Assembly: GCF_002019605.1 (NCBI RefSeq)
Contig: NZ_KV917368.1
Location: 651,809 to 715,808, forward strand
Reading direction: 5' to 3'
Source of the DNA: Alkalihalobacterium alkalinitrilicum
Lineage (GTDB): Bacteria; Bacillota; Bacilli; Bacillales; Bacillaceae_F
DNA: 64,000 nt
Below, in pieces: positions 1 to 64,000 of the stretch (the first letter of the stretch is position 1; every line of letters starts with the position of its first letter). The notes under the pieces were generated by a model that searched no databases, had not been told where the DNA came from, and was given only the letters and a program-made list of their open reading frames with translations. Both the position numbers and the translations under genes were made by a program.

Positions 1-1
1 T

Positions 2-343
2 TTAATTATTTTTCAGTTTTATTTATTACATTTACTATTTGTCAAATATTTAAGTAGATTCAATGCTACGCATGTATTAATGATTAGTTTTGTCATTAGC
101 GTAGGGTATTGGGCAAGTTTTTACTTTTATTTTATAGATTACGTGAATCATTCTAGTTATTTAACGCTTTTCTTTTCAAGGATTTTGTTTGTCGGCTGGC
201 TGTTTTATTATGTTGTTGCTTATTATTGTGGCAGAAACTATGAACGTTTTGTTGAAGTGCTGAATAGAAATTGGTTATTTATTATGCTCGGTACTATTCT
301 ATCGCTTGGGCTCGTCCAAGCTATTTATCATTCTTCTTTGTAG
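2..343 (+). CDS. C-terminal part of a membrane protein, truncated by the window edge
   Basis: The reading frame is open from base 2, so the ATG at 80 is probably internal and the gene starts outside the window. The 113 visible residues contain at least three hydrophobic segments (around 5-15, 27-50 and 55-75, plus one near the C-terminus with the motif FIMLGTILSLGLV), which indicates a multi-pass membrane protein. No family is recognised. No transcription terminator directly follows the stop. Confidence 0.55.
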   Translation, partial: LIIFQFYLLHLLFVKYLSRFNATHVLMISFVISVGYWASFYFYFIDYVNHSSYLTLFFSRILFVGWLFYYVVAYYCGRNYERFVEVLNRNWLFIMLGTILSLGLVQAIYHSSL

Positions 344-765
344 TGTGGGTAATGGAGAGGTTTATCTAATGCAATATTTATACGCGAGTCAGTTTGCTAC
401 TTTTCATTATCCGTTTAATAATATACAAGATATTCACGCTTTTCCTCCTTGTCACATAGGGGCGCTTTATTAATTGCAAAAAAATAAAACTAGGTAATTA
501 TTAAAAAGGAAAAAAGGGAACAACGTCGTTGTAATACGCTGTTCACTTTTTTTATTTCACCTACAAAATAAAATGTAAAAGTAATACATATATTAAAAAT
601 AACTACATCAATGGAGGGCTACTGAGACAGGCCCTGTTTTCTCTAGTTAAATAATAAATTCCAATATTCCTTCAATAAACAGATTTTCATAACAATCATT
701 TTAATAGACTTTTATAGAGAAGTTGGTATAATTTTGAAGAATACTATTTTGGGGAGGGTACTAAA
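344..765. other. Intergenic region with a hairpin and a repeat remnant
   Basis: No convincing gene. A hairpin around 518-544 (GAACA pairing with TGTTC, with a nested CAACG/CGTTG) followed by a T-run at 548-553 may be a rho-independent terminator. At 615-640 there is a degraded copy of the dispersed GGGACAGGCCCTGTTT-type repeat. TATAAT at 727-732 is a plausible -10 box for the DinB-family gene downstream; no good -35 is visible. Confidence 0.4.
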
Positions 766-1224
766 ATGAGTAAATTAATTAAACAACAATTTACGAGAAC
801 AAGACGTGTTTTATCCGAAACATTAGAAGGGCTTTCACCTGAAGTGACTAATATTGTACCAGAAGGATTTAATAACAATATCAAATGGCAGGTAGGTCAT
901 ATCTTAGTCGTTGCGGACCTGTTCTTGTTTAAAGGCCAAAACCAACTTCCAGCGAATTATATCGACATTTTTAAAGCTGGATCAAAACCAGCTGATTGGA
1001 CAGGAGATGTTCCTGAAGTAAAAACATTGCTTGAACAATTAAATGATCAATTGGTACGGATTAATGATATTCCTGAAGAGACGTTTAATCAAGCATTACC
1101 AAAACCGTTTCTAGGTAATGAAACATTTGGAGAATTAGCGGCAATGGGTGCTTTTCATGAAGCTTTGCATTTAGGGCAAATTCAAACACTTAAGCGACTG
1201 ATTGAAACTATTCAAGCTAAATAA
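766..1224 (+). CDS. DinB-family (DinB_2-like) protein
   Basis: A 152-residue four-helix-bundle protein of the DinB/YfiT type. These cytoplasmic proteins bind a metal through three histidines, and some act as thiol-dependent transferases or hydrolases. Candidate ligands visible here are the His in WQVGHIL near residue 44 and the HEALHLGQ motif near residues 130-137, which fits the family pattern. The start is supported by GGGGAGGG a few bases upstream of the ATG. It appears to be monocistronic and ends in a strong terminator. The substrate cannot be inferred. Confidence 0.85.
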   Translation: MSKLIKQQFTRTRRVLSETLEGLSPEVTNIVPEGFNNNIKWQVGHILVVADLFLFKGQNQLPANYIDIFKAGSKPADWTGDVPEVKTLLEQLNDQLVRINDIPEETFNQALPKPFLGNETFGELAAMGAFHEALHLGQIQTLKRLIETIQAK

Positions 1225-1239
1225 GGTCAAGTAACGATA

Positions 1240-1281
1240 AATAACCACCATTACCTACTAGGTATTAGGTGGTTATTTTTT
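1240..1281 (+). terminator. Rho-independent terminator after the DinB-family gene
   Basis: AATAACCACC pairs with GGTGGTTATT, and the inner bases TACCTA/TAGGTA extend the stem. It is followed by a run of T. Confidence 0.85.
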
Positions 1282-1302
1282 GCGCGCTAAAACAATGTTA
1301 AC

Positions 1303-1402
1303 TCAGTGGGGGACAGACCCTGTTTCCTGTTTCCTGTTCAAGGATTAACCAATAAATCGTGAAACAACGCTGTGAAACAAGAATTTTCGGGTAGTCACAC
1401 AG
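1303..1402. repeat. Dispersed GGGGACAG...GTCAC repeat, left half, split by the IS element
   Basis: It begins CAGTGGGGGACAGACCCTG, contains GTGAAACAACGC, and ends TTCGGGTAGTCACACAG. The same order of motifs occurs in the copy at 36511-36590. The right end of this copy (CAGTGACAC) lies at 2803-2811, beyond the IS3 element, so the IS landed inside the repeat's terminal GTCAC/GTGAC palindrome. Confidence 0.7.
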
Positions 1403-1480
1403 TGAATTGCGCCCCTCTTAGTTGACAGGTATAAATTCGGGAACTTTTGACTATCACTAGGGTAAAAGGAGCGAATTTGA

Positions 1481-1774
1481 ATGTCTACTAATAAAACTAA
1501 TAACAGGTATTCACCCGAACTAAAACTTGAGGCTGTTACAAGAGTCCTAGCCGGTGAAAGTGTTAAGACTGTTGCGAAAGACTATGATGTTAAAGATCCT
1601 GACTATATCTATATATGGATTGAAAAATATGAAACTTATGGCGAAGCAGGCTTAAATAGAAAAATTAGAACCTATCGCAAAATCGATAAAGATCAACAAA
1701 TTAAAGAGCTGAAAATGGAGAATGAATTGCTAAAAAAGTACCTACAACTTCAAAGAAGGGAGGCAAAAGGTTAA
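1481..1774 (+). CDS. IS3-family transposase OrfA (helix-turn-helix, leucine zipper)
   Basis: A 97-residue DNA-binding subunit. Residues 8-55 form the HTH (YSPELKLEAVTRVLAGESV...VAKDY), and residues 65-90 form a coiled coil (IKELKMENELLKKYLQLQ) typical of OrfA multimerisation. The AAAAAAG heptamer near the 3' end lets a fraction of ribosomes shift into the orfB frame and make the OrfAB transposase. GGTAAAAGGAG precedes the ATG. Confidence 0.92.
   Translation: MSTNKTNNRYSPELKLEAVTRVLAGESVKTVAKDYDVKDPDYIYIWIEKYETYGEAGLNRKIRTYRKIDKDQQIKELKMENELLKKYLQLQRREAKG
1732..1738 (+). promoter_or_regulatory. Programmed -1 ribosomal frameshift site (AAAAAAG)
   Basis: The heptamer lies in the zero frame as CTA AAA AAG, which is exactly X XXY YYZ spacing. 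The -1 frame is open from 1726 through to 2640, so a shift here joins 86 OrfA residues to 300 residues of the orfB frame, giving a protein of about 386 residues. This is the usual expression mode of IS3-family transposases. Confidence 0.88.
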
Positions 1775-1821
1775 AGTTCGAAGCTATATATTTATTAAGG
1801 TCAAAATACCCCATCTCAAAA

Positions 1822-2640
1822 ATGTGTGAAAATTTGGGGGTTACTAGAGCTGGCTACTATAAATATGTGAAAACTAAAAGAAAAAAGAAAAAGGAATCTC
1901 CCAAAGATAAACAGTTAAAGGAATATATTGGTATAAGTTATCATGACCATGATAAAAACTATGGGTATAGAAAAATACACGCAGAACTACGAGATAAGTA
2001 TAATATCGATGTAAGTGAGAAAGTAGTAAGAAGATTAATGCGAGAGTTAGGCTATAAAAGCCAAGCACGCAAAGAAAAAAGGAAATCTATTAGTGGGAAA
2101 AACACATTAGGCGCTGGTCATATTTATGAAAATCTCTTAAAAAGAGACTTCTCAACTACCAAATTAAGCGAAAAATGGGTGACTGACGTGACTGAATTTC
2201 CAATAGGTAATAAGAAATTATATTTATCTGCCGTAATGGATCTTCACGACAATTATATAGTAGGATATCAATTATCTGATGTAAATGACGTTCAGCTTGT
2301 AGAAGATTCACTTTTATATGCACTGGAAATTAGAGTAATTGATGAAAAACTAATCATTCATTCTGACCGTGGAATGCAATACCGATCTAATAGATGGAAA
2401 GAATTAATGGGAACTTATACGATTAATCCGAGCATGTCTAGGAAGGCTAATTGCATTGATAATGCATGTATTGAGAGCTTTTTCTCCTTTATAAAAGCAG
2501 AACGTAAAGTACTAAAAACAATAAAAGATTTAGAAGAAGCTAAAAAAATCATTCATGATTATATCCACTATTATAATCATAATCGAATCCAAGGAGTTTT
2601 AGATTATAGAACACCCGCTCAATATGTCAAAGCGAGTTAA
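1822..2640 (+). CDS. IS3-family transposase OrfB (DDE/rve integrase domain)
   Basis: This is the catalytic part of the transposase. From the ATG at 1822 the protein has 272 residues, but the frame is open upstream to 1726 and the functional product is probably the OrfAB fusion. It has an N-terminal HTH_21-like region, then the rve fold with D122 (WVTDVTEF), D182 (HSDRG) and E218 (ACIESFFS). D182 and E218 are 35 residues apart, the DD35E spacing of the family. The C-terminal RIQGVLDYRTPAQY motif is intact. Confidence 0.93.
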   Translation: MCENLGVTRAGYYKYVKTKRKKKKESPKDKQLKEYIGISYHDHDKNYGYRKIHAELRDKYNIDVSEKVVRRLMRELGYKSQARKEKRKSISGKNTLGAGHIYENLLKRDFSTTKLSEKWVTDVTEFPIGNKKLYLSAVMDLHDNYIVGYQLSDVNDVQLVEDSLLYALEIRVIDEKLIIHSDRGMQYRSNRWKELMGTYTINPSMSRKANCIDNACIESFFSFIKAERKVLKTIKDLEEAKKIIHDYIHYYNHNRIQGVLDYRTPAQYVKAS

Positions 2641-2817
2641 CCACAGGGCATACATGCCACATTTTCTCCTTCTCATCTTGACAACTTCCGCCTATCTGAG
2701 ACACTTCATGATGATGAGAAGAAAAAGGAACCAAGCCTTGTCAAACCTGGTCTCCTAAATAAAATCCGAATTTATATTGTCTACTTTTGGGATCGCAACG
2801 CACAGTGACACATGGAT

Positions 2818-3741
2818 CTAACCTAATTTTCGTAGTATCGTATTTTGCACGAGTTTTCTAGAAGAAAAACGCTTTTCTTTAAAATATGTAAATAAGTAAC
2901 AACCAGTAATCACAATGACACTCCCGGTGATTTGTATCAACGTCATTCGTTCTCCTAGTAAAAGAAAAGCTAAAATCACTGTAAAAATTGGGTTAAAATT
3001 AAGAAAAAGTCCAGCTGTTGTTGCTCCTAGTTTTTTCACGCCAATATTCCATAATACAATGCACACGACAGTTGAAATGGCACCCGTGTATAAGATCGAA
3101 TAAACGAAGGTCGCATTAATATTAGTCACCGTAAAATCTGAAAGGTTAAACGGAAATAAAATCAGTAGACCGAAAATTCCAGAGTACAATGTAGCCATCA
3201 TCGGTGATGTATAGTTCATGGCCCACTTACTAAGGACCACATAAATCCCCCATATACAAACAGCGCCAATCATGAAAACGTCCCCCAAATTAAATTGAAG
3301 AGCAAACAAAAGTTGACCATTGCCATTCGTTAATACAACCAATACACCAAATAGCGAAAGGAACATCGCTGCAATCTGAAAAAAGGTTAGTTTTTCTCTT
3401 AGAAATACAAAAGAAAAAAAGGCAATGGATAGGGCAATTAAGGTGGAGATTAACCCTACATTTGATGCAGACGTATGCTCTAGCGCCATAAACTGTAAAA
3501 GATTAAAGAGCACAACTCCTGTCAGTCCCATTAATAGCAATGGCAGGACTGCCTTTCGTGAAGGTAAAAGCTTCTTCTCAACACTCCATACAATCGGAAG
3601 TAAACACAGAACAGCAATAAGCCACCGTAACGTTGTTAACGTCATGGGAGAAGCATGCCCGACAAGCCATTTTCCTACGATAAAATTCCCCGCCCACAAA
3701 AAGCTCGTCAAAAGTAATAATCCAAAATAAAAATATCGCAT
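2818..3741 (-). CDS. EamA/DMT-family transporter
   Basis: An inner-membrane permease of the drug/metabolite transporter superfamily with about ten membrane segments in two EamA repeats (residues ~3-135 and ~150-285). The frame extends to a GTG at 3756, but GGGGGAG lies just upstream of the ATG at 3741, so MRYFYFG is the better start (307 residues). It is transcribed divergently from an Lrp/AsnC regulator. That pairing suggests export of an amino acid or similar metabolite under control of that regulator, but the substrate is unknown. The IS3 element ends 16 bp beyond its stop. Confidence 0.85.
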   Translation of the reverse strand: MRYFYFGLLLLTSFLWAGNFIVGKWLVGHASPMTLTTLRWLIAVLCLLPIVWSVEKKLLPSRKAVLPLLLMGLTGVVLFNLLQFMALEHTSASNVGLISTLIALSIAFFSFVFLREKLTFFQIAAMFLSLFGVLVVLTNGNGQLLFALQFNLGDVFMIGAVCIWGIYVVLSKWAMNYTSPMMATLYSGIFGLLILFPFNLSDFTVTNINATFVYSILYTGAISTVVCIVLWNIGVKKLGATTAGLFLNFNPIFTVILAFLLLGERMTLIQITGSVIVITGCYLFTYFKEKRFSSRKLVQNTILRKLG

Positions 3742-3940
3742 CTCAAACTCCCCCACATGTAATCATCAGCCTCTTAATCTATTAATAACTGTAACATTTA
3801 TGGTTAAAATTCAAAACGATGTTTTGTATAATAGAGATTAATCGAAATATTTTAAAGTTTGATTGGTTATTTTATTTATTTTCTTCTGTTTTCAACGAAG
3901 AAAACGGCTAGTTTTAGAATAAATTAAAGGGGGACTCTCA

Positions 3941-4435
3941 ATGGAATCCATCATCAGTAAAGTGCTCGATAAAGTGGATATTCAAATTTTAGACATTCTG
4001 CAAAAACAGGCCCACGTAAGCAATGCCGAAATTGCTAGGCGAGTCAATTTGTCGTCGCCAGCTGTCCACACTAGAATTAAACGTTTAGAACAGGAAGGGT
4101 ATATCAGTCGACAAGTGGCGATCTTAAATCCTGAGAAATTAGGTTTTGATTTACTTTGCTTTGTTTTTATAAGTTCAAATATGCATCATGCAGAGAAGTT
4201 AGATATTTTAGAAGAGGCGTTTCGCCAAATGCCAGAGGTTTTAGAATGTCATTGCTTAACAGGGGAGTACGACTATTTATTAAAGGTTGCGAATAAAGAC
4301 CGAAAAGACTTACAAACTTTTATTCGAAAATTAAATAAGCTGGGGATCACAAAAATCCAAACGAGCTTAGGGCTAAGGGAAATTAAGTATTCGACTGTAT
4401 TACCTATTTTGGAAGATCATAAAGAAGAAATTTAA
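3941..4435 (+). CDS. Lrp/AsnC-family transcriptional regulator
   Basis: 164 residues, the usual length for the family. The N-terminal HTH (residues 10-60, with VSNAEIARRVNLSSPAVHTRIKRLEQEGYI) is followed by a RAM/AsnC effector-binding domain (70-150, with CHCLTGEYDYLLKV). Such proteins form octamers and respond to amino acids. GGGGGA precedes the ATG. The roughly 200-bp AT-rich gap shared with the divergent EamA gene is the likely operator region. Confidence 0.9.
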   Translation: MESIISKVLDKVDIQILDILQKQAHVSNAEIARRVNLSSPAVHTRIKRLEQEGYISRQVAILNPEKLGFDLLCFVFISSNMHHAEKLDILEEAFRQMPEVLECHCLTGEYDYLLKVANKDRKDLQTFIRKLNKLGITKIQTSLGLREIKYSTVLPILEDHKEEI

Positions 4436-4630
4436 GGTTATGTAGTAAAGTGCTAGAGTTGGTGTATGGGATTATTATAACGGTATTTTGATATTATGAA
4501 TTATGATGATGGTGTTATTTATAAACTTATCGGTGAAGATTTAAAAATAGTGTCATAGTGATAGCAAGCGAACGGAATTCTATGTTTCATTAACGGTTAG
4601 CGATAGCTTAATAATGGCTATTGCTGTTTT

Positions 4631-4654
4631 GCTAACGAAGCAGTTTACTCGATA
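4631..4654. repeat. GCTAACGAAGCAGTTTA intergenic motif
   Basis: It is preceded by a hairpin-like GGTTAGCGATAGC...GCTAAC arrangement from 4594. Related motifs occur after small genes at about 10632, 11363, 11831, 12242, 14433, 22912 and 23675. The region 4436-4716 otherwise holds nothing recognisable. Confidence 0.45.
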
Positions 4655-4716
4655 AAACGGAGATAGTTATCCTAAATCCAATTATATTAATAAAGTCTAT
4701 TTTGGGGAAGTAGGTT

Positions 4717-5027
4717 ATGAGCGCTATTTTAAATAAAATAGGAACAGTTTTTATTCCTGTTCGTGATATTGAAGAATCTAAAAATTGGTACTGTGAGATT
4801 TTGGGGTTAAATGCAGAGGTTGAGATTTTATATGAGCATTTATTTATTTACCAACAACGAATGGAACTGGAATTGTCTTAGATAGTAAAGTTTATTCAGA
4901 GAAAAATATTTTCAAAACTCCACCATTTCACTTTGATACCCACAATATCGAAGAAGCCTATGAATTTTTAAAAAGTAAGAATGTTGAATTAACAACAGAT
5001 ATTGAGCATTGCTATTTGTCTTATTGA
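4717..5027 (+). pseudogene. VOC-family (glyoxalase-like) gene, frameshifted
   Basis: The ATG at 4717 starts a typical VOC N-terminus (IGTVFIPVRDIEESKNWYCEILG), which stops at about codon 55. Homologous sequence continues in another frame from about 4850 (NGTGIVLDSK, then FHFDTHNIEEAYEFLKSKNVEL) and ends at a stop at 5025-5027, short of the usual C-terminus. One frameshift and a lost tail make this a pseudogene. Confidence 0.7.
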
Positions 5028-5066
5028 AGTACGAGCAGGTTAGTGAAATAAAGCCGCCTCAGAAAA

Positions 5067-6011
5067 CTAGCTAATTCCAAGGGGCTTTTCATTTTTAGAA
5101 ATTTTGCTAGTCCTTGAAGAAGAATCTTTACTCAAAGCCAATAATAAAATCATTAAAAGAATACAAGTTGTACCAAACCATTGAAAAGTTCCAAAGGGTT
5201 CTTTTAACCAAAAGATGGTAGTGAACACGGCCGCTAATGGCTCAGTACTTCCAAGAAGGCTGGATTCTTTAGCTACTAGACTTTGCAAACTTTCTATATA
5301 AAACCAAAATGCAATCATTGTACCAAAAATAATCACGAATACTAAGTATAAATAAGCTTCAACTGTTAAGGATTTAAAGTCCATTTGCCAAGGTGGATGA
5401 ACAAAACTTAGCGCAAAACTACCGATAATCATAGCCCAACCAACAATCACAAGGGAAGCGTATTGTTTTAATAAAGGGATGGCATATAAAGTATAAAATG
5501 CTAAAGCTACTCCAGATAAAACACCCCAAATGATGGCGGGAGCAGGTACAGATAATTGAGAGATGGAGCCGTTTGTTAATAAGAAAAAGCACCCAACTAA
5601 AGCAAGAGAAACAGTCAACAAATCTTTTCGTTTGAGAACCGCCTGTTTTCGGAAAATCAAGTAAACAATAATCATGACAGGTGCTAAATATTGTAATAGC
5701 GTGGCCACAGCTGCATTACCATGTTGAATAGAAGCCATATACGTGTATTGAACCGCGAGCATACCGAGCAACCCGAAAATGATCAATTGAATAGCTACTC
5801 CTTTAGTTTTCCAAACACCAAGTATTTGGGAACGGTCTTTTCTGAAAAATTGAATGGTTAAGAGCAGTAAACCAGCGATGAGCAATCTTGTCGTTACAAG
5901 TCAATCTACACTGATTTCAAACTCCTGAAAAAGCTTTTTTGAAACCGTACCACCAATTCCCCAAAATAATGCTCCAGTGATAACTAGAAATATTCCTTTT
6001 TGTCTACTCAT
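5067..6011 (-). pseudogene. EamA-family transporter with an in-frame TGA
   Basis: The full-length frame runs from an ATG at 6011 (AAGGGAG upstream) to 5067, 314 codons, but codon 37 is TGA (5901-5903). It lies in a stretch reading [15 protein letters not shown], where a tryptophan would be natural. Downstream the protein is intact, with about nine hydrophobic segments. An internal start at 5885 would lack the first helix. It is either a recent nonsense mutation or a sequencing error. The divergent AraC-type regulator suggests a former regulator/exporter pair. Confidence 0.75.
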
Positions 6012-6128
6012 GATTGTTTCTCCCTTAAAATATAAAGATAGTGTTACAATATCTCATATGATAAAGGGAAAATCCATGAAATAATACCAAAATGGAATGG
6101 GAAAATATAAGTATATTGAGGTGGTCAT

Positions 6129-7043
6129 ATGCAAATCAAAGATTTTATGATTGACCAAAGTCTAAAAGAATTAACTGAGCACCGTACAGTTGTGTTACCG
6201 ATTGCATGTTACGAAACAACGATTAACGAGAACATTCATGGCTATATACCACTTCATTGGCATGACGAATTACAGTTTGTTCTCGTACGAAAAGGGGAAG
6301 CGTCTTTTCAAATAAATGAAGATAAAATTACTGTTCGAGAAGGTGAAGGGCTATTTATAAATAGTGGCTGTTTACACATGGCGAAAGATAAGAATAATAA
6401 TTCAGGCTGTGTCTATATTTGTTTAAATGTTTCTCCAAGTTTCGTTTTATCTCAAGAACTTTATACAACCTTTGTAAACCCTTATATTCAAGCGACTAAT
6501 ATCTCGTATTTACACTTGGTTTCAAAAGAGTTTTGGGCAAATAATATTTTGGACTCTATTATGAAAGTCAATCAGTTAATAATAGAAAATCAACCATACT
6601 TTGAAATCGACATCAGCATACATCTAACATTAATTTGGAAGAACCTAATTATGAATGGTGTTCAATTAGAGCACGAACAGAAGGAAATGTTAAAAAATAA
6701 ACGAATGAAGCAAATGTTAAATTGGTTACACACACATTATGCTGAGAAAATTTTGTTAGACGATATTGCACGAGCTGGGGGATTAAGCCGTTCGGAATGC
6801 TGTCGATATTTCAAACGAATTTTAAAGAAAACACCCTTGAATTACCTAACGGATTATCGAATTCAAAAAAGCCTACTTTTACTACAACAACCAGAATCCA
6901 ATGTCACTGATGTTGCCTATCAAGTTGGATTTAATAGCACAAGTTATTTCATTGATAAATTCCGAAAGTCAATGAACATGACCCCATTAGTATACAAAAA
7001 ATATAAAAATAGCCACTCGCCTTTTGTGAACAATTCCACTTAA
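6129..7043 (+). CDS. AraC-family regulator with N-terminal cupin domain
   Basis: 304 residues. The N-terminal cupin sensor domain (about 20-110) contains HWHDELQFVLVRKGEA and a second glycine-rich strand. Residues ~195-295 carry the two AraC helix-turn-helix motifs (LDDIARAGGLSRSECCRYFKR and VTDVAYQVGFNSTSYFIDKF). GAGGTGG precedes the ATG. It is divergent from the nonsense-mutated EamA transporter, which it probably regulated in response to a small ligand. Confidence 0.9.
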   Translation: MQIKDFMIDQSLKELTEHRTVVLPIACYETTINENIHGYIPLHWHDELQFVLVRKGEASFQINEDKITVREGEGLFINSGCLHMAKDKNNNSGCVYICLNVSPSFVLSQELYTTFVNPYIQATNISYLHLVSKEFWANNILDSIMKVNQLIIENQPYFEIDISIHLTLIWKNLIMNGVQLEHEQKEMLKNKRMKQMLNWLHTHYAEKILLDDIARAGGLSRSECCRYFKRILKKTPLNYLTDYRIQKSLLLLQQPESNVTDVAYQVGFNSTSYFIDKFRKSMNMTPLVYKKYKNSHSPFVNNST

Positions 7044-7052
7044 AATAACGGG

Positions 7053-7085
7053 AAGCGATCCTTGAATAAGTAGGGATTGTTTTTT
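7053..7085 (+). terminator. Terminator after the AraC-family gene
   Basis: An imperfect stem with one bulge (AAGCGATCCT against AGGGATTGTT), followed by TTTTTT. Confidence 0.6.
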
Positions 7086-7087
7086 GT

Positions 7088-7120
7088 CTTATAGAAGTAA
7101 CGAACCGATACTTCTATAAG
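7088..7120. promoter_or_regulatory. Perfect 12-bp inverted repeat upstream of a small membrane gene
   Basis: CTTATAGAAGTA and TACTTCTATAAG are separated by 9 bases. It lies about 55 bp before the start at 7177. It could be an operator or a second terminator half; no U-run follows it on the plus strand. Confidence 0.45.
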
Positions 7121-7176
7121 TTAATTTAAGAACTTGTGGTAAAATTAGGATAAATTAAGGTGAGGGGAAGTAATGA

Positions 7177-7449
7177 ATGGAAAATATTATACAATATCAA
7201 AAAATTAAATCTTTAATCAAGATACTATTACTAGTCTTAACATTCATAATGATGGGCTTTGTAGCATGGGCAGGGTTTAGTGGTAGAGAGTCTCTATTTC
7301 CAATTTTACTAAGTCTAACATTGTTTATATCAATCTGTAATTTACAACTTGTTAATGAAAATCCAGAGAGAAAGAAATGGTATAAGGTATTATTTATTGT
7401 GACATGTCTGTCCGTTATATTATCACTTGTAAAATTAATTGTTGGATAG
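7177..7449 (+). CDS. Small membrane protein
   Basis: 90 residues with three hydrophobic stretches (about 14-35, 40-55 and 70-88). GAGGGGAAG sits before the ATG. No family is recognised. Part of its sequence (around 7234-7272) recurs in a degraded state at about 15775-15820, so related genes have been duplicated and lost here. Confidence 0.55.
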   Translation: MENIIQYQKIKSLIKILLLVLTFIMMGFVAWAGFSGRESLFPILLSLTLFISICNLQLVNENPERKKWYKVLFIVTCLSVILSLVKLIVG

Positions 7450-7535
7450 TTAGTACATAACACATCTTCAATTAACGGAGGCAATTATCTTAATAAAACT
7501 TCTACATATGAAATAGATTTGAGAGGTGGGAAAAA

Positions 7536-7613
7536 ATGTCTGAAATAACATTTTTAGCGTCATCCAGACCTTTTATAATACCAGAGGAAATTCAGGGAGT
7601 TAGAGGGAGTTAG
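7536..7613 (+). pseudogene. 5' fragment of an unidentified gene cut by a dispersed repeat
   Basis: GAGGTGGG and an ATG begin a 25-residue reading frame (MSEITFLASSRPFIIPEEI) that looks like a genuine protein N-terminus. It ends abruptly about 20 bp before a GGGGACAGGCCC repeat. The rest of the gene is absent. The stretch 7614-7763 holds only the repeat. Confidence 0.45.
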
Positions 7614-7634
7614 GGTCCCTCACCTCATTAAAGC

Positions 7635-7680
7635 AATAACTCGGTGGGGGACAGGCCCTTTTCACCTCTTTTCACCTATA
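7635..7680. repeat. Dispersed GGGGGACAGGCCC repeat copy
   Basis: ACTCGGTGGGGGACAGGCCC followed by TTTTCACC twice; closely similar to 1303-1325 and 36511-36545. Confidence 0.65.
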
Positions 7681-7763
7681 ACGGCATTTTTTGAAAAGTT
7701 GTAGTTGGCGCAGATGCTGTGAATATAATACACGCAATGATTTTTTAAGTTTCCAGTCTAACT

Positions 7764-7800
7764 ACTCCAACAATATGGAACTATTGTTGGAGTAATTTTC
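7764..7800 (+). terminator. Strong orphan hairpin with T-run
   Basis: A perfect 13-bp stem (TACTCCAACAATA with TATTGTTGGAGTA) around a 6-base loop, then TTTT. It has no intact gene directly upstream, which fits the idea that its gene was lost (see 7536-7613). Confidence 0.7.
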
Positions 7801-7973
7801 TCTGGACAATTAATAGAAGCTTATGTTTCGAAATCCAAAATCGTGTATAGCCAATCGACTCACTTGCCTGCGCTAGTTTCAAGGATCAAATAGTGCCTGT
7901 TGCGCCCAGGAGTATGGGGGATTGGTCCAAAATGCTAAGCTTCATGAAAATATCCTTTCTTTTCGTATTAAAA

Positions 7974-8564
7974 TCAACGATACCGCTCTTCTTTAAATGG
8001 ATTCGCCGTCATAGAATAGCCCAACTCCTCCCAAAATCCCGCTTCATCTTCCTTCATGAATTGAATGCCAGTCGCCCATTTCGATCCCTTCCATAGGTAA
8101 AAGGAGGCAGGGGGGATAAACCTTAATGGATAGCCATGCTTTGGTGTTATCTCCGACCATTGTTCCTGATTTACATCCTTATAGCGGTACACGAACAACG
8201 CATCATCCCCCAATAAATCCTTCAACGGTAAATTGGCTGAGTAACCAAATGGATCCCCGTTATAATAGCCGAATATTTTCACATAATGGACGTCTGGATG
8301 AAGCCTTACTTTGTTTACTAACTCTCGCAACGTAATCCCTTCAAACACCGTTCCAAATTTGGACCATGTCGTCACACAGTGCATGTCAATCGTAGAAATC
8401 GTTTTTGGTAAATCCATCACTTCAGAGTAAGTGAACGTTTTCTCTTCTTCCACTTGGCCAAACAGTTTAAATCTCCATGTTTCTTCGTTAAACTCATACA
8501 CTTCCCCTTGATGTAAAACAGGCCATTTCTCTGTTTCGAATTGTCCTGGAGGTAATTTTGCCAT
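7974..8564 (-). CDS. Sulfite-oxidase-like molybdopterin-dependent oxidoreductase (YuiH-like)
   Basis: 196 residues matching the oxidoreductase molybdopterin-binding fold. HCVTTW near residue 62 supplies the cysteine (C63) that should ligate molybdenum, and GYPLRFIPP and LWKGSKWATGIQF are further conserved parts. No signal peptide is seen, so it is cytoplasmic, like B. subtilis YuiH. The physiological substrate is unknown; other members reduce or oxidise S- or N-oxides. It stands alone and is divergent from the luciferase-like gene. Confidence 0.85.
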   Translation of the reverse strand: MAKLPPGQFETEKWPVLHQGEVYEFNEETWRFKLFGQVEEEKTFTYSEVMDLPKTISTIDMHCVTTWSKFGTVFEGITLRELVNKVRLHPDVHYVKIFGYYNGDPFGYSANLPLKDLLGDDALFVYRYKDVNQEQWSEITPKHGYPLRFIPPASFYLWKGSKWATGIQFMKEDEAGFWEELGYSMTANPFKEERYR

Positions 8565-8929
8565 GATTTTTTTCCTTTCTATGTAAAAAATAGTATTTGT
8601 ATGCTTATCTTAGTAAAAATGATACCGATTTCGGGAATTTTTCGCAACTAACTGAAATGCTATTAGTGTGTTTGATAATAGGGAAGGATTCTGAATCAAA
8701 ACAACGGTATCAATTCGGCAGTCTAAATCGAGATGTTTTCCAAAAAGTAGTGTGCGAACGTACGCCTTCAACTAAGTCATTTCATTTTAAATCATCTATT
8801 CTACCTGTTACGATAAAAACAAATTGTTATTTAATAACTTTTTGTATGGGGGCGCATAAATACGATACAAATCAAACATATCCAAGCTCCATCCAAATAG
8901 TAAATTAAAAAGAAAGAAGTGGATATTCC
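8565..8929. other. Divergent intergenic region
   Basis: It separates the YuiH-like gene (leftward) from the luciferase-like gene (rightward) and must hold both promoters. A 103-codon frame at 8597-8908 has no ribosome site and no recognisable protein features, so it is not called. No riboswitch-like fold was recognised. Confidence 0.4.
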
Positions 8930-9940
8930 ATGCCAATAACTAGACCAACAAAATCCATCAAAGAAATACCCTTTTCCGTCCTTGACCTTGCACCCATCGT
9001 GCAAGGGGGGACACCTAGCCAATCCTTCCAACATTCGATAGAGTTAGCCCAGTTAACGGAAAAACTAGGCTATAAACGGTACTGGTTAGCGGAGCACCAT
9101 AATATGCCTGGCATCGCAAGCTCTGCAACATCCTTAGTAATTGGCCATGTAGCGGCACATACTTCTACTATTCGTGTAGGATCCGGTGGAGTCATGCTTC
9201 CAAACCATTCGCCGCTGGTTATCGCGGAGCAATTCGGAACACTCGAAGCGATGTTTCCAGGCCGAATTGATTTAGGGTTAGGGCGTGCACCAGGAACGGA
9301 CCAACGAACAGCCCATGCCCTTCGTGGGGCAAACTACACCAATGGCGATGATTTCCCAGAACAATTAGAACAACTGCAAGCCTATTTCCAAGGTTCGGAA
9401 GCGGTACGAGCAATCCCTGGTGAAGGAGCAAATATCCCTATTTGGTTGTTAGGTTCTAGTGGGTTTAGTGCCCGATTATCTGCACAACTCGGGATGCCGT
9501 TTGCTTTCGCCAGTCATTTTTCACCTGAAAACACATTACCAGCTCTGGAATTGTATTACGAGAACTTCCAACCGTCGGAGGAGTATAAGGAGCCTTACGC
9601 CATGGTAGCGGTAAATATAATCGCGGCAGATACGGATGAGGAAGCGGAACTATTGGCTACTTCCATCAAACAAAGCTTCCTAAACTTAATGAGGAACACA
9701 CCATCTCAGTTACAGCCACCGGTAAAGAATATGGATGAACTAATGAGCCCGTATGAAAAGGCAGTTTTAGAAAAACAATTAGGTTCCACGATCATCGGAA
9801 GTCCTACTACCGTAAAGAAAAAGCTACAATCTTTCTTAGATGAGACGAAGGCAGATGAGATAATGGTGAGCACTATGGTCTATGACCACAAGGCCCGACT
9901 CTACTCCCACCAACTTGTTGCAGAAATAATTGGATTATAG
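8930..9940 (+). CDS. LLM-class flavin-dependent oxidoreductase (luciferase-like monooxygenase)
   Basis: A 336-residue TIM-barrel monooxygenase, the usual length. Family motifs are [15 protein letters not shown] near residue 54, [44 protein letters not shown] at ~82-125 and [26 protein letters not shown] at ~165-190. It resembles the YhbW-type subfamily. These enzymes use FMNH2 and oxygen to oxidise organic substrates; the substrate here is unknown. AAAGAAAGAAG is a weak ribosome site. Monocistronic. Confidence 0.9.
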
Positions 9941-10230
9941 GAAAAGGCCACTGAAAAAGTGGTCCTCTTCCCATTTTTCAGTGCATTTACTCTAAAATAT
10001 GCACCAGTCCGAAATGCAATGAGATGATCCGTTGCCTGCTCTTAAAAGCTTGATTTGGCGGATTTTTCATATCTTATAATTCAAATTCTGACTTAAATTA
10101 TGAATATGGTAATTTTCTAAGATTACTTCGAACTAGTGTTTCAAATGAACATAAGAATGCATACATGAACATTAAAGAAAAAAAATAGGGTTGGTTTTTA
10201 ATATATAGTTGTTTTATAGGAGGTGCTTTA

Positions 10231-10611
10231 ATGAAAATCCTTGAAAAGGTTATAACAGCAATACTTTCTGGAATAGTGTTGTCATTAGGTTTAGCTTTCT
10301 TGAACGGTTCAATGGAATATTTTATAGTTTACTTGATGTTTTCTTCAGCTATTTTTTTAACTGGTGGTATTCTCTTTTCAATATTTGCCGATGTTATCTT
10401 AAAAAAGATTAAAGCAAACAGGTATCTACTTTCTCTTGTAATATATGGTATTGGTGGGGTTATCGTTAATATTTTCTTTTATATAGTGCTTTATAATGAA
10501 GGGTTTGTAGTTGAAACTCTTAGTATGTTGTTACTTGGTATAGTAGCCGCTTTATTATTTTTACACATATCGCTATTTACCAAGAAGGTTTTAAAGAATG
10601 TGGTTGGTTAA
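10231..10611 (+). CDS. Four-helix membrane protein, possibly UPF0715-like
   Basis: 126 residues, almost entirely four hydrophobic helices (about 7-25, 30-50, 65-90 and 95-115) with short basic loops. TAGGAGGTG precedes the ATG. The size and layout recall the UPF0715 family of B. subtilis, but this is not certain. It is followed by a GTTAACGGGCAG motif of the intergenic series. Confidence 0.6.
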   Translation: MKILEKVITAILSGIVLSLGLAFLNGSMEYFIVYLMFSSAIFLTGGILFSIFADVILKKIKANRYLLSLVIYGIGGVIVNIFFYIVLYNEGFVVETLSMLLLGIVAALLFLHISLFTKKVLKNVVG

Positions 10612-10745
10612 AAGTAATATCGTTGCTAATTGCGTTAACGGGCAGAAAAGTTTATTTTATCAGTTCGACTGGACAGGAATTATTTCACATCAGTAAACAG
10701 TTATAGTAGACTCTGGGTGTTAAGAAGCAGTAGGAGGGGATTAGT

Positions 10746-11263
10746 TTGAAATTTTTTAGTATTATTGCTGTGGGAACCATACTTCTTGTAGGTTGTAACG
10801 GGGATACATCTAGTGAAAAAGAGGTCGATCTACCTTTTAATAGTGAAGAAACTGAAGTTATCGAAGATGAAATAGAAAACGTCGATGAAGTCGTTATGAC
10901 TGAAGAAGATAAAATAAATTTCCTAAACAAGTTCAAGCCTGGACCAGAAGATGAAAAACCGTACAACATTTATGCGTTATACGACTTTCATGTAACTGCT
11001 ACAGATGAAGAGTTGTATTCAGAAGGCGAACGCCAACTTCAAGTAAATAGGAATTTAGATGATGCTATTTACGAAGTCGGTTGGAACAACTTCAATTTCA
11101 ACAACATTCCTTTCACTGGAGCTGCAACAGGCTCTGAGGAAGCTGTAGTATTGGAATTGATGAATTTCCTGCTTTTGTGGTATTAGATGAAGATGGAATT
11201 GCTTATATTACATACGAAGTTGATGATGTCCTTGAATACGTTGGATACGTAGAACCGAACTAA
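10746..11263 (+). pseudogene. Lipoprotein gene with a 3' frameshift
   Basis: A TTG start behind GGAGGGG gives a signal peptide with lipobox (ILLVGC, Cys ~17), then an acidic linker. The frame stops at 11186, but the -1 frame continues meaningfully from about 11140 to 11263 (IGIDEFPAFVVLDEDG, then EVDDVLEYVGYVEPN), so one frameshift near 11133-11160 disrupts the end. The DEFPAFVVLDEDG segment recalls thioredoxin-like folds, which is suggestive only. Confidence 0.6.
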
Positions 11264-11443
11264 AGAATAGACAAATTAGTGACTACTTACCTTAATCTCA
11301 AGAATGTGAAGAAATATCGTAAAACAAAAGGAGCGATTGCTGAACAAGGGTAGTCGCTTTTTCACGAACGGGGCAGAATAGTTTAATAATCATATTCTTT
11401 TTATATATTATTGTTAGTAAAATCTGTTTTGGAGGTTATGTTA

Positions 11444-11827
11444 GTGAAAAGATTACAATTTTCGAGTTTATTAATAGTCTGTTTTATAATAATGACTGCT
11501 TGTTCTTCCGAAAATATTGAGAAAATAACAATTTATGAAATGGAAAATTTTTCAGCCGTTAAAGAAGAAACTGCGACTGATTTTAATATGAAAGAAGAAA
11601 TAGAGGTATTTCAAAAGGCTTTTAATAGTGCAGTTAAGCAATCAGGGATTGTTAATATGGCTGACCCTAATTACAAAGTTAATTTAGGGGAAAAATCATA
11701 TTTTATATGGATTAGTGAAGGTTCAGGTACAATTATGAACACAAAGGATACTCATACTATTTATTCTCTTACTAATAAATCAGCAGAAGAAGTATATGAA
11801 CTAATAGTAAATCGCTATGTTAATTAA
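11444..11827 (+). CDS. YhfM-like lipoprotein
   Basis: A 127-residue predicted lipoprotein with a signal peptide ending in MTAC (lipobox). GGAGG at 11431-11435 is too close to the ATG at 11438 but well spaced for the GTG at 11444, so that start is chosen. The C-terminal part (EVFQKAFNSAVKQSGIVNMADP ... IMNTKDTHTIYSL) resembles the YhfM domain of Bacillus lipoproteins, whose function is unknown. A CACGAACGGGGCAG motif precedes it and an ACTAACGGGGCAA motif follows it. Confidence 0.65.
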   Translation: MKRLQFSSLLIVCFIIMTACSSENIEKITIYEMENFSAVKEETATDFNMKEEIEVFQKAFNSAVKQSGIVNMADPNYKVNLGEKSYFIWISEGSGTIMNTKDTHTIYSLTNKSAEEVYELIVNRYVN

Positions 11828-11946
11828 TTTCACTAACGGGGCAACTTTAACAACTTTAATTAGACACAACAGTAGTGTTGTGATTGTACATAATAGGAAA
11901 ATATTTCAATAAAGAACCATTAAAATTTATGTAAGTAGGTGAAAGA

Positions 11947-12156
11947 GTGGAAAGTGATATTTATATAAAAGATACACCAGCTTTAATCTTTTTCGGGTTG
12001 GTTTTTACTCTCATTTTCGGACTATGGTTAAAACGAAGGACAAAATCGTTTGATTTTAATAATAGAAGCAAATTCTACTTTCTATTTGATAATTATGAAT
12101 TAGTCGGTGGATTACTTATTGGTGTAGGATTATTATTTATTGCTATTTTTCTATAA
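11947..12156 (+). CDS. Small two-helix membrane protein
   Basis: 69 residues from a GTG start (AGGTGAAAG upstream). Two hydrophobic segments (about 12-28 and 50-68) flank a basic, asparagine-rich loop. No family recognised. It is a lone gene followed by a hairpin and a GCGCTAACGAAGCGG motif. Confidence 0.5.
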   Translation: MESDIYIKDTPALIFFGLVFTLIFGLWLKRRTKSFDFNNRSKFYFLFDNYELVGGLLIGVGLLFIAIFL

Positions 12157-12208
12157 AAAATTATTAAATAACCAACCTACTTCTTATTATAGTTAAAAAA
12201 ATTAATAG

Positions 12209-12233
12209 AGGAGTTGTCGTTTCGACAGCTCCT
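12209..12233 (+). terminator. Hairpin with nine-base gap to GCTAACGAAGCGG motif
   Basis: AGGAGTTGTCG pairs with CGACAGCTCCT (one G-T pair) around a TTT loop. No long T-run follows; instead the GCGCTAACGAAGCGG motif begins at 12242. Confidence 0.5.
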
Positions 12234-12344
12234 ATTGCTTATTGCGCTAACGAAGCGGTAATGTTGAATAAGAAACTACTTATTTTTAGTATAGAGATAT
12301 GAGTTTAGGACAGGAGAAAATAAACGATAAGGAGGCAACTTATT

Positions 12345-13076
12345 ATGAAGTACTTATCGCTTGTTATATGTTTGCTGGCAATTGTGGGTATGACCTTATT
12401 TGGTTGTGGTACTAATAATGAGACGAATAACACCGAAGATATTATAGAAGGTGAAGAAATACAGAATACTCTTGATGGGGAAAAGAAAAGTGTGAGTTCT
12501 GATGGGGTTTCCGTGCATAATACTGATGCTAAAAACGATGAGGAAAAGCATTATAGTAGTGAAATAGAGGAAGTAAGAGTTAAGGGAAGGAAAGAACTAG
12601 ATATAGAAAGAATCTTTATACCAGAAATGAAAGAATTTAAAATGGCTAATGCTTTTGTTTCATATAGTGGAAACGAACCGATGACATTGGATGTACAATA
12701 TCATGTGGAGCGAGGAGAAAAACAAAAACAATTTAATAATGAAATCGTTATTGAAGAACATAAAGAAAAGCTTGGGATGAAATATCTTATTCCTCCTTAT
12801 ACAAATAATGGGGATATGCATTTTTGGTTTATTTATAGCAAATTTGATGTTCCAGAAATGATTAACGATGAAAACGATGGCATTGAGGAAGAATGGATAC
12901 AAATAGAGGGAAGTAAAGTGTTGTTTACAAATAATGGTACTGATTATAGATTTTACTTAGATGATGAAAAAGGTCATTATATGTTCGGATACACTATTGA
13001 CCATTATTCTAAAGATGAAGCCAAAGATATAACGAGTAACTTTATCGAAAAAATCAAAACAGGGGAATATAAATAA
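12345..13076 (+). CDS. Hypothetical lipoprotein
   Basis: 243 residues. A signal peptide ends in the lipobox LFGC (Cys ~21), followed by an asparagine/glutamate-rich linker to about residue 85 and a globular domain (about 90-243) with several beta-strand-like stretches (MTLDVQYHVERG, MHFWFIYSKF, YRFYLDDEKGHYMFGYTID). AAGGAGG precedes the ATG. It probably sits on the outer face of the membrane. No known family is recognised. Confidence 0.6.
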   Translation: MKYLSLVICLLAIVGMTLFGCGTNNETNNTEDIIEGEEIQNTLDGEKKSVSSDGVSVHNTDAKNDEEKHYSSEIEEVRVKGRKELDIERIFIPEMKEFKMANAFVSYSGNEPMTLDVQYHVERGEKQKQFNNEIVIEEHKEKLGMKYLIPPYTNNGDMHFWFIYSKFDVPEMINDENDGIEEEWIQIEGSKVLFTNNGTDYRFYLDDEKGHYMFGYTIDHYSKDEAKDITSNFIEKIKTGEYK

Positions 13077-13108
13077 GCATGATAGTATTCATTATTAAAT
13101 CAACGGGT

Positions 13109-13206
13109 AGCGTTTCTGAAATAAACAGGGACGCATTTTCTTTTTGTGACTCACTGAAGGAAATTAATGTTAAAATCTAATAACCATTATTTAAGTAACT
13201 TAGCAG
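13109..13206 (+). repeat. 97-bp direct repeat, copy 1
   Basis: It runs from GCGTTTCTGAAATAAACAGGG (hairpin with GACGC) through GGAAATTAATGTTAAAATC to AAGTAACTTAGCAG. A nearly identical copy lies at 22590-22687 and shorter relatives lie near 21790 and 24246. Confidence 0.75.
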
Positions 13207-13225
13207 TGTTGTACTTAAAGTAACT

Positions 13226-13396
13226 GATATGATTACAATTGATAGTGAAATACAAGAACTTGCTGTTGATGTTTCTCCAGAAGATCTCAATGAAAGATTA
13301 AAGGATTGGAGTCCTCCAGAGCAAAGTTTAAGGGAAATCTTAGCTAAGTATGCTCGGTCAGTTTCATCAGCTTCAAAAGGAGCAATAACCGATTAA
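13226..13396 (+). pseudogene. ilvD: 3' fragment of ilvD (duplicate)
   Basis: The last ~56 codons of dihydroxy-acid dehydratase, ending GAITD, nearly identical to 39226-39393. The start and all cluster-binding cysteines are missing, so it cannot be functional. Confidence 0.85.
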
Positions 13397-13747
13397 TAAT
13401 AAGCAAGCAGATATAAGCGGGTAGAAAAAGAACCTACCGCTATCGAAATGACCCCATATGAGGAATGAAGAAATAAAATTCTAGCGAGCTTTTATGCTCG
13501 CTTTTTCTACTATAGATCAAAATGTTTGAATTTAGATAATATTCATGCAATTCCTAAAAAAACAGGTAGTTAGAACATGCTATGACAGATTAAATGACCT
13601 ATTTTCGCGTTCAAATTAACGATCTGTTTAATTGTGTGCTAGCTCATGTTATAATGATAAACTTAGGATAATTACGACTTTTGCTCATAATTGAACGGAT
13701 GCTAAGATAAGCTTCCGCCTAGAGATAAATTACAGAGGTGTGAGAGA

Positions 13748-13957
13748 ATGAATAAACGATGGACAATCGGTAAAATTAAAGAATTTGTTGAGAACAATTC
13801 GGAAAGCAAGTTGCTAACGACGGAATATCTCGGTTTTTCTCAAAAGTTACTATTTAAATGTGCATGTGGTAGCAATTTTGAAAAAACATTTACTAAATTT
13901 AAAAATAATAACCAACGTAAATGTGACGTGTGCCAACCAATAAAAGCGTCACGCTAA
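13748..13957 (+). CDS. Small zinc-ribbon protein (copy 1)
   Basis: 69 residues, identical in sequence to the protein at 39788. It has an N-terminal helical WTIGKIKEFVE segment and a zinc-binding pair CAC (about residues 39-41) plus CDVC (about 59-62). Short domains of this kind are known as repeats in longer phage- or intron-associated proteins, so this may be a detached domain. Here the start is ATG; copy 2 has TTG. GAGGTGTGAGAG precedes it. No catalytic domain is present. Confidence 0.6.
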   Translation: MNKRWTIGKIKEFVENNSESKLLTTEYLGFSQKLLFKCACGSNFEKTFTKFKNNNQRKCDVCQPIKASR

Positions 13958-14164
13958 ACGTATAAAGAAATTTATATATGTTATAGAAGAAGTAGGCTCA
14001 ATAGAAACACTCGAATGATCCTGTGAATTTGATATTCATTTTTATATGATAAATTAGATTGGATTTTGGTGGGTGTATAGTTTTATCCGAATTAATAAAA
14101 ATGAATCTAACAAAAGCCGAGCAGCTCTCGTTAGATTCATTTCAATTATGATATATCACTATCC

Positions 14165-14334
14165 CTATCTCATAAACTTCTCAAGAAATCTTGTTGGATA
14201 CTCACTAGGAAGTTTACTTATTTCATCTAGTTTATTCCATTGTTTTTCACTTATGCTCCAGCCAACACTTCCCATATTTTCTTCAAATTGTTCTAGACTA
14301 CTCGCACCAAAAAAGGGATGTAATTTCTTCTTTG
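14165..14334 (-). pseudogene. 3' fragment of an aldo-keto reductase gene (duplicate)
   Basis: It encodes only the C-terminal tail (ending FLEKFMR) matching 40252-40423. It has a small deletion in the ACCAAAAA..GGGATG stretch that shifts the frame. Homology stops abruptly after CTTCTTTG at 14334, where unrelated sequence begins. Confidence 0.8.
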
Positions 14335-14534
14335 GAATAACCCTCTAAAGAGACGATTGCTTTCAAAGTGGTCGTCTCGTCGCATTTGACTAAATACTGC
14401 GTAGCAAGAGTCTTAACTTTTAAATGGCTTTGTGAAAGAATGTCATTAAGCAAACGAAGCAGTATTTTTGAATAAGACTAGTACAAGAAGATCGTCAATG
14501 TAGACAAATAGATACCGAAATCCCAATGAAAGAG

Positions 14535-14568
14535 GGAAGGCATTGTCTGTTAAACTGCCTTCCTTTTT
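14535..14568 (+). terminator. Hairpin terminator with no intact upstream gene
   Basis: GGAAGGCA pairs with TGCCTTCC and is followed by TTTTT. It follows an AAGCAAACGAAGCAG motif and no gene, consistent with gene loss. The rest of 14335-14635 holds only an AGACGAT...GTCGTCT hairpin similar to that at 43941. Confidence 0.5.
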
Positions 14569-14635
14569 CCTTTGGGGACTAATTGTTTTTTTACTGAGAA
14601 AAATCCGTTTTACTTAAATAATTTGCTCAAATTAA

Positions 14636-15526
14636 TTAGTTACTGGGCATAAACTTTTTCTCGGACTGCTTCACACTAAGTACGGTAATCGTAACTAGGA
14701 TGAGCACCATTCCAAGAAGTTGAATGATAGTCAAATGATCTCCGATAAGCAGAACGCCAAATAATGAAGCTGTCACCGGCTCTACCATTGCGACCATCGA
14801 AGCAGTTGTTAGGGCAGTCCATCGAATGCCAATCAAATAAAAAATAAATGAAATTCCAGCACCCACGATCCCTAATAGAAGAAACCATCCTATGTCGCTT
14901 GACATCAACACACTAGCTGCTTCATCTTTGTCCGTAAAAAGAAAAAGGATGAGACAAAGTGAAAAAAAAGCGATAGTTAAGGTGGTCTGCGGCTTTTCGA
15001 TAGAAGAGGCATTTTTAAACCCGAATATAAATAAAGCATAGGCAAGTCCAGAAGCAAGCCCCGCTATCGTCCCTAGAAAACTTACTGACATCGATTCAGT
15101 ATTGTAGGCACCTGTAAGCAGGATAATCCCAATAAGTACACCAGAAATGCATCCCCATTTAAACCAAGTCGAACGTTCTATTCGTAATAAAAAGGAGATT
15201 AAAAGGACGAACAAAGGTGCGGTGTACATTAAAGTAGCGGCAACAGCAATGCTTGAGGCTTGGATACTTACAAAATAAAAAGTGAAATTTCCAGCAACAC
15301 CAAAACCCGCCAAGAGGGACCATATGTATAACCGAGTAGAGAAGATCCAATTTTGTCTAAAGCCAAAGAGAAACCACGCGAAAAAACATATAAATCCAAC
15401 AGCCCCTCGGTAAAGTGAGATCACAATAGGATCCCAGCCCTTGTTCATTAAAATAGTGGCAATTCCCCCACTAAAGCCCCAGCATATAGCGGCTAGCATA
15501 ACCAAGCCTACACCTGAAAATCTCAT
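14636..15526 (-). CDS. EamA/DMT-family transporter
   Basis: 296 residues with ten predicted membrane segments in two EamA repeats (about 5-140 and 150-285). Family features are LAAICWGFSGG near the start, the PLFVLLISF segment and a C-terminal EPVTASLFGVLLIGDHLT motif. AGGAGGT precedes the ATG. Intact, unlike the paralogue at 5067. It stands alone; substrate unknown. Confidence 0.85.
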   Translation of the reverse strand: MRFSGVGLVMLAAICWGFSGGIATILMNKGWDPIVISLYRGAVGFICFFAWFLFGFRQNWIFSTRLYIWSLLAGFGVAGNFTFYFVSIQASSIAVAATLMYTAPLFVLLISFLLRIERSTWFKWGCISGVLIGIILLTGAYNTESMSVSFLGTIAGLASGLAYALFIFGFKNASSIEKPQTTLTIAFFSLCLILFLFTDKDEAASVLMSSDIGWFLLLGIVGAGISFIFYLIGIRWTALTTASMVAMVEPVTASLFGVLLIGDHLTIIQLLGMVLILVTITVLSVKQSEKKFMPSN

Positions 15527-16386
15527 CGTGTACCTCCTAAAGATAAGTAAGGGTACGAATTTTGATCTAAAAATTTTATTTTATATTGGATACATTATTT
15601 TAGTAATTAGGGGTTTATGCTTAATCATTAAAGTTATTAAAAATAAGTTCAATTAACTTTAGTTTTCTTATTGCATTAAAGGGGACTTATTTTAAAGAAG
15701 ACAACAAACAAAAACAAATTGGTTTGCAGCGTAGTACAAATGTACTGCGCATTCAAACAACATCTATTTGTATTAATAGTCTTAACATTCATAATGAAGG
15801 CCTTTGAACTATGGGCACAAAAGAAGGTTAAAAGACCCAGAACCAATCTTAATCAATGTTGGTAGTTTAACTGATCAGAATAAAAAAGGGACCTATCAAT
15901 TAAATCCTAAAAAGTGGGTGGAAGAATTAAGTCGCAAAAATTAATTAACCGAATATGGTGTCACAACAATTGTAAAATATTAGGTGGATAACAATCATAA
16001 GGTAATCTCTTTTGTGACTTTAACAGATATACATCTTCCACTAAAAGGTGCTCAGTGGGATTACTATTTTCCATATATGATCATGTTAGAGGAACAGTTT
16101 AATTAGCTATGGACATCGCAATTAAACGTTGATGACGATCATTACGCTTATTTCATTCACTGCGAGCCTAAATATGCGTTTTGGGACTCTTCATTTTCAG
16201 TTAGATTGACTGCTTTTATAATAGCATCATACAGTTTTTATATCGAGCAAATAGCTAGAACCATGCGTTCCCGCGAGAGAAGAAATAGAATAGAAACAAA
16301 GTGCATTCCTTGTTTCATTTGAAACCTTTTGTCAATTAAACACGTATTTGTATATGAATCTATAAAAATAGAAAGGGGTCGAGAAT
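15527..16386. other. 860-bp gene graveyard
   Basis: No intact gene. At 15775-15820 there is a decayed copy of part of the 7177 membrane gene (GTCTTAACATTCATAATGA shared). At 15831-15944 a 37-codon frame ends EELSRKN with a plausible protein look. Further stretches near 16000-16300 read like degraded coding DNA in more than one frame. AGAAAGGGGTCGAG at the right end is the ribosome site of the next gene. Confidence 0.5.
15831..15944 (+). pseudogene. 3' fragment of an unidentified gene
   Basis: The 37 codons read DPEPILINVGSLTDQNKKG then QLNPKKWVEELSRKN and a stop. There is no start or upstream coding sequence. Confidence 0.35.
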
Positions 16387-17313
16387 GTGGAAGCGATGAT
16401 TTCAGTGAACAAGATCGGAAAATATTTTAAGGACAAGAAAGTTCTTCATGAAATTTCGTTTGATGTACATAAAGGAGAGATTATGGCGATCCTTGGGCCA
16501 AATGGTGCAGGAAAATCAACGACGATTCGAAATATTATGGGGATTATGTATCCAGATGAGGGGGATATTTCCTTTCGACAGCATCAGGGTATTCCACGGA
16601 ATAAAATTGGTTATTTACCTGAAGAACGTGGATTATATAAAAATGTAAAGGTCATGGATATCCTTTTATATTTGGCCGACCTGAAAGATTATCCAGTAAA
16701 AAAAGCCAAGCAGCGCGCATTAGAATACTTAAAAAAATTTGATCTTGAAGGAAAAGAGAATGTGTTAGTAGAAGAGCTTTCAAAAGGGATGGGGCAAAAG
16801 GTACAATTTATTGCTTCGATCCTTCATGAGCCTGAACTATTAATTTTAGATGAACCATTTTCAGGGTTAGACCCAGTAAGTCAGGAGTTATTTAAAGACG
16901 AAATTCGTCAATTAGCGAAACAAGGAACAGCGATTTTATTATCATCCCATCAAATGAATTTAGTAGAAGAAATGGCCGATCGGTTGTTTATGATTTATAA
17001 AGGGCAAAAAGTCATCTATGGCACGATGGATGAGGTGAAAATGGAGTATGCCAACTTTAAATGTACGATTAGAGGTCATAATGAGCGCTCGGTGTTAGAA
17101 GGGCTACCAGATGTGGAACGGATTAAGCAAAGTGATAATACGTCGATTCTCTATTTATCTAAACGTGTTCATCCAGCAACGTGGCTAAAAAGCTTACCCG
17201 ATGATGTGTCTATTCAAGAATTAGTCTTTGATCGAATCACACTTCATGAAATATTTATTGATGTGGCAAATGGAAAAAATTTAATGATGGAGGCAGGTGA
17301 GGTGGATGCATAA
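16387..17313 (+). CDS. ABC transporter ATP-binding protein (YhaQ-like)
   Basis: 308 residues. It has Walker A GPNGAGKST (~37-45), the signature region LSKGMGQKVQF (~136), Walker B LLILDEPFSGLDP (~155) and the switch histidine in LLSSHQMN (~187). It also has a C-terminal extension of about 90 residues like that of Na+/drug exporters of the NatA/YhaQ type. The start is GTG behind GAAAGGGG; an ATG three codons on is possible. It overlaps the permease gene by 17 bp, so the two are translationally coupled and should form a type-2 exporter. Confidence 0.9.
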   Translation: MEAMISVNKIGKYFKDKKVLHEISFDVHKGEIMAILGPNGAGKSTTIRNIMGIMYPDEGDISFRQHQGIPRNKIGYLPEERGLYKNVKVMDILLYLADLKDYPVKKAKQRALEYLKKFDLEGKENVLVEELSKGMGQKVQFIASILHEPELLILDEPFSGLDPVSQELFKDEIRQLAKQGTAILLSSHQMNLVEEMADRLFMIYKGQKVIYGTMDEVKMEYANFKCTIRGHNERSVLEGLPDVERIKQSDNTSILYLSKRVHPATWLKSLPDDVSIQELVFDRITLHEIFIDVANGKNLMMEAGEVDA

Positions 17314-18553
17314 CACGTGGAAGGTTGCTAGATGGGAGATTAAAAGAAATATGAAAAATAAAACCTATTTAATTGGGTTATTATCTACTCCGATTATTTT
17401 TATTGCCTTTATGTTTTTAGGTAGCTTGTTTGGTAGTTCAAGTACATATGATGAAAGAATGACTCACGTTTTGGTCAATGATCAAGTAGGAATTTTCACT
17501 GAACTAGAAGCAGCAGCAAATGAAAGTGATTTAAATTGGGACATGGCTCAGACGGACGTGACAGAAGCAGAGGTGTTAGCGGAATTAACCACTAAAGAAG
17601 ACACGGCCTTTTTATTTATTAATGAACGAGGAATCAATGAAGGTTTGGTTTCTGTTTATACGAGTGAAGAAATCGATGTATTCTTTCATAATCAGCTTCA
17701 AGTTTTAGCAGCGCCAATTCAAGCAATGCAATTGCAAAAGCTTGATTTGTCTGTAGAAGAGTTAGCACCTTTTTTACGTGGTGTTACATTTATGGATGAA
17801 ACGATTGCGGAAGAAGAAATCGGAGCAACGGAAGGCGAAGAACTAGAAGCCTCAGATAGTGGGAATTTCATTGAACGGCTCGTGCCTGGAGCATTTGCTG
17901 GATTTATCATGATTTCCATTGTATTTACGGGTATGGCGATTTTCCAAAGTGCCTCACAGGAGAAGAAGGATAAACTGGCAGAAATTATTTTATCCTCTAT
18001 AACACCTTCTGAATTAATGCAAGGAAAAATTGTCGGCTATTTTGTCTTAGGTGTGATTCAGTCAATCGTTTCGATTATTATTGTCCTACCATTCTTAATA
18101 GGAAGATATGATTTACCAATAATAGAATATTTATTCGTACCAGAATTAGTGGTGTTACTTACGATTTCGGTCCTTGGCTTCTTGTTATTTGCGGCCATTT
18201 TTGTAGGAATTGGAGCGACGATGGAAGACATTGGGACAGCTGGGAATTTCCAAGGGATGGTTATGATGCTGCCATTTTCACCAGCGATCTTTATTGCTCC
18301 GATTCTAAATGACCCGAGTGGCTTATTTGCTCAAATTGGTAGCTACATTCCTTTTACTAGCCCTGGGGTGCTAATTCTGCGCCTGACTTTATTAGAAGAG
18401 TGGCCATGGATGGAAGTAATCATCGCCATCGCAATTTTAATTTTGAGTGTTTGGTTTTTTATGAAGCTAGCAGGAAAAATCTTCAAGGTCGGTATTTTAT
18501 TGTACGGGAAAAACGCAACACCAGGCGAAATTATTAAATGGCTGCGCGTGTAG
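17297..18553 (+). CDS. ABC-2-type permease (YhaP-like)
   Basis: 418 residues, close to the length of B. subtilis YhaP. One N-terminal membrane helix (~22-45), an extracellular domain of about 150 residues rich in Glu, then five further helices (~195-400). The motif SQEKKDKLAEIILSSITPSELMQGKIVGYF is typical of NatB/YhaP permeases. Start GTG at 17297 or ATG at 17306; the ribosome site lies inside the upstream gene. It works with the preceding ATPase, probably exporting ions or a toxic compound. Confidence 0.88.
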   Translation: MRWMHNTWKVARWEIKRNMKNKTYLIGLLSTPIIFIAFMFLGSLFGSSSTYDERMTHVLVNDQVGIFTELEAAANESDLNWDMAQTDVTEAEVLAELTTKEDTAFLFINERGINEGLVSVYTSEEIDVFFHNQLQVLAAPIQAMQLQKLDLSVEELAPFLRGVTFMDETIAEEEIGATEGEELEASDSGNFIERLVPGAFAGFIMISIVFTGMAIFQSASQEKKDKLAEIILSSITPSELMQGKIVGYFVLGVIQSIVSIIIVLPFLIGRYDLPIIEYLFVPELVVLLTISVLGFLLFAAIFVGIGATMEDIGTAGNFQGMVMMLPFSPAIFIAPILNDPSGLFAQIGSYIPFTSPGVLILRLTLLEEWPWMEVIIAIAILILSVWFFMKLAGKIFKVGILLYGKNATPGEIIKWLRV

Positions 18554-18586
18554 TGTTAAATAATAGCTTCAAAGCGATGAGGAAAA

Positions 18587-18617
18587 GGAACTGTCAAAAC
18601 AACAGTTCCTCCTTTCC
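18587..18617 (+). terminator. Terminator after the ABC exporter operon
   Basis: A perfect GGAACTGT/ACAGTTCC stem; the pyrimidine tail TCCTTTCC is weak. Confidence 0.55.
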
Positions 18618-18698
18618 ACGCACTAGAGGTCAGGCACCATTATTGCTGTTTCATTTGTTCTTCTCTTTTCATTGAATAAGACAAGAGGAGGTCAATCT

Positions 18699-19163
18699 AT
18701 GGAAAGTCGACAAGTAGAAAAACTTGAAACCCTACTTAAAGAACTTAGGAACACTGTTGATGAGCAGGTTACCAAAAAACTTGAATTGGAAATGTGTCAT
18801 AGAATCGTTGAAAAGGTGAGTTCCTTTTCATCTACGTGTGAAAAATGTGATCAACACTTGATGGATTTGGAAAAACATTTAATCCAACTAAAAGGTGAGC
18901 AAGCGCAGCTTGGAGAAAACGATTTTAAACTTCATAAACAAAAGATAGAAATCATTCGATCTCATCTTATGAAACAACACAAGTTAGTGACCAGTGGGCA
19001 TTATTTGAGTATCTATATGTCTATAGGTACAAGTTTAGGTTTGGTATTTGGACTCGTTATATTTGATAATATTGGACTAGGATTACCACTCGGAATCGGA
19101 ATTGGTGTAGCGATCGGCGCAGGTTTAGATGCAGATGCAAAGAAAAAAGATATGGTCTTGTAA
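18699..19163 (+). CDS. Coiled-coil protein with glycine-rich C-terminal membrane hairpin
   Basis: 154 residues from the ATG at 18699, chosen because AGAGGAGGT lies directly upstream; the frame itself extends to 18672. Residues 5-100 are charged and helical with a CEKC pair, and ~110-150 form two hydrophobic glycine-rich segments (GTSLGLVFGLVIF and GLPLGIGIGVAIGAGL). The C-terminal part resembles the neighbouring broken membrane gene at 19755. No family recognised. Confidence 0.6.
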   Translation: MESRQVEKLETLLKELRNTVDEQVTKKLELEMCHRIVEKVSSFSSTCEKCDQHLMDLEKHLIQLKGEQAQLGENDFKLHKQKIEIIRSHLMKQHKLVTSGHYLSIYMSIGTSLGLVFGLVIFDNIGLGLPLGIGIGVAIGAGLDADAKKKDMVL

Positions 19164-19164
19164 C

Positions 19165-19544
19165 TTATGAGGATGTTAACACCATATCATGCATGGAGTT
19201 CATTAACTCATTTTCGTCCTTTAAAAGTTCGATTTCCTCAAAAACATGAACGGTTATGTAATTCCATGTTGGTACTGCTTTATTCGTCTCATACCAAGAT
19301 GGAGATATATAACAGAGGGCTATGAAAAACAGCTAAAACCGTTTGGTCTGTAATATCGTTCCATTGAGGATTTGCCTTGGCAAAATGTCCATATAAGTAT
19401 GTGTTCTCTTTGTTTAAAGTTAATGTAAATGAGTTGTAAATGGCATTCCGTTGTGTTGAAAAAAAGGTAGCAAAACTATACTTTTTTATAATGTCGTAAA
19501 GTAAGTGCTGAATTGATAACATCAAAATGTGTCGGAATATACAT
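19165..19544 (-). pseudogene. PaiB-family (FMN-binding regulator) gene, broken
   Basis: On the minus strand the ATG at 19544 begins MYIPTHFDV, the hallmark PaiB N-terminus. Further PaiB-like blocks are [38 protein letters not shown] and [16 protein letters not shown]. They lie in three frame segments, so at least two frameshifts are needed, and the frame ends after about 125 residues where the family has about 200. Function was probably FMN-binding repression or a related role. Confidence 0.75.
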
Positions 19545-19754
19545 GAGATGTTTCTACTCTCAAAATTTTTCTTCTTATTACTCTACTAAAGTACAAATTC
19601 TCTCTAAGATCCCTCAATAACCTTCTTAAAATATTCAGGGGAATGCACTTTTGCTTATTGAAGTAAAGGAGCAAGATAGTGGGAGAGTCCAGAATAACCT
19701 TTATTCATCTATCGGGACACTTATCATTTGATTACAATACAAGGAGGTTTTAAC

Positions 19755-20057
19755 ATGGACTTTGTCTGGGCGATTGCACCTCTCGTAATCGTGGGAGGAA
19801 TTGTAATATTTGTAATTTGAAGGCTTCATCACAAATATAAACAAGGTACCTTAGGTAAGAAAAAATCAGAAGATGCTCAATTTATATTAGATAGTTTAAT
19901 ACCACTAGGAATGCTTTCCGGTTGTTCTATCGGAATCATGTTGAGCATGTTTTTTTCCATTCCTCCACTAACTTCCATTAGTTTAGGAGCTGGAATCGGT
20001 TATTTATTTGGCTATTTTACTTATGAAATTTATGGGAAGAAAGCAAACAATTATTAA
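19755..20057 (+). pseudogene. Small membrane protein gene with an in-frame TGA
   Basis: AAGGAGG precedes an ATG that opens a 100-codon frame interrupted only at codon 22 (TGA, 19818-19820, after FVI). The N-terminal helix APLVIVGGIVIFVI, a charged linker and two C-terminal hydrophobic segments (LIPLGMLSGCSIGIMLSMFF and SLGAGIGYLFGYF) are otherwise intact. It is either a recent nonsense mutation or a sequencing error. Confidence 0.65.
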
Positions 20058-20164
20058 CTGGGAGCGATCGTTGAGTAAATGCACGTTTCTATTTCAACTA
20101 AAGCGTTAGTTCAATAAGAAATTAAATAAAGGACCAAACATAATATACATCTAAAAAATGTTGA

Positions 20165-20252
20165 GGGCAAAGTAAGAAATATTATGATAATGAAATACTC
20201 ACCGTAGACGAGGCCATCCCTTTTTTGGAAAAACTGATTAGGGAAAATTATT
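20165..20252 (+). pseudogene. 3' fragment of an unidentified gene
   Basis: The frame reads YYDNEILTVDEAIPFLEKLI and stops. It looks like the C-terminus of a small protein whose start is lost. Confidence 0.3.
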
Positions 20253-20284
20253 AATTTGTCTATTAACAGAAAGAAGGTAATGAA

Positions 20285-20428
20285 ATGGAACTACTATTTT
20301 TAATTTTGATTTTTGCTGGGATTTATGGAGTATATGATGCCATAAGAAAACTTAACAATAATGTCCTTGAACAGACAGAGGAGCTTAAAAAAATACGGGA
20401 AGAACTGAAAGAAACTAGAAACAAGTAG
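20285..20428 (+). CDS. 47-residue membrane-anchored coiled-coil protein
   Basis: A short gene with AAGAAGG before its ATG. An N-terminal membrane helix (LLFLILIFAGIYGVYD) is followed by a charged heptad-like coiled coil (LEQTEELKKIREELKE). This layout is common among small Bacillaceae proteins of unknown role. The fragment at 22796-22900 may be a remnant of a similar protein. Confidence 0.55.
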   Translation: MELLFLILIFAGIYGVYDAIRKLNNNVLEQTEELKKIREELKETRNK

Positions 20429-20515
20429 GTTTTATTGTTGAACAACCGTTTTAACTGCGAACCTTATTAGAGGAGAAAGAAAAAAATCTTAGCATTAGTA
20501 CAGGAGTGATCATCC

Positions 20516-21175
20516 ATGCAAGTTCAAGACTTAACCATTCAATTTAAAATAATGGAGAATAAGGAAAAAGCAAAAGGAATGTCTGCTTATATGAAAAATC
20601 ATTTTGAATTTTTGGGAATTCAGACTCCAGAAAGAAGAAAGATTACTGCCCAATTATTCAAAGAGTGGCAAGTCGGTAAGAATCCTATTAACTGGAAGCT
20701 AATTTTTGATCTTTGGGAGCAGTCCGAGAGGGAGTATCAATATGTTGCGGTTGATTATTTAAAGAAATCCCAGAAACACTTATCTTCTAGTGACTTAACA
20801 CAGGTCAAGGAATTAATAACTTCAAAGTCATGGTGGGATACAGTCGATTTAATTGCAAGTAATGTGGTTGGGTATATTGTTATGAAATTTCCTGAACAAG
20901 TTAAAGTAATGGACCAGTGGATTGAAGATGATAACATGTGGGTAAAAAGGACAGCCATCTTGCATCAACTTTCCTTTAAGGAAAATACGGATGAAGAACG
21001 ATTGTTTTATTATTGTGAAAAGCATGCAAGTGAGACAGAATTTTTTATCGCAAAAGCTATTGGTTGGGCATTAAGACAGTATGGGAAAACCAATCCACAA
21101 GCGGTCATTACTTTTGTTGAAAAAACACCGCTGCAAAACCTTAGCAAACGTGAAGCACTTAAACATTTGAGTTAA
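20516..21175 (+). CDS. DNA alkylation repair protein, AlkD family
   Basis: 219 residues, all-helical HEAT-like repeats. Typical motifs are MSAYMKNHFEFLGIQTPERR (~22-41), SWWDTVDLIASNVVG (~107-121) and MWVKRTAILHQLSFK (~141). AlkD glycosylases remove N3- and N7-alkylated purines without base flipping. The WWDTVD motif contains the catalytic-region Trp and Asp of the family. CAGGAGTGATC precedes the ATG. Monocistronic. Confidence 0.88.
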   Translation: MQVQDLTIQFKIMENKEKAKGMSAYMKNHFEFLGIQTPERRKITAQLFKEWQVGKNPINWKLIFDLWEQSEREYQYVAVDYLKKSQKHLSSSDLTQVKELITSKSWWDTVDLIASNVVGYIVMKFPEQVKVMDQWIEDDNMWVKRTAILHQLSFKENTDEERLFYYCEKHASETEFFIAKAIGWALRQYGKTNPQAVITFVEKTPLQNLSKREALKHLS

Positions 21176-21190
21176 GTAGTTGAGGGGGTA

Positions 21191-21601
21191 ATGTTATTGA
21201 TTATAAACAGTAGTAAGTGGTTTGTTTTAGTAGTAATGTCTGTTGTTGCTCTAGGGATTAGTTATTTCTTATTCTATGGAAATTCTCAAATGACAAAAAG
21301 TATTGGTATGGGAGGAATGATTATAGAAGAAAAACACCACTATATTGAGCCAGGACAATATTTTGAAATGTGGATTATTGGATATAACGCTTATGAAAAG
21401 GAAGAGACTCGTGAGCGTTATAAAATATTCATCGAGGAATCAATGGTTTATAACTTAATTGAAGAGGGCGAAGAATACATGGTTTCCGCTACATCATTTA
21501 GAGAAGATGACGAATTTGGTTATGTTTATAAATTGGAGCAAATAAGTAATCAAGAGGAGTATCAGTTGGCAGGTAAGGGACGTATAAAGGAAGTGCATTA
21601 G
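21191..21601 (+). CDS. Membrane-anchored hypothetical protein
   Basis: 136 residues with one N-terminal membrane helix (~9-30) and an extracytoplasmic beta-rich domain (IEPGQYFEMWIIGYNAYEKE and EGEEYMVSATSFREDDE). GAGGGGG precedes the ATG. It lies 15 bp after alkD, so co-transcription is possible, but no functional link is known. The C-terminal domain may be OB-like (VYKLEQI), which is speculative. Confidence 0.5.
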   Translation: MLLIINSSKWFVLVVMSVVALGISYFLFYGNSQMTKSIGMGGMIIEEKHHYIEPGQYFEMWIIGYNAYEKEETRERYKIFIEESMVYNLIEEGEEYMVSATSFREDDEFGYVYKLEQISNQEEYQLAGKGRIKEVH

Positions 21602-21789
21602 AATGCTGTTAAACAAACGATGCTTCAAGAAATAATACAAGTAACGTAAATGAATACAAATTAATCAGATTTAATGAAAATTTTGAAGAACTAATAAAGA
21701 CACTGCAAGAAAAATGATGATGTGGGAGAATAACCTTTAATTGAGATTGTTGCTGAATGTCAAACGCCTTTTCTTATTAAAGTAAAAGA

Positions 21790-21850
21790 AGCGTTCCTGG
21801 AATAATGAACGCTTTTGCTATGTCAATAAAAAGGAAATTAATGTTAAACT
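21790..21850 (+). repeat. GCGTTC...GAACGC hairpin plus GGAAATTAATGTTAAA, partial repeat copy
   Basis: A shorter member of the family at 13109 and 22590. The stretch 21602-21789 also holds a 30-codon C-terminal gene fragment ending FEELIKTLQEK. No complete gene is present between 21602 and 21880. Confidence 0.5.
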
Positions 21851-21880
21851 AAAGATGAAGTTTAGCGAAAAGTCCTTATT

Positions 21881-22492
21881 TTACGAATTGCTTAACTTTG
21901 GAAATTGCTTTCTCCTACTTATGTAATGAGCAAATAAGTAAATGCCAATTTGTATGGGTACAGAATAGCTATATTTCCATTTTAATGTTTGATAAATTTG
22001 AATCCATTCAAAAAAGGGTTCAGCTAAATATGAAGTGATTAATGCAAACGAGATTGCTTTAATCACTGGGCTAAATCTTGGCTTGATTTGTAACAAGATT
22101 ATTATTGCAACTGGCATTAGGCAAATATCCCAAGGGACATAGGTAGGAAGGATAGGAATTACACTAAATCTGTAATGCCAGAAGCCTAGTTGGTCTCCTA
22201 AAACGTCAAGCATAACAGAAATAACCATAACAGTAACCCCAGCATATAATAAGCGGTCACTACTTTTCTTATCCCTCACAATAAACCAAATAATCCAAGG
22301 AACAATGCTTAATCCAATTCCTAACCACCAAAGACCAGAGAAAAGTACATAGTCTAACCAAATTTGTATTTTTTGTTGAATCAGTTCATGAATTTGATTA
22401 ACATTTTCATCAATGGCTTTAATAACTATTTCTTTCTCTTCTATTTCTACCACAACAACTACACCCTCATAATGTACTTTGGAAATTTTCAA
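21881..22492 (-). CDS. CBO0543-family membrane protein
   Basis: 203 residues from a TTG start. After a soluble N-terminus (~1-45) come five hydrophobic segments with the characteristic LSIVPWIIWFIVRDKKSSDRLLYAG, MLDVLGDQLGFWHY and PTYVPWDICLMPVAIIILLQ motifs of the CBO0543 family common in Bacillaceae. Function unknown. It is the first of three related membrane genes within 2.5 kb (see 23147 and 23747), all in different states of preservation. Confidence 0.75.
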   Translation of the reverse strand: MKISKVHYEGVVVVVEIEEKEIVIKAIDENVNQIHELIQQKIQIWLDYVLFSGLWWLGIGLSIVPWIIWFIVRDKKSSDRLLYAGVTVMVISVMLDVLGDQLGFWHYRFSVIPILPTYVPWDICLMPVAIIILLQIKPRFSPVIKAISFALITSYLAEPFFEWIQIYQTLKWKYSYSVPIQIGIYLFAHYISRRKQFPKLSNS

Positions 22493-22589
22493 TTCCTAGT
22501 GTGCTTTACCCTCGTTTAATAATCTAGGGTTAGTATATATAAGAATCTTTGGTATTAGTCACATTTACCTAATAAACTTCAACTAAATG

Positions 22590-22687
22590 GTGTTCTGAAA
22601 TAAAACAGGGATGCATTTTCTTTTTGTGACTCAAAGAAGGAAATTAATGTTAAAATCTAGATAACCATTATTTAAGTAACTGAGCAG
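22590..22687 (+). repeat. 97-bp direct repeat, copy 2
   Basis: Nearly identical to 13109-13206 from TTCTGAAATAAA to AAGTAACTGAGCAG. It lies in the 300-bp gap before the broken coiled-coil gene; the gap holds nothing else recognised. Confidence 0.75.
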
Positions 22688-22795
22688 GAAAGTTAATGTT
22701 AAGTATTTTTTCAAATATCTAGCAGGATAAAAAGGTGAAATAGATAATTAGGAGGCTAACACTGGAAGTTTTATATTATTGAATATGCAGAACAG

Positions 22796-22900
22796 ATGGA
22801 GGTGGAAAAAGAAAAGTTGCTTAATGAACACGAGAAAATGAAAGAAGATATCCAAAGACTATCTTTTGAGGTAGATGAATTGAAATCAAAAAATGATTAG
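22796..22900 (+). pseudogene. Remnant of a small coiled-coil protein gene
   Basis: 34 codons encoding MEVEKEKLLNEHEKMKEDIQ and a further charged helix. A good ribosome site (TTAGGAGG) lies about 45 bp upstream but is followed by CTG rather than ATG and by an early stop. This suggests a lost start and a missing membrane anchor. Confidence 0.35.
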
Positions 22901-23146
22901 ATCCTTCTAGTGCTAACGAGCAGTTTACTTCAATAACAACTATATTTCATTTGTTAAGCTATCGGTTTTGGTGTGGGTGAAGGTATACGCTCTTTGCTAA
23001 GGGGAAGAGAGTTTGGTTTAATACAAAAAGTGTTTTGTTATGGTAGCTAAATATGTCTGTGACCGCTTAAATAAATGGATTATTTTATTATTTCTGGACA
23101 CTTTAAAAAATAATAAAACAACACTAATCGAGGGTAGAGTTCACTT

Positions 23147-23649
23147 ATGGCATCAAGACGGCACGTATTATTCAATCTAACTATAATTGTTATTCTATGG
23201 TTATCAATATTATTTTTAGGTAAGCGTAATATCAAACGATATTCTTTAGCAAGTATTATTATAGGTATTTTTGAAATTATAAATCATATATATGGTCACC
23301 TACGGAAGTGGTGGAGTTTTTATGACAAGCCAAAATCATTTACCAGGGATAAACTTCCTTTTGACATTAGTCCTTACATGCCCCTTTCGAGTGGATACTA
23401 AAATTTTCGTATGGAAACTTTAAAAAATTTGTATTACTTAATGCTTTTGCTAATGGATTTTTTGCGTTTCTTTTCATGCCTTATCTGAAAAAGATTAAAA
23501 TCGTTCGATTAAATCGATTAAATTATTTTCAATACTTTATATATATACACTATAAAGCGTATTTTTTATATGGAGTACAGTATTTGTTAGAAAAGGTACG
23601 GTATACTGATAATGGATTAAAAGCCTACACAACTAATGGAGAGCGATAG
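23147..23649 (+). pseudogene. CBO0543-like membrane protein gene, frameshifted
   Basis: The ATG frame gives 84 residues with two hydrophobic helices (VLFNLTIIVILWLSILFLG) and ends in PYMPLSSGY. From about 23390 the +2 frame continues as WILKFSYGNFKKFVLLNAFA, LKKIKIVRLNRLNYFQYF and YKAYFLYGVQYLLEKV to a stop at 23649. A single frameshift near 23395 would restore one protein of about 167 residues. It carries the WILK.SYG pattern of this membrane family. Confidence 0.7.
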
Positions 23650-23746
23650 CGTAATGCAGTTATCGCTTGTTCTGCTAACGAAGGAGTCTTCAATAACGCG
23701 AATATTAATGAAATATCTACAAATGCTGTTATATAGGTGATGTTTT

Positions 23747-24184
23747 GTGTGGTTGAATATATGGAGTGGGCTTATTATACCAGTAGTTTTGGGAATGCGG
23801 TTGTTTAAAAGAAATAAGGAATTAGTTTTGAAAATATTTCCCTTCGTGTGGGCTTTATCAACCCTTGTTAATTTATGGGGTAATCATAATAGACTTTGGA
23901 TGGTGAAACCCAAATTAAAAAAGAGGCAATACCTAACAAAAATACCTTTTATTCTAGGATTATATCCGACTTTAAGCGTTTTAATGGTCTATTTAATAAA
24001 AAAAAGAAAGAATAAACTTTGGATTATAACTTTTTCCCTAACAACGTTTGCTGAATTTTGTATGTTGGTCTTTCGATGGGTAAGGTACGAGAATGGTTGG
24101 AACATAACAAAGACATTTTTCTCATATCTAATACCTTATTATTTAGCTTATAGATATTATGCTTGGGTAGGTTCTGATGTGTAA
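23747..24184 (+). CDS. CBO0543-like membrane protein
   Basis: 145 residues from a GTG or ATG-like start near 23747, with four to five hydrophobic segments. The motifs IPFILGLYPTLSVLMVYL and YENGWNITKTFFSYLIPYYLAYRYY resemble Bacillaceae membrane proteins of the CBO0543 type. A GCTAACGAAGGAG motif and an AGCGATAGCG...CGCT hairpin lie in the gap upstream (23641-23690). Function unknown. Confidence 0.6.
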   Translation: MWLNIWSGLIIPVVLGMRLFKRNKELVLKIFPFVWALSTLVNLWGNHNRLWMVKPKLKKRQYLTKIPFILGLYPTLSVLMVYLIKKRKNKLWIITFSLTTFAEFCMLVFRWVRYENGWNITKTFFSYLIPYYLAYRYYAWVGSDV

Positions 24185-24664
24185 TTCTTGATAAACTTCT
24201 GGAGCGATTGTTATATCTTGTGAAAGGTAATCTTCGACTAATGGGTGCGTTTCTGAAATAGGGAACGCTTTTGTTATGTAAAAAAAGATTAATCTAAAGC
24301 TAAAGATCAGGTTGTTAAATGAGCTTATGTAAAATAATCAATTATCAACGTATACGGCTATCTTTTATTTAATGGCTACAGATAGAGATACCTATCTGCA
24401 ATTTTAGGGATTATTATTGGTAGCGGAAGTATAAATAGGCTATATAAACTCAAAACAAATACATAGTTATTTGGTCAGTTTAACGGCGAGCAACATCAAA
24501 AATTTCTAACGATGAACTTGGTTACTTATTTAACTAAGTCCTTTTACTAGACTCAAAATAATATCTGTGTGTATTGGTTGATAATGTTAAAATTTACGTA
24601 TCCAGTAACGAATTTGAAGAAGTATTAAAGTTATTTCATAAAAATGAGGGGGACTTTTAATTAA
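24185..24664. other. Intergenic region with decayed small genes
   Basis: It holds a GCGTTTCTGAAATAGGGAACGC hairpin at 24246 (related to the 13109 repeat) and a TTTAACGGCGAGCAA motif near 24479. A gene tail reading NVKIYVSSNEFEEVLKLFHK is visible at about 24584-24660. No intact gene is seen. Confidence 0.4.
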
Positions 24665-24919
24665 ATGAATAAATTGAAATGGTTCTTGTATTTGAGTGGA
24701 GCCTCGTTAATTGTCATTCCAACATCTGTAGTTCTAATGTCTGAAGATGTTACATTCAGTGCAACTTTAAGTAATACAGTAATAAGCTCAGCAATTATAT
24801 TAGTCATACTTGGGAAAATGATTACAATATTAGAAAAGAGAAAAGTAAACAAAAGTTTTGTACCAGATATCGGAGCAGTTATCGGATTATTTATCGTATT
24901 AGTCCTCAGGCTTATTTAA
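24665..24919 (+). CDS. Small three-helix membrane protein
   Basis: 84 residues with hydrophobic segments ~8-24, ~33-52 and ~68-83. GAGGGGGAC lies 11 bp before the ATG, inside the end of the preceding gene remnant. No family recognised. It is followed by the TTTAACGGACGGGGG sequence at the left edge of the mcrC-fragment duplication. Confidence 0.5.
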   Translation: MNKLKWFLYLSGASLIVIPTSVVLMSEDVTFSATLSNTVISSAIILVILGKMITILEKRKVNKSFVPDIGAVIGLFIVLVLRLI

Positions 24920-25000
24920 CGAAAAAAAAGGTTGTTTCATAATATCTTTTTAACGGACGGGGGGCGTTTGTATAGGAGCTGTTTCAAAGGCAGTTTCTTG

Positions 25001-25198
25001 TCTTCTTATTTGTTAAATGTGCAAACACAAGAAGAACCTGGGTACCAGAAGTTGGAAGGGATGTTACTTTATCCAACTGTGCAGCAGAATGTAACTTTAT
25101 CATATAACTTTCATGGGCACCCATTGAGTATTAAGACGATTAATTTAAATCAAGACTGGGAGCTGATTCATCGAGATTTGTTGTTAATGATTGAATGA
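25001..25198 (+). pseudogene. mcrC: 3' fragment of mcrC (duplicate)
   Basis: It encodes the last ~65 residues of McrC (NVQTQEEPGY ... DWELIHRDLLLMI) without the catalytic PD-(D/E)XK part. An 88-codon frame from 24932 is a chance fusion of unrelated upstream sequence with this tail. Confidence 0.8.
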
Positions 25199-25276
25199 AT
25201 CTCGGGATATAGAAAAAGGTCCTACAAGTAGGGAATGATAAAAGCAGTAGAATTTGAGCGTAAGAAGGAGTGCACC

Positions 25277-26284
25277 ATGCTAATTCCTGTAAATATTAAT
25301 CAACACGGTATACATGATAGTGAGTCCGAATTAAAAAAATTAACCTTTAAAGAACTGGGGATTAAGGAAAACGATATCGAAAATTTTTTGAAGCACAACT
25401 TAGATTTATTAGTGGGTGATGAGGAAAGTCTTTTAATTGTAGGCCAGCAAGTTCGAAACAAGCAAAATGGTAGAAGTGACTTAGTGGCGGTAGATGAAAA
25501 AGGAAATCTGGTGTTAATTGAAATTAAAAGAGACGTTGAAGACATACGTAATCGAAAAGAACCGTTCGAAATTCAAGCCATTCGATATGCAGCGAATTAC
25601 GCTAAAATTCAATCAAAGGATCAATTAGTCAATGATGTTTTTGTTCCTTATTTAGAAAAGCAAAAGGGAACGAGTGACTCGGTGTTAACGACGTCAGAAA
25701 GAGCGAGAAGAATTTTAACCAATTTTCTCGTGCAAAACGAAGCTGGTCAGGCTTTTAACCGTAAACAACGAATGATCCTCGTAGCATCTGAATTTGATGA
25801 ACAAACTTTGTCGGCATGTGCGTGGTTAATAAGCAACGGGGTTGATATAAGTTGTTTTACGATTGAGCCTGTAAAGTTAAATGAGCAGTATTTATTAGAT
25901 ATCACAAAAGTACTACCAGTACCACACCTCGAAGATTTCTATGTGGAAGTTCAAGAAAACCATAAAGTCAGAAAATCAACGAACTCAATGTCAACAAACA
26001 CCCCAAAACAATTCCTACCACGGATGAATAAGTTGTTTGATTGGGGTTTACTTCGTGCAGGTGATGAAATCATTATCAAAAATTTTGAAGATTCTTCTGC
26101 CATTGCGCTAAATGAAAAGGAAGTCGAATATCAAGGAAAAACAATGTCCTATAACCAATGGGGACAAACCGTTACGAGCTGGAGCTCAATCAACATCTAT
26201 GAATGGACCATCCCAGTCGGTCAGACGAAAACGTTACATGATTTGAGATTAGAGAAGATGAGGACGGAAGAAGAAGAGATATAA
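25277..26284 (+). CDS. NucS/DUF91-like PD-(D/E)XK nuclease (copy 1)
   Basis: 335 residues. The conserved core GRSDLVAVDEKGNLVLIEIKRD (~65-86) carries the Asp and the E-x-K of the PD-(D/E)XK fold, as in NucS/RecB-like nucleases. A winged-helix-like C-terminal region (~250-335) is rich in aromatic residues. The ATG at 25277 is chosen over 25235 because AAGGAG precedes it and copy 2 starts at the same residue. It is about 95% identical to 56078-57085 and looks intact, although it is away from its mcrBC partners. Confidence 0.7.
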   Translation: MLIPVNINQHGIHDSESELKKLTFKELGIKENDIENFLKHNLDLLVGDEESLLIVGQQVRNKQNGRSDLVAVDEKGNLVLIEIKRDVEDIRNRKEPFEIQAIRYAANYAKIQSKDQLVNDVFVPYLEKQKGTSDSVLTTSERARRILTNFLVQNEAGQAFNRKQRMILVASEFDEQTLSACAWLISNGVDISCFTIEPVKLNEQYLLDITKVLPVPHLEDFYVEVQENHKVRKSTNSMSTNTPKQFLPRMNKLFDWGLLRAGDEIIIKNFEDSSAIALNEKEVEYQGKTMSYNQWGQTVTSWSSINIYEWTIPVGQTKTLHDLRLEKMRTEEEEI

Positions 26285-26392
26285 TAAACTAGGTATTATG
26301 TTTCGAAATTTTTTATATACTGGCGAAGCTATTAAGCGAACTCGTTCCAGCAAACTGGAACATCGGGGAAATTTGAAGAAGGTTGAACCTTG

Positions 26393-26563
26393 TTAAAAGA
26401 AAAGTATAATCCTGATGGCTACAATATCGGAATCAATTGTGGAGAAACTGCGGGATATAGGACTTTCCATGTACATGTTTACTAAATTCCTTGCTATGAT
26501 GGAGATATGGAAAATCCACGTGATGGAGTTCGAGGGGTTATTCCAGAAAAGAGGGTTTATTAA
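26393..26563 (+). pseudogene. HIT-family hydrolase gene fragment
   Basis: The frame reads NPDGYNIGINCGETAG, then FHVHVY*IPCYDGDMENP, then GVRGVIPEKRVY and a stop. This matches the HIT motif region (HxHxH) of nucleotide hydrolases, but one His is replaced by Tyr, a TAA interrupts right after it, and both ends are missing. Confidence 0.7.
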
Positions 26564-26695
26564 AAGAAAGCTTTTACATAGTAAAAATTTGTAGGACTGT
26601 CCATTTATTCGAGTTTTAGTGTTTTTGAATCCCAAACATATTCTGCATATCCTCATCATTAGAAATAGTGCCTTCTAAGTCAACTTCCCCAAATC

Positions 26696-26716
26696 GACAA
26701 GTCACAGTGACTTGTC
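26696..26716. repeat. Perfect 21-bp palindrome GACAAGTCAC-A-GTGACTTGTC
   Basis: It contains the GTCAC-N-GTGAC core that also ends the repeats at 1396/2803, 36134 and 36580. It lies in a gene-free gap (26564-26823) convergent with the LRR gene and may be a terminal part of the dispersed element. Confidence 0.6.
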
Positions 26717-26823
26717 TGGTTTAGGTACTTTTTGAATTCTAACAGTGACAAATATGACCGTACATCATAAGAAGTAATCTTTAAGTCTATGAGCAATTCT
26801 CATTATTAAAATTTGTATGTATT

Positions 26824-27486
26824 CTATTGAATGGGTATCGTAGGTGAAACGCGCTTAACTTCTATGTATGGTGAGTCTAATTGAATTATATTAGCTAGTT
26901 CGTTCAAAATTGTTTTTGTAGTTTCATTATTTATGTCGATGTGGTTAAAACTCAAATCGGCAACTTTAAGGTACTTACATTCTGTTAGAACAGAAATGTC
27001 AGAAATTTGGTTATTACATACTTTAACCCACTCTAGTTTTGGGAAGTTTTTTAGTGGACGGATATCTGTTAACTTATTGCTGCAAATGAAAAGGTGTTTC
27101 AATTCGCCTAGATCTTGTAGTGGTTCAATGGAATCAATGCTGTAATTAAAGCCAATGGCTAATCTGTTTAATTTTTTTAGGTTTTTTAATGGCCTGATAT
27201 CTTTGATGGGATTGTTTCCGAGTTCTAGTCTCTCAAGAGTAATCAACTCAGCTAATGGTGAGAGATCATCAATAAGGTTATCATGCAAATATAATTCTTT
27301 CACATTTTTTAGCTGTTGAATTCCTTCCAAGCTATTAATGGCTAAATGGCCTGCATGAACTACCTCTAGTTCGTGCAAGTTATTAATGGTTAATGGTACA
27401 TTCTCTATTAAACCTATTTGCTGACGTATCGCCTGTTCAAGGTGATAATCTTTAAATAAGACATTACTCATATGAAACTCACTCAT
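26824..27486 (-). CDS. Leucine-rich-repeat protein (divergent to the radical SAM locus)
   Basis: 220 residues with six to seven LRR units of about 22 residues (for example VKELYLHDNLIDDLSPLAEL and LKHLFICSNKLTDIRPLKNF), internalin-like in their I-x-D-I-x-P-L pattern. There is no signal peptide, so it should be cytoplasmic. The ATG at 27486 is preferred to 27504 because AAAGGTCGTGG lies before it. LRR domains bind proteins. A second LRR gene ends the divergent operon at 30552, which suggests this one belongs to the same locus. Confidence 0.75.
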   Translation of the reverse strand: MSEFHMSNVLFKDYHLEQAIRQQIGLIENVPLTINNLHELEVVHAGHLAINSLEGIQQLKNVKELYLHDNLIDDLSPLAELITLERLELGNNPIKDIRPLKNLKKLNRLAIGFNYSIDSIEPLQDLGELKHLFICSNKLTDIRPLKNFPKLEWVKVCNNQISDISVLTECKYLKVADLSFNHIDINNETTKTILNELANIIQLDSPYIEVKRVSPTIPIQ

Positions 27487-27596
27487 ATTTCCACGACCTT
27501 TCATTAATTAAAAAAATTCCTATGATATGGTCTATTATACTATTATATGGTAATATTTAATAGGAAATAAATACTATCAAGGAGAGTTGAGCCCGT

Positions 27597-27770
27597 ATGA
27601 CAAAAAACAGCGCAAAATCGAATGTAGGTAAAAAACAGTTCGGAAATTCTGTAGACTCTTATTTTGAAAACTTAAAAAGAAAAGCAAACAACCAGAATAA
27701 GCAACTAAAATCAAAGTCTATGAACCAAGCAGATAGCTTTGGTCAATGGCGAGAAGCTGACGCATTTTAA
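27597..27770 (+). CDS. 57-residue peptide, candidate precursor for the radical SAM locus
   Basis: AAGGAGAG sits upstream of the ATG. The product is small, basic in its first 45 residues, has no cysteine and no signal peptide, and ends in QADSFGQWREADAF. It is the first gene of the divergent unit and is separated from the radical SAM gene by a strong terminator. That is the layout expected when a precursor peptide is made in excess of its enzymes. No known RiPP family is recognised, so the precursor role is inferred from position and size only. Confidence 0.55.
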   Translation: MTKNSAKSNVGKKQFGNSVDSYFENLKRKANNQNKQLKSKSMNQADSFGQWREADAF

Positions 27771-27783
27771 TATGGATCAAGTG

Positions 27784-27820
27784 AAGATGAAAGAAAGTTT
27801 TCTTTCATCTTTACTTTTTT
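27784..27820 (+). terminator. Intra-operon terminator/attenuator
   Basis: A perfect 11-bp stem (AAGATGAAAGA with TCTTTCATCTT), 6-base loop, then ACTTTTTT. It lies 14 bp after the peptide gene and 116 bp before the radical SAM gene. Confidence 0.85.
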
Positions 27821-27840
27821 GCAGAAAATATAATATTTCA

Positions 27841-27876
27841 AAGCTGTCTAGCTCCAGCGGCCAGCGTCTAGCGCTT
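27841..27876. repeat. GC-rich GTCTAGCTCCAGCGGCCAGCG element
   Basis: A GC-rich island in AT-rich DNA reading AGCTGTCTAGCTCCAGCGG then CCAGCGTCTAGCGC. It closely resembles a dispersed intergenic element I know from many Bacillaceae genomes (GTCTAGCTCCAGCGCCTAG). It lies between the terminator and the radical SAM ribosome site. Confidence 0.5.
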
Positions 27877-27935
27877 TTCTTAACTCAACTAATTCCTGAA
27901 AACAACATAAATGAAATTATATAAGGAGAATTTTT

Positions 27936-28964
27936 ATGCAAGCATTACTACCTAGAGCTGTTCATTTACAACAAATCTACTTTATTATTACACGAACATG
28001 TAATTTATTTTGTTCTCATTGTATTCGTTCTTCTGGACCCGATGTAAAAGATACAGTGACTCAAGAAAATGCATTTATTGCAATAGATAAATTAGCACCA
28101 CACGGTCAAAAAGCGTTGATGTTTATTTCAGGAGGGGAGCCGACATTGCACCCCAACTTTCAAGAGATTGTGACAAAGGCCTGTCAATCCTTCCCCAATG
28201 TGATGGTGAATACGAACGGACTTAATCTCCACGCCTTAAAAGAAGCTTGTAGAAGAAACCCAAGCTTAAAATTACAAATCTCGATCGATGGCTCGATGGA
28301 AAGTCACAACATTATTCGAGGTAAAGGAACCTTCCAAAAAACAATGGGAAACATCCGAATCTTAAGTGAACTCGGTGTAAAAATTACAGTAGCTACGACT
28401 GCTGGGCGAACCAATGTTGACAGTTTTACTGTTCTTGACCAACAGTTAATCAATATACCTTTTCATACTTGGACGATCAAAAGAGAAGTCATTTACGGTC
28501 GGGCCTCTCAGCAGAACTCACTTTCAACCGATGACTGGAATGCTTTTGTTGACAGTGTACAGGAAACCTTCACAAATAAGAATAGAATCTTTATACAACC
28601 GATGTTTCATCTTTCTTCTTTTAGTGATAATGCACAACATCAACAGTTTTATCCCGATCAACGAAACTGTGGAACAGGTCGGTCGAAGCTCTATATTAAT
28701 CCTGATTTAACCGTTTTCCCATGTGCTTGTCTTGAAGAGCTAAATATAGCAGATTTAAAAACGGATGATGCTCAAACGGTTCTTAATCAGATTGGTTTAC
28801 TACCGATAGAACCTCAAGAAATGTCACCATGTCAATCGTGTCCTGTCAAACAACAATGTATGGGTGGCTGCCCAGGAACATCATTTCATACTTATGGAGA
28901 ATTTGGTATTGGGGATACACGTTGTACAGCAATTTCTGATTTAGTAGGAGAATCATTATGTTAA
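27936..28964 (+). CDS. Radical SAM/SPASM peptide-modifying enzyme
   Basis: 342 residues. The radical SAM cluster motif is C22-x3-C26-x2-C29 (TRTCNLFCSHC), with a GGEP-type SAM motif (ISGGEPTLHP) near residue 65. The C-terminal SPASM region carries a CGTGRSKLYINPDLTVFPCAC stretch (~247-268) and CQSC..CMGGCPG..C (~300-330) for auxiliary Fe-S clusters. Such enzymes install carbon-carbon, thioether or epimer modifications in peptides. With no Cys in the candidate peptide, a thioether is unlikely. TATAAGGAG precedes the ATG. It overlaps the next gene by 7 bp. Confidence 0.9.
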   Translation: MQALLPRAVHLQQIYFIITRTCNLFCSHCIRSSGPDVKDTVTQENAFIAIDKLAPHGQKALMFISGGEPTLHPNFQEIVTKACQSFPNVMVNTNGLNLHALKEACRRNPSLKLQISIDGSMESHNIIRGKGTFQKTMGNIRILSELGVKITVATTAGRTNVDSFTVLDQQLINIPFHTWTIKREVIYGRASQQNSLSTDDWNAFVDSVQETFTNKNRIFIQPMFHLSSFSDNAQHQQFYPDQRNCGTGRSKLYINPDLTVFPCACLEELNIADLKTDDAQTVLNQIGLLPIEPQEMSPCQSCPVKQQCMGGCPGTSFHTYGEFGIGDTRCTAISDLVGESLC

Positions 28965-30562
28965 CAAAATGGTTAAACGGAATAAAAGCAGAAGATTTTT
29001 TTGAAGGATATTGGGGAAGCGAATCCTTTCTTTATCAGCTAAATGAAGAAATGCGGGTACCGTTTACGGTAGAAAAATTTGAAAGCATCCTTTTTTCAGG
29101 TCAGCTCCATTATCCCCAATTAAAAGTATTTGATGATGGCGGTGTCGTCGATCTCCGACTTTTTACAGAGTCTAATTCTAAAGAAATCAAGGCCAAAGTT
29201 AGTGAGGAAAAATTAGTTAAAAACGGGCTATTAACAGGAAAAACGTTAGTGTTAAATAATCTGCAAACGCTTGACGTGGAAATGATGGCCTTTGCAAACG
29301 AACTGCAGCAAATGTTTGGATGTAAAGTAAACATTAATGCTTACTTTACGAACGGTCCTGCAAGGGGCGCCAATGCCCATTATGACTTGCACCATATTTT
29401 TGCTGTCCAGCTTTTTGGAGAAAAGAAGTGGGGCATCGGTTCGCAAATTGTGGAATCACCAAACGCGGAGTACACACCCCAACCTCATGAAGATGTTTCT
29501 TTTGAACAAAGTCTGGTCTTAAAGGAAAACGAAATTTTATACATGCCACCAGGAATGTGGCATACGGTCGAAACCGAGAATGTTTCGTTACATTTAGCGA
29601 TCGGACTCCAGCCACCAAACTGGTATGCTTATTTACAAGATCTGCTCCGTCATGCGATGAAGGAACATCCTATATTACGATCTGATCTTCCTTTTACGAT
29701 CGAACAAGACCGCTGTAATTTTCAGCAAGACGTTGGTGAAGAACTTGATATACTTGTTGATATCATCCAAACCGAAATTCCTTCTTACTTAAGTAAGCAA
29801 CAATCGAGTATCAACCCGATTCAGTTTTTACCAAAAGGGCAGATTAACGGGAATCCAAATTGTCAATTTGAAAATAAAACGATCACCCAAGCATTAAGTG
29901 ATATATGGTCGATCGTTTCTGAGCCTATGTCCATGTATATCCGTGGAAGTGTAACGAAGCCAAATAGAACGCATGAACCATGGGATCTAGACATTATTGT
30001 TATTCATACTGGAACTTTGAAGTATACGAAAGACCAAATCCGAGAGTATATTCATGAAAAATATCAAAAAATCCCTACGATTGATTTAACGGTGATTCCT
30101 CTAAAGGAAATGAATGATGAAAAATGGCTCATGATTCGGATGTTAATTTTACAGCAATCTCTTCATTATTACGGGGAGCCCATAAAAGAACAACTAGAAA
30201 AGCCAGTTGTTACAGAAAAGACACTGGGTTTTGTCAAACAACATTTCCAAAAAACAATTTATTCGAAAATCGATAAGCTTGAAAAAATAGGTCCAACGAT
30301 CTCAGAAGAGGAAAGGTGGACACGAACAAGAACGATCGCCAAATCAGCTTTAAGATGTATTGGTGTTCATACTTTGAAAGAGCAAAATGAATTACTTCGA
30401 GATCCTATAGAATGCCATACGTTGATTCACGAACACTTTCCCGAATTGATCAAGCCATCGAATACGATGTTAGAATGTATAAAAGGTCGGACAGTTCCAT
30501 TAGATGAATTTCTACAGGATGCTAGAAGTTTAAGCAAGAGGTTGTTGCAATATGACAGTTGA
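28958..30562 (+). CDS. JmjC/cupin-type oxygenase fused to a nucleotidyltransferase-like domain
   Basis: 534 residues. Residues ~95-225 form a JmjC/cupin_4-like fold with the iron-binding triad H141-x-D143 (NAHYDLHH) and H202 (GMWHTV), as in 2-oxoglutarate-dependent protein hydroxylases. Residues ~310-410 resemble a minimal nucleotidyltransferase: G330-S331, D343-x-D345 (WDLDIIV) and D376 (IDLTVI). The start overlaps the radical SAM stop and the end overlaps the LRR start by 11 bp, so all three are translationally coupled. The fusion suggests hydroxylation plus nucleotidyl transfer on one substrate. I know no named family with this architecture. Confidence 0.75.
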   Translation: MLTKWLNGIKAEDFFEGYWGSESFLYQLNEEMRVPFTVEKFESILFSGQLHYPQLKVFDDGGVVDLRLFTESNSKEIKAKVSEEKLVKNGLLTGKTLVLNNLQTLDVEMMAFANELQQMFGCKVNINAYFTNGPARGANAHYDLHHIFAVQLFGEKKWGIGSQIVESPNAEYTPQPHEDVSFEQSLVLKENEILYMPPGMWHTVETENVSLHLAIGLQPPNWYAYLQDLLRHAMKEHPILRSDLPFTIEQDRCNFQQDVGEELDILVDIIQTEIPSYLSKQQSSINPIQFLPKGQINGNPNCQFENKTITQALSDIWSIVSEPMSMYIRGSVTKPNRTHEPWDLDIIVIHTGTLKYTKDQIREYIHEKYQKIPTIDLTVIPLKEMNDEKWLMIRMLILQQSLHYYGEPIKEQLEKPVVTEKTLGFVKQHFQKTIYSKIDKLEKIGPTISEEERWTRTRTIAKSALRCIGVHTLKEQNELLRDPIECHTLIHEHFPELIKPSNTMLECIKGRTVPLDEFLQDARSLSKRLLQYDS

Positions 30563-31760
30563 AGGAAAGAAGCTTCCTATTTATTATTATCCAGGCAGAT
30601 TAACGAGTCAGATTGCTGATTACATAGGGAAACATGTGAATGGGACGTCTCAGATAATTGAAATGAACGACTTATTAAATAAAGAAAATGAATCACAAGC
30701 GGACGCTAGCATACTTATTTTCCCCATCCTAGGTGATGTAAGGATACCTGATGTAATTGAAAGATGTATTGGTAGAAATAAGCTCCCAAAACGAGTGGAA
30801 GTTTGTGTGATAGGGGATTATGATAAGGAACCGATCTCTTGTGAAGTAGCCAATGAAACTATTAGAATCCTAGCTCAAGAAGGTTATCAAACCCTTATTC
30901 CACCTTTGTTACTCGATTCACCTTATATCAATTATGAAAAAATAGCTCCATGGTTAGACCAAGCCATCAATCATGAAAAACTAGCTACTTGGAAACCTCA
31001 ACAACAAGACCAAGCCATGCCTGAGATAAGGCACCCTGCATTCGATAGGATCATTGACTTATTGCCTGTTATGCCCAGATATAAAGTAAATCAAGCAGGC
31101 AAGTGCATGATGTTATCACTGGAAACCTGTGCAGAATATCCGAGAAGCATATATGATCAGCTTACTCGAAATGAATTGCAAAAACTAGAAAGGTATATAA
31201 ATGATCTTCATGAATTAAGAGAGCTTAGGATTCCCTACGCTAACATACAGGAATGGCCATTTAAGGCCAATTCCTTTCAACAAATCCAGGCTTTAGATTT
31301 AAGAGGAAGTCGTATGGGGAATTATCGATTTCTCGAAAATTTTAAACAATTAGTAAAAATTAATTTAGGAGCAAATGATTTAAAGGAAATCCCTCTACCC
31401 ATTTTAGAATTACAGAAACTACAAATTTTATTTATCTATAAAAATGCAATTCAACACGTTACGAAAGAGATTCAAAAGCTTCCGCAATTACGCTGGTTAT
31501 CAATGTATCGTAATCGAATTACTACGTTACCAAGAGAACTTGTAAATTGTTCAAAGCTAGAAACTTTAAATGTCGGGGCAAATCCCATAAGGTACTTACC
31601 AAGCTTTCCGCAGGTTAAGTCATTAACCCTTCGAAATTGTCAGTTACGTAGATTACCTATAAATTATAACGAATGGCATTCTCTTGAACAGGTTGATCTA
31701 GCTAAAAATGATATCCAAGAAAAATCAAATATTCTCCAAACCTTAAGACTCGAGCGTTAA
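30552..31760 (+). CDS. LRR protein with a flavodoxin-like N-terminal region
   Basis: 402 residues. Residues 1-140 alternate strands and helices (LPIYYYPGRLTSQIADYIGKH, SILIFPILGD, VEVCVIGDYD) in a way that recalls a flavodoxin-like alpha/beta fold; this is tentative. Residues ~195-400 hold about eight LRR units of 22-23 residues (IQALDLRGSRM..., LVKINLGANDLKEIP, LRWLSMYRNRITTLP). It probably recognises the peptide or holds the enzymes together. No membrane segment is present. It is the last gene of the operon. Confidence 0.75.
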   Translation: MTVEGKKLPIYYYPGRLTSQIADYIGKHVNGTSQIIEMNDLLNKENESQADASILIFPILGDVRIPDVIERCIGRNKLPKRVEVCVIGDYDKEPISCEVANETIRILAQEGYQTLIPPLLLDSPYINYEKIAPWLDQAINHEKLATWKPQQQDQAMPEIRHPAFDRIIDLLPVMPRYKVNQAGKCMMLSLETCAEYPRSIYDQLTRNELQKLERYINDLHELRELRIPYANIQEWPFKANSFQQIQALDLRGSRMGNYRFLENFKQLVKINLGANDLKEIPLPILELQKLQILFIYKNAIQHVTKEIQKLPQLRWLSMYRNRITTLPRELVNCSKLETLNVGANPIRYLPSFPQVKSLTLRNCQLRRLPINYNEWHSLEQVDLAKNDIQEKSNILQTLRLER

Positions 31761-31996
31761 TAAATAGTACATTGCGTATCAATTTCTTTACTGCTCGTAT
31801 TATGTTTTGAGCTTAAAAAAGACAAACGGTAGGCAAGTAAACCCTTGAATTAGGTGATTTCTGTTAAAAAACACTAGTCAAGTAACAAGCTGTTAGGAAT
31901 TAAACCTTAGACAAATTTAGTATAAGATCTATTTCTAGATGCAAAAGTTGAGTATTGAATTACTAAATAACTATCCATTGTAAATGGGGTGTATCA

Positions 31997-32917
31997 TTGA
32001 TTGATGAAATTAGGAATTGGAAAAAACGTGAAGGTTCGATAAAGGAATCAGTATGGCTATCAGAAGGTGTTCAATTCTTTCGAAGATTAGTGGATGAAAA
32101 TCCCAAAAACAAAGAATACAAGACGGAACTCGCAAGGCTTTTAATACGGAGTGGTACCGATGAAAAATTGAAGTATGTTAACTTAATGAATGCTAAGCAT
32201 TTATTTGAAGAAGTTTTAGAGCTTTTCCCTAACAATGGAGAAGCATTTTATCGATTAGGACACATCTTTTATGAAAATGATGAATTTGAAAAATCGATCA
32301 CATATTTTACAAATGCAGTCAGTCAATCTTTGTCTGAAATACGATTATTTCGAGCATATTGTGCCATTTCTAAAGCCTATTATCACCTTGGTGAAGATGA
32401 AAAATCCAATAACTATTTACAAAAGGCGATTGAGGTGGATAAAGAAAATAATTTCACCAGTGAAATTAATGAGGTTAGAAGTTTAATTACGCAATGTGGT
32501 CATCTCAGAAGACTTGTTCGATATTCAGATGGAATCAATCAATTTCTTCCAGTAGAAGAGGCAGAAAAGTTACGCATTGATGCCGATTCCGATGGAGAAG
32601 CCGTATTAGATTTAAGTCATTTTCACCCCTCATTTATTGGTCCGATAGATGTAGTTCCATTAGAAAGAAAAGAAGCAGAACTACTAAGTTACTTAATTGA
32701 GCGGGATTATAAATTTGTTAGCAAGGAAGAGCTTTTCAATGTGTGGGAAGAGGACGAGCAACCAGCAATAAAAACAATTGTGAGCTATATTTCGACAATT
32801 AAGCGAAAGGTAATGCCCTGTCTACCAGTAAATAGTAACGAAATGATTACATCCAAGAGAGGGATGGGCTATCGTTGGACGTGTTCTATTCCGACTAAGA
32901 TAATAAAACAATTATAA
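31997..32917 (+). CDS. TPR protein with C-terminal OmpR-type winged helix
   Basis: 306 residues from a TTG start behind GGGGTG. Residues ~20-160 hold about three TPR units (GEAFYRLGHIFYENDEFEKSITYFTNAV and AYCAISKAYYHLGEDEKSNNYLQKAIEVD). Residues ~215-300 are a winged-helix DNA-binding domain (LERKEAELLSYLIERDYKFVSKEELF, MITSKRGMGYRW). The layout resembles peptide-sensing or SARP-like regulators. Position 236 bp after the radical SAM operon makes it a candidate regulator of that locus, which is an inference. Confidence 0.75.
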   Translation: MIDEIRNWKKREGSIKESVWLSEGVQFFRRLVDENPKNKEYKTELARLLIRSGTDEKLKYVNLMNAKHLFEEVLELFPNNGEAFYRLGHIFYENDEFEKSITYFTNAVSQSLSEIRLFRAYCAISKAYYHLGEDEKSNNYLQKAIEVDKENNFTSEINEVRSLITQCGHLRRLVRYSDGINQFLPVEEAEKLRIDADSDGEAVLDLSHFHPSFIGPIDVVPLERKEAELLSYLIERDYKFVSKEELFNVWEEDEQPAIKTIVSYISTIKRKVMPCLPVNSNEMITSKRGMGYRWTCSIPTKIIKQL

Positions 32918-32930
32918 ATTAAGTCATTTG

Positions 32931-32957
32931 AAGGTTGGGGGAATCCCAACCTTTTCT
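32931..32957 (+). terminator. Terminator after the TPR/wHTH gene
   Basis: AAGGTTGGG pairs with CCCAACCTT across a GGAAT loop, followed by TTCTATTT. Confidence 0.75.
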
Positions 32958-32994
32958 ATTTATAATCAAGTTAACAAAATTGAAGGAGTGATAA

Positions 32995-33870
32995 ATGATG
33001 ATCAACGTCTTTGTTTATGGAACGTTGCGTAAAGGAGAAGCAAATGCCAAACTTTTAAAAAGTGCGACATGCATCGCGGAGCAGTGCTGGACAAATGGAT
33101 TATTATATGACACAGGATATGGCTATCCAGCTATGAAACAAGCACCATTTTCTCGAGTATTTGGTGAACTGTACGCATTATCAGAAGCCGATTTAACAAG
33201 ACTTGACCAACTAGAAGGGTATACAGAAGGTGGTACTAATAACTTATATGAAAGAATTGAGCAAACCGTTTACACAGACAAAGGCACTACGATTGCTTAC
33301 ATGTATGTGGCTAGTAAAGCTGATTTATTACAAAGGAAAATATTAAATGGCGATTGGAAGGAGCACAATCTTTTGTTAAAGCAAAGTGGTACTGTACTTT
33401 ATTTTGCCTATGGAAGCTGCATGGATCAAAAACGAATCGGTGACGCAGGGGTCGCTCATCATTTCCGAAACATGCTTGGAGTAGGTCTATTAACGAACTA
33501 TACTCTCAGGTTTACTAGGAAATCAACAAAAGATAGAATGGGGCGCGCTGATATCGTTGAAGAAGGTGGATATGTTGAAGGAAAAGTTTATAACCTTCCT
33601 ATTAGAGTTTTAGAAGAATACTTGTATGGCCGTGAAGGCGCACCAAAAGCATACCGCCCTACATTTGTAGAAATTGAGATAAACGTAAAGAAAGTTCAGG
33701 CGCTAACCTTTGTCGTAACAAAAAAAGAGGAGGAAACGGCCCCTCCTCAATGGTATAAAGAGGAAATTCTTCGAGGTGCAGAGGGTTATTTAACAGTAGA
33801 CTATATTTCAAAAATACAAAACCATATAAATTCTTTAAAAAAATCTAAGCTAAAAATTGGAGGAATGTAA
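32995..33870 (+). CDS. ykqA: Tandem gamma-glutamylcyclotransferase-like protein (YkqA-like)
   Basis: 291 residues made of two GGCT folds. Domain 1 (~1-110) starts FVYGTLRKGEAN, the YGxL/YGS glycine motif of the family, with a catalytic-type Glu in LDQLEGY. Domain 2 (~135-265) starts LYFAYGSCMDQKRI and has YLYGREGAPKAYRP. B. subtilis YkqA has the same double layout and similar length. These enzymes release 5-oxoproline from gamma-glutamyl amines or peptides; the natural substrate is unknown. AAGGAGTG precedes the ATG. It is followed after 2 bp by the next gene, so they form an operon. Confidence 0.8.
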   Translation: MMINVFVYGTLRKGEANAKLLKSATCIAEQCWTNGLLYDTGYGYPAMKQAPFSRVFGELYALSEADLTRLDQLEGYTEGGTNNLYERIEQTVYTDKGTTIAYMYVASKADLLQRKILNGDWKEHNLLLKQSGTVLYFAYGSCMDQKRIGDAGVAHHFRNMLGVGLLTNYTLRFTRKSTKDRMGRADIVEEGGYVEGKVYNLPIRVLEEYLYGREGAPKAYRPTFVEIEINVKKVQALTFVVTKKEEETAPPQWYKEEILRGAEGYLTVDYISKIQNHINSLKKSKLKIGGM

Positions 33871-33872
33871 AA

Positions 33873-34403
33873 ATGGCTACTTTTACTTGTCAAATTCTTA
33901 TTGGGCAGAAGCATTCGTATGACAGTGGAATCATAAATATATCCCATACTCTTTATTTATCAGAAAATAGCAGGCCCGCATGGATACTATCACCAACAGA
34001 AAAAGGAGATACGAACGAGCAAATTCAACAAAAAACAACGTGGATTCCGACACTAGAAAACATGTTAGAAGATGCATTAGTCATGATTGGACTGTATGTA
34101 TTAAAAGATAAGCAGCTTATTGCGTTGGCAAAACAGTATGTTCAGCACCCGAATAAGGACTTTATTGAATTGTATAATGATGTTAATTCTGTAGGTTTAC
34201 AAGAACTGTATAAACAAGCTAGGAAAATAGAAAGTTCTCATAAAATTATGATATCTGTATTTCAAGGTTCATCCATATTACAGCAACTCTCAGTGTTGAA
34301 AAATTATCAAAATGATATCGAAGTATGTCAATCTATTTTCACGAAAGAGTTCTCACTTTGGACTAGAAAATTTGAGGAAACCGGAAGCTTAAATGAAATT
34401 TAG
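33873..34403 (+). CDS. Hypothetical protein in operon with ykqA
   Basis: 176 residues. The ATG lies 2 bp after the ykqA stop, with TTGGAGG upstream inside ykqA, so the two are co-translated. It is a soluble, mostly helical protein after a beta-like N-terminus (FTCQILIGQKHSYDSGIINISHTLYLSEN). No motif or family is recognised. Confidence 0.6.
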   Translation: MATFTCQILIGQKHSYDSGIINISHTLYLSENSRPAWILSPTEKGDTNEQIQQKTTWIPTLENMLEDALVMIGLYVLKDKQLIALAKQYVQHPNKDFIELYNDVNSVGLQELYKQARKIESSHKIMISVFQGSSILQQLSVLKNYQNDIEVCQSIFTKEFSLWTRKFEETGSLNEI

Positions 34404-34522
34404 TGGTAGTGACCTGGCATCGGTTTACCATTCTGACAAGGTCCACAGAGAATAACTTTTGGCAGCTGACCATCTATCGGTTCAATAATGAAAGGGAGGT
34501 GAGGGGGTTCTACGCAAAGCAT
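34400..34522 (-). CDS. Possible 40-residue CxxC protein
   Basis: A short minus-strand frame encoding a proline-rich peptide with CVEPPHLPF and ILCGPCQNGKPMPGHYH. The CGPC motif is redox- or metal-binding in appearance. It ends convergently with the preceding gene, overlapping by 4 bp. The start lies inside a terminator stem and has no clear ribosome site, so the true start may differ or it may be a gene remnant. Confidence 0.35.
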   Translation of the reverse strand: MLCVEPPHLPFIIEPIDGQLPKVILCGPCQNGKPMPGHYH

Positions 34523-34555
34523 TAACTCTTTGCGAAACAGCCCCTAGTTTTTTTT
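34503..34555 (+). terminator. Long terminator after the ykqA operon
   Basis: A GGGG/CCCC outer stem and a perfect CGCAAAG/CTTTGCG inner stem, followed by an eight-base T-run. Confidence 0.75.
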
Positions 34556-34684
34556 GTCCAGTGGTAAAAAACAGTAAATTTTAATGAAAACTAAATACAA
34601 AATTAATATATTAAGATCTCTAACAGTGTTATTATCAAAATAGATTCTTGAATAAATAGAAATTAAAAGAAGGTGTTATGAATA

Positions 34685-35188
34685 ATGGAGAAAACTTTTG
34701 CTGCTCACGACAATGAAGGTTTCTTTGTGATAGTCAAAGCAAGTTCGAAAGGAGAAGCTTTTGAACATATTATTAAGTTAAAAACTAAAGATGAAATTTT
34801 GATAGATCATATAACCGAATTTATAGTAAATGGCAGTTTATTAGAAAATTTTTATATGGATGAAAAAGGTTATTTTCTAGATGACGACACTGGTGAATTT
34901 GTAGAAAGATTAAATCATATGAGCGAGCAGGATCTAGAAGAATACATAGATAATTGCATTGAAACAAATGTAAGAACGTTTTGGGAGGACAAACAAGAAT
35001 TCGCAGAAGAATACTTAGACGAACTAAAGAAATCTAAGGGATACGAAACTTATGTTGGTAACTTCTCGGATGATTTTATGTTTGATGCTGTCAGAAGAGT
35101 TCTGATTAATACAAATTGGATGAATGATATTGAGATTGTTGAAGTGGATTTTACTGAAAAAAAAATTCAAATTATCTCTCAATCGTAA
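34685..35188 (+). CDS. Acidic hypothetical protein
   Basis: 167 residues, strongly acidic and helical (EYIDNCIETNVRTFWEDKQE, FAEEYLDELKKSKG). No membrane segment, signal or known motif. GAAGGTGTTATGAAT precedes the ATG. It is isolated. Acidic proteins of this size are often inhibitors or immunity proteins, but nothing here proves that. Confidence 0.5.
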   Translation: MEKTFAAHDNEGFFVIVKASSKGEAFEHIIKLKTKDEILIDHITEFIVNGSLLENFYMDEKGYFLDDDTGEFVERLNHMSEQDLEEYIDNCIETNVRTFWEDKQEFAEEYLDELKKSKGYETYVGNFSDDFMFDAVRRVLINTNWMNDIEIVEVDFTEKKIQIISQS

Positions 35189-35278
35189 ACCTCATTAAAC
35201 TATGAAGCTTCGATTAATGTAGATACGTAATGACAATATTTATGATAGGATATTTATAGAATATCCATTTATAAGGTT

Positions 35279-35977
35279 GTGGAAAATTTGAAAGAAGACC
35301 AATTAAAAAAAGTAGCTATTTGCTGGAGTGGTGGGAAAGATAGTTGTCTTGCATTATTTCGTGTACTAAAAGAAAACTATGAGGTTACGTGTTTAGTATC
35401 TATGGTTTCAGAAAAAGATGCTCGAAATCACGCACATGGCATCCAGTTAGAAATTTTAAAATTACAAGCTAATGCATTGGGATTGCCTCTACTTTTGGTT
35501 GACTCTGCAGGGAAATATGAGCTTTCGCTAAAAAGGACCCTTTCCCGCTTAAAAGAGAAATATGGAGTAGAAGCTATTGTATTTGGGAGTTTATATTCAA
35601 AAGAAGATAGGAAGTGGAATGAGCAAGTGGCAGTTAAATCAGGAATTGAGCCTCTTTTCCCTGTATGGATTTCACCAACACAATCTTCGAAACTTCTTTA
35701 TGATTTTATATCCCTCGGTTTTCAATCTGTAGTTTGTCGTGCTTCTACTAAGTTTTTTGACCGATCATGGGCAGGAAGATACCTTGATTGGAATTTTTAT
35801 GACGAGATCCATCAAACCGATAATTGTGTTATGGGTGAATTAGGGGAATATCATACTTTTGTTTTGGACGGACCAATTTTTCATAAGAAAATTGAAATAA
35901 CTAAATCAGATGTTGTTTTGAATTCTGGATTGTGGTCATTAGATATCCAAACGTGTCAATTATTGGACAAAGCTTAG
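35279..35977 (+). CDS. PP-loop ATPase, diphthine-ammonia-ligase-like
   Basis: 232 residues from a GTG start. The PP-loop motif is CWSGGKDSCLALF (residues ~14-26), with the family's HAHGIQLEILKLQANALGLPL and VFGSLYSKEDRKWNEQV (~107-123) regions. It matches the DPH6/MJ0570 group of ATP-pyrophosphatases. Bacteria lack diphthamide, so the bacterial members have another, unknown amide- or thiol-forming role. It stands alone and is not linked to the DndD-like gene 13 kb away. Confidence 0.8.
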   Translation: MENLKEDQLKKVAICWSGGKDSCLALFRVLKENYEVTCLVSMVSEKDARNHAHGIQLEILKLQANALGLPLLLVDSAGKYELSLKRTLSRLKEKYGVEAIVFGSLYSKEDRKWNEQVAVKSGIEPLFPVWISPTQSSKLLYDFISLGFQSVVCRASTKFFDRSWAGRYLDWNFYDEIHQTDNCVMGELGEYHTFVLDGPIFHKKIEITKSDVVLNSGLWSLDIQTCQLLDKA

Positions 35978-36055
35978 TTGTATTCTAAAATATTACTCTT
36001 AGGAGTGATCAAATATTAAGACTGTTACAAGCAATGATAGCATAACTTTGAAGCA

Positions 36056-36145
36056 AAGGGACGGTTCTTACAGGGGACAATCGGAAGTTGTGCCTTCTCC
36101 ACAGACACTGTTTATCTCGACAAATTTCGAATTGTCACAGTGACA
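36056..36145. repeat. Dispersed GGGGACA...GTCACAGTGAC repeat copy
   Basis: It begins GGGACGGTTCTTACAGGGGAC and ends TCGAATTGTCACAGTGACA. It lies directly upstream of the small coiled-coil gene, with TATAAT at 36166-36171 just outside it, so the repeat may contribute to that promoter. Confidence 0.65.
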
Positions 36146-36189
36146 TTTATGCTATAAAAATCTATTATAATCATTGTAGAGGTGATAAT

Positions 36190-36480
36190 ATGGACAAGCA
36201 AATTCTTGATTTACTCACAGAAATGAGTAAAGAAATGAAAAGTATGAAATCAGGCATTTTTGATTTTAAAACAGAAATGAAAAGTATAAAATCAGACATT
36301 TATAATTTTAAATCAGAAATGCATAATCGATTTGATACTATTGAAGCAAAACTAGAAGGTGTTGGTGGACAGTTTGAATTAACCAATGAATCAAGAATAA
36401 TTGACGTTGATTTTATCGCCGACAAGGTTAGTAAACTGGAGAGAGAACTTTACATTCTAAAAAATAAAAATAATAACTAA
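36190..36480 (+). CDS. Small coiled-coil protein with internal repeats
   Basis: 96 residues from the ATG at 36190 (AGAGGTGAT upstream); the frame extends to 36088 without a better start. Residues 10-50 contain three tandem copies of a roughly 13-residue unit (EMKSMKSGIFDFK, EMKSIKSDIYNFK, EMHNRFDTIEAKL) that form a coiled coil, and residues 75-95 form a second helix. Similar proteins are frequent in Bacillaceae; their function is unknown. It ends in a strong terminator. Confidence 0.65.
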   Translation: MDKQILDLLTEMSKEMKSMKSGIFDFKTEMKSIKSDIYNFKSEMHNRFDTIEAKLEGVGGQFELTNESRIIDVDFIADKVSKLERELYILKNKNNN

Positions 36481-36503
36481 GAGTGCTTTATGCACTCTTT
36501 TTT
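36479..36503 (+). terminator. Terminator after the coiled-coil gene
   Basis: AAGAGTGC pairs with GCACTCTT around a TTTAT loop and runs into TTTTTTT. Confidence 0.85.
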
Positions 36504-36510
36504 GTTACAC

Positions 36511-36590
36511 ACTGAGGGGGGGTAGGTTCCAGGCTCTTTTCACCGTGAAACATCGCTCTGGAACAAAAAAATTCGAGTAGTCACTGTGAC
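36511..36590. repeat. Dispersed repeat copy ending GTCACTGTGAC
   Basis: ACTGAGGGGGGGTAGGTTCC, CTTTTCACCGTGAAACATCGC and TTCGAGTAGTCACTGTGAC follow the order seen at 1303-1402 plus 2803-2811. This is the best intact comparison for the IS-interrupted copy. The remaining 200 bp up to 36797 hold nothing recognised. Confidence 0.7.
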
Positions 36591-36797
36591 AATATTATTA
36601 AAGGTTAATAGTGTGTATCATACCAGTTTCTTTTTAATGGTCATAGCTTTTATTTAGTTATATTGAATAGAATACTTTAAAGAGTAGATTATATAAATAC
36701 ATTAGTTTAGTTGAGCGTGGCTTAAATTTATTTTTCATAAAAATATCTTTGGCTGGGTGGGGTATGAGTGTATCAGCATTTACATCTAAATTCAAAT

Positions 36798-37565
36798 GAG
36801 CAGTTGTATTCGTGATAAGGATATTGTTGCACGGCAGGCTGGAGATGAGTTTATTATATTATCAACCCAAAATAAATCTTTCTTCTGGATTTGTAATAGG
36901 TGTTGAGGTATTGTTACGATGGAATCATCCTATTTTTGGTTTGATTTCACCAGATGAATTCATCCCGATTGCAGAAGAAACTGGATTAATTATACCATTA
37001 GGAGAATGGGTGATCCAAACAGCTTATCAACAACACAAAAAATGGGAAAAATTAGGATTTGCTCCAAATAACTTATGTATCAATATATCGACTCGCCAAT
37101 TTGCAGGACCAAATAATAAAGAATATTTCCGATATTTTGAAACAGTTAGATTTTAATCCTCAATATTTAGACTTAGAGATAACAGAAAGCGTTGCAATGT
37201 ATAATATGGAAGAGGCTGTAACAAAGCTACATAAATTAAGAGGAATTGGGATTAAGTTGGCATTAGATGACTTTGGTACTGGATATTCTTCATTAAACTA
37301 TTTAAGAAAATTTCCAATTGACCAATTAAAGATTGACCGTTCATTTATAAATGATCTACTAAAAAATAAACAAAATGAAATTATTGTAAAATCGATAATA
37401 TCCATTGCTCAAAGTCTAGGAATGTTGGTTATTGCAGAAGGAGTTGAAACGAAAGAACAGGTAGAATTTTTACGCTCTCAAAATTGTGATATCGCACAAG
37501 GGTATTATTTTAGCCCTCCTGTTCCTATTAATGAAATTGAAAAAATCTTAAAAAATAGTTTGTGA
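36798..37565 (+). pseudogene. GGDEF-EAL (cyclic di-GMP) protein gene, deleted and frameshifted
   Basis: It starts with a GGDEF remnant (CIRDKDIVARQAGDEF) that runs straight into an EAL domain in a different frame (LLYYQPKINLSSGFVIGVEVLLRW). About 100 codons between them are missing. A second frameshift near 37120 separates INISTRQF from LDLEITES. The rest is well preserved (DDFGTGYSS, IDQLKIDRSF, IAEGVETKEQ). It once encoded a cyclic-di-GMP phosphodiesterase and is now broken in at least two places. Confidence 0.85.
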
Positions 37566-37638
37566 AGCACTTTTTAAAATGGACATCGGCTAAAAAATAA
37601 AAGTTTTGTAATAAATACAGAAGTCCTAAAATTTATTT

Positions 37639-37667
37639 AAAGTCCAGGGAGTGTTAGCCTGGACTTT
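37639..37667. terminator. Hairpin upstream of ilvD
   Basis: AAAGTCCAGG pairs with CCTGGACTTT across a 9-base loop. The short T-run makes it either a weak terminator for the broken EAL gene or a leader hairpin. No T-box consensus was recognised. Confidence 0.45.
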
Positions 37668-37722
37668 ACGTGAAATATCAATTATTTATAAATTCTCAAA
37701 AAATGTAAGGAGATTTAGTTTA

Positions 37723-39393
37723 ATGAATAACAATACATCCAAATTTCGAAGTTCTGTTTTTAATGATATAAACCGTGCCCCAAATCGTGCAATGATACGG
37801 GCAATGGGGATTAAAGATGAAGATTTTAATAAACCTTTTGTAGGAATTGCTAGTACATGGAGCGAGGTTACCCCATGTAATATGCATATTGATGAATTAG
37901 CTAGAAAAGCAAAAAAAGGTGCTTTAGATGCAGGCGGAACTCCTTTTATTTTTAATACGATTACAGTTTCAGATGGTATCTCTATGGGGACAGAGGGGAT
38001 GCGGTTTTCCTTACCAAGCCGTGAAGTCATTGCAGATTCTATAGAAACAGTTGTCGGCGCTCAGAACTACGATGGGGTAGTTGCAATTGGGGGATGCGAT
38101 AAAAATATGCCAGGGTGCATGATTGCAATAGGGCGTTTGAATTTACCTGCCGTTTTTGTTTATGGGGGAACTATTCGACCAGGGAATGTAGATGGGAAAG
38201 ACATTGATATTGTTTCTGCTTTTGAAGCAGTAGGAAAATACAATAACGGAGATATTGACCGTGATGAACTTCATAAAATTGAATGTCATGCTTGCCCAGG
38301 AGCTGGTTCATGTGGGGGGATGTACACAGCGAATACAATGGCATCGGCGATCGAAGCTATGGGGATGAGTTTACCTGGAAGCTCATCAAACCCAGCAGAG
38401 ACCGAAGAAAAATTAGAAGATTGTATAAAAGCAGGAAAAGCTGTTATGAATTTATTAAATAAGGGAATTACTCCTAAAGATATAATGACGAAGAAAGCGT
38501 TTGAAAATGCTATAACTGTTGTAATGGCTCTTGGAGGGTCAACCAATGCTGTCCTTCATTTATTAGCATTGGCTCATACAGTTGATGTAGACCTTAATTT
38601 AGATGATTTTGAACGTATCCGTAAAAAAGTTCCTCATATAGCAGACCTAAAACCAAGTGGTCGTTATGTAATGGAAAATCTATCTGAAATTGGTGGAGTA
38701 CCTGCCGTAATGAAGTTACTTCTTGATAAAGGTCTACTTCATGGAGATTGTTTAACAGTAACCAGTAACACAATAGAGCAAAATCTATCTGAAATTCAAC
38801 CTTTAAAAGAGGGGCAAGAAATCATCTCCTTTGAAAATCCAAAACGTGAGACAGGACCATTAGTTATTCTAAAGGGTAATTTAGCTCCTGATGGTGCATT
38901 AGCAAAAATGTCTGGTTTGAAAATTAAAAAAATAACAGGGCCTGCTCGTGTTTTTGATTCAGAGACAGATGCAACCAATGCTGTTCTAAATAATGAGGTC
39001 AATCCAGGAGATGTCATTGTCATTCGATACGTTGGACCTAAGGGTGGACCTGGAATGGCTGAGATGTTATCAATTACAGCGATTGTGGTCGGTAAGGGTT
39101 TTGGAGAAAAAGTAGGTTTAATTACAGATGGTCGATTCTCTGGAGGAACACATGGATTAGTAGTTGGTCATATCTCCCCTGAAGCACAGGTTGGTGGCCC
39201 AATAGCATTAATTAAAGAGGGAGATATGATTACAATTGATAGTGAATTACAAGAACTTGCTGTTGATGTTTCTCCAGAAGATCTCAATGAAAGATTGAAG
39301 GATTGGAGTCCTCCAGCGCAAAATTTAAGGGGGATCTTAGCTAAGTATGCTCGGTCAGTTTCATCAGCTTCAAAAGGAGCAATAACTGATTAA
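37723..39393 (+). CDS. ilvD: Dihydroxy-acid dehydratase
   Basis: 556 residues, the usual length. It dehydrates 2,3-dihydroxy-3-methylvalerate and -isovalerate in isoleucine/valine biosynthesis. Fe-S cluster cysteines are visible in [10 protein letters not shown] (C125) and [10 protein letters not shown]. The substrate-binding [20 protein letters not shown] region is near residue 470. The ATG at 37723 follows TAAGGAG; the frame extends further up without a better start. It is isolated from other ilv-leu genes. Its 3' end has been copied to 13226-13396. Confidence 0.95.
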
Positions 39394-39477
39394 GGAAGCA
39401 AGCAGTTATAAGTATGTAGAAAAAGAACCTATCTCTGTCGTAATTACCCCATATGAGGAATGAAGAAATAAGATACT

Positions 39478-39502
39478 AGCGAGCTTTTATGCTCGCTTTT
39501 TC
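39478..39502 (+). terminator. ilvD terminator
   Basis: AGCGAGC pairs with GCTCGCT around TTTTAT, followed by TTTTT; conserved in the duplicate at 13493. Confidence 0.88.
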
Positions 39503-39787
39503 TACTATAGATCAAAATGTTTGATTTTAGATAATTTGTCTTTCAATATAGGTATAAAGTTGTTGCATAGCACAACGATTTCATGCAATTCCTAAAAAAA
39601 AACAGGTAGTTAGAACATGCTATGACAGATTAAATGACCTATTTACGCGTTCAAAATAATGATCTGTTTAATTGTGTGCTAGCTCATGTTATAATGAGAG
39701 ACTTAGGATAATTACGACTTTTGCTCATAATTGAACGGATGCTAAGATAAGCTTCCGCCTAGAGATAAATTACAGAGGTGTAAGAGA

Positions 39788-39997
39788 TTGAATAAACGAT
39801 GGACAATCGGTAAAATTAAAGAATTTGTTGAGAACAATTCGGAAAGCAAGTTGCTAACGACGGAATATCTCGGTTTTTCTCAAAAGTTATTATTTAAATG
39901 TGCATGTGGTAGCAATTTTGAAAAAACATTTACTAAATTTAAAAATAATAACCAACGTAAATGTGACGTGTGCCAACCAATAAAAGCGTCACGCTAA
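39788..39997 (+). CDS. Small zinc-ribbon protein (copy 2)
   Basis: Identical in protein sequence to 13748-13957, with CAC and CDVC zinc ligands. The start codon is TTG rather than ATG (GAGGTGTAAGAGA upstream). Zero amino-acid differences between copies, against several differences in the flanks, points to recent duplication or selection on the protein. Confidence 0.6.
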   Translation: MNKRWTIGKIKEFVENNSESKLLTTEYLGFSQKLLFKCACGSNFEKTFTKFKNNNQRKCDVCQPIKASR

Positions 39998-40251
39998 ACG
40001 TATAGCAAATAAACGAAGTGCTAGTTTCTATTAAATAGAAGTTGGAGCTACTTTTTTAAAGGAGTATCTAACGGGGAGCGGCTCAATTGAAACACTCGAA
40101 TGATCCTGTGAATTTGATATTCATTTTTATATGATAAATTAGACTGGATTTTGGTGGGTGTATAGTTTTATCTGAATTAATAAAAATGAATCTAAACAAA
40201 AGCCGAGCAGCTCTCGTTAGATTCATTTTCAATTATGATATATCACTATCT

Positions 40252-41235
40252 CTATCTCTTAAACTTCTCAAGAAATCTTGTTGGATACTCACTAGGAAGT
40301 TTACTTATTTCATCTAGTTTATTCCATTGTTTTTCACTTAAGCTCCAGCCAACACTTCCCATATTTTCTTCAAATTGTTCTAGACTACTCGCACCAAAAA
40401 TAGGGGATGTAATTTCTTCTTTGTTTAACAGCCAATTTAGAGCGACTTGGACAGGGGTTTTATCGATCTCATGAGCTACTTCTTGTACAGCTCGTAAAAT
40501 CTCGAAATTTTTATTATTTGCTCGGTATTGCCAGCTGGATTCACCTACGCCATGAGACAATCTTCCAGCGGTAGGTGTTTCTCCTTGTTTATATTTCCCC
40601 GTTAAAAATCCACCACCAATAGGAGCCCAAGGGATGACCCCAACGTTTTCTTCTTTACAAAGTGGCAAAATTTCTCGATCCATTTCACGAGTGATAAGAC
40701 TATACTGAGGTTGAATCGAAATAAACCGAACAAGATTATTATAATCGCTATATGATAAGGCTTTCATCATTTGCCAAGCTAAAAAGTTAGAACAACCTAT
40801 GTATCGAACTTTTCCAGAACTGACTAAATCGTCTAACGTTCTGATCGTTTCTTCGATAGGAGTAATATTATCCCATACATGCAATTGATAAAGATCAATA
40901 TAATCTGTATTCAATCGCTTTAAACTTTGATCTACTCCTTCCAGGATCCGTCGACGAGAATAACCAAAATCATTCGGATGTGGACCTACTCGCATCCGTA
41001 CCTTGGTTGCTACTACAACCTCAGAACGCCGGTCTTTAATTGCTTTTCCAACAATATTCTCAGATTCCCCGCCAACATATACATCGGCAGTATCGATGAA
41101 ATTACCTCCTAGATCAAGGAAGTGATGAATCATATTAATGGAATCTGCTTCATTCACCTCTTTACCAAAGGTCATTGCTCCTAAGCAAAGCTCAGATACT
41201 AACAAACCACTTTTTCCTAACGTCTTGTATTGCAT
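40252..41235 (-). CDS. Aldo-keto reductase
   Basis: 327 residues from the ATG at 41235, chosen for GGGAGAGAG upstream (the frame extends to 41295). It is a TIM-barrel NADPH-dependent reductase with the catalytic tetrad visible as D52 (FIDTAD), Y57-like (VYVGGESE), Lys (VATKVRM) and His (YQLHVWD). The cofactor-binding IFGASSLEQFEENM is near the C-terminus. It resembles the YrpG/Tas-like subgroup acting on aldehydes. Convergent with ilvD and the zinc-ribbon gene; its tail is duplicated at 14165. Confidence 0.9.
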   Translation of the reverse strand: MQYKTLGKSGLLVSELCLGAMTFGKEVNEADSINMIHHFLDLGGNFIDTADVYVGGESENIVGKAIKDRRSEVVVATKVRMRVGPHPNDFGYSRRRILEGVDQSLKRLNTDYIDLYQLHVWDNITPIEETIRTLDDLVSSGKVRYIGCSNFLAWQMMKALSYSDYNNLVRFISIQPQYSLITREMDREILPLCKEENVGVIPWAPIGGGFLTGKYKQGETPTAGRLSHGVGESSWQYRANNKNFEILRAVQEVAHEIDKTPVQVALNWLLNKEEITSPIFGASSLEQFEENMGSVGWSLSEKQWNKLDEISKLPSEYPTRFLEKFKR

Positions 41236-41649
41236 CTTCTCTCTCCCATCATTTTTAATAATCCCAACCTCTTTATTTATTCGGTACTTTAGCAAGTTAT
41301 TCCTTTAAATCAACAAAGGGAATTGGTGCCCAAACATGAGAGTGTTTTTTGTGGAGTATTGAAACAAACAGTTAAGGCTCATTCAATCATTCACATTCAA
41401 ATATTGTTATTAACAATCATAACGGGTGACTGACAGGCACCAAGCCCTCAAAAATGTCCCATAGAATGATAGATTGATTATGACTAAAATCCTTCTAGTG
41501 ATAAAAGATATAAAACCATAGTTTTGAGAATCAAAAATGTTATAAAATTTGATTGATTATCAATAATATCAGTCTTACGCAAATGGGGAGATTGTGGAGT
41601 AACTCTGTATTACGTTAGTAGACGGATACTGCGCAACAAATAATTTCGT
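41236..41649. other. Intergenic region
   Basis: It must hold the reductase promoter. A fragment of the dispersed repeat (GTGACTGACAGGCACCAAGCC) lies at 41426-41447. No gene or structured RNA is recognised. Confidence 0.4.
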
Positions 41650-42050
41650 TTATGAAAGAATGTACTTTATTAAAGAGGTTTTATTCGTATCAGGCTTCGG
41701 CGGTTTGCTTTTGAATAAATAAATGACAACAGCAATTAAAAACACCCCAAGGAACAAATTCAAAATCTCTTGTTCCCCGTAATGATCCAAGACGAAAAAA
41801 GCACCGATATGTCCAAACAGCGATGCCGACAAAATGACTAGTAATGAGCGCCAGTGAATGTGTTTAAACAATTGTAACGCGATGCAAAGTGACAGCATAA
41901 GTGCCAGCGAGAAGCGTACTTTCCTTTACCATAAACAATAATGGTAAAAAGCTCATAGCGATTAGTCCAAAACCAAAGCCGCTAATCCCTTGGACAAAAC
42001 TTCCAAAAAATAGTACTAAAAATATGATGGCTAACTCGATTACTATAAAA
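41650..42050 (-). pseudogene. TauE/SafE-family transporter gene, truncated and frameshifted
   Basis: On the minus strand the N-terminal part reads GSFVQGISGFGFGLIAMSFLPLLF, the hallmark of TauE/SafE (TSUP) permeases. After a frameshift near 41905 it continues as LSLCIALQLFKHIHWRSLLV to a stop at 41650. Only about 135 of the usual ~250 residues remain and no start codon is clear. Confidence 0.75.
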
Positions 42051-42165
42051 TAGAGAACCTTTCATTATTAAAGTAATACGTATCATAGGTCGGTCTATCC
42101 AGTAGTTATAGGTTCTATTCCCTGAATGATTAGTTAACATGACGAGATAGAACCTGTTTATATTT

Positions 42166-43122
42166 TTAGCTCGGAATTGTAGCAGTCTCTCTTTCTTCTT
42201 TTTTTGCGACTACTGTTTTACTCGTTTGCGAGCCTAAGATAACCCCAGTGCCGATGAAGAGAAACCCGATAATTTGCAGCAGTAGGATTGGTTCATTCAA
42301 TACAAATACGGAAGTAATCGCTGCAACGAGTGGAATTCCGTTCATGAAAATCGCACATTGACCAGGCCCAAGGATACTAATCCCGCGATTCCAAAGCATG
42401 TTCCCGACTCCAGTTGGAAAAACGCCGACATAGAGCAGCATCAGCCAGAGTAATATACTTGTTGGCAGCTCACTCCAACCTGCCAGTGTTTGTTCCCATA
42501 CGACTAATGGTAAGTAGCAGATAGAGGAAAGGGCATAGGCGTATAAGCTGATGATTGCCGGCGGGAACTTGATGTCCGTCGCCTTTTTTATAAAGATGAA
42601 ACTGAGACTAAATGTCAACAACGCTCCGACAATATACAAATCACCGATGTTAAAGGATAGAAGAATTAAGTTTTGGATAGACCCTTTCAATACGACGAGG
42701 GCAACTCCAAAAAAGCCGAGACTAATTCCAAGCATTTGTTTCCAGTGTAAAGGTGCACTAAAGACCAAATACGAGATTAACGCAGTTGCTAAAGGGGTTA
42801 AACCCATAATCAGTGAAGCATTAGTCGCTAACGTATATTTAAGCCCTACTTGGAATAATGCGTTGTTAATGATAACACCAATCACAGATGCACCTAAAAC
42901 ATAAAGCCATGTTTGTTTATTTCTAGGCACAATATGAAGAAACTTTCGAACAATCCACACTAAAACAAGCGCAGCAAAAAGGTTTCGAAAGAATAATAGA
43001 GTCCAAAAAGGGAAGCTCTCAAGCAATATTTTTGTAATGACGAAATTACTGCCCCACATCATAATGACGAGTAACAGTATCCATTTTATCCGTGTATCAT
43101 TCAAGTCATCATCTTCTTTCAA
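42166..43122 (-). CDS. EamA/DMT-family transporter
   Basis: 318 residues from a TTG start (weak ribosome site; a second TTG lies six codons in). Ten hydrophobic segments in two EamA repeats, with MMWGSNFVITKILLESFPFWTLLFFRN near the start and MNGIPLVAAITSVFVLNEPI near the end. Substrate unknown. It is the fourth EamA gene in the window and one of the three that look intact. Confidence 0.85.
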   Translation of the reverse strand: MKEDDDLNDTRIKWILLLVIMMWGSNFVITKILLESFPFWTLLFFRNLFAALVLVWIVRKFLHIVPRNKQTWLYVLGASVIGVIINNALFQVGLKYTLATNASLIMGLTPLATALISYLVFSAPLHWKQMLGISLGFFGVALVVLKGSIQNLILLSFNIGDLYIVGALLTFSLSFIFIKKATDIKFPPAIISLYAYALSSICYLPLVVWEQTLAGWSELPTSILLWLMLLYVGVFPTGVGNMLWNRGISILGPGQCAIFMNGIPLVAAITSVFVLNEPILLLQIIGFLFIGTGVILGSQTSKTVVAKKEERETATIPS

Positions 43123-43467
43123 ATTAGTAGTTTAGAAATTGTAGCTTAGTAGCGAATAAAAGTATTTTAACACAATGTTAAAGTATTTCGTACTACGAAA
43201 TACATGGAAAGAAAAATATGGTTGAAATGTATACGGTATAGGTCTTGTATTCGCTTAAGAAATTTCCCCTTCGGGGTGGTCGGGGCTGGTTTTCAAAGGT
43301 GTAACCTCATTCGAAAAAGATGTTTAATTCTAACCGTTTTCAACAGAGTTGTTTAACAGCGCTTTAATTTTAATGTTTTAGCCTTCTTTAAGTAATGGGA
43401 AATACTAATAATATTCAATAATGTCAATTATTAGATAAATAAATAAAGGAAGTCTGGTGGTGAAAAA
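43123..43467. other. Intergenic region
   Basis: It separates the divergent EamA and VOC genes. A CCCCTTCGGGG hairpin lies at 43267-43277. Nothing else is recognised. Confidence 0.4.
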
Positions 43468-43854
43468 ATGGACAAAAATTTCAAACCCAGCGGTTACAAT
43501 TCTTTATCGCCTTATTTTGTAGTCAACGGTGCTCAAAAAATGGTGGACTTATTAACCAAATTATTTAATGGCAAGGAGCTGCGACGCCACGATATGCCTG
43601 ACGGATCGATTATGCATGTAGAAATTCAAATTGATGATTCCGTCATCATGATTGGGGACGCTTCGGAGCAATTCCCCCCTAATACCCATCTCATTCATAT
43701 TTATGTGCCTGACGTAGACGCAGTATTTGAAAAAGCCATGACATTAGGGTGTTTTTGTATGGAGTTACCAAATGTAAGAAAAGGTGATCCTGACAGAAGG
43801 GGAACGTTTAAAGATTTTGCGGGTAATATATGGTCAGTTGCAACTCAGCTTTAA
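43468..43854 (+). CDS. VOC-family (PhnB-like) protein
   Basis: 128 residues with the two beta-alpha-beta-beta-beta modules of the vicinal oxygen chelate fold. YFVVNGAQKMVDLLTKLFNGKEL and DGSIMHVEIQIDDSVIMIGD are the PhnB-like N-terminal half; HIYVPDVDAVFEKAMTLG and FKDFAGNIWSVAT form the C-terminal half. A role in binding or modifying a small molecule or antibiotic is usual for the family; the substrate is unknown. GGAAGTCTGGTGG precedes the ATG. Confidence 0.85.
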   Translation: MDKNFKPSGYNSLSPYFVVNGAQKMVDLLTKLFNGKELRRHDMPDGSIMHVEIQIDDSVIMIGDASEQFPPNTHLIHIYVPDVDAVFEKAMTLGCFCMELPNVRKGDPDRRGTFKDFAGNIWSVATQL

Positions 43855-43940
43855 AAGATAACCTACTTTAATATAGAAAAGAAACAACAGTGCCATTTGC
43901 TACGCAGTACAACGATACTTGTAAAAGAATATCCTTTTAA

Positions 43941-43974
43941 GAGACGATTGCATTTTAAAGTGATCGTCTTTTCT
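43941..43974 (+). terminator. Terminator downstream of the VOC gene
   Basis: GAGACGAT pairs with ATCGTCTT and runs into TTTTCTTC. A relative without its gene is at about 14348. Confidence 0.65.
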
Positions 43975-44065
43975 TCGCATTTGCCCATGACTGTGCAACA
44001 ATTAACTTCAAGTTTAGGACACTTTTGCTGTTGAATTTAACGTATTATTTTAAGTAAAATAATGG

Positions 44066-44071
44066 TATAAT
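44066..44071 (+). promoter_or_regulatory. -10 box of the toxin-antitoxin operon
   Basis: TATAAT 25 bp before the antitoxin start; the -35 region is poor, as is common for autoregulated operons. Confidence 0.5.
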
Positions 44072-44096
44072 AATTTCAGTGAAAGGAGTTGATATT

Positions 44097-44345
44097 ATGC
44101 CAAATATTAAACCTGTTTCAGATTTAAGAAATTACAATGAAGTTTTAAAGGACATTGCAGTAGGTGATCCAGTTTTTTTAACGAAAAATGGACGAGGTAG
44201 ATATGCCATTGTTGATATTGAAGAATATGAGAAAAACCAAGCTACGATTAAACTGCTTTCAAAGCTTATGGAAGCTGAAAAGGCAATAAAAACTGGAGAT
44301 GAGTGGCTAACTGAAGAACAAGTTGAGAATGATCTTGGAGTCTAA
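44097..44345 (+). CDS. Type II antitoxin, Phd/YefM family
   Basis: 82 residues. The N-terminal IKPVSDLRNYNEVLKDIAVGDPVFLTKNGRGRYAIVDIEEYE is the standard Phd/YefM DNA-binding fold, followed by a helical toxin-binding tail. The ATG at 44097 is used because AAAGGAG precedes it; 44079 lacks one. It is followed after 5 bp by the toxin gene. It should neutralise the toxin and repress the operon. Confidence 0.88.
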   Translation: MPNIKPVSDLRNYNEVLKDIAVGDPVFLTKNGRGRYAIVDIEEYEKNQATIKLLSKLMEAEKAIKTGDEWLTEEQVENDLGV

Positions 44346-44350
44346 TAATT

Positions 44351-44686
44351 ATGTATAAGTTGAGAATAAACCCTGTTGCTAAACAAGACTTGTATGATAT
44401 TAAGGAATATATTACTAAAGAACTTGATAATCCGACGGCTGCTGTAAGTGTAGTTTCAAATATCATTGAGAGTTACAAAAAGCTAAAAGATTACCCAATG
44501 TTAGGCCTAGAGTTATCATCAAAGATTAGTATTGAAACAGATTACCGGTATCTAGTCAGTGGGAACTACATTGTTTTTTATAAATTTGATGATGTTTACG
44601 TATCGATCTATCGAATTTTATATTCTAGAAGAGATTATGTAAAGTTATTATTTAACGAAGAAATGTATACAAATAATGAACAGTGA
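44351..44686 (+). CDS. Type II toxin, RelE/ParE family
   Basis: 111 residues. It begins LRINPVAKQDLYDIKEYITKEL, and IETDYRYLVSGNYIVFYKFDDVYVSIYRILYSRRDY gives the ParE/RelE core, with basic residues (R near 'RILYSRRDY') in the active region. RelE members cut mRNA in the ribosome and ParE members poison gyrase; the sequence does not settle which. It pairs with the antitoxin 5 bp upstream. It stands at the left edge of the defence island. Confidence 0.88.
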   Translation: MYKLRINPVAKQDLYDIKEYITKELDNPTAAVSVVSNIIESYKKLKDYPMLGLELSSKISIETDYRYLVSGNYIVFYKFDDVYVSIYRILYSRRDYVKLLFNEEMYTNNEQ

Positions 44687-44714
44687 TGCCCCCTAAAATA
44701 CAAGAATTTGACGC

Positions 44715-44741
44715 GACACTCTAAATCTGGGTGTCTTTTTT
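44715..44741 (+). terminator. Terminator of the toxin-antitoxin operon
   Basis: GACAC pairs with GTGTC (plus a T-G pair) and is followed by TTTTTT. Confidence 0.75.
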
Positions 44742-44910
44742 GTGCAAAAATACCTTGAACTGGCACACCTACTCAAAGTGTTTTCAGAGTTAACGTACAT
44801 AAGAAGTTATTTATATACTTGTTTTCAACAACAAATTCGAACTATTGCTGAAAAAATTCTCTGTTTATTAAGCAAACGGCGTAGGGATGGTGGGGGCCTG
44901 TACCCCAATA

Positions 44911-44950
44911 GAGTAAAGCATTACCATAGCGGGGGACAGGCCCCGCTTTT
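44911..44950. repeat. Dispersed GCGGGGGACAGGCCCCGC repeat copy
   Basis: A near-perfect hairpin (GCGGGG with CCCCGC around ACAGG). It directly abuts coding-looking sequence of the next gene, which it may have truncated at its 5' end. Confidence 0.7.
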
Positions 44951-45013
44951 GACCCTGAATATCGAGAGACGGTTGAAGAACAGCTGAAAGATATAAACAT
45001 AGAAGATTTAGGG

Positions 45014-46573
45014 ATGGAAATATTAAAGACCTTAGTAGAAAAAAGTCATTATTATAAATATGGTGATATTTATTCCAAACATCGTTTGAGAATAACTAAT
45101 GTTCTAACCTATTTATTTAGTCATTATATTAAAAAGCCATTAAAAATTGATGAAGAAGGTGTATTGTACCTCCATCAATTGGCAAAGCAACATTTGAATT
45201 TTGAGCTTTCTAAAACCGTGCGTTCCATTGAAGCGCGTATAAGAGATGTGGAAAGTCTAATTCTAGTGGACCGAGCGACATTTCAATATTTTGATAGAGA
45301 GAACTTTGACCCTGCCATCATGTCAAAGATCGAATCTTATATAGATGACCAGTTTAAGCAAAAAAAGGAAATTATAAATGTAGAAGAAGTTTATGAAAAG
45401 TTCCAAGACCGACTCGTACACCTTAATATCCATAACAAAATTCATTTATATTCTCTAATCCGTTTTTATTTGGACGAAAAGTATACGATTGGCCAAGGGA
45501 ACACGCTCAACATTTATAAAAATAAAAAATCAAGACAAAGTGTTGAGGAACGGCTTGTAGCCTATATGAAAAAGCATGGTGGAATTTGTTCTAAGGAACA
45601 ACTCCTTGAGGTGGTAAGCCCACTGTTTAAAGTAGATCTGGCGATAAATTCTTCCGATAAAATTATTAGCTGGGGAAGTAAGAATGCCATCCTCGTAAAT
45701 AAGTTAAACATTAAGGCTAATGAAAAGGCTGTTCTATTAGAGTTTATTGACCAATCGTTCAAAAATGGATATGCGACCGCTAATTCCATGTATAAAGAGA
45801 TGATGTTTAATCGGAAGTTGTCTTCGATTGTAAGAGATAAGAACATTGATGATGCGAGTAAGCTACCAGCTATTATTAAGCTGCTAAAGCCTACAGTGAA
45901 AGGTCATACCAACTATTTATATGTAGATGGGTTTGAACTTGATAGTTTCGAGAAATTAATAGAAGCTCATTTCACTGGTGAAACATCGCGGCAAGAAATC
46001 AAAGAGTTTATTTATGAGCATGGATATAAAGAAATGATGGTTACGAACTTTCTTAAGCGGGTCCTAGATAATGAAGTATTCATTGAAATCGATATAGATC
46101 AGTTATATCCTGCGAAATTATTAAAAGTAAATGAAGCTGAGCTTTCTGAAATTGAAACTTACGTGAGAGAGAAGATCGGCGATGGGGAATATCTCTCACT
46201 TAGTCATTTAAAAGGCTATCGTCGCAAACTACCTGACATCGGTTTTCGCTGGAATCCTCACCTGTTGCAAAGTGTCCTTCAACGCTGTGGGTTTCGCCAA
46301 ATTAAAAAGACATTCAATGACTATCGATATGACAAGGTCATTGTCGTTAGAGAAGAAAGTTCAATTCAGTCATTTGAGGATTTGATCCTTAATGTGCTCG
46401 AAAATGAATACGAGGGGAACCTTCATGAAATTGCGATCTATGAATTTCTGATGGAAAAAGGAATCGTGCGTGAACAGGAATATATGCACAAAAAAGTCTT
46501 ACCGTATGAAATCAAGACGAGCGAACGACTACACTTTGATGAACTAGGGATTGTTACAGTAAAGAAGGGATAA
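45014..46573 (+). CDS. Large helical protein with winged-helix-like segments, first gene of the PLD-helicase/SMC operon
   Basis: 519 residues from the ATG at 45014, but the frame is open and coding-like back to 44930 (FDPEYRETVEEQLKDINIED). There it meets a dispersed repeat, and no ribosome site is seen at 45014. The true N-terminus may be lost. Several segments look like winged helices (VEERLVAYMKKHGGICSKEQLLEVV at ~177 and SIQSFEDLILNVLENEYEGNLHEIAIYEFLMEKG near the end). No catalytic motif is visible. It ends 3 bp before the helicase gene, so it is part of the same operon, perhaps as a DNA-binding subunit. Confidence 0.65.
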   Translation: MEILKTLVEKSHYYKYGDIYSKHRLRITNVLTYLFSHYIKKPLKIDEEGVLYLHQLAKQHLNFELSKTVRSIEARIRDVESLILVDRATFQYFDRENFDPAIMSKIESYIDDQFKQKKEIINVEEVYEKFQDRLVHLNIHNKIHLYSLIRFYLDEKYTIGQGNTLNIYKNKKSRQSVEERLVAYMKKHGGICSKEQLLEVVSPLFKVDLAINSSDKIISWGSKNAILVNKLNIKANEKAVLLEFIDQSFKNGYATANSMYKEMMFNRKLSSIVRDKNIDDASKLPAIIKLLKPTVKGHTNYLYVDGFELDSFEKLIEAHFTGETSRQEIKEFIYEHGYKEMMVTNFLKRVLDNEVFIEIDIDQLYPAKLLKVNEAELSEIETYVREKIGDGEYLSLSHLKGYRRKLPDIGFRWNPHLLQSVLQRCGFRQIKKTFNDYRYDKVIVVREESSIQSFEDLILNVLENEYEGNLHEIAIYEFLMEKGIVREQEYMHKKVLPYEIKTSERLHFDELGIVTVKKG

Positions 46574-46576
46574 CGA

Positions 46577-48601
46577 ATGTCGTTTAAAAATTTAGAACTG
46601 AAATTTAAGTACCGTTCGGATGTTGATCAAATTCATGCTGACTTTTACAGTAAGGTGTTAGAAAAGTCCATCAGATATGACCGAGCAGTGGGTTACTTTA
46701 CAAGCGGGAGTCTTGCTGTTATTGCGAGGGGACTTGAGAAGTTTTTAGGCTCAGAAGGGAAAATCCGTTTGATTGCCAATCCCCACTTAACAAAAGAAGA
46801 CATCGAAGCGGTTCAGCTTGGATATGAAGCGAAATACGATGTTGTGGCTAGAAGCCTTCTACGAGAAATTGAAATTTGTGAAGAGACGATCCGTGAAGAC
46901 ACACTTAATATTTTAGCTTGGTTGATCTATGAAGATAAATTGGAGCTAAAGATTGCTTTTACGAATAACAATAGCCTTTATCATGAGAAGTTTGGCATCT
47001 TCTATGACGGTTTCGGAAATCAACTATCATTTTCTGGATCTGCAAATGAAACCGTCGGTGGAATCAGAGACAATTTTGAAAAGATTGATGTGTTTTGGAA
47101 AGAACATGACCACGCGCGAATCACGGACATGGTGAAAGACTTTGAAAGCCTGTGGAACAACACGACAAACGGCCTAACGATAATAGAGATGCCAGACATT
47201 TTAAAGGAAAAATTAAAAGGGTACAAAAAGGAGCGAAAACCTATCAAACCTACTGAAATTAAACCACGTCCATACCAAAAGGAGGCCATGGAGGCAGTTA
47301 TAGGAAATAACTGGACTGGTATTTTAGAAATGGCTACAGGAACTGGTAAGACGATCACAAGTCTCATGATTGCCAATGAGTTTTATAAGCAACATGGACG
47401 GATCTTTCTCGTTATCATCGTTCCGTTTACACATCTGGTAGAACAGTGGGAAGATAACTGTCAACTCCTTGGTTTTAGTAGTTTTACGTCATGTTACGGG
47501 AATAAGAAAGTATGGGCAGGTAAACTTCACACGGATGTGAGAGACTTTAATATTAGCATGATCAAAAAGCATGTTGTAATCACGACCTACCGAAGTGCAG
47601 CTTCGGAAGAATTTAATGAATTAATCGATAAGTTAAAAGGGAAAAGCTTCTTAATTGCCGACGAATGCCACTATTTCGGTGTAAATAGTTTAAGAAATCA
47701 TAAGTTCACAGGAATGGAAGCTAAGCTAGGACTATCTGCAACCCCAGATCGCTGGTGGGATGAGGATGGAACGCGCTTTATCACCGACTTTTTTGGAGAC
47801 ACCGTCTATGAATACGATATGAAAACAGCGATTCAGAATGGAGCCCTAACGGAATACACGTATCATCCTTATATAACGAATTTAACGGACGATGAAATGG
47901 ATAAGTACGAGCGTTTAACAAAGAGACTCATTCACTTATATGGATCTGATCAACCCGATCATGAGGAAATTAGTGAGATCAATCGAAAACGGGCCCTTAT
48001 ATTAAGTAAAGCAGAGAATAAAAAAGCAAAATTATTTTCTATATTTAGAGAAAAAGAGCGGGCAAGTGTCTCGCACACACTCGTTTATTGTGCGCCAGGT
48101 GAAGTAGAAATGATTACGAACCAATTGTCCCAGCTCGGTTATCGTGTGCACCGATTTGACTCAAAGGTAAGTCTAGAAGATCGTATGCAAATATTGAAGT
48201 CATTTGCTGAAGGAAAGATCCAGATCCTTGTAGCTATTAAATGTCTTGACGAAGGTGTAGATGTGCCAAGTACGAAGACAGCTTATTTCTTAGCGAGTAC
48301 CTCGAATCCGCGTGAATTTGTTCAACGTCGTGGCCGTATTTTACGTACGTTTCCTGGTAAGAATATTGCTGAAATTTATGACTTTATCGTTTTACCAACA
48401 GGTACTAGCGATCAAATGTACAAGTCTATTGCTTCAAAAGAAATTCCGAGGTTTGCTGAGTTTTCTAGATTTGCAATCAACAATTACAACGCCAGAGAAA
48501 TTGTAGGACGAGAATTACAAACTTACTCTCTTGAGTATTTAATGGATAAATTACCTTGGGAAGTGTATAGAGAATTTCAAGAGAACATGGGGGCTATATA
48601 A
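46577..48601 (+). CDS. PLD-nuclease / SF2 helicase fusion
   Basis: 674 residues. The N-terminal phospholipase-D-like domain (~30-200) has YDRAVGYFTSGSLAV and an H-x-K motif in LYHEKFGIF (~136), followed by SGSANETVGG. A single HKD half suggests it works as a dimer. The SF2 helicase domain has Walker A MATGTGKT (~251), DECH box (ADECHYFG ~361), GLSATPDRW and motif VI QRRGRILR (~600). It should move on and cut nucleic acid. The start follows the upstream stop by 3 bp, and its stop is directly followed by the next ATG. Confidence 0.85.
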   Translation: MSFKNLELKFKYRSDVDQIHADFYSKVLEKSIRYDRAVGYFTSGSLAVIARGLEKFLGSEGKIRLIANPHLTKEDIEAVQLGYEAKYDVVARSLLREIEICEETIREDTLNILAWLIYEDKLELKIAFTNNNSLYHEKFGIFYDGFGNQLSFSGSANETVGGIRDNFEKIDVFWKEHDHARITDMVKDFESLWNNTTNGLTIIEMPDILKEKLKGYKKERKPIKPTEIKPRPYQKEAMEAVIGNNWTGILEMATGTGKTITSLMIANEFYKQHGRIFLVIIVPFTHLVEQWEDNCQLLGFSSFTSCYGNKKVWAGKLHTDVRDFNISMIKKHVVITTYRSAASEEFNELIDKLKGKSFLIADECHYFGVNSLRNHKFTGMEAKLGLSATPDRWWDEDGTRFITDFFGDTVYEYDMKTAIQNGALTEYTYHPYITNLTDDEMDKYERLTKRLIHLYGSDQPDHEEISEINRKRALILSKAENKKAKLFSIFREKERASVSHTLVYCAPGEVEMITNQLSQLGYRVHRFDSKVSLEDRMQILKSFAEGKIQILVAIKCLDEGVDVPSTKTAYFLASTSNPREFVQRRGRILRTFPGKNIAEIYDFIVLPTGTSDQMYKSIASKEIPRFAEFSRFAINNYNAREIVGRELQTYSLEYLMDKLPWEVYREFQENMGAI

Positions 48602-48781
48602 ATGAGTATAAATAAAGATCTAGAGAAAAAAATAAATCAATTTCCAGGAGAACTAAGTGATATTGCTAAGCTATTATTACGAGATCTTGAGGCTGGAAGG
48701 AAGTCACATACAAGTATTGAAGAAATGATTCGTGAGGAAATTAGGGAGTTGGTTTTAGAGGAGGAAGGTAAATGCAGCTGA
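48602..48781 (+). CDS. 59-residue helical protein between helicase and SMC ATPase
   Basis: Its ATG follows the helicase TAA without a gap and its 3' end overlaps the next gene by 10 bp, so it is fully embedded in the operon. The product is charged and helical (ELSDIAKLLLRDLEAGRKSH and IEEMIREEIRELVLEEEGK). The tight coupling on both sides supports a real gene. No family is recognised; it may be an adaptor or a regulator of the two large ATPases. Confidence 0.65.
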   Translation: MSINKDLEKKINQFPGELSDIAKLLLRDLEAGRKSHTSIEEMIREEIRELVLEEEGKCS

Positions 48782-50796
48782 ACAAGATCATTCTAAAGAA
48801 TTTCCGACAATTTTACGGTGAACAAACGATCGAGTTTGCTAGTGGGAATGAGAATATCACGATCATCTTTGGAGAGAACGGAAAAGGAAAAACGGGGATC
48901 TTTCGTGCATTAATGTTTGGTTTATACGGGAGCACACATATCCAACAGGATAACCCGAAGGAAAAAATACATCTCGTCAATTTTCTAGCTCTAGAGGAAA
49001 ATCCAAACATGCCGATTGATACAGCCGTTTACCTTGAATTCGAGCACCGCGGCAAAGATTACGAGATTAGAAGATATGCAAGCGGGTATAAGACGGGCCA
49101 GACGATTACGGAAAGAATCCTCGATACAGAGTTGTATATTAAAGAAGCTGGCAATTTCCCAGCGGAGCCAATAACAGATGAAAAAGAAATAAAAGAGATT
49201 ATCAATGGCATTCTGGATGAAAACATTAAAGATTTCTTTTTATTTGATGCTGAAAAAATTGAAACTCTGGCGAAAACTGATGTAAAAGTGAAAGAAGAAG
49301 TAAAGAACGGTATCGTTAAACTTCTACAAATAGACAAGCTAGAAGCGGCGATTTCGATTTTAAAAAAGCTTCATTCATCAGAGAAACGAAGAGTGCTCGC
49401 TTCTTCACATAACTTAGATTTAACGAGAAAACAAAATGAAATTGATGCAATTGCAAACGAAATTACTGATATGCAAGAAAGGGTCCGTTTGAAGTTAGAA
49501 AATAAGACATCATGCTCACTTGAAATTGAGCGTATTGAAAGTCAACTTGCTGAAAATGAAGAGGTAAAACTCATACAAGAAAAAATGGAAGCGGAAAAAG
49601 AAAAGAAGAACATTCACCTTCGTTTTGCTAAAGATAAAAAGAATGAGATTAAAGGAGAACTCGTCACGAATGGTTATCATTTAATTATGAAGGATACGTA
49701 CCAATCGGTGAAAAATTACTTAGATCAAATCCTTGTGGATCAAAAGGATTTAATTCCGATCGAAGTCATTGAAAAGTCGCTTCAAGATTTAGTATGTGCA
49801 TGCTGCGGTAACGACTTAAAGGAAAATAAAGATCATTTAACGCAAATCGAGTTGCTCAAAAACAATTTTAAGCGATCCGAACTTACACCATTAATCTCTC
49901 AAATCACATCTAGTATCCACGATTATTCGATGAGTGAAGAAGAGATCGTTCATTCTATTGAACGAAAACTTCGCGAGTTTCGAGAACTGAAAGATGAAAT
50001 TGAGCAAATTGACAAAGAAATTGATAAATACAGTGGCAACATCCAACTCAAAGCTCAAGAACAGGAGAACTTGAAGAATCTAGAGGCATCATTAAAGGAT
50101 AAGAAAGAATTTCTAGTCAGCGTAGAGGGAGAAATTCGAGATCTTAATTTTCAAATCAATGAAAAAGAAAAGCAGAAGGATGCGTTAGACAAGGAATTTT
50201 CAAGGTTATTAAGAGAAAATGAAAGTCTACGAATTGACTCGAAAATCTTACAATATATCGAAACATTAAAAGATCATTTTGACGCTGTTTTTAAAGAGTA
50301 TAGTGATGAAATGCGAGCGAAACTTACTACTGAGACGACACAAATCTTTAAAACACTAATCGATCGCAAAGATAAAGATTTAGTAAGACGTATCGATATT
50401 AACGAGAAATATGAAATCGATATTATGAACTGGGAAAATATTAACATCACCCAAGATGTCTCTCAAGGACAACGACAAGTAGTTGCCTTATCGTTTATCA
50501 CCGCTCTTGCAAAAATTGCAGCTGGCGGATCCGATGATATTAACTTCCCATTGTTCATGGATACTCCGTTCGGTCGGATAAGCGGAAATAACCGAGATCA
50601 TTTAATCGATAATATCCCGAACCTAACGTCACAGTGGGTGCTTCTTTTAACCGATACGGAGCTTTCAAGAACCGAAGAAATTCGATTTAAGAGTACGGGT
50701 AAGCTTGGAAAATGGTATAAACTTGAACAAATCAAACCAGGACACTCTAACATAGAGCCAATTGAAGTCACTGAATCAATGGCAACAAGGGGGTAA
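48772..50796 (+). CDS. DndD-like SMC-family ATPase with zinc hook
   Basis: 674 residues. The N-terminal Walker A is GENGKGKT (34-41), and DFFLFDAEKIETLAK (~160-175) matches the FFFDGEKI motif of DndD. A long coiled coil (~190-540) is broken by a CACCGNDL zinc-hook-like CxxC at ~342-345. The C-terminal signature is SQGQRQVVAL (~563) and the Walker B is PLFMDTPFGR (~594). In the DNA phosphorothioation system DndD works with DndC, but no dndA, dndB or dndC gene is present here. GAGGAGGAAGG precedes the ATG. Confidence 0.82.
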   Translation: MQLNKIILKNFRQFYGEQTIEFASGNENITIIFGENGKGKTGIFRALMFGLYGSTHIQQDNPKEKIHLVNFLALEENPNMPIDTAVYLEFEHRGKDYEIRRYASGYKTGQTITERILDTELYIKEAGNFPAEPITDEKEIKEIINGILDENIKDFFLFDAEKIETLAKTDVKVKEEVKNGIVKLLQIDKLEAAISILKKLHSSEKRRVLASSHNLDLTRKQNEIDAIANEITDMQERVRLKLENKTSCSLEIERIESQLAENEEVKLIQEKMEAEKEKKNIHLRFAKDKKNEIKGELVTNGYHLIMKDTYQSVKNYLDQILVDQKDLIPIEVIEKSLQDLVCACCGNDLKENKDHLTQIELLKNNFKRSELTPLISQITSSIHDYSMSEEEIVHSIERKLREFRELKDEIEQIDKEIDKYSGNIQLKAQEQENLKNLEASLKDKKEFLVSVEGEIRDLNFQINEKEKQKDALDKEFSRLLRENESLRIDSKILQYIETLKDHFDAVFKEYSDEMRAKLTTETTQIFKTLIDRKDKDLVRRIDINEKYEIDIMNWENINITQDVSQGQRQVVALSFITALAKIAAGGSDDINFPLFMDTPFGRISGNNRDHLIDNIPNLTSQWVLLLTDTELSRTEEIRFKSTGKLGKWYKLEQIKPGHSNIEPIEVTESMATRG

Positions 50797-50799
50797 ACA

Positions 50800-51252
50800 A
50801 TGGACTTTCTAGCAGATCAAGCATTGCTATATACCAGTAAAAAATATGAAGAAATCTACTTTTATTTCAATACAAAGTTTGAAGTAAAGTATCAAGACCT
50901 ATTCTTACTGTGTGCCAGTTTAGGTTTTAAAAAAGACCAAAAGGATAGTATCGGTGACCGAGGACGTGAATTTAGAACCAACTACTTAAATACGCGTCAG
51001 AAAGCCACAGCGTATTCAATTATATTAAGCGACTCCGAACTAGGAAGAAATATTGAAGCCTTTAGCGATAAAGAATTTCCGAAAAAAGCTAGGAAACGTC
51101 TAGAAGAGTATGCAGAAGGTGGAATGCAAATCCTTGTAGAAGAAGTATTCGGCAAACGCTGGGATGGCAATACCCTTGACCCAGCATACAAAGAGTATGA
51201 GGTAGACCTACTTAGTTATATTTACGGTGACTCAAAAGAAATACCTTTTTAA
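50800..51252 (+). CDS. Small protein, last gene of the PLD-helicase/SMC operon
   Basis: 150 residues, 3 bp after the SMC gene. Helical with LFLLCASLGFKKDQKDS (~37-53) and RKRLEEYAEGGMQILVEEVFGK (~104-125). Its position after a DndD-like gene recalls DndE, and a DndE-like role as a DNA-binding partner is possible, but I do not recognise the DndE sequence pattern. A strong terminator follows 15 bp after the stop and closes the operon. Confidence 0.6.
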   Translation: MDFLADQALLYTSKKYEEIYFYFNTKFEVKYQDLFLLCASLGFKKDQKDSIGDRGREFRTNYLNTRQKATAYSIILSDSELGRNIEAFSDKEFPKKARKRLEEYAEGGMQILVEEVFGKRWDGNTLDPAYKEYEVDLLSYIYGDSKEIPF

Positions 51253-51267
51253 TTTCTATTCAATTAC

Positions 51268-51316
51268 ACCACCTAAAGAATCAATCGATTACAATTGATC
51301 CTTTAGGTGGTTTTTT
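51268..51316 (+). terminator. Terminator of the PLD-helicase/SMC operon
   Basis: ACCACCTAAAG pairs with CTTTAGGTGGT, extended by ATCAAT/ATTGAT inside, and is followed by TTTTT. Confidence 0.92.
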
Positions 51317-51513
51317 AATTCTCACAAATAATATAGAAGCGTAGGGGAAAACGAATGATTAAAAGACAAGCAGCTATCAATACAGCATGAAGGGCAAAAC
51401 CTTTCTTACCCCTACATATCTAACAAAGTAATGGTTCTTTTTCACTACTCCCTTCACGCTCCTAAACCACTATGGTAAAATGGAAAATAATACATAAAAA
51501 GGAATGTTGTCTT

Positions 51514-51840
51514 ATGCCAATTTACAATAAACTCGTTCGTGATAAAATACCTGAAATTATTCAAGCAGCAGGGAAGGGTTACCGCACTAGACAATTGGAT
51601 GATATGGAATACATAAAAGAATTAAAAATTAAATTAACTGAAGAGATGGCTGAATACCAAGAAGCGCAAACCGATGGACAAGCGATAGAGGAGCTTGCTG
51701 ATGTGTTGGAAATCATACATAGTCTTGCTGTAGTTCATGGCTCTAGCATGGAGGAAGTGGAGTCAATACGTAAAAAGAAAGCAGACGATAGAGGAGGCTT
51801 TCAGGAGAAGATTTTCCTGATTGATGTGGATGATGAGTAG
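51514..51840 (+). CDS. MazG-like nucleoside-triphosphate pyrophosphohydrolase
   Basis: 108 residues from the ATG at 51514 (AAAAAGGA upstream; the frame extends to 51472). It has the all-alpha MazG/PRA-PH pattern with metal-binding EEMAEYQEAQ (~37-46) and EELADVLEIIHSL (~53-65). The N-terminal YNKLVRDKIPEII is typical of small MazG-like proteins in Firmicutes. It should hydrolyse (d)NTPs to monophosphates. Such genes are housekeeping or sit in phage-defence regions; here it lies between two defence operons. Confidence 0.85.
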   Translation: MPIYNKLVRDKIPEIIQAAGKGYRTRQLDDMEYIKELKIKLTEEMAEYQEAQTDGQAIEELADVLEIIHSLAVVHGSSMEEVESIRKKKADDRGGFQEKIFLIDVDDE

Positions 51841-51885
51841 GATCATCTTCTTTTTATAATTGGCGGTCTGGTCAGGAGGGGTGTA

Positions 51886-52872
51886 ATGAGTCATAAATTA
51901 AAGGTTGGTGAGTTAAAAGAGCTTTATTTAACAGACGAAGAAATTTGGAGAATATTTACGGTTGTTTTATCGAGTAAGTCGGCAAAGTCAGCTACTTACA
52001 AGTATGCTTTTTTAAAATCAATCATTGAAAACTTATATCAAGTGAATGAAGAGTTTGAGCTAATGTATGACCAGTTAGCATTTTCATTTGCAAAAATATA
52101 TTGGAATTTAATTGTTCGTCATAATTTGTTAAACCATAATACTGGTAGTACAGCTAGAGTTGTAAAAATTATAAAAGATGAGCAAGAAAAGAATGATGTA
52201 CCATCTGAAATGATTTTTGATAATATAAATGACTCAATACAAATTAAACTAGTAAGTAAAGTAAAAACGACTATGAAAATCAATGTTTTTGGTGCACTTT
52301 ATGGTGATACAAGGGGAAGTTTTTATGCGTTCGATCATAAACGAGAAGTATTTAAAATAAACCCAGCTGTTCATCGTTTTATGATGAAATATCAAAGAAT
52401 AATAGTAAACCTTACTAATTACCACATGGCTGCAATGATTGAATTACTAAATGAGGTACCTAATATTAATTATCTCCTTGAAAAGGTAGAAAGCATTGCA
52501 CGGCGGTCATCATTACGTCCTTTTGAAAAAGTATTACTACATTATTTTAATGCCAACTGTTTTTATTGTAATAAGTCTCTTACTGGAGCGAAGAGAGAAA
52601 CACATGTGGATCACTTTATTCCATGGTCATTTGTTCAGTCGGACCATATCTGGAACCTTGTTTTATCCTGTAACAAATGTAACAGTTCCAAAAGTGATAA
52701 GTTACCAAAGAGGAATTACCTTGAGTACATCATCGAACGAAATGACGATTTAAATGATAAAAAAGAGGACGCTAATATCACGAATTTAATGAAAAACTAC
52801 AAGCATAAAAAGATTATTATGCTCTATGATTATTCGATTAAAAATGGGTTTGATACGATTTGGACACCGTGA
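51886..52872 (+). CDS. HNH endonuclease
   Basis: 328 residues. The C-terminal HNH domain (~215-290) has the zinc pairs CFYC (~224) and CNKC (~261), and the catalytic HVDHFIPWSF (~240) and N of HIWNLVLSC. The first ~200 residues are helical and unrecognised, probably a target-recognition or partner-binding part. The ribosome site is AGGAGGGG. It precedes mcrB by about 60 bp and may be co-transcribed with it. Confidence 0.85.
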   Translation: MSHKLKVGELKELYLTDEEIWRIFTVVLSSKSAKSATYKYAFLKSIIENLYQVNEEFELMYDQLAFSFAKIYWNLIVRHNLLNHNTGSTARVVKIIKDEQEKNDVPSEMIFDNINDSIQIKLVSKVKTTMKINVFGALYGDTRGSFYAFDHKREVFKINPAVHRFMMKYQRIIVNLTNYHMAAMIELLNEVPNINYLLEKVESIARRSSLRPFEKVLLHYFNANCFYCNKSLTGAKRETHVDHFIPWSFVQSDHIWNLVLSCNKCNSSKSDKLPKRNYLEYIIERNDDLNDKKEDANITNLMKNYKHKKIIMLYDYSIKNGFDTIWTP

Positions 52873-52931
52873 TGCTGTATAAGGAAATTAGAACTTTTCA
52901 ATTTCTATAATTAATAACATAAAAGGGGAAA

Positions 52932-54953
52932 GTGAACTTGCAATTATCTAATAAACAATTTGAAGTTTTTGATCGTGATGATTTTACATATCGAGTAAGT
53001 AGATCAGATGCAGTTCAAGTAAGTAAAGATTATAGAACGACATGGAATCAGTGGAAGGAACTCGTTACTGAGTTATATAGTAAATATAAAACTAATGGGT
53101 TAGAGGTAGAAGGTACAGAAAATTGGCAGAATAGCGGAAGTCTTTCAAAACGTTTTTGGTCGAGGCTCAAGTTTAATACACGTTTAGATTCATCTTCATG
53201 CATTGCTGCAATGATCAACTTTAAAAACTTTAAATTGTACCTTGAATGGCATAATTATAGGACAAAAGAATCCTCGAATTCAATTCATGATCATAACCAG
53301 TGGATGAATTATATAGAAGAATGGATTACGAATTTTAATATTGATCCTGAGAATTACAAGGTGTGGACCTCATATGATGGAGATCATGATTTATACTATA
53401 GTTTAAAGGATTATTTGAGTACACCACAAATAAGAGAAGACATATTAAATCTCTTAAAAGAAGATCCGAAAGAGTGGGTACGTATTGGAACAGTAATTCC
53501 TAAAGAAAAAGCACTTAAAATAGATGACATTGTTGAATTCACAGAAAGTTACCTAGAAGAGTTGCTTTGGTTATATAGAAAAACGGAACAAAAAACATCG
53601 GTAATTAATGATTATAAAGATGAGTATGACAGTAAAGAACAAAACTACTGGTGGCTCAATTCCAATCCTGAAATTTGGGATCTTCAAAATGTGGACTTAG
53701 GTGTGAAGGAAACTTACACTTCTTATAATGCTAACGGAAATAAACGGAGAGTATACAAACATTTCGAGTCCGTTCAACCAGGTGATCTCGTCATTGGCTA
53801 CGTATCTTCTCCCGTAAAGGAAGTCACTGCGATTTGTGAAATTACGCAAGGTCTTCATGAACGGGAAGAAGAGGAAGTGATTGAGTTTAAAAAGATCGAA
53901 CAGTTAAAAAATCCAATTCCATTAAGTCAATTAAAAAGTGTTCAAGAGCTTGAAAATAGTGAGCCGATGGTCAACAATCAAGGCAGTTTATTTAAATTAA
54001 CGAAAGAAGATTTTGAAACGATTCGAGCAATCATTGATGAGGCGAATGATGCTCCATCGAGTGATCCTGTTTTACCACCGTATACGATCAATGATGCGAT
54101 GGAAGACCTTTTCATGGATGAAGACACTTTTTATGAAATGACAAAGATATTAGATTATAAGAAAAATATAATTTTACAAGGACCCCCAGGCGTTGGAAAA
54201 ACCTTTGTCGCTAAACGCATTGCTTACTTCAATATGGGAGTCAAAGATGAAGAACGTATTCAAATGGTTCAGTTTCATCAAGCCTATTCGTACGAGGATT
54301 TCATCCAAGGTTACCGTCCAAAAACAAATGGTGGGTTTTACCTGAAAGATGGTGTATTTTATCAATTTTGTAAGAAGGCTCAGCGCGATCCAGAACATGA
54401 TTATTTTTTTATCATTGACGAAATCAATCGTGGGAACTTAAGTAAAATCTTTGGAGAACTAATGGTCCTGATTGAAGGTACGAAAAGAGGAGAGGAACAC
54501 GCAATAAACTTAACGTACTCTGAAGATTTATCAGATAAATTTTACATTCCTGACAATCTCTATATTATCGGAACAATGAATACTGCCGATCGTTCACTTG
54601 CCATTGTGGATTATGCTTTACGTAGAAGGTTTGGGTTTATTACACTTGAAACACAATTGGAGAGTGAGAAATTCAGGGAATTCTTACATGAAAGGCTATC
54701 AGACGAAGATCTCACAGAAAAAATTATTCGAAAGTTTAAAGACCTTAATCGAGTAATTCGAGAAGAGGAGAAGGATTTGGCTAAGGGCTTTGAAATTGGT
54801 CATAGTTACTTTGTCCCAACAGATAATGCAACAAAATTAAATGAAGAATGGTATAAAAGAGTGATTCATACTGAAATCGTACCACTTCTTGAAGAATATT
54901 GGTTTGATGATCAAGAAAAAATTCACCAATTCAAGCAAAGGCTATTAGATTAA
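52932..54953 (+). CDS. mcrB: McrB-type AAA+ GTPase with EVE-like specificity domain
   Basis: 673 residues from a GTG start behind AAAAGGGG. After an unrecognised N-terminal part (~1-230), residues ~240-355 resemble an EVE/PUA-like modified-base reader (YWWLNSNPEIW, QPGDLVIGYVSSPVKEVTAICEI). Residues ~395-670 are the McrB AAA+ domain with Walker A GPPGVGKT (~417), Walker B FFIIDEINRGN (~493) and the diagnostic MNTADRS (~549). McrB translocates on DNA that carries modified bases and drives McrC to cut it. mcrC follows after 12 bp. Confidence 0.92.
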   Translation: MNLQLSNKQFEVFDRDDFTYRVSRSDAVQVSKDYRTTWNQWKELVTELYSKYKTNGLEVEGTENWQNSGSLSKRFWSRLKFNTRLDSSSCIAAMINFKNFKLYLEWHNYRTKESSNSIHDHNQWMNYIEEWITNFNIDPENYKVWTSYDGDHDLYYSLKDYLSTPQIREDILNLLKEDPKEWVRIGTVIPKEKALKIDDIVEFTESYLEELLWLYRKTEQKTSVINDYKDEYDSKEQNYWWLNSNPEIWDLQNVDLGVKETYTSYNANGNKRRVYKHFESVQPGDLVIGYVSSPVKEVTAICEITQGLHEREEEEVIEFKKIEQLKNPIPLSQLKSVQELENSEPMVNNQGSLFKLTKEDFETIRAIIDEANDAPSSDPVLPPYTINDAMEDLFMDEDTFYEMTKILDYKKNIILQGPPGVGKTFVAKRIAYFNMGVKDEERIQMVQFHQAYSYEDFIQGYRPKTNGGFYLKDGVFYQFCKKAQRDPEHDYFFIIDEINRGNLSKIFGELMVLIEGTKRGEEHAINLTYSEDLSDKFYIPDNLYIIGTMNTADRSLAIVDYALRRRFGFITLETQLESEKFREFLHERLSDEDLTEKIIRKFKDLNRVIREEEKDLAKGFEIGHSYFVPTDNATKLNEEWYKRVIHTEIVPLLEEYWFDDQEKIHQFKQRLLD

Positions 54954-54965
54954 AAGGTGTATCAA

Positions 54966-56000
54966 ATGGAAATTCCAATTCAGAATATCTATTATATGCT
55001 CTGCTACTCCTGGGACAAGCTTAAGGAAAAGGATGTTGTCGATGTTAGCGGTTTAAATAGTACGAAACTAGTCAACCTTTTTGCTAAAGTATTATTAGAA
55101 GGGGTCAAACATCAGTTGAAACGAGGTTTGGATCGCGGTTATGTCACACAACATGATGAAATAAGAGGGATCAAAGGCAAAATTGATTTTACGAGTTCTA
55201 TCCAAAGCCTTTCGTTTCAACAAGCAAAGGCGTTTTGTACATATGATGAGCTAGAATATAATGTCCTTCATAATCAAATCATAAAAACAACATTACATTT
55301 GTTAACAAGGACTAAGGGGCTAGATGCTATACTTAAAGATGAGATGATAGGCCTTTATCGCCTTCTACGTGAAATAGAAACGATTTCAATAACAAAACAT
55401 CACTTCAACCAAGTAGTGATCCATCGAAATAATCGTTTTTACGAGTTTTTAATCCTTGTATGCGAAATTATATATGATCATCTTCTACCTGATGAAGAAC
55501 CAGGAAAGATGAAGTTTAAAGATTTTTTGCAGGACGAAAAAATGATGCCTTATGTATTTGAGAATTTCATTCGAAACTTTTACAAACATGAACAAACGGA
55601 TTATAAGGTGTTACGGGAAAATATAAAATGGAATGCTGAAGCAGAACAACAAGAAGATCTGGATTATCTTCCCCAAATGCAAACCGACATTACTCTTAGG
55701 TCACCTACTCGTAACCTGATTATTGATACTAAGTTTTATAAAAACACATTTCTTTATAATTTTGGTAAACCAAAAATTCATTCTAAGGATCTCTATCAAC
55801 TTTCTTCTTATTTGTCAAATGTGCAAACACAAGAAGAACCTGGGTACCCGAAGTGGGAAGGAATGTTACTTTATCCAACTGTGCAGCAGAGTGTTACTTT
55901 ATCATATAACTTTCATAGGCACCCATTGTGTATTAAGACAATTAATTTAAATCAAGACTGGGAGTTGATTCATCGAGATTTGTTGTTAATGATTGCATAA
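54966..56000 (+). CDS. mcrC: McrC-type nuclease subunit
   Basis: 344 residues from the ATG at 54966, chosen over the GTG at 54957 because AAAAGGTG lies 7 bp before it. The C-terminal PD-(D/E)XK nuclease motif is visible as TDITLRSPTRNLIIDTKFY (~240-258). The N-terminal IPIQNIYYMLCYSWD and GLNSTKLVNLFAKVLLEGV are typical of the McrC family. It forms the endonuclease with McrB. Its 3' end and the next gene have been duplicated to 25 kb. Confidence 0.92.
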   Translation: MEIPIQNIYYMLCYSWDKLKEKDVVDVSGLNSTKLVNLFAKVLLEGVKHQLKRGLDRGYVTQHDEIRGIKGKIDFTSSIQSLSFQQAKAFCTYDELEYNVLHNQIIKTTLHLLTRTKGLDAILKDEMIGLYRLLREIETISITKHHFNQVVIHRNNRFYEFLILVCEIIYDHLLPDEEPGKMKFKDFLQDEKMMPYVFENFIRNFYKHEQTDYKVLRENIKWNAEAEQQEDLDYLPQMQTDITLRSPTRNLIIDTKFYKNTFLYNFGKPKIHSKDLYQLSSYLSNVQTQEEPGYPKWEGMLLYPTVQQSVTLSYNFHRHPLCIKTINLNQDWELIHRDLLLMIA

Positions 56001-56077
56001 TCTCGGGATATTAAAGAAAGTCCTACAAGTAGGGAATGATAAAAGCGGTAGAATTAGAATTATAGAAGGAGTGCACC

Positions 56078-57085
56078 ATGCTAATTCCTGTAAATATTAA
56101 TCATCACGGAATTCAAGATAGTGAGGCTGAATTAATAAGATTGACTTTTAAAGAACTGGGGATCAAGGAAAACGATATCGAAAACTATTTGAAGCACAAC
56201 TTAGATCTTTTAGTGGGTGATGAGGAAAGTCTTCTTATTGTAGGCCAGCAAGTTCGAAACAAGCAAAATGGTAGAAGTGATTTAGTAGCGGTAGATGAAA
56301 AAGGAAATCTGGTGTTAATTGAAATTAAAAGAGACGTTGAAGACATACGAAATCGAAAAGAACCGTTCGAAATTCAAGCCATTCGTTATGCAGCGAATTA
56401 CGCTAAAATTCAATCAAAGGATCAATTAGTCAATGATGTTTTTGTTCCTTATTTAGAAAAGCAAAAAGGAACGAGTGACTCGGTGTTAACGACGTCAGAA
56501 AGAGCGAGAAGAATTTTAACCAATTTTCTCGTGCAAAATGAAGCTGGTCAAGCTTTTAACCGTAAACAACGAATGATCCTCGTAGCATCTGAGTTTGATG
56601 AACAAACTTTGTCCGCTTGTGCTTGGTTAATAAGCAATGGGGTAGATATAAGTTGTTTTACGATTGAGCCTGTAAAGTTAAATGAGCAGTATTTATTAGA
56701 TATCACAAAAGTACTACCAGTACCACACCTCGAAGATTTCTATGTGGAAGTTCAAGAAAACCATAAAGTCCGTAAATCATCTAATACAGTTCCAACAAAC
56801 ACTTCAAAACAATTTCTACCACGTATGAATAAGCTGTTTGATTGGGGACTGCTACGCTCAGGTGACGAAATCATCATTAAGAACTTTGAAGACTCTACTG
56901 CCATTGCGTTAAATGAAAAAGAAGTCGAATATCAAGGTAAAACAATGTCCTATAACCAGTGGGGACAAACCGTCACTAGCTGGAGCTCAATTAACATCTA
57001 TGAATGGACCATTGCAGTGGGCCAGACGAAAACGTTACATGATTTGAGGTTAGAGAAGATGAGGATGGAAGAAGAAGAAGTGTAG
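56078..57085 (+). CDS. NucS/DUF91-like PD-(D/E)XK nuclease (copy 2)
   Basis: 335 residues. The nuclease core is GRSDLVAVDEKGNLVLIEIKRD (~65-86). Start by AAGGAG before the ATG and by agreement with copy 1. It lies 77 bp after mcrC with a conserved GTCCTACAAGTAGGG element between them and no terminator, so co-expression with mcrBC is likely. It may be an accessory nuclease of the modification-dependent system. About 95% identical to 25277-26284. Confidence 0.75.
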   Translation: MLIPVNINHHGIQDSEAELIRLTFKELGIKENDIENYLKHNLDLLVGDEESLLIVGQQVRNKQNGRSDLVAVDEKGNLVLIEIKRDVEDIRNRKEPFEIQAIRYAANYAKIQSKDQLVNDVFVPYLEKQKGTSDSVLTTSERARRILTNFLVQNEAGQAFNRKQRMILVASEFDEQTLSACAWLISNGVDISCFTIEPVKLNEQYLLDITKVLPVPHLEDFYVEVQENHKVRKSSNTVPTNTSKQFLPRMNKLFDWGLLRSGDEIIIKNFEDSTAIALNEKEVEYQGKTMSYNQWGQTVTSWSSINIYEWTIAVGQTKTLHDLRLEKMRMEEEEV

Positions 57086-57258
57086 TAATATTGTGGTGAA
57101 GGAATAACTCAAATAGCTGACCTTTGTCTACTTGAAAGGGTAACCTTTTTCGAAACTTTACATAATATAAGTTACTGTTGCCTAAAGATTTACTTATCGA
57201 ACTAAAGTTAATAATATTGCTTTAAAGTGATACATAATTAGTAACTTTAATTAAATTC

Positions 57259-57296
57259 GGTACCTATTTAACTTATCAATAAATAGGTACCTTTTT
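57259..57296 (+). terminator. Terminator after the mcrBC/nuclease group
   Basis: A perfect GGTACCTATTTA/TAAATAGGTACC stem followed by TTTTT. The gene-free stretch 57086-57561 holds nothing else recognised. Confidence 0.85.
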
Positions 57297-57561
57297 CTAT
57301 TTTAATCTACATTTTTTAACAAATTTGGTATAATAGGCATATAGTCACAGAAGAGATAAGTGATAATGTGGTACTACTGTCCCTAAATCCATCCGAACGA
57401 ATTCTAACGCAGTGAACGAATTTTATTTCAAACACTGAAAAACTAATTGCCAAATGATTATATTATCTACTACAACCAGAAAACAAAGGGTTTCAACCAG
57501 ATTTGCTCATGTGTTTCTGTACTAATGCTATTATTCTATTAAACTCGGAAGGTTGATCCAA

Positions 57562-58299
57562 GTGGAGTTTTTAATTCCTATAATAATTCTAACCATCATA
57601 TTTGCAATGTTCAAACCACAAATTAAAGGATTTATCGGTGAGAAAACCATCGCAACTTTTCTATCACAACTAGATAAAGAAAAATATATAGTCATTAATG
57701 ATGTTGTTCTTAATGTTGCTGGTAAAACCTCACAAATTGATCATGTGATCGTTTCAAACTATGGTGTTTTCGTCATTGAAACAAAAAATTATAAAGGTTG
57801 GATCTATGGAGGGGAAAAGAATCAATATTGGACTCAAGTTATTTATAAAAGAAAAGAACGATTTTATAACCCTCTTTGGCAAAACTATGGTCATGTAAAA
57901 GCATTACAAAATGCGCTGATTAATTTTGGTGATATTCCCTATATCCCGATCGTTGTTTTCTCGATTAATGCGACGTTGAAGAAAGTAGAGGTAACGTCAG
58001 ATGTCGTTTACAGTGTGAATTTACTGAAAACGATTAAAAAATATGATCAAGAAACTCTCTCCCAATCAAAAAAGGAGCAAATCATAAACCAGTTAAAAGT
58101 GTTGAACCATCAAAAAGATGGACAGCTTAAGAAACAACATGTTCAGACTATAAAACAAAATCAAAAAACGGCAAAAGAGAAAGTTCAACAAAACATTTGT
58201 CCCAAGTGTGGTAATGCTCTAGTTATTAGAAATGGAAAAGGTGGAACATTTAAAGGCTGTAGTTCCTTTCCGAAGTGTAGATTTACGGCAAATACATAG
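57562..58299 (+). CDS. NERD-domain nuclease with topoisomerase-type zinc ribbon
   Basis: 245 residues from a GTG at 57562, chosen because GGAAGG lies 9 bp upstream; TTG 57553 is too close to it. An N-terminal membrane helix (IPIIILTIIFAMF) is followed by the NERD domain (~20-140) with QIDHVIVSNYGVFVIETKNYKGWIYG, which carries the D and E-x-K of a nuclease-like core. The C-terminal CPKCGNALVIRNGKGGTFKGCSSFPKC is a type-IA-topoisomerase zinc ribbon. Membrane-anchored DNA processing is suggested. Confidence 0.85.
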   Translation: MEFLIPIIILTIIFAMFKPQIKGFIGEKTIATFLSQLDKEKYIVINDVVLNVAGKTSQIDHVIVSNYGVFVIETKNYKGWIYGGEKNQYWTQVIYKRKERFYNPLWQNYGHVKALQNALINFGDIPYIPIVVFSINATLKKVEVTSDVVYSVNLLKTIKKYDQETLSQSKKEQIINQLKVLNHQKDGQLKKQHVQTIKQNQKTAKEKVQQNICPKCGNALVIRNGKGGTFKGCSSFPKCRFTANT

Positions 58300-58314
58300 T
58301 TTAGGAGTGAAAGT

Positions 58315-58494
58315 ATGAGTAGTAAAAAAGATTTAGAAAAATGGATACTAGAAGCTATACATAATAAAAATGGTAGCGCTACACTGATTGAAATTTGTAA
58401 ATATGTTTGGGAGTACCATGAAGATGATTTACGCAATTCAGGTGATTTATTTTACACTTGGCAATATGATATTAGATGGGCAGCAACTCACTAA
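58315..58494 (+). CDS. 59-residue helical protein after the NERD gene
   Basis: The ATG lies 15 bp after the NERD stop with TTTAGGAGTG upstream. The product (KDLEKWILEAIHNKNGSATL, EICKYVWEYHEDDLRNSGDL) reads like the first part of a winged-helix domain and ends in YDIRWAATH. It is probably co-transcribed with the NERD gene. It may be a truncated version of a longer protein. Confidence 0.5.
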   Translation: MSSKKDLEKWILEAIHNKNGSATLIEICKYVWEYHEDDLRNSGDLFYTWQYDIRWAATH

Positions 58495-58844
58495 AATCCA
58501 AGGTGCTTTTTTATAAAGGACGGAATGAAGTTGATATCATTTATTCCTACGGGAACAATTACATAAGTCCGTCTAGCCAATCGACCAATATGGATATATC
58601 TTTTTTCTGGATTTACTTCAAGTGAATATTCTAATACTGAATTGCCATACTGAAAAGCTTGGCATAGTAACACATCAACTAATTTTTAATACAAATATCG
58701 TGAATAACTAGTAGCTAGTAAACTTCGAATTAAACTAATTCGTAAAAATGTTTTAACTTGTGATCTAGAAACTTAGACATACTCCTTATTCCGCTTCAAT
58801 ATAATGGTTGAGTAGTATAAACAATAGAATAGGAGAGATGTTTA
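58495..58844. other. Intergenic region with a minus-strand gene remnant
   Basis: A 60-codon minus-strand frame (58491-58673) reads SVLEYSLEVNPEKRYIHIG and IPSFIKKHLGF. It resembles a genuine C-terminus but has no start or ribosome site, so it is probably a gene tail. The rest is AT-rich and must carry the SGNH-gene promoter. Confidence 0.35.
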
Positions 58845-59591
58845 GTGAGAAAGTCATTTCAGATGGTAATATTATTAATTATCTTCACGTTGTTATTCTC
58901 TAGTGGTGCAATCGCAAAAAGTGATAACGCGAAGAAATCACTTGTGGCATTAGGTGACTCGATCCCATATGGTTATAATCTTGGGAGTAATGAAGAACCT
59001 TCAAGACTAGCGTTTCCTTATTTGATAGGTGAAGAAGCAAATTTAAGGGTTCGAAATTTAGCTGTCCCTGGGTGGAAAACGGAAGATATGTTAAACGCAC
59101 TACAAAACGATCAGAAATATCGACAGGCAGTTAGGCATGCAGATTATATTACTTTGAACATTGGAAGTAATGATTTATTATTAGCTTTACAAATTGCTAG
59201 TAGTCAATGTGTTGATCAGATCCAGTTTCAACAGTGTTTATTTGAAATAATTGGAGATAGTGCTTTTTTTACTAATCTTAATAAAATTTTACATGAAATT
59301 AATTTACTGTCAGATGCACAAATTGTAGTTTATAATATTTATTATCCTTTTAGAAGTGATGATCCAATACGAGGTCATCTAAATCACGTTGGTTTACAGG
59401 TACTACCTAGTATAAATGATCAAATTGCTAGTATTTCATTTAATAAGGCGAGTATAGCAGATGCTTTTAACGCTTTTGTTATTGGTTCGGATAATCCAGG
59501 GGCTAATGTAATATTGGGCGATATCCACCCTTCGATTGAAGGGCATCAAGTACTTGCAGATATAGGATTAGAAGGTTTAGGTTTTAAATAA
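58845..59591 (+). CDS. Secreted SGNH/GDSL-family hydrolase
   Basis: 248 residues from a GTG start behind AGGAGAGA. An N-terminal signal peptide (~1-24) ends near GAIAKS. The catalytic blocks are GDSIPYGY (block I, Ser ~39), NLAVPGW (Gly of block II), GSND (block III Asn) and DIHPS (Asp and His, ~227-229). It is probably an extracellular esterase or lipase acting on lipids or polysaccharide acetyl groups. It stands alone between the defence island and the tRNA. Confidence 0.9.
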   Translation: MRKSFQMVILLIIFTLLFSSGAIAKSDNAKKSLVALGDSIPYGYNLGSNEEPSRLAFPYLIGEEANLRVRNLAVPGWKTEDMLNALQNDQKYRQAVRHADYITLNIGSNDLLLALQIASSQCVDQIQFQQCLFEIIGDSAFFTNLNKILHEINLLSDAQIVVYNIYYPFRSDDPIRGHLNHVGLQVLPSINDQIASISFNKASIADAFNAFVIGSDNPGANVILGDIHPSIEGHQVLADIGLEGLGFK

Positions 59592-59601
59592 TTTTGTTAG
59601 A

Positions 59602-59625
59602 GGCGCTCACAATGAGCGCCATTTT
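59602..59625 (+). terminator. Terminator after the SGNH hydrolase gene
   Basis: A perfect GGCGCTCA/TGAGCGCC stem followed by ATTTTATTT. Confidence 0.8.
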
Positions 59626-60080
59626 ATTTATAAGCATAAATATAAATTTCTGTAAATTATATAGGCACCTTGAAAAGAAATTCCCCAGTTATTCCACGTA
59701 TTAAACTAGTTTAGAATTGAAACGATTGTTAAATGCCGTTTAGAGAGCATAAATACCTTTTATACAATTAATGTAAAAGGGATAACAGCTTATCCTTGCC
59801 CATATATCAGAATGAGACACATACTCCATTTAACATTCACATAAGAACAATAGATAAAAAGAATGTCAGAGAGAAATTCAACTATAGCTTTAAAGAGAAT
59901 TTATTGGACCTAATTAATTTAGTATAGGAATAAAAGAAAAGTAAAACATTTAAATAGGCATATAGAAACTATTCTTTTTTTTAGAAATCAGGTGTCCCCA
60001 AACATCAAAGGCAAATCTGAAGCAATTATTTGTCAGACAAGAGGAGATTAGTTCTTCTGAAAAATAAATCCTTTAAAGAT
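59626..60080. other. Intergenic region before the tRNA
   Basis: About 455 bp with no gene and no structured element recognised. CpG dinucleotides are present here, unlike the region after the tRNA. Confidence 0.4.
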
Positions 60081-60165
60081 GGGCTTGTGGCGGAAATGTT
60101 AGGCGCACACGACTCAAAATCGTGTTCCTTCTGGAGTGTCGGTTCGCCCCCGACCACCGGTACCA
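60081..60165 (+). tRNA. tRNA-Leu(CAA), with a mismatched 5' acceptor strand
   Basis: The anticodon stem CACGA/TCGTG encloses the loop CTCAAAA (anticodon CAA at 60115-60117). The variable arm, T-stem GTCGG/CCGAC and 3' acceptor CACCGGT-A-CCA are normal for tRNA-Leu. The 5' strand GGGCTTG cannot pair with CACCGGT (only 2-3 of 7), and the T-loop is TTCGCCC instead of TTCGA. It is best read as a tRNA 3' end kept as an attachment site, with a decayed 5' part, not a working tRNA. Confidence 0.75.
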
Positions 60166-60194
60166 TTTCTACATATGAACACTTGATTTTGTAA

Positions 60195-60222
60195 GGCTTC
60201 CTGCCAATTTGGAAGTCTTTTT
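60195..60222 (+). terminator. Terminator after the tRNA
   Basis: GGCTTCC pairs with GGAAGTC (one G-T) and runs into TTTTT. Confidence 0.65.
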
Positions 60223-60327
60223 ATTGTTTCTACTGCACAAGACTTTTTTAGGCAAAGTCATATTCCTATGGTCATATGTACCCTTTCATAAATATTACCA
60301 ATTTATAATTGAAAGGGAGTTATACAA

Positions 60328-61305
60328 ATGAGAAGAAATAATCAATTATCAATTAATGAGATTGACTTTATTATGGACAATGTGACAAAGGAAGAAATAG
60401 ACTTTGAAGAAGCATTAAAATTATTCCTTGAGGATTGTGAAATTAGGAATTTAAGGGCACATACAACCAAGTATTACAAGAATGAATTGAGTGCCTTTTA
60501 TAAAATTTTAAGGGAACAGGAGATTGACCCTGCCCCACACAAGATTAGAAATGAACATATTAAAAGAAATGTTATTCTTTATTTAAAGGATATAAAAGGT
60601 CTAAAGATTGTTTCAATTAATACTAAGCTAAGAGCAATAAGAAGTTTCTTTAATTTTCTTCATAGGGAAAAGCATATTACTAACAATCCTGTTGAAAACA
60701 TTAAATTATTGAAAGATAGGAAAAGTGCTATGCCTACTTTCTCAAAAGAACAACTATCTGACTTGTTTAAGCAACCTGATTTAAGAACATTCACAGGTAT
60801 TAGGGATTACACAATTATGTCACTGTTACTTGAAACAGGTGTAAGGGCAAATGAGTGTGTAGGCATTTCATTAGGTGATGTAAACTATAATGAATGTACA
60901 GTATTAATTAGAAATGCTAAAGGATATAAAGAAAGACTTGTGCCTATTCAATCCACCATGAAAAATCTTTTAAAGAAATACATTGCAATTAGGGGCACTG
61001 TTAAAACAGATGCCTTGTTTGTAACAATAGATGGAACACCATTAACCAAAAGACAATTACAAAACAGAGTAACTTACTATGGTAATAAAGCCAAGATAAA
61101 AGATGTAAGATGTTCTTGTCACACTTTTAGACATACCTTTGCAAAGCTATCAGTTAAGGGTGGGGCAGATATATTTACTTTACAAAGTATTCTAGGTCAT
61201 ACAAGCATGGAAATGGTAAGAACTTATGTGAATTTGTTTAGTGATGATGTGATGGAGAAGCATAAAGAATTTTCACCATTAAAAAATTTAAAGAGCAGAC
61301 TTTAA
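60328..61305 (+). CDS. Tyrosine recombinase/integrase
   Basis: 325 residues. An N-terminal SAM-like core-binding domain (~20-125) is followed by the catalytic domain (~145-315) with R173 (GVRANE), H265-x-x-R268 (CHTFRHTF), H291 (LGHTS) and the nucleophile Y300 (RTYVNL). The Xer/phage-integrase layout is intact. AAAGGGAG precedes the ATG. Position next to a tRNA-Leu end indicates site-specific integration there. All Arg codons are AGA/AGG and the gene contains no CpG. Confidence 0.92.
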   Translation: MRRNNQLSINEIDFIMDNVTKEEIDFEEALKLFLEDCEIRNLRAHTTKYYKNELSAFYKILREQEIDPAPHKIRNEHIKRNVILYLKDIKGLKIVSINTKLRAIRSFFNFLHREKHITNNPVENIKLLKDRKSAMPTFSKEQLSDLFKQPDLRTFTGIRDYTIMSLLLETGVRANECVGISLGDVNYNECTVLIRNAKGYKERLVPIQSTMKNLLKKYIAIRGTVKTDALFVTIDGTPLTKRQLQNRVTYYGNKAKIKDVRCSCHTFRHTFAKLSVKGGADIFTLQSILGHTSMEMVRTYVNLFSDDVMEKHKEFSPLKNLKSRL

Positions 61306-61503
61306 TTGTACACAGTGTTTAATAATTCATATTTCTTGAAGATATATTTGTTAATATCAATGGTTTAACAAAATAAATTAGTAATTCAACAGAGTTTATA
61401 AATGAATTGGAAGGGGAAACTCTTCCTTTTTTATATTTGAGCAAACAAAGATAGTATTATTTGGTAAAATATGCTTATGTAATAGTTTTAAGGGGGGATG
61501 TAG

Positions 61504-63198
61504 TTGAATTTAAGCAATATACAATCCATTCTAAAAGAGATAGAGCAAGAAAGGTACTATATTCATAACTTTGTTGTTAAAGCACTGAGAATAGCCAAAA
61601 GTAGAAATGATGTTAAAGAGGTTATGTTATTCACAATTAACAAAACTAGCCTTAATGATACTAGCATAAAGAAAGTATATGGGGAAATGAAAGAATATGC
61701 TCTAAATATAGGTTTTTCTGAAGAAGAGCTAAAAATTAAGTTTGCTGAAGTCTGGAATGATGTTTTAGAAATAAGAAAATGTAATTGGTATGACATAAAT
61801 TCAAAAAAGCTACAAAATGGCTATACATTAAATATGTCTGTAAGTGAAATGACAGATTATTTAAATCATATCACCAATTTATTAGAAGGTAATAAGTTAC
61901 CAGGTGGTTTAGCTCCTTTAGACTTATATTTTGAAAATGAAAAAAAGCAACATATTGATAGTGTATATCTTAATCATAAATCAGCTTTGCAGTCAATTCT
62001 AAACAAAATTAGAGACTATATAATTGACTATTTAGTTAGAGTGGAAAGTTATTTAATACAAGTTAAGGAGAGAGAAAATATGAATGTACATGATGAGCTT
62101 TTAACATTAATTGAAAAAGGCTTTGAAATAAAAGAAAAATGCACTGTTAAAAACCAATATGGACTTGATTACATTAAAGGTTCAGATTATGTAGCATGGA
62201 TTGAACAATGCAAAATGTTCATAAAAAAGAATGTTAATGATAATGAAATATATAAAACCTTTTCAGAAATAGGAAAAAGAGCAAATGGACAAGCAGAGAA
62301 TTTTTTTGAAGAAATGATGGGGAAATTACAAGCCCTATTAAATTATGATTTTACAGAGGAAAATATGGGGGTAGTAGAAGAACCGAAAGTTAGTAAAATT
62401 TTTATTAGTCATGCTTCCAAAGATGTTAAGTATGTTGATCTAGTTGTCCAACTTTTAAATGATATTGGAATTAAAAAAAGTGACCAACATATATTTTGTA
62501 GTTCATTAGCTGGGTATGGTATTCCATATGGAGAAAATATTTATGAATATCTTAAAAGTGAATTAAAAAATAGTAATATAATGGTTCTCTTTATTTTATC
62601 TCACAATTACTATCAAAGTGCACCTTGTTTAAATGAAATGGGTGCAGCATGGATTTCTTCTAAGAATTATAATTCAATACTTACTCCTAATTTTGACTTC
62701 AAGCAAATTAGTGGTGCTATTGACCCTTCAAAAATAAGTTTTTACATGAATGACAATGATGGTTTAAATAAATTTAAAGATAAAATCACAGAAATCTTTG
62801 AATTGAAAGAGGTTGACTACAAAATATGGGAGGAAGATAGAAATAAATTCATTGAGAAAGTTAATGAGATAGCAGAAGAAGAAGCATCCAATTTAAATAC
62901 TCAGGTACAAATAGAAAGAATAAAAAAACTTAATGAAAATGAATTAGAATTACAATTGAGATTTGTTAATGTAACTGAACAAGATATAGAATTTAAGTTT
63001 ATTGATTTTGAACTAATTGATAGTAGAGGAAATAAATTAAAAATTTCTGCTGAGGATGATTATTTAGAGGAGTTTAGGCTATTTAATAAGGAAAATAAAG
63101 TTGTAAAATGGGTTTTTAAACTTGATGAGGCTCCAGAATACAACCCTAGAAGAGATGAAGGTAGTCTTTCAAAAGTTTCATTTGAAATTTACCATTAA
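61504..63198 (+). CDS. TIR-domain protein
   Basis: 564 residues from a TTG start behind AAGGGGGG. The N-terminal ~290 residues are helical and unrecognised. A TIR domain follows (~297-430) with KIFISHASKD, HIFCSSLAGYGIPYGENIYEYLKSEL and SAPCLNEMGAAW, where E378 is at the place of the catalytic NADase glutamate. The C-terminal ~90 residues look beta-rich (IDFELIDSRGNKLKIS). Bacterial TIR proteins degrade NAD+ or make cyclic-ADPR-like signals in phage defence. No Thoeris ThsA partner is seen. The gene contains a single CpG. Confidence 0.85.
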   Translation: MNLSNIQSILKEIEQERYYIHNFVVKALRIAKSRNDVKEVMLFTINKTSLNDTSIKKVYGEMKEYALNIGFSEEELKIKFAEVWNDVLEIRKCNWYDINSKKLQNGYTLNMSVSEMTDYLNHITNLLEGNKLPGGLAPLDLYFENEKKQHIDSVYLNHKSALQSILNKIRDYIIDYLVRVESYLIQVKERENMNVHDELLTLIEKGFEIKEKCTVKNQYGLDYIKGSDYVAWIEQCKMFIKKNVNDNEIYKTFSEIGKRANGQAENFFEEMMGKLQALLNYDFTEENMGVVEEPKVSKIFISHASKDVKYVDLVVQLLNDIGIKKSDQHIFCSSLAGYGIPYGENIYEYLKSELKNSNIMVLFILSHNYYQSAPCLNEMGAAWISSKNYNSILTPNFDFKQISGAIDPSKISFYMNDNDGLNKFKDKITEIFELKEVDYKIWEEDRNKFIEKVNEIAEEEASNLNTQVQIERIKKLNENELELQLRFVNVTEQDIEFKFIDFELIDSRGNKLKISAEDDYLEEFRLFNKENKVVKWVFKLDEAPEYNPRRDEGSLSKVSFEIYH

Positions 63199-63240
63199 AA
63201 AACAAAAAAGATAATTAGCAAATAAAAGGCTTTCTTTTTT

Positions 63241-63266
63241 ATACCTCTTTTAAAGGGGTATTTTTT
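63241..63266 (+). terminator. Terminator after the TIR gene
   Basis: ATACCTCTTT pairs with AAGGGGTAT (one T-G) and is followed by TTTTTT. Confidence 0.75.
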
Positions 63267-63343
63267 ATGGATTGGTAATATTTACTATTGTAACTTTCTG
63301 TTATAAAATATGTTTTATAAGGAAATGTAAGGGGAGATGAGAA

Positions 63344-64000
63344 ATGGCTAAAATAGAGTTAGAATTTATTAAGCAGATGTATAATAAATTTAAGAATACA
63401 AATGAAGAGAATATAAAGTTTCATGTTGTTACAAAATTTTTAGAGATGGTAGGATATGACCCATTAGAATTTTATTATGAACATTCTAAGTACCATAAAG
63501 ATGGAAGAGCAGATATTGCAGTTAAAATAGATGAAGTAACATATTTATATGTTGAGGTTAAGCCAACAAACAATAAGTTAAATGAAAAAGAACAAAGTCA
63601 GTTGGCTCAATATTTATTTGATAGAGGGCTATCCTGGGGTATTTTAACAAATGGAAAAAACTTTATTTTGTTTAACTCTAGTATAAGTGTACTCCCCAAT
63701 CCAAATAGACCTTTAATGATTGATAAAGTTGTATTTAATATAGATATCTTTAATAAAAAACATAAAGAGTTAATAGGTTACTTTAGTAAAGAAAGTATAT
63801 ATGAGAACCAAATATCAAACTATTTTAGGGATATAGCAAAATACAAAGCAATTAAATACCCTGATGGTGGTGGGAGTTGGAATGTTTACAAAGGTACTCT
63901 ATATAATTTCTTTAAGTATTATGCACACCAACAGAAAAAATATAGAGAATTAGAACAGATAAGAATAGATGAATTTGAGGATTTTTTAAATTATGATATG
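63344..64000 (+). CDS. PD-(D/E)XK-like nuclease-domain protein, cut by the window edge
   Basis: The open frame of 219 codons from an ATG behind AAGGGGAG runs off the right edge. Residues ~25-115 look like the N-terminal nuclease domain of type I restriction R subunits (HSDR_N-like): KDGRADIAVKID, then YLYVEVKP, then LAQYLFDRGLSWGILTNGKNFILF. The Asp and E-x-K give the active site. From ~165 a helical segment (NVYKGTLYNFFKYYAHQQKK) begins a further domain. It could be a defence nuclease or part of a restriction enzyme. It contains no CpG. Confidence 0.65.
   Translation, partial: MAKIELEFIKQMYNKFKNTNEENIKFHVVTKFLEMVGYDPLEFYYEHSKYHKDGRADIAVKIDEVTYLYVEVKPTNNKLNEKEQSQLAQYLFDRGLSWGILTNGKNFILFNSSISVLPNPNRPLMIDKVVFNIDIFNKKHKELIGYFSKESIYENQISNYFRDIAKYKAIKYPDGGGSWNVYKGTLYNFFKYYAHQQKKYRELEQIRIDEFEDFLNYDM

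Follow-up and report, generated by a model that had tools for sequence, protein, structure and literature searches.

We analysed a window of 64,000 nucleotides of Alkalihalobacterium alkalinitrilicum DNA (contig NZ_KV917368.1, positions 651,809 to 715,808), whose right end holds the left 3.84 kb (60160..64000) of a CpG-free integrative element. This element continues outside the window to G000:C1:716955 (65147 in window numbering) and measures 4,987 bp in all. It starts within a tRNA-like stretch on the forward strand (60086..60168), which blastn matches at about 86-93% to tRNA-Leu(CAA) loci. The alignment to such loci of other genomes begins ~5 bases inside the genes, indicating that the stretch is an incomplete tRNA-Leu(CAA) copy, probably the remnant of an attachment site. 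Neither the window nor locus L003 holds a tRNA predicted by ARAGORN, and the intact tRNA-Leu(CAA) of the same genome lies at L007:8961-9047, adjoining an integrase relative with ordinary CpG. Four genes were assigned to the element. P1 (60328..61305, forward strand) encodes a XerC-like tyrosine integrase of 325 aa (Pfam Phage_integrase 3e-33) and contains no CpG at all. P2 (61504..63198, forward strand) encodes an SpbK-like TIR-domain protein of 564 aa (PADLOC spbK 2e-66; TIR_2 5.5e-07), which is probably a phage-defence cargo. P3 (475 aa, forward strand), of which the 5' part lies in the window (63344..64000), ends at G000:C1:716579; it has an HSDR_N_2 nuclease-like domain (Pfam 1.8e-09) and a degenerate phage-integrase-like domain (Phage_integrase 0.0023, under the cut-off). 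P4, a GIY-YIG protein of 118 aa (GIY-YIG 8.8e-05), follows P3 outside the window, at L003:5592-5948. With a P1-type integrase beside an incomplete tRNA-Leu copy, the locus fits the integrase elements found at tRNA-Leu(CAA).

The sequence-only reading of this DNA had claimed a single CpG between 60166 and 64000, and direct counting found the same: the only one is at 62384..62385 (context ACCGAA), in a CCG proline codon. Several tens had been expected; base composition gives 69.9 (observed/expected, o/e, 0.01), and mononucleotide shuffles of the interval (n=2,000) gave a mean of 69.8 and a minimum of 45. When the four element proteins were rewritten with host codon usage (300 draws), the mean was 115 CpG and the minimum 92, against one observed. 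Over the whole element, one CpG stands against 91.9 expected. The DNA to the left has many CpGs, as had been noted, with o/e values of 0.68-1.30 in 2-kb blocks up to 60000. Both borders are sharp in CpG content: the last CpG on the left is at 60158, within the tRNA-like stretch, and the CpG-free zone, which extends ~1.15 kb beyond the right edge of the window, ends at G000:C1:716956 (65148), with flanking o/e values of 0.76 (58001-60000) and 0.82 (C1:717000-717999). The o/e outside and inside the element is thus clearly unequal and the zone starts inside the tRNA-like stretch, which supports the proposal that the CpG loss belongs to the element. The tRNA 3' end had also been called att-like. 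The CpG switch does fall there, but the tRNA copy is incomplete and a search of the right end yielded no att direct repeat, the two end zones having words of at most 10 bases in common; beyond the right end zone, only 12-base words were shared, at unrelated places. The right end is therefore set by composition alone. As for the McrBC island noted beside the element, the genes exist (Pfam McrBC 9e-36), but they sit in CpG-normal DNA outside the element and nothing ties them to the CpG loss.

We considered two element genes as the cause of the loss and rejected both. P1 relatives reach 66% identity, and several lie at tRNA-Leu(CAA) in other genomes; none of the nine examined over 15-16 kb is CpG-free, nor is any of the 29 loci examined out of 40 other places matching the integrase family. 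The first two relatives of P3 are located in CpG-free DNA, but an Anoxybacillus relative is CpG-normal. In plasmids and phages, P3 has partial matches only (7 plasmid and 2 phage records).

A search for related CpG-free elements, suggested by the sequence-only reading, revealed larger ones in seven other bacteria. One gene of the window element led to a family of defence-carrying integrative elements of about 11-16 kb with a marker protein, C2, and all seven genomes in which C2 was found (7 genera, 6 families) have it inside CpG-depleted DNA. Nine elements pooled (97,136 bp) contain 65 CpG against 2,814 expected (0.023). Host DNA sampled around the elements has ordinary CpG, and the longest CpG-free run in 957 kb of other sequence (loci of at least 9 kb, with N-run stretches and the duplicate locus L044 set aside) is 772 bp. 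Since C2 has diverged to 22-68% pairwise identity in the comparisons made and every one of the seven elements is depleted, the CpG-free state is an old one that has been maintained. Furthermore, a CpG-normal insertion within one element (L076:6538-9116) has kept its CpG, indicating that the state is not set by chromosomal place. Wherever the ends of an element are known (from tRNA-Arg repeats, in three), the CpG loss coincides with them; att repeats measure 79 bp in G572, 86 bp in G218 and 50 bp in G275, and no repeat longer than 12 bases was found for G138, G277 and G010. C4 and C5 accompany C2 in six of the seven members. C2 itself had no match in plasmids or phages, nor in the window genome (G000) at E 1e-8; the window element and the C2 family have in common only P3 and the CpG-free state. 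The C2 protein faintly resembles terminase small subunits, in the HTH alone (E 0.0016).

Viral contigs scanned with P3, C2, C1 and C0 yielded no relative; phage relatives of C6 and C0 are many but distant (205 and 160 records, respectively, none reaching 60% identity), and the replication-like C1 has distant ones (22-32% identity) in phages phi18-2 and Tripp and plasmid JNUCC32, all three of which carry annotated DNA methyltransferases. The nearest PDB entries are HaeIII for the phi18-2 enzyme and HhaI for that of JNUCC32, with a weaker match to 4dkj, which we take to be the CpG enzyme M.MpeI. CpG specificity is not established for these methyltransferases, and CpG-methylating helper phages were rejected as candidates.

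We then characterized the sequences that the elements avoid. Firstly, CpG is purged after each 5' base (o/e ACG 0.01, CCG 0.02, TCG 0.02, GCG 0.06). In seven elements the noncoding DNA (0.02) and the codon junctions are purged as well, and these seven use 811 AGR arginine codons and 5 CGN. Secondly, 54 of the 64 surviving CpGs lie in GCG or CGC, against 2779/7883 in the hosts (p 8e-16), a skew that arises from two elements, G138 (21/24) and G455 (26/27), the other six together having 7/13. The coding-strand survivors include both orientations (24 GCG, 15 CGC) and 14 of the 16 noncoding ones fit, so that recognition looks to be at the DNA level. Thirdly, targets without CpG are missing too. By a maximal Markov model, 6-bp palindromes with at least 4 G+C and no CpG number 38 against 144 expected (0.26), compared with 0.90 in hosts and 0.68 downstream of P1-type integrases, and the non-palindromic control gives 1.01, 1.00 and 1.00 in elements, hosts and P1-type downstream DNA. 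GGCC occurs 9 times against 115 expected (0.08; hosts 0.84), and single palindromes are almost lost (GAGCTC 1/33.9, CAGCTG 1/19.7, GGTACC 1/12.9). Each of the nine elements falls below its order-1 expectation for palindromes, although the counts in G000 (1 of 5.1) and G189 (0 of 1.3) are too small to be read alone. Palindrome avoidance is not unique to these elements: the same measure gives 0.47 (13 of 27.9) in a 30-kb phage record, 0.57-0.89 in other phage or plasmid stretches and 0.72 in 60 kb of the G000 chromosome. Neither is CpG avoidance limited to recognition sites: restriction avoidance as known elsewhere takes out particular sites, whereas here the loss extends to palindromic and non-palindromic contexts alike. 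Given that palindromic tetramers account for just a quarter of host CpGs, ordinary Type II sites are an inadequate explanation.

The replacements of CpG were analysed because the sequence-only reading had proposed methylation and deamination as a source, with TpG/CpA excess as the sign of deamination and balanced loss as that of selection. This rule discriminates only partially, because selection uses transitions too. In noncoding DNA (24 kb, seven elements), CA/TG is barely up (1.00 vs 0.94 in the background), while AG/CT is strongly raised (1.37 vs 1.03). At CpG sites of nine P1 relatives where the amino acid is the same, AG stands in the window gene in 88 of 149 cases and CA or TG in 44, one site counting up to nine times. 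CTG/CAG is increased in the elements (1.81 vs 1.14), implying that some transitions contributed. A C5-methyltransferase match (E 1e-10) was obtained in six of nine hosts, two of which, G010 and G275, have one on the element as well, and none in the other three. In the window element's own noncoding DNA (511 bp) AG/CT is 0.97; this missing rise and the missing C2 count against the reading that we prefer below.

We conclude, with a probability of roughly 0.6, that the window element belongs to a set of CpG-purged, phage-defence-carrying integrative elements of Bacilli that travel widely and are shaped by extreme avoidance of restriction targets. Strong purifying selection on double-stranded DNA, and not a mutational process, would remove CpG and keep it out, and the most likely selecting agent would be restriction of the unmodified element DNA at each entry into a new host. 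The elements would thus act as 'restriction-blank' DNA, devoid of CpG, of nearly all GGCC and of most GC-rich 6-bp palindromes. Selection by DNA-cutting systems had already been raised from the sequence, and the purge of CpG-less palindromes and GGCC from the same elements fits it. The selecting nucleases would be those encountered on transfer, and at least one putative nuclease would read CpG as such, favouring sites without a preceding G or following C. No CpG-specific nuclease was identified. CpG is retained in other mobile DNA from the same order, among it P1 relatives, one of them in the same genome, so a CpG nuclease acting throughout the host cannot by itself be responsible.

Alternatively, the element or a helper phage could make a CpG-cutting nuclease at induction, which the CpG-less element DNA survives while host or competitor DNA is cut. 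This would account for the confinement of the CpG-free state to these elements, as opposed to related mobile DNA or chromosomes, for the purge in all contexts and for the context that the CpGs left in two elements have in common; members do encode nuclease-like proteins (HNH, GIY-YIG, HSDR_N, Shedu), and in size and gene style they are like phage satellites. We nevertheless regard it as unlikely: no recognised nuclease is common to all members, C2 is modelled as all-helical with low confidence (two AlphaFold models, mean pLDDT 54 and 57), no helper was found, and the loss of non-CpG palindromes is not explained by such a weapon alone. The HNH protein C6 was rejected as a universal CpG nuclease, being present in four of nine genomes searched and absent from G010, G455 and G572. 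Possible, if doubtful, is the idea that CpG-lessness marks self from non-self, a putative GCG/CGC-tolerant, CpG-reading nuclease, used by the elements or by a helper tied to them, destroying host and competitor DNA at induction or transfer. The composition might instead descend from a CpG-free host lineage not yet sampled, with no selection acting today. The CpG-normal Anoxybacillus P3 and a P2 relative in G147 that is partly depleted (o/e about 0.3) look as if CpG returned outside such a regime, but the purge persists in all seven diverged elements, spread over six families, two elements of different genera share Shedu cargo 90% identical, and we know of no host with CpG o/e near 0.01, which makes this improbable. 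Finally, a long stay in a CpG-methylating host followed by 5-methylcytosine deamination is very improbable even though CpG is its classic target, CTG/CAG is raised, 44 of the 149 P1 replacements are CA or TG and six of nine hosts have a candidate enzyme. It is contradicted by the replacement spectrum, and the three hosts without a match, the sharp borders within CpG-normal chromosomes and the loss of palindromes that lack CpG also speak against it.

Phage satellites (PICI-like) carry an integrase and att repeats and span roughly 10-17 kb. The larger CpG-free elements resemble them, and defence-carrying integrative elements, in size, integrase, replication-like gene and phage-defence cargo, and some also in HNH and tRNA att repeats, but differ in being CpG-free and in core proteins without known family; no capsid or packaging takeover gene and no helper phage was identified for them. 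The 5-kb window element has the integrase, and its att repeat was not found. In plasmids, restriction-modification targets and 6-bp palindromes are under-represented by mutation, more strongly in small, broad-host-range ones, according to PMC10359461, whose main text contains neither 'CpG' nor 'dinucleotide'. Palindrome avoidance, by the same maximal Markov measure, is shared with those plasmids as described there; unlike them, our integrated chromosomal elements have lost ~98% of a whole dinucleotide, coding and noncoding. Prokaryotic viruses eliminate orthodox Type II sites as anti-restriction, chiefly non-temperate phages and notably less temperate ones, as PMC6286503 states ('CpG' is absent from its main text); here the elements are integrated, yet elimination is extreme. 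In RNA viruses of vertebrates and plants, too, selection depletes a dinucleotide, CpG (PMC5659819, PMC7029135), but here the DNA is bacterial and double-stranded and the depletion near-total. Among the titles listed for open-access literature (two of the lists giving the best 20 of 1,088 and 8 of 22), none dealt with CpG-free mobile DNA in bacteria, and we found no earlier report of this family, which does not imply its absence from print.

The near-total loss of one dinucleotide, kept across bacterial families, suggests a strong, as yet unnamed force on CpG in bacteria. If the self/non-self idea were true, any element gaining CpG would be lost, and discrimination would operate by a missing dinucleotide, without DNA modification. 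Bacterial DNA that is CpG-free by nature is of interest in practice too, because vectors without CpG are built by design. Kilobase-long CpG-free runs offer a simple compositional key to a hidden class of defence-carrying elements, and open a test of whether a dinucleotide-reading nuclease may be evaded, or wielded, without base modification.

We counted a single CpG between positions 60166 and 64000 of the window against 69.9 expected from base composition, with ordinary CpG elsewhere in the window, which bears out the near-absence claimed by the sequence-only reading. In 2,000 shuffles of this segment the minimum was 45 CpG, nowhere near the observed 1, and in 300 draws in which the four proteins of the element were recoded with host codons the minimum was 92, again against 1. 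CpG returns abruptly to the right of the window edge, at position 716956 of the contig (the window being G000:C1:651809-715808), giving an element of 4,987 bp with 1 CpG against 91.9 expected; this right end was set by composition, and no att repeat was found there. The CpG-poor zone had been said to start at a tRNA-Leu end: a tRNA-Leu(CAA) copy does lie at the left end, but it is incomplete and ARAGORN called no tRNA there. The element encodes a tyrosine integrase (P1), a TIR protein matching SpbK (P2; PADLOC, 2e-66), a protein with an HSDR_N_2 nuclease-like and a degenerate integrase-like domain (P3) and a small GIY-YIG protein (P4). The McrBC genes noted beside it are indeed present, at 52.9-56.0 kb, but outside the element and CpG-normal. 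Positions 52932-58299 encode in a row an HI_0552/EVE/AAA_5-domain protein, which we take to be McrB-like, McrC, a protein whose Shedu match falls short of the cut-off, and a NERD protein; this adjoining island is CpG-normal and defence-like.

Relatives of P1-P4 were counted in 299 genomes of the order, the genome of the window (G000) included. P1 has relatives in 39 genomes (E 1e-50), and none of the 29 other P1 loci returned was CpG-free (one, L026, partly masked). Nine P1-relative loci examined over 15-16 kb have ordinary CpG; the tenth, in genome G270, lies in a stretch low in CpG throughout (L096, G270:C10; 0.43 all along 20 kb, not tied to one element). P2 has relatives in five genomes (1e-30). 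One of 54% identity in genome G147 is partly CpG-depleted (observed/expected ∼0.3 over L052:9200-11600, with a 772-bp CpG-free run), and is perhaps a gene regaining CpG after exit from a CpG-free element. Neither a further 54% relative, carried by a plasmid of Priestia, nor three of 37-38% identity are CpG-free. P4 was found in its own genome only (1/299, 1e-15). P3 was found in three genomes (1e-8), G000, G189 and, as a fragment, G138, with CpG-free DNA around all three, although in G189 the CpG-free part spans only ∼1.7 kb of a locus at 1.3. A fourth relative, in Anoxybacillus, is CpG-normal; thus P3 does not need the CpG-free state.

The P3 remnant of G138 lies inside a 13.6-kb CpG-depleted element that interrupts a gene, presumably CotJC-like (spore coat) from our reading of its sequence. 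The element seems to split this gene (L012:184-942 and 14341-14574) and carries a serine recombinase, a layout resembling sporulation-excised intervening elements. Using its 338-aa protein C2 as query, we obtained matches in 5/299 genomes of the order and 1/299 of the class, and in 2/43 and 1/33 genomes in two family searches, which added one new genome. The resulting seven genomes represent seven genera and six families, and in every one of them C2 is encoded within a CpG-depleted element. Observed and expected CpG are 1/442.6 (G277), 1/387.0 (G572), 2/300.3 (G218), 4/400.0 (G010), 4/423.2 (G275), 24/390.8 (G138) and 27/346.5 (G455); with the elements lacking C2, G000 (1/91.9) and G189 (1/31.9), the nine total 65 CpG against 2,814 expected, extents being placed by eye at composition borders. 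The G275 count omits a 2.6-kb insertion of normal CpG with a DrmD/BrxL-like gene (L076:6538-9116). The genomes are a sample (1,896 look-ups, many genomes repeated), making prevalence a rough figure only.

Besides C2 (N-terminal HTH; 7/7 by selection), six elements carry the HTH proteins C4 and C5 (not found in G218) and six a replication-like protein, C1 (not found in G455); C6 (HNH), C8 and the small tyrosine recombinase C0 (80-91% identical between members) each occur in four. The integrase is serine-type in G138, G010, G277 and G455 and tyrosine-type in G275, G218 and G572. Phage defence makes up most of the cargo: ABC-3C with HNH in G138 and G277 (the latter by 77% identity), an EcoO109I-type restriction-modification system and an HNH protein with matches to methyl-directed Type IV enzymes in G010, a 44% relative of that HNH protein and Shedu in G218, Shedu in G572 (by 90% identity), a C5-methyltransferase in G275 and a PIN protein in G455. 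Complete tRNA-Arg copies (CCT, TCT) stand at both ends of the G572 and G218 elements, and in G275 the end repeat consists of 50 bp of tRNA-Arg(TCT); CpG stops at the end repeats in all three. No end repeat longer than 12 bases was found in the G138, G277 and G010 elements. The window element lacks C2 and has only P3 and its CpG state in common with this family. The three elements with tRNA-Arg ends (L112, L076, L077+L082) thereby sit at tRNA-Arg(CCT) or (TCT), which read AGA/AGG codons, and AGA/AGG are nearly the only Arg codons in CpG-free elements. Distant relatives of protein C1 occur at the opposite extreme, on CpG-enriched carriers (phage phi18-2, L090, 1.72; plasmid JNUCC32, L093, 1.73; Halobacillus plasmid PL16, L092, 1.53); the carrier Tripp (L091) stands at 1.35, while L095 (0.91) and L094 (0.62) are not enriched.

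Selection against restriction sites, one of the two causes initially proposed, accords with what else the elements have lost. For 6-mer palindromes that have at least four G+C but no CpG, a maximal Markov model predicts 144.2 in the elements, where 38 are observed; DNA downstream of P1-type integrases has 90 against 131.9 expected, and hosts have 408 against 455.2. Without GGCC the ratios are 0.24, 0.68 and 0.91, respectively, and a non-palindromic control is flat (1.01, 1.00 and 1.00). GGCC itself stands at 0.08, 0.73 and 0.84; GATC (0.67, 0.58 and 0.81) is no lower in the elements than in the P1 set. Palindromes are below an order-1 expectation in every element, including G000 (1/5.1) and G189 (0/1.3), whose counts are too small to judge singly. 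Milder avoidance is common, since this measure lies at 0.47-0.89 in six stretches of phage or plasmid and at 0.72 over 60 kb of G000 chromosome. That CpG, GGCC and GC-rich palindromes are lost together, with the control flat, is the signature of restriction. CpG has been removed whatever its context, which is more than any one Type II site would account for and implies an agent that reads CpG. Among the 64 surviving CpGs of eight elements (G572, with one further CpG, was found afterwards), 54 are preceded by G or followed by C, against 2,779/7,883 in hosts (p 8e-16) and a single-mutation opportunity of 28-38%; the skew comes mostly from G138 (21/24) and G455 (26/27), the other six together giving 7/13. 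Surviving GCG/CGC occur in either orientation on the coding strand and 14/16 noncoding CpGs fit, which favours recognition of DNA over RNA, and palindromic CpG tetramers make up 8/64 survivors against 24.9% in hosts (p 0.02). The agent is perhaps less effective in the GCG context. The main rival places it in a nuclease carried by the elements or by a helper, which we consider rather unlikely.

The other proposed cause, CpG methylation followed by deamination, is not supported. The suggested check for a TpG/CpA excess, run on the noncoding DNA of seven elements (24,090 bp; CpG 0.02), gave CA/TG of 1.00, barely above the background of 0.94, where ∼1.2 would be expected (our estimate) had the lost CpG become CA/TG; AG/CT rose to 1.37 (background 1.03), with no rise in the 511 noncoding bases of the window element alone (0.97). 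Where nine relatives of P1 have CpG and the amino acids are conserved, P1 has AG at 88 of 149 positions, which recur between relatives, and CA or TG at 44; many of the AG replacements are Arg codons, beyond the reach of deamination. P3 against Anoxybacillus (14 such positions: AG 6, TG 5, CA 3) would, taken alone, leave deamination possible. CTG/CAG is raised in the elements (1.81 vs 1.14 in hosts), so transitions contributed. A PF00145 match (1e-10) is absent from 3/9 hosts and present in six, in G010 and G275 on the element too.

Related mobile DNA keeps its CpG, even in G000, so whatever exposes these elements has to be part of their own cycle, either their transfer or the nuclease of the main rival. 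Milder avoidance of the same kind is described for small broad-host-range plasmids (PMC10359461) and another form of restriction-site avoidance for non-temperate phages (PMC6286503). Our preferred reading, to which we assign a probability of about 0.6, is exposure by transfer: the DNA of these elements would pass unmodified through many hosts, meeting restriction each time it is transferred.
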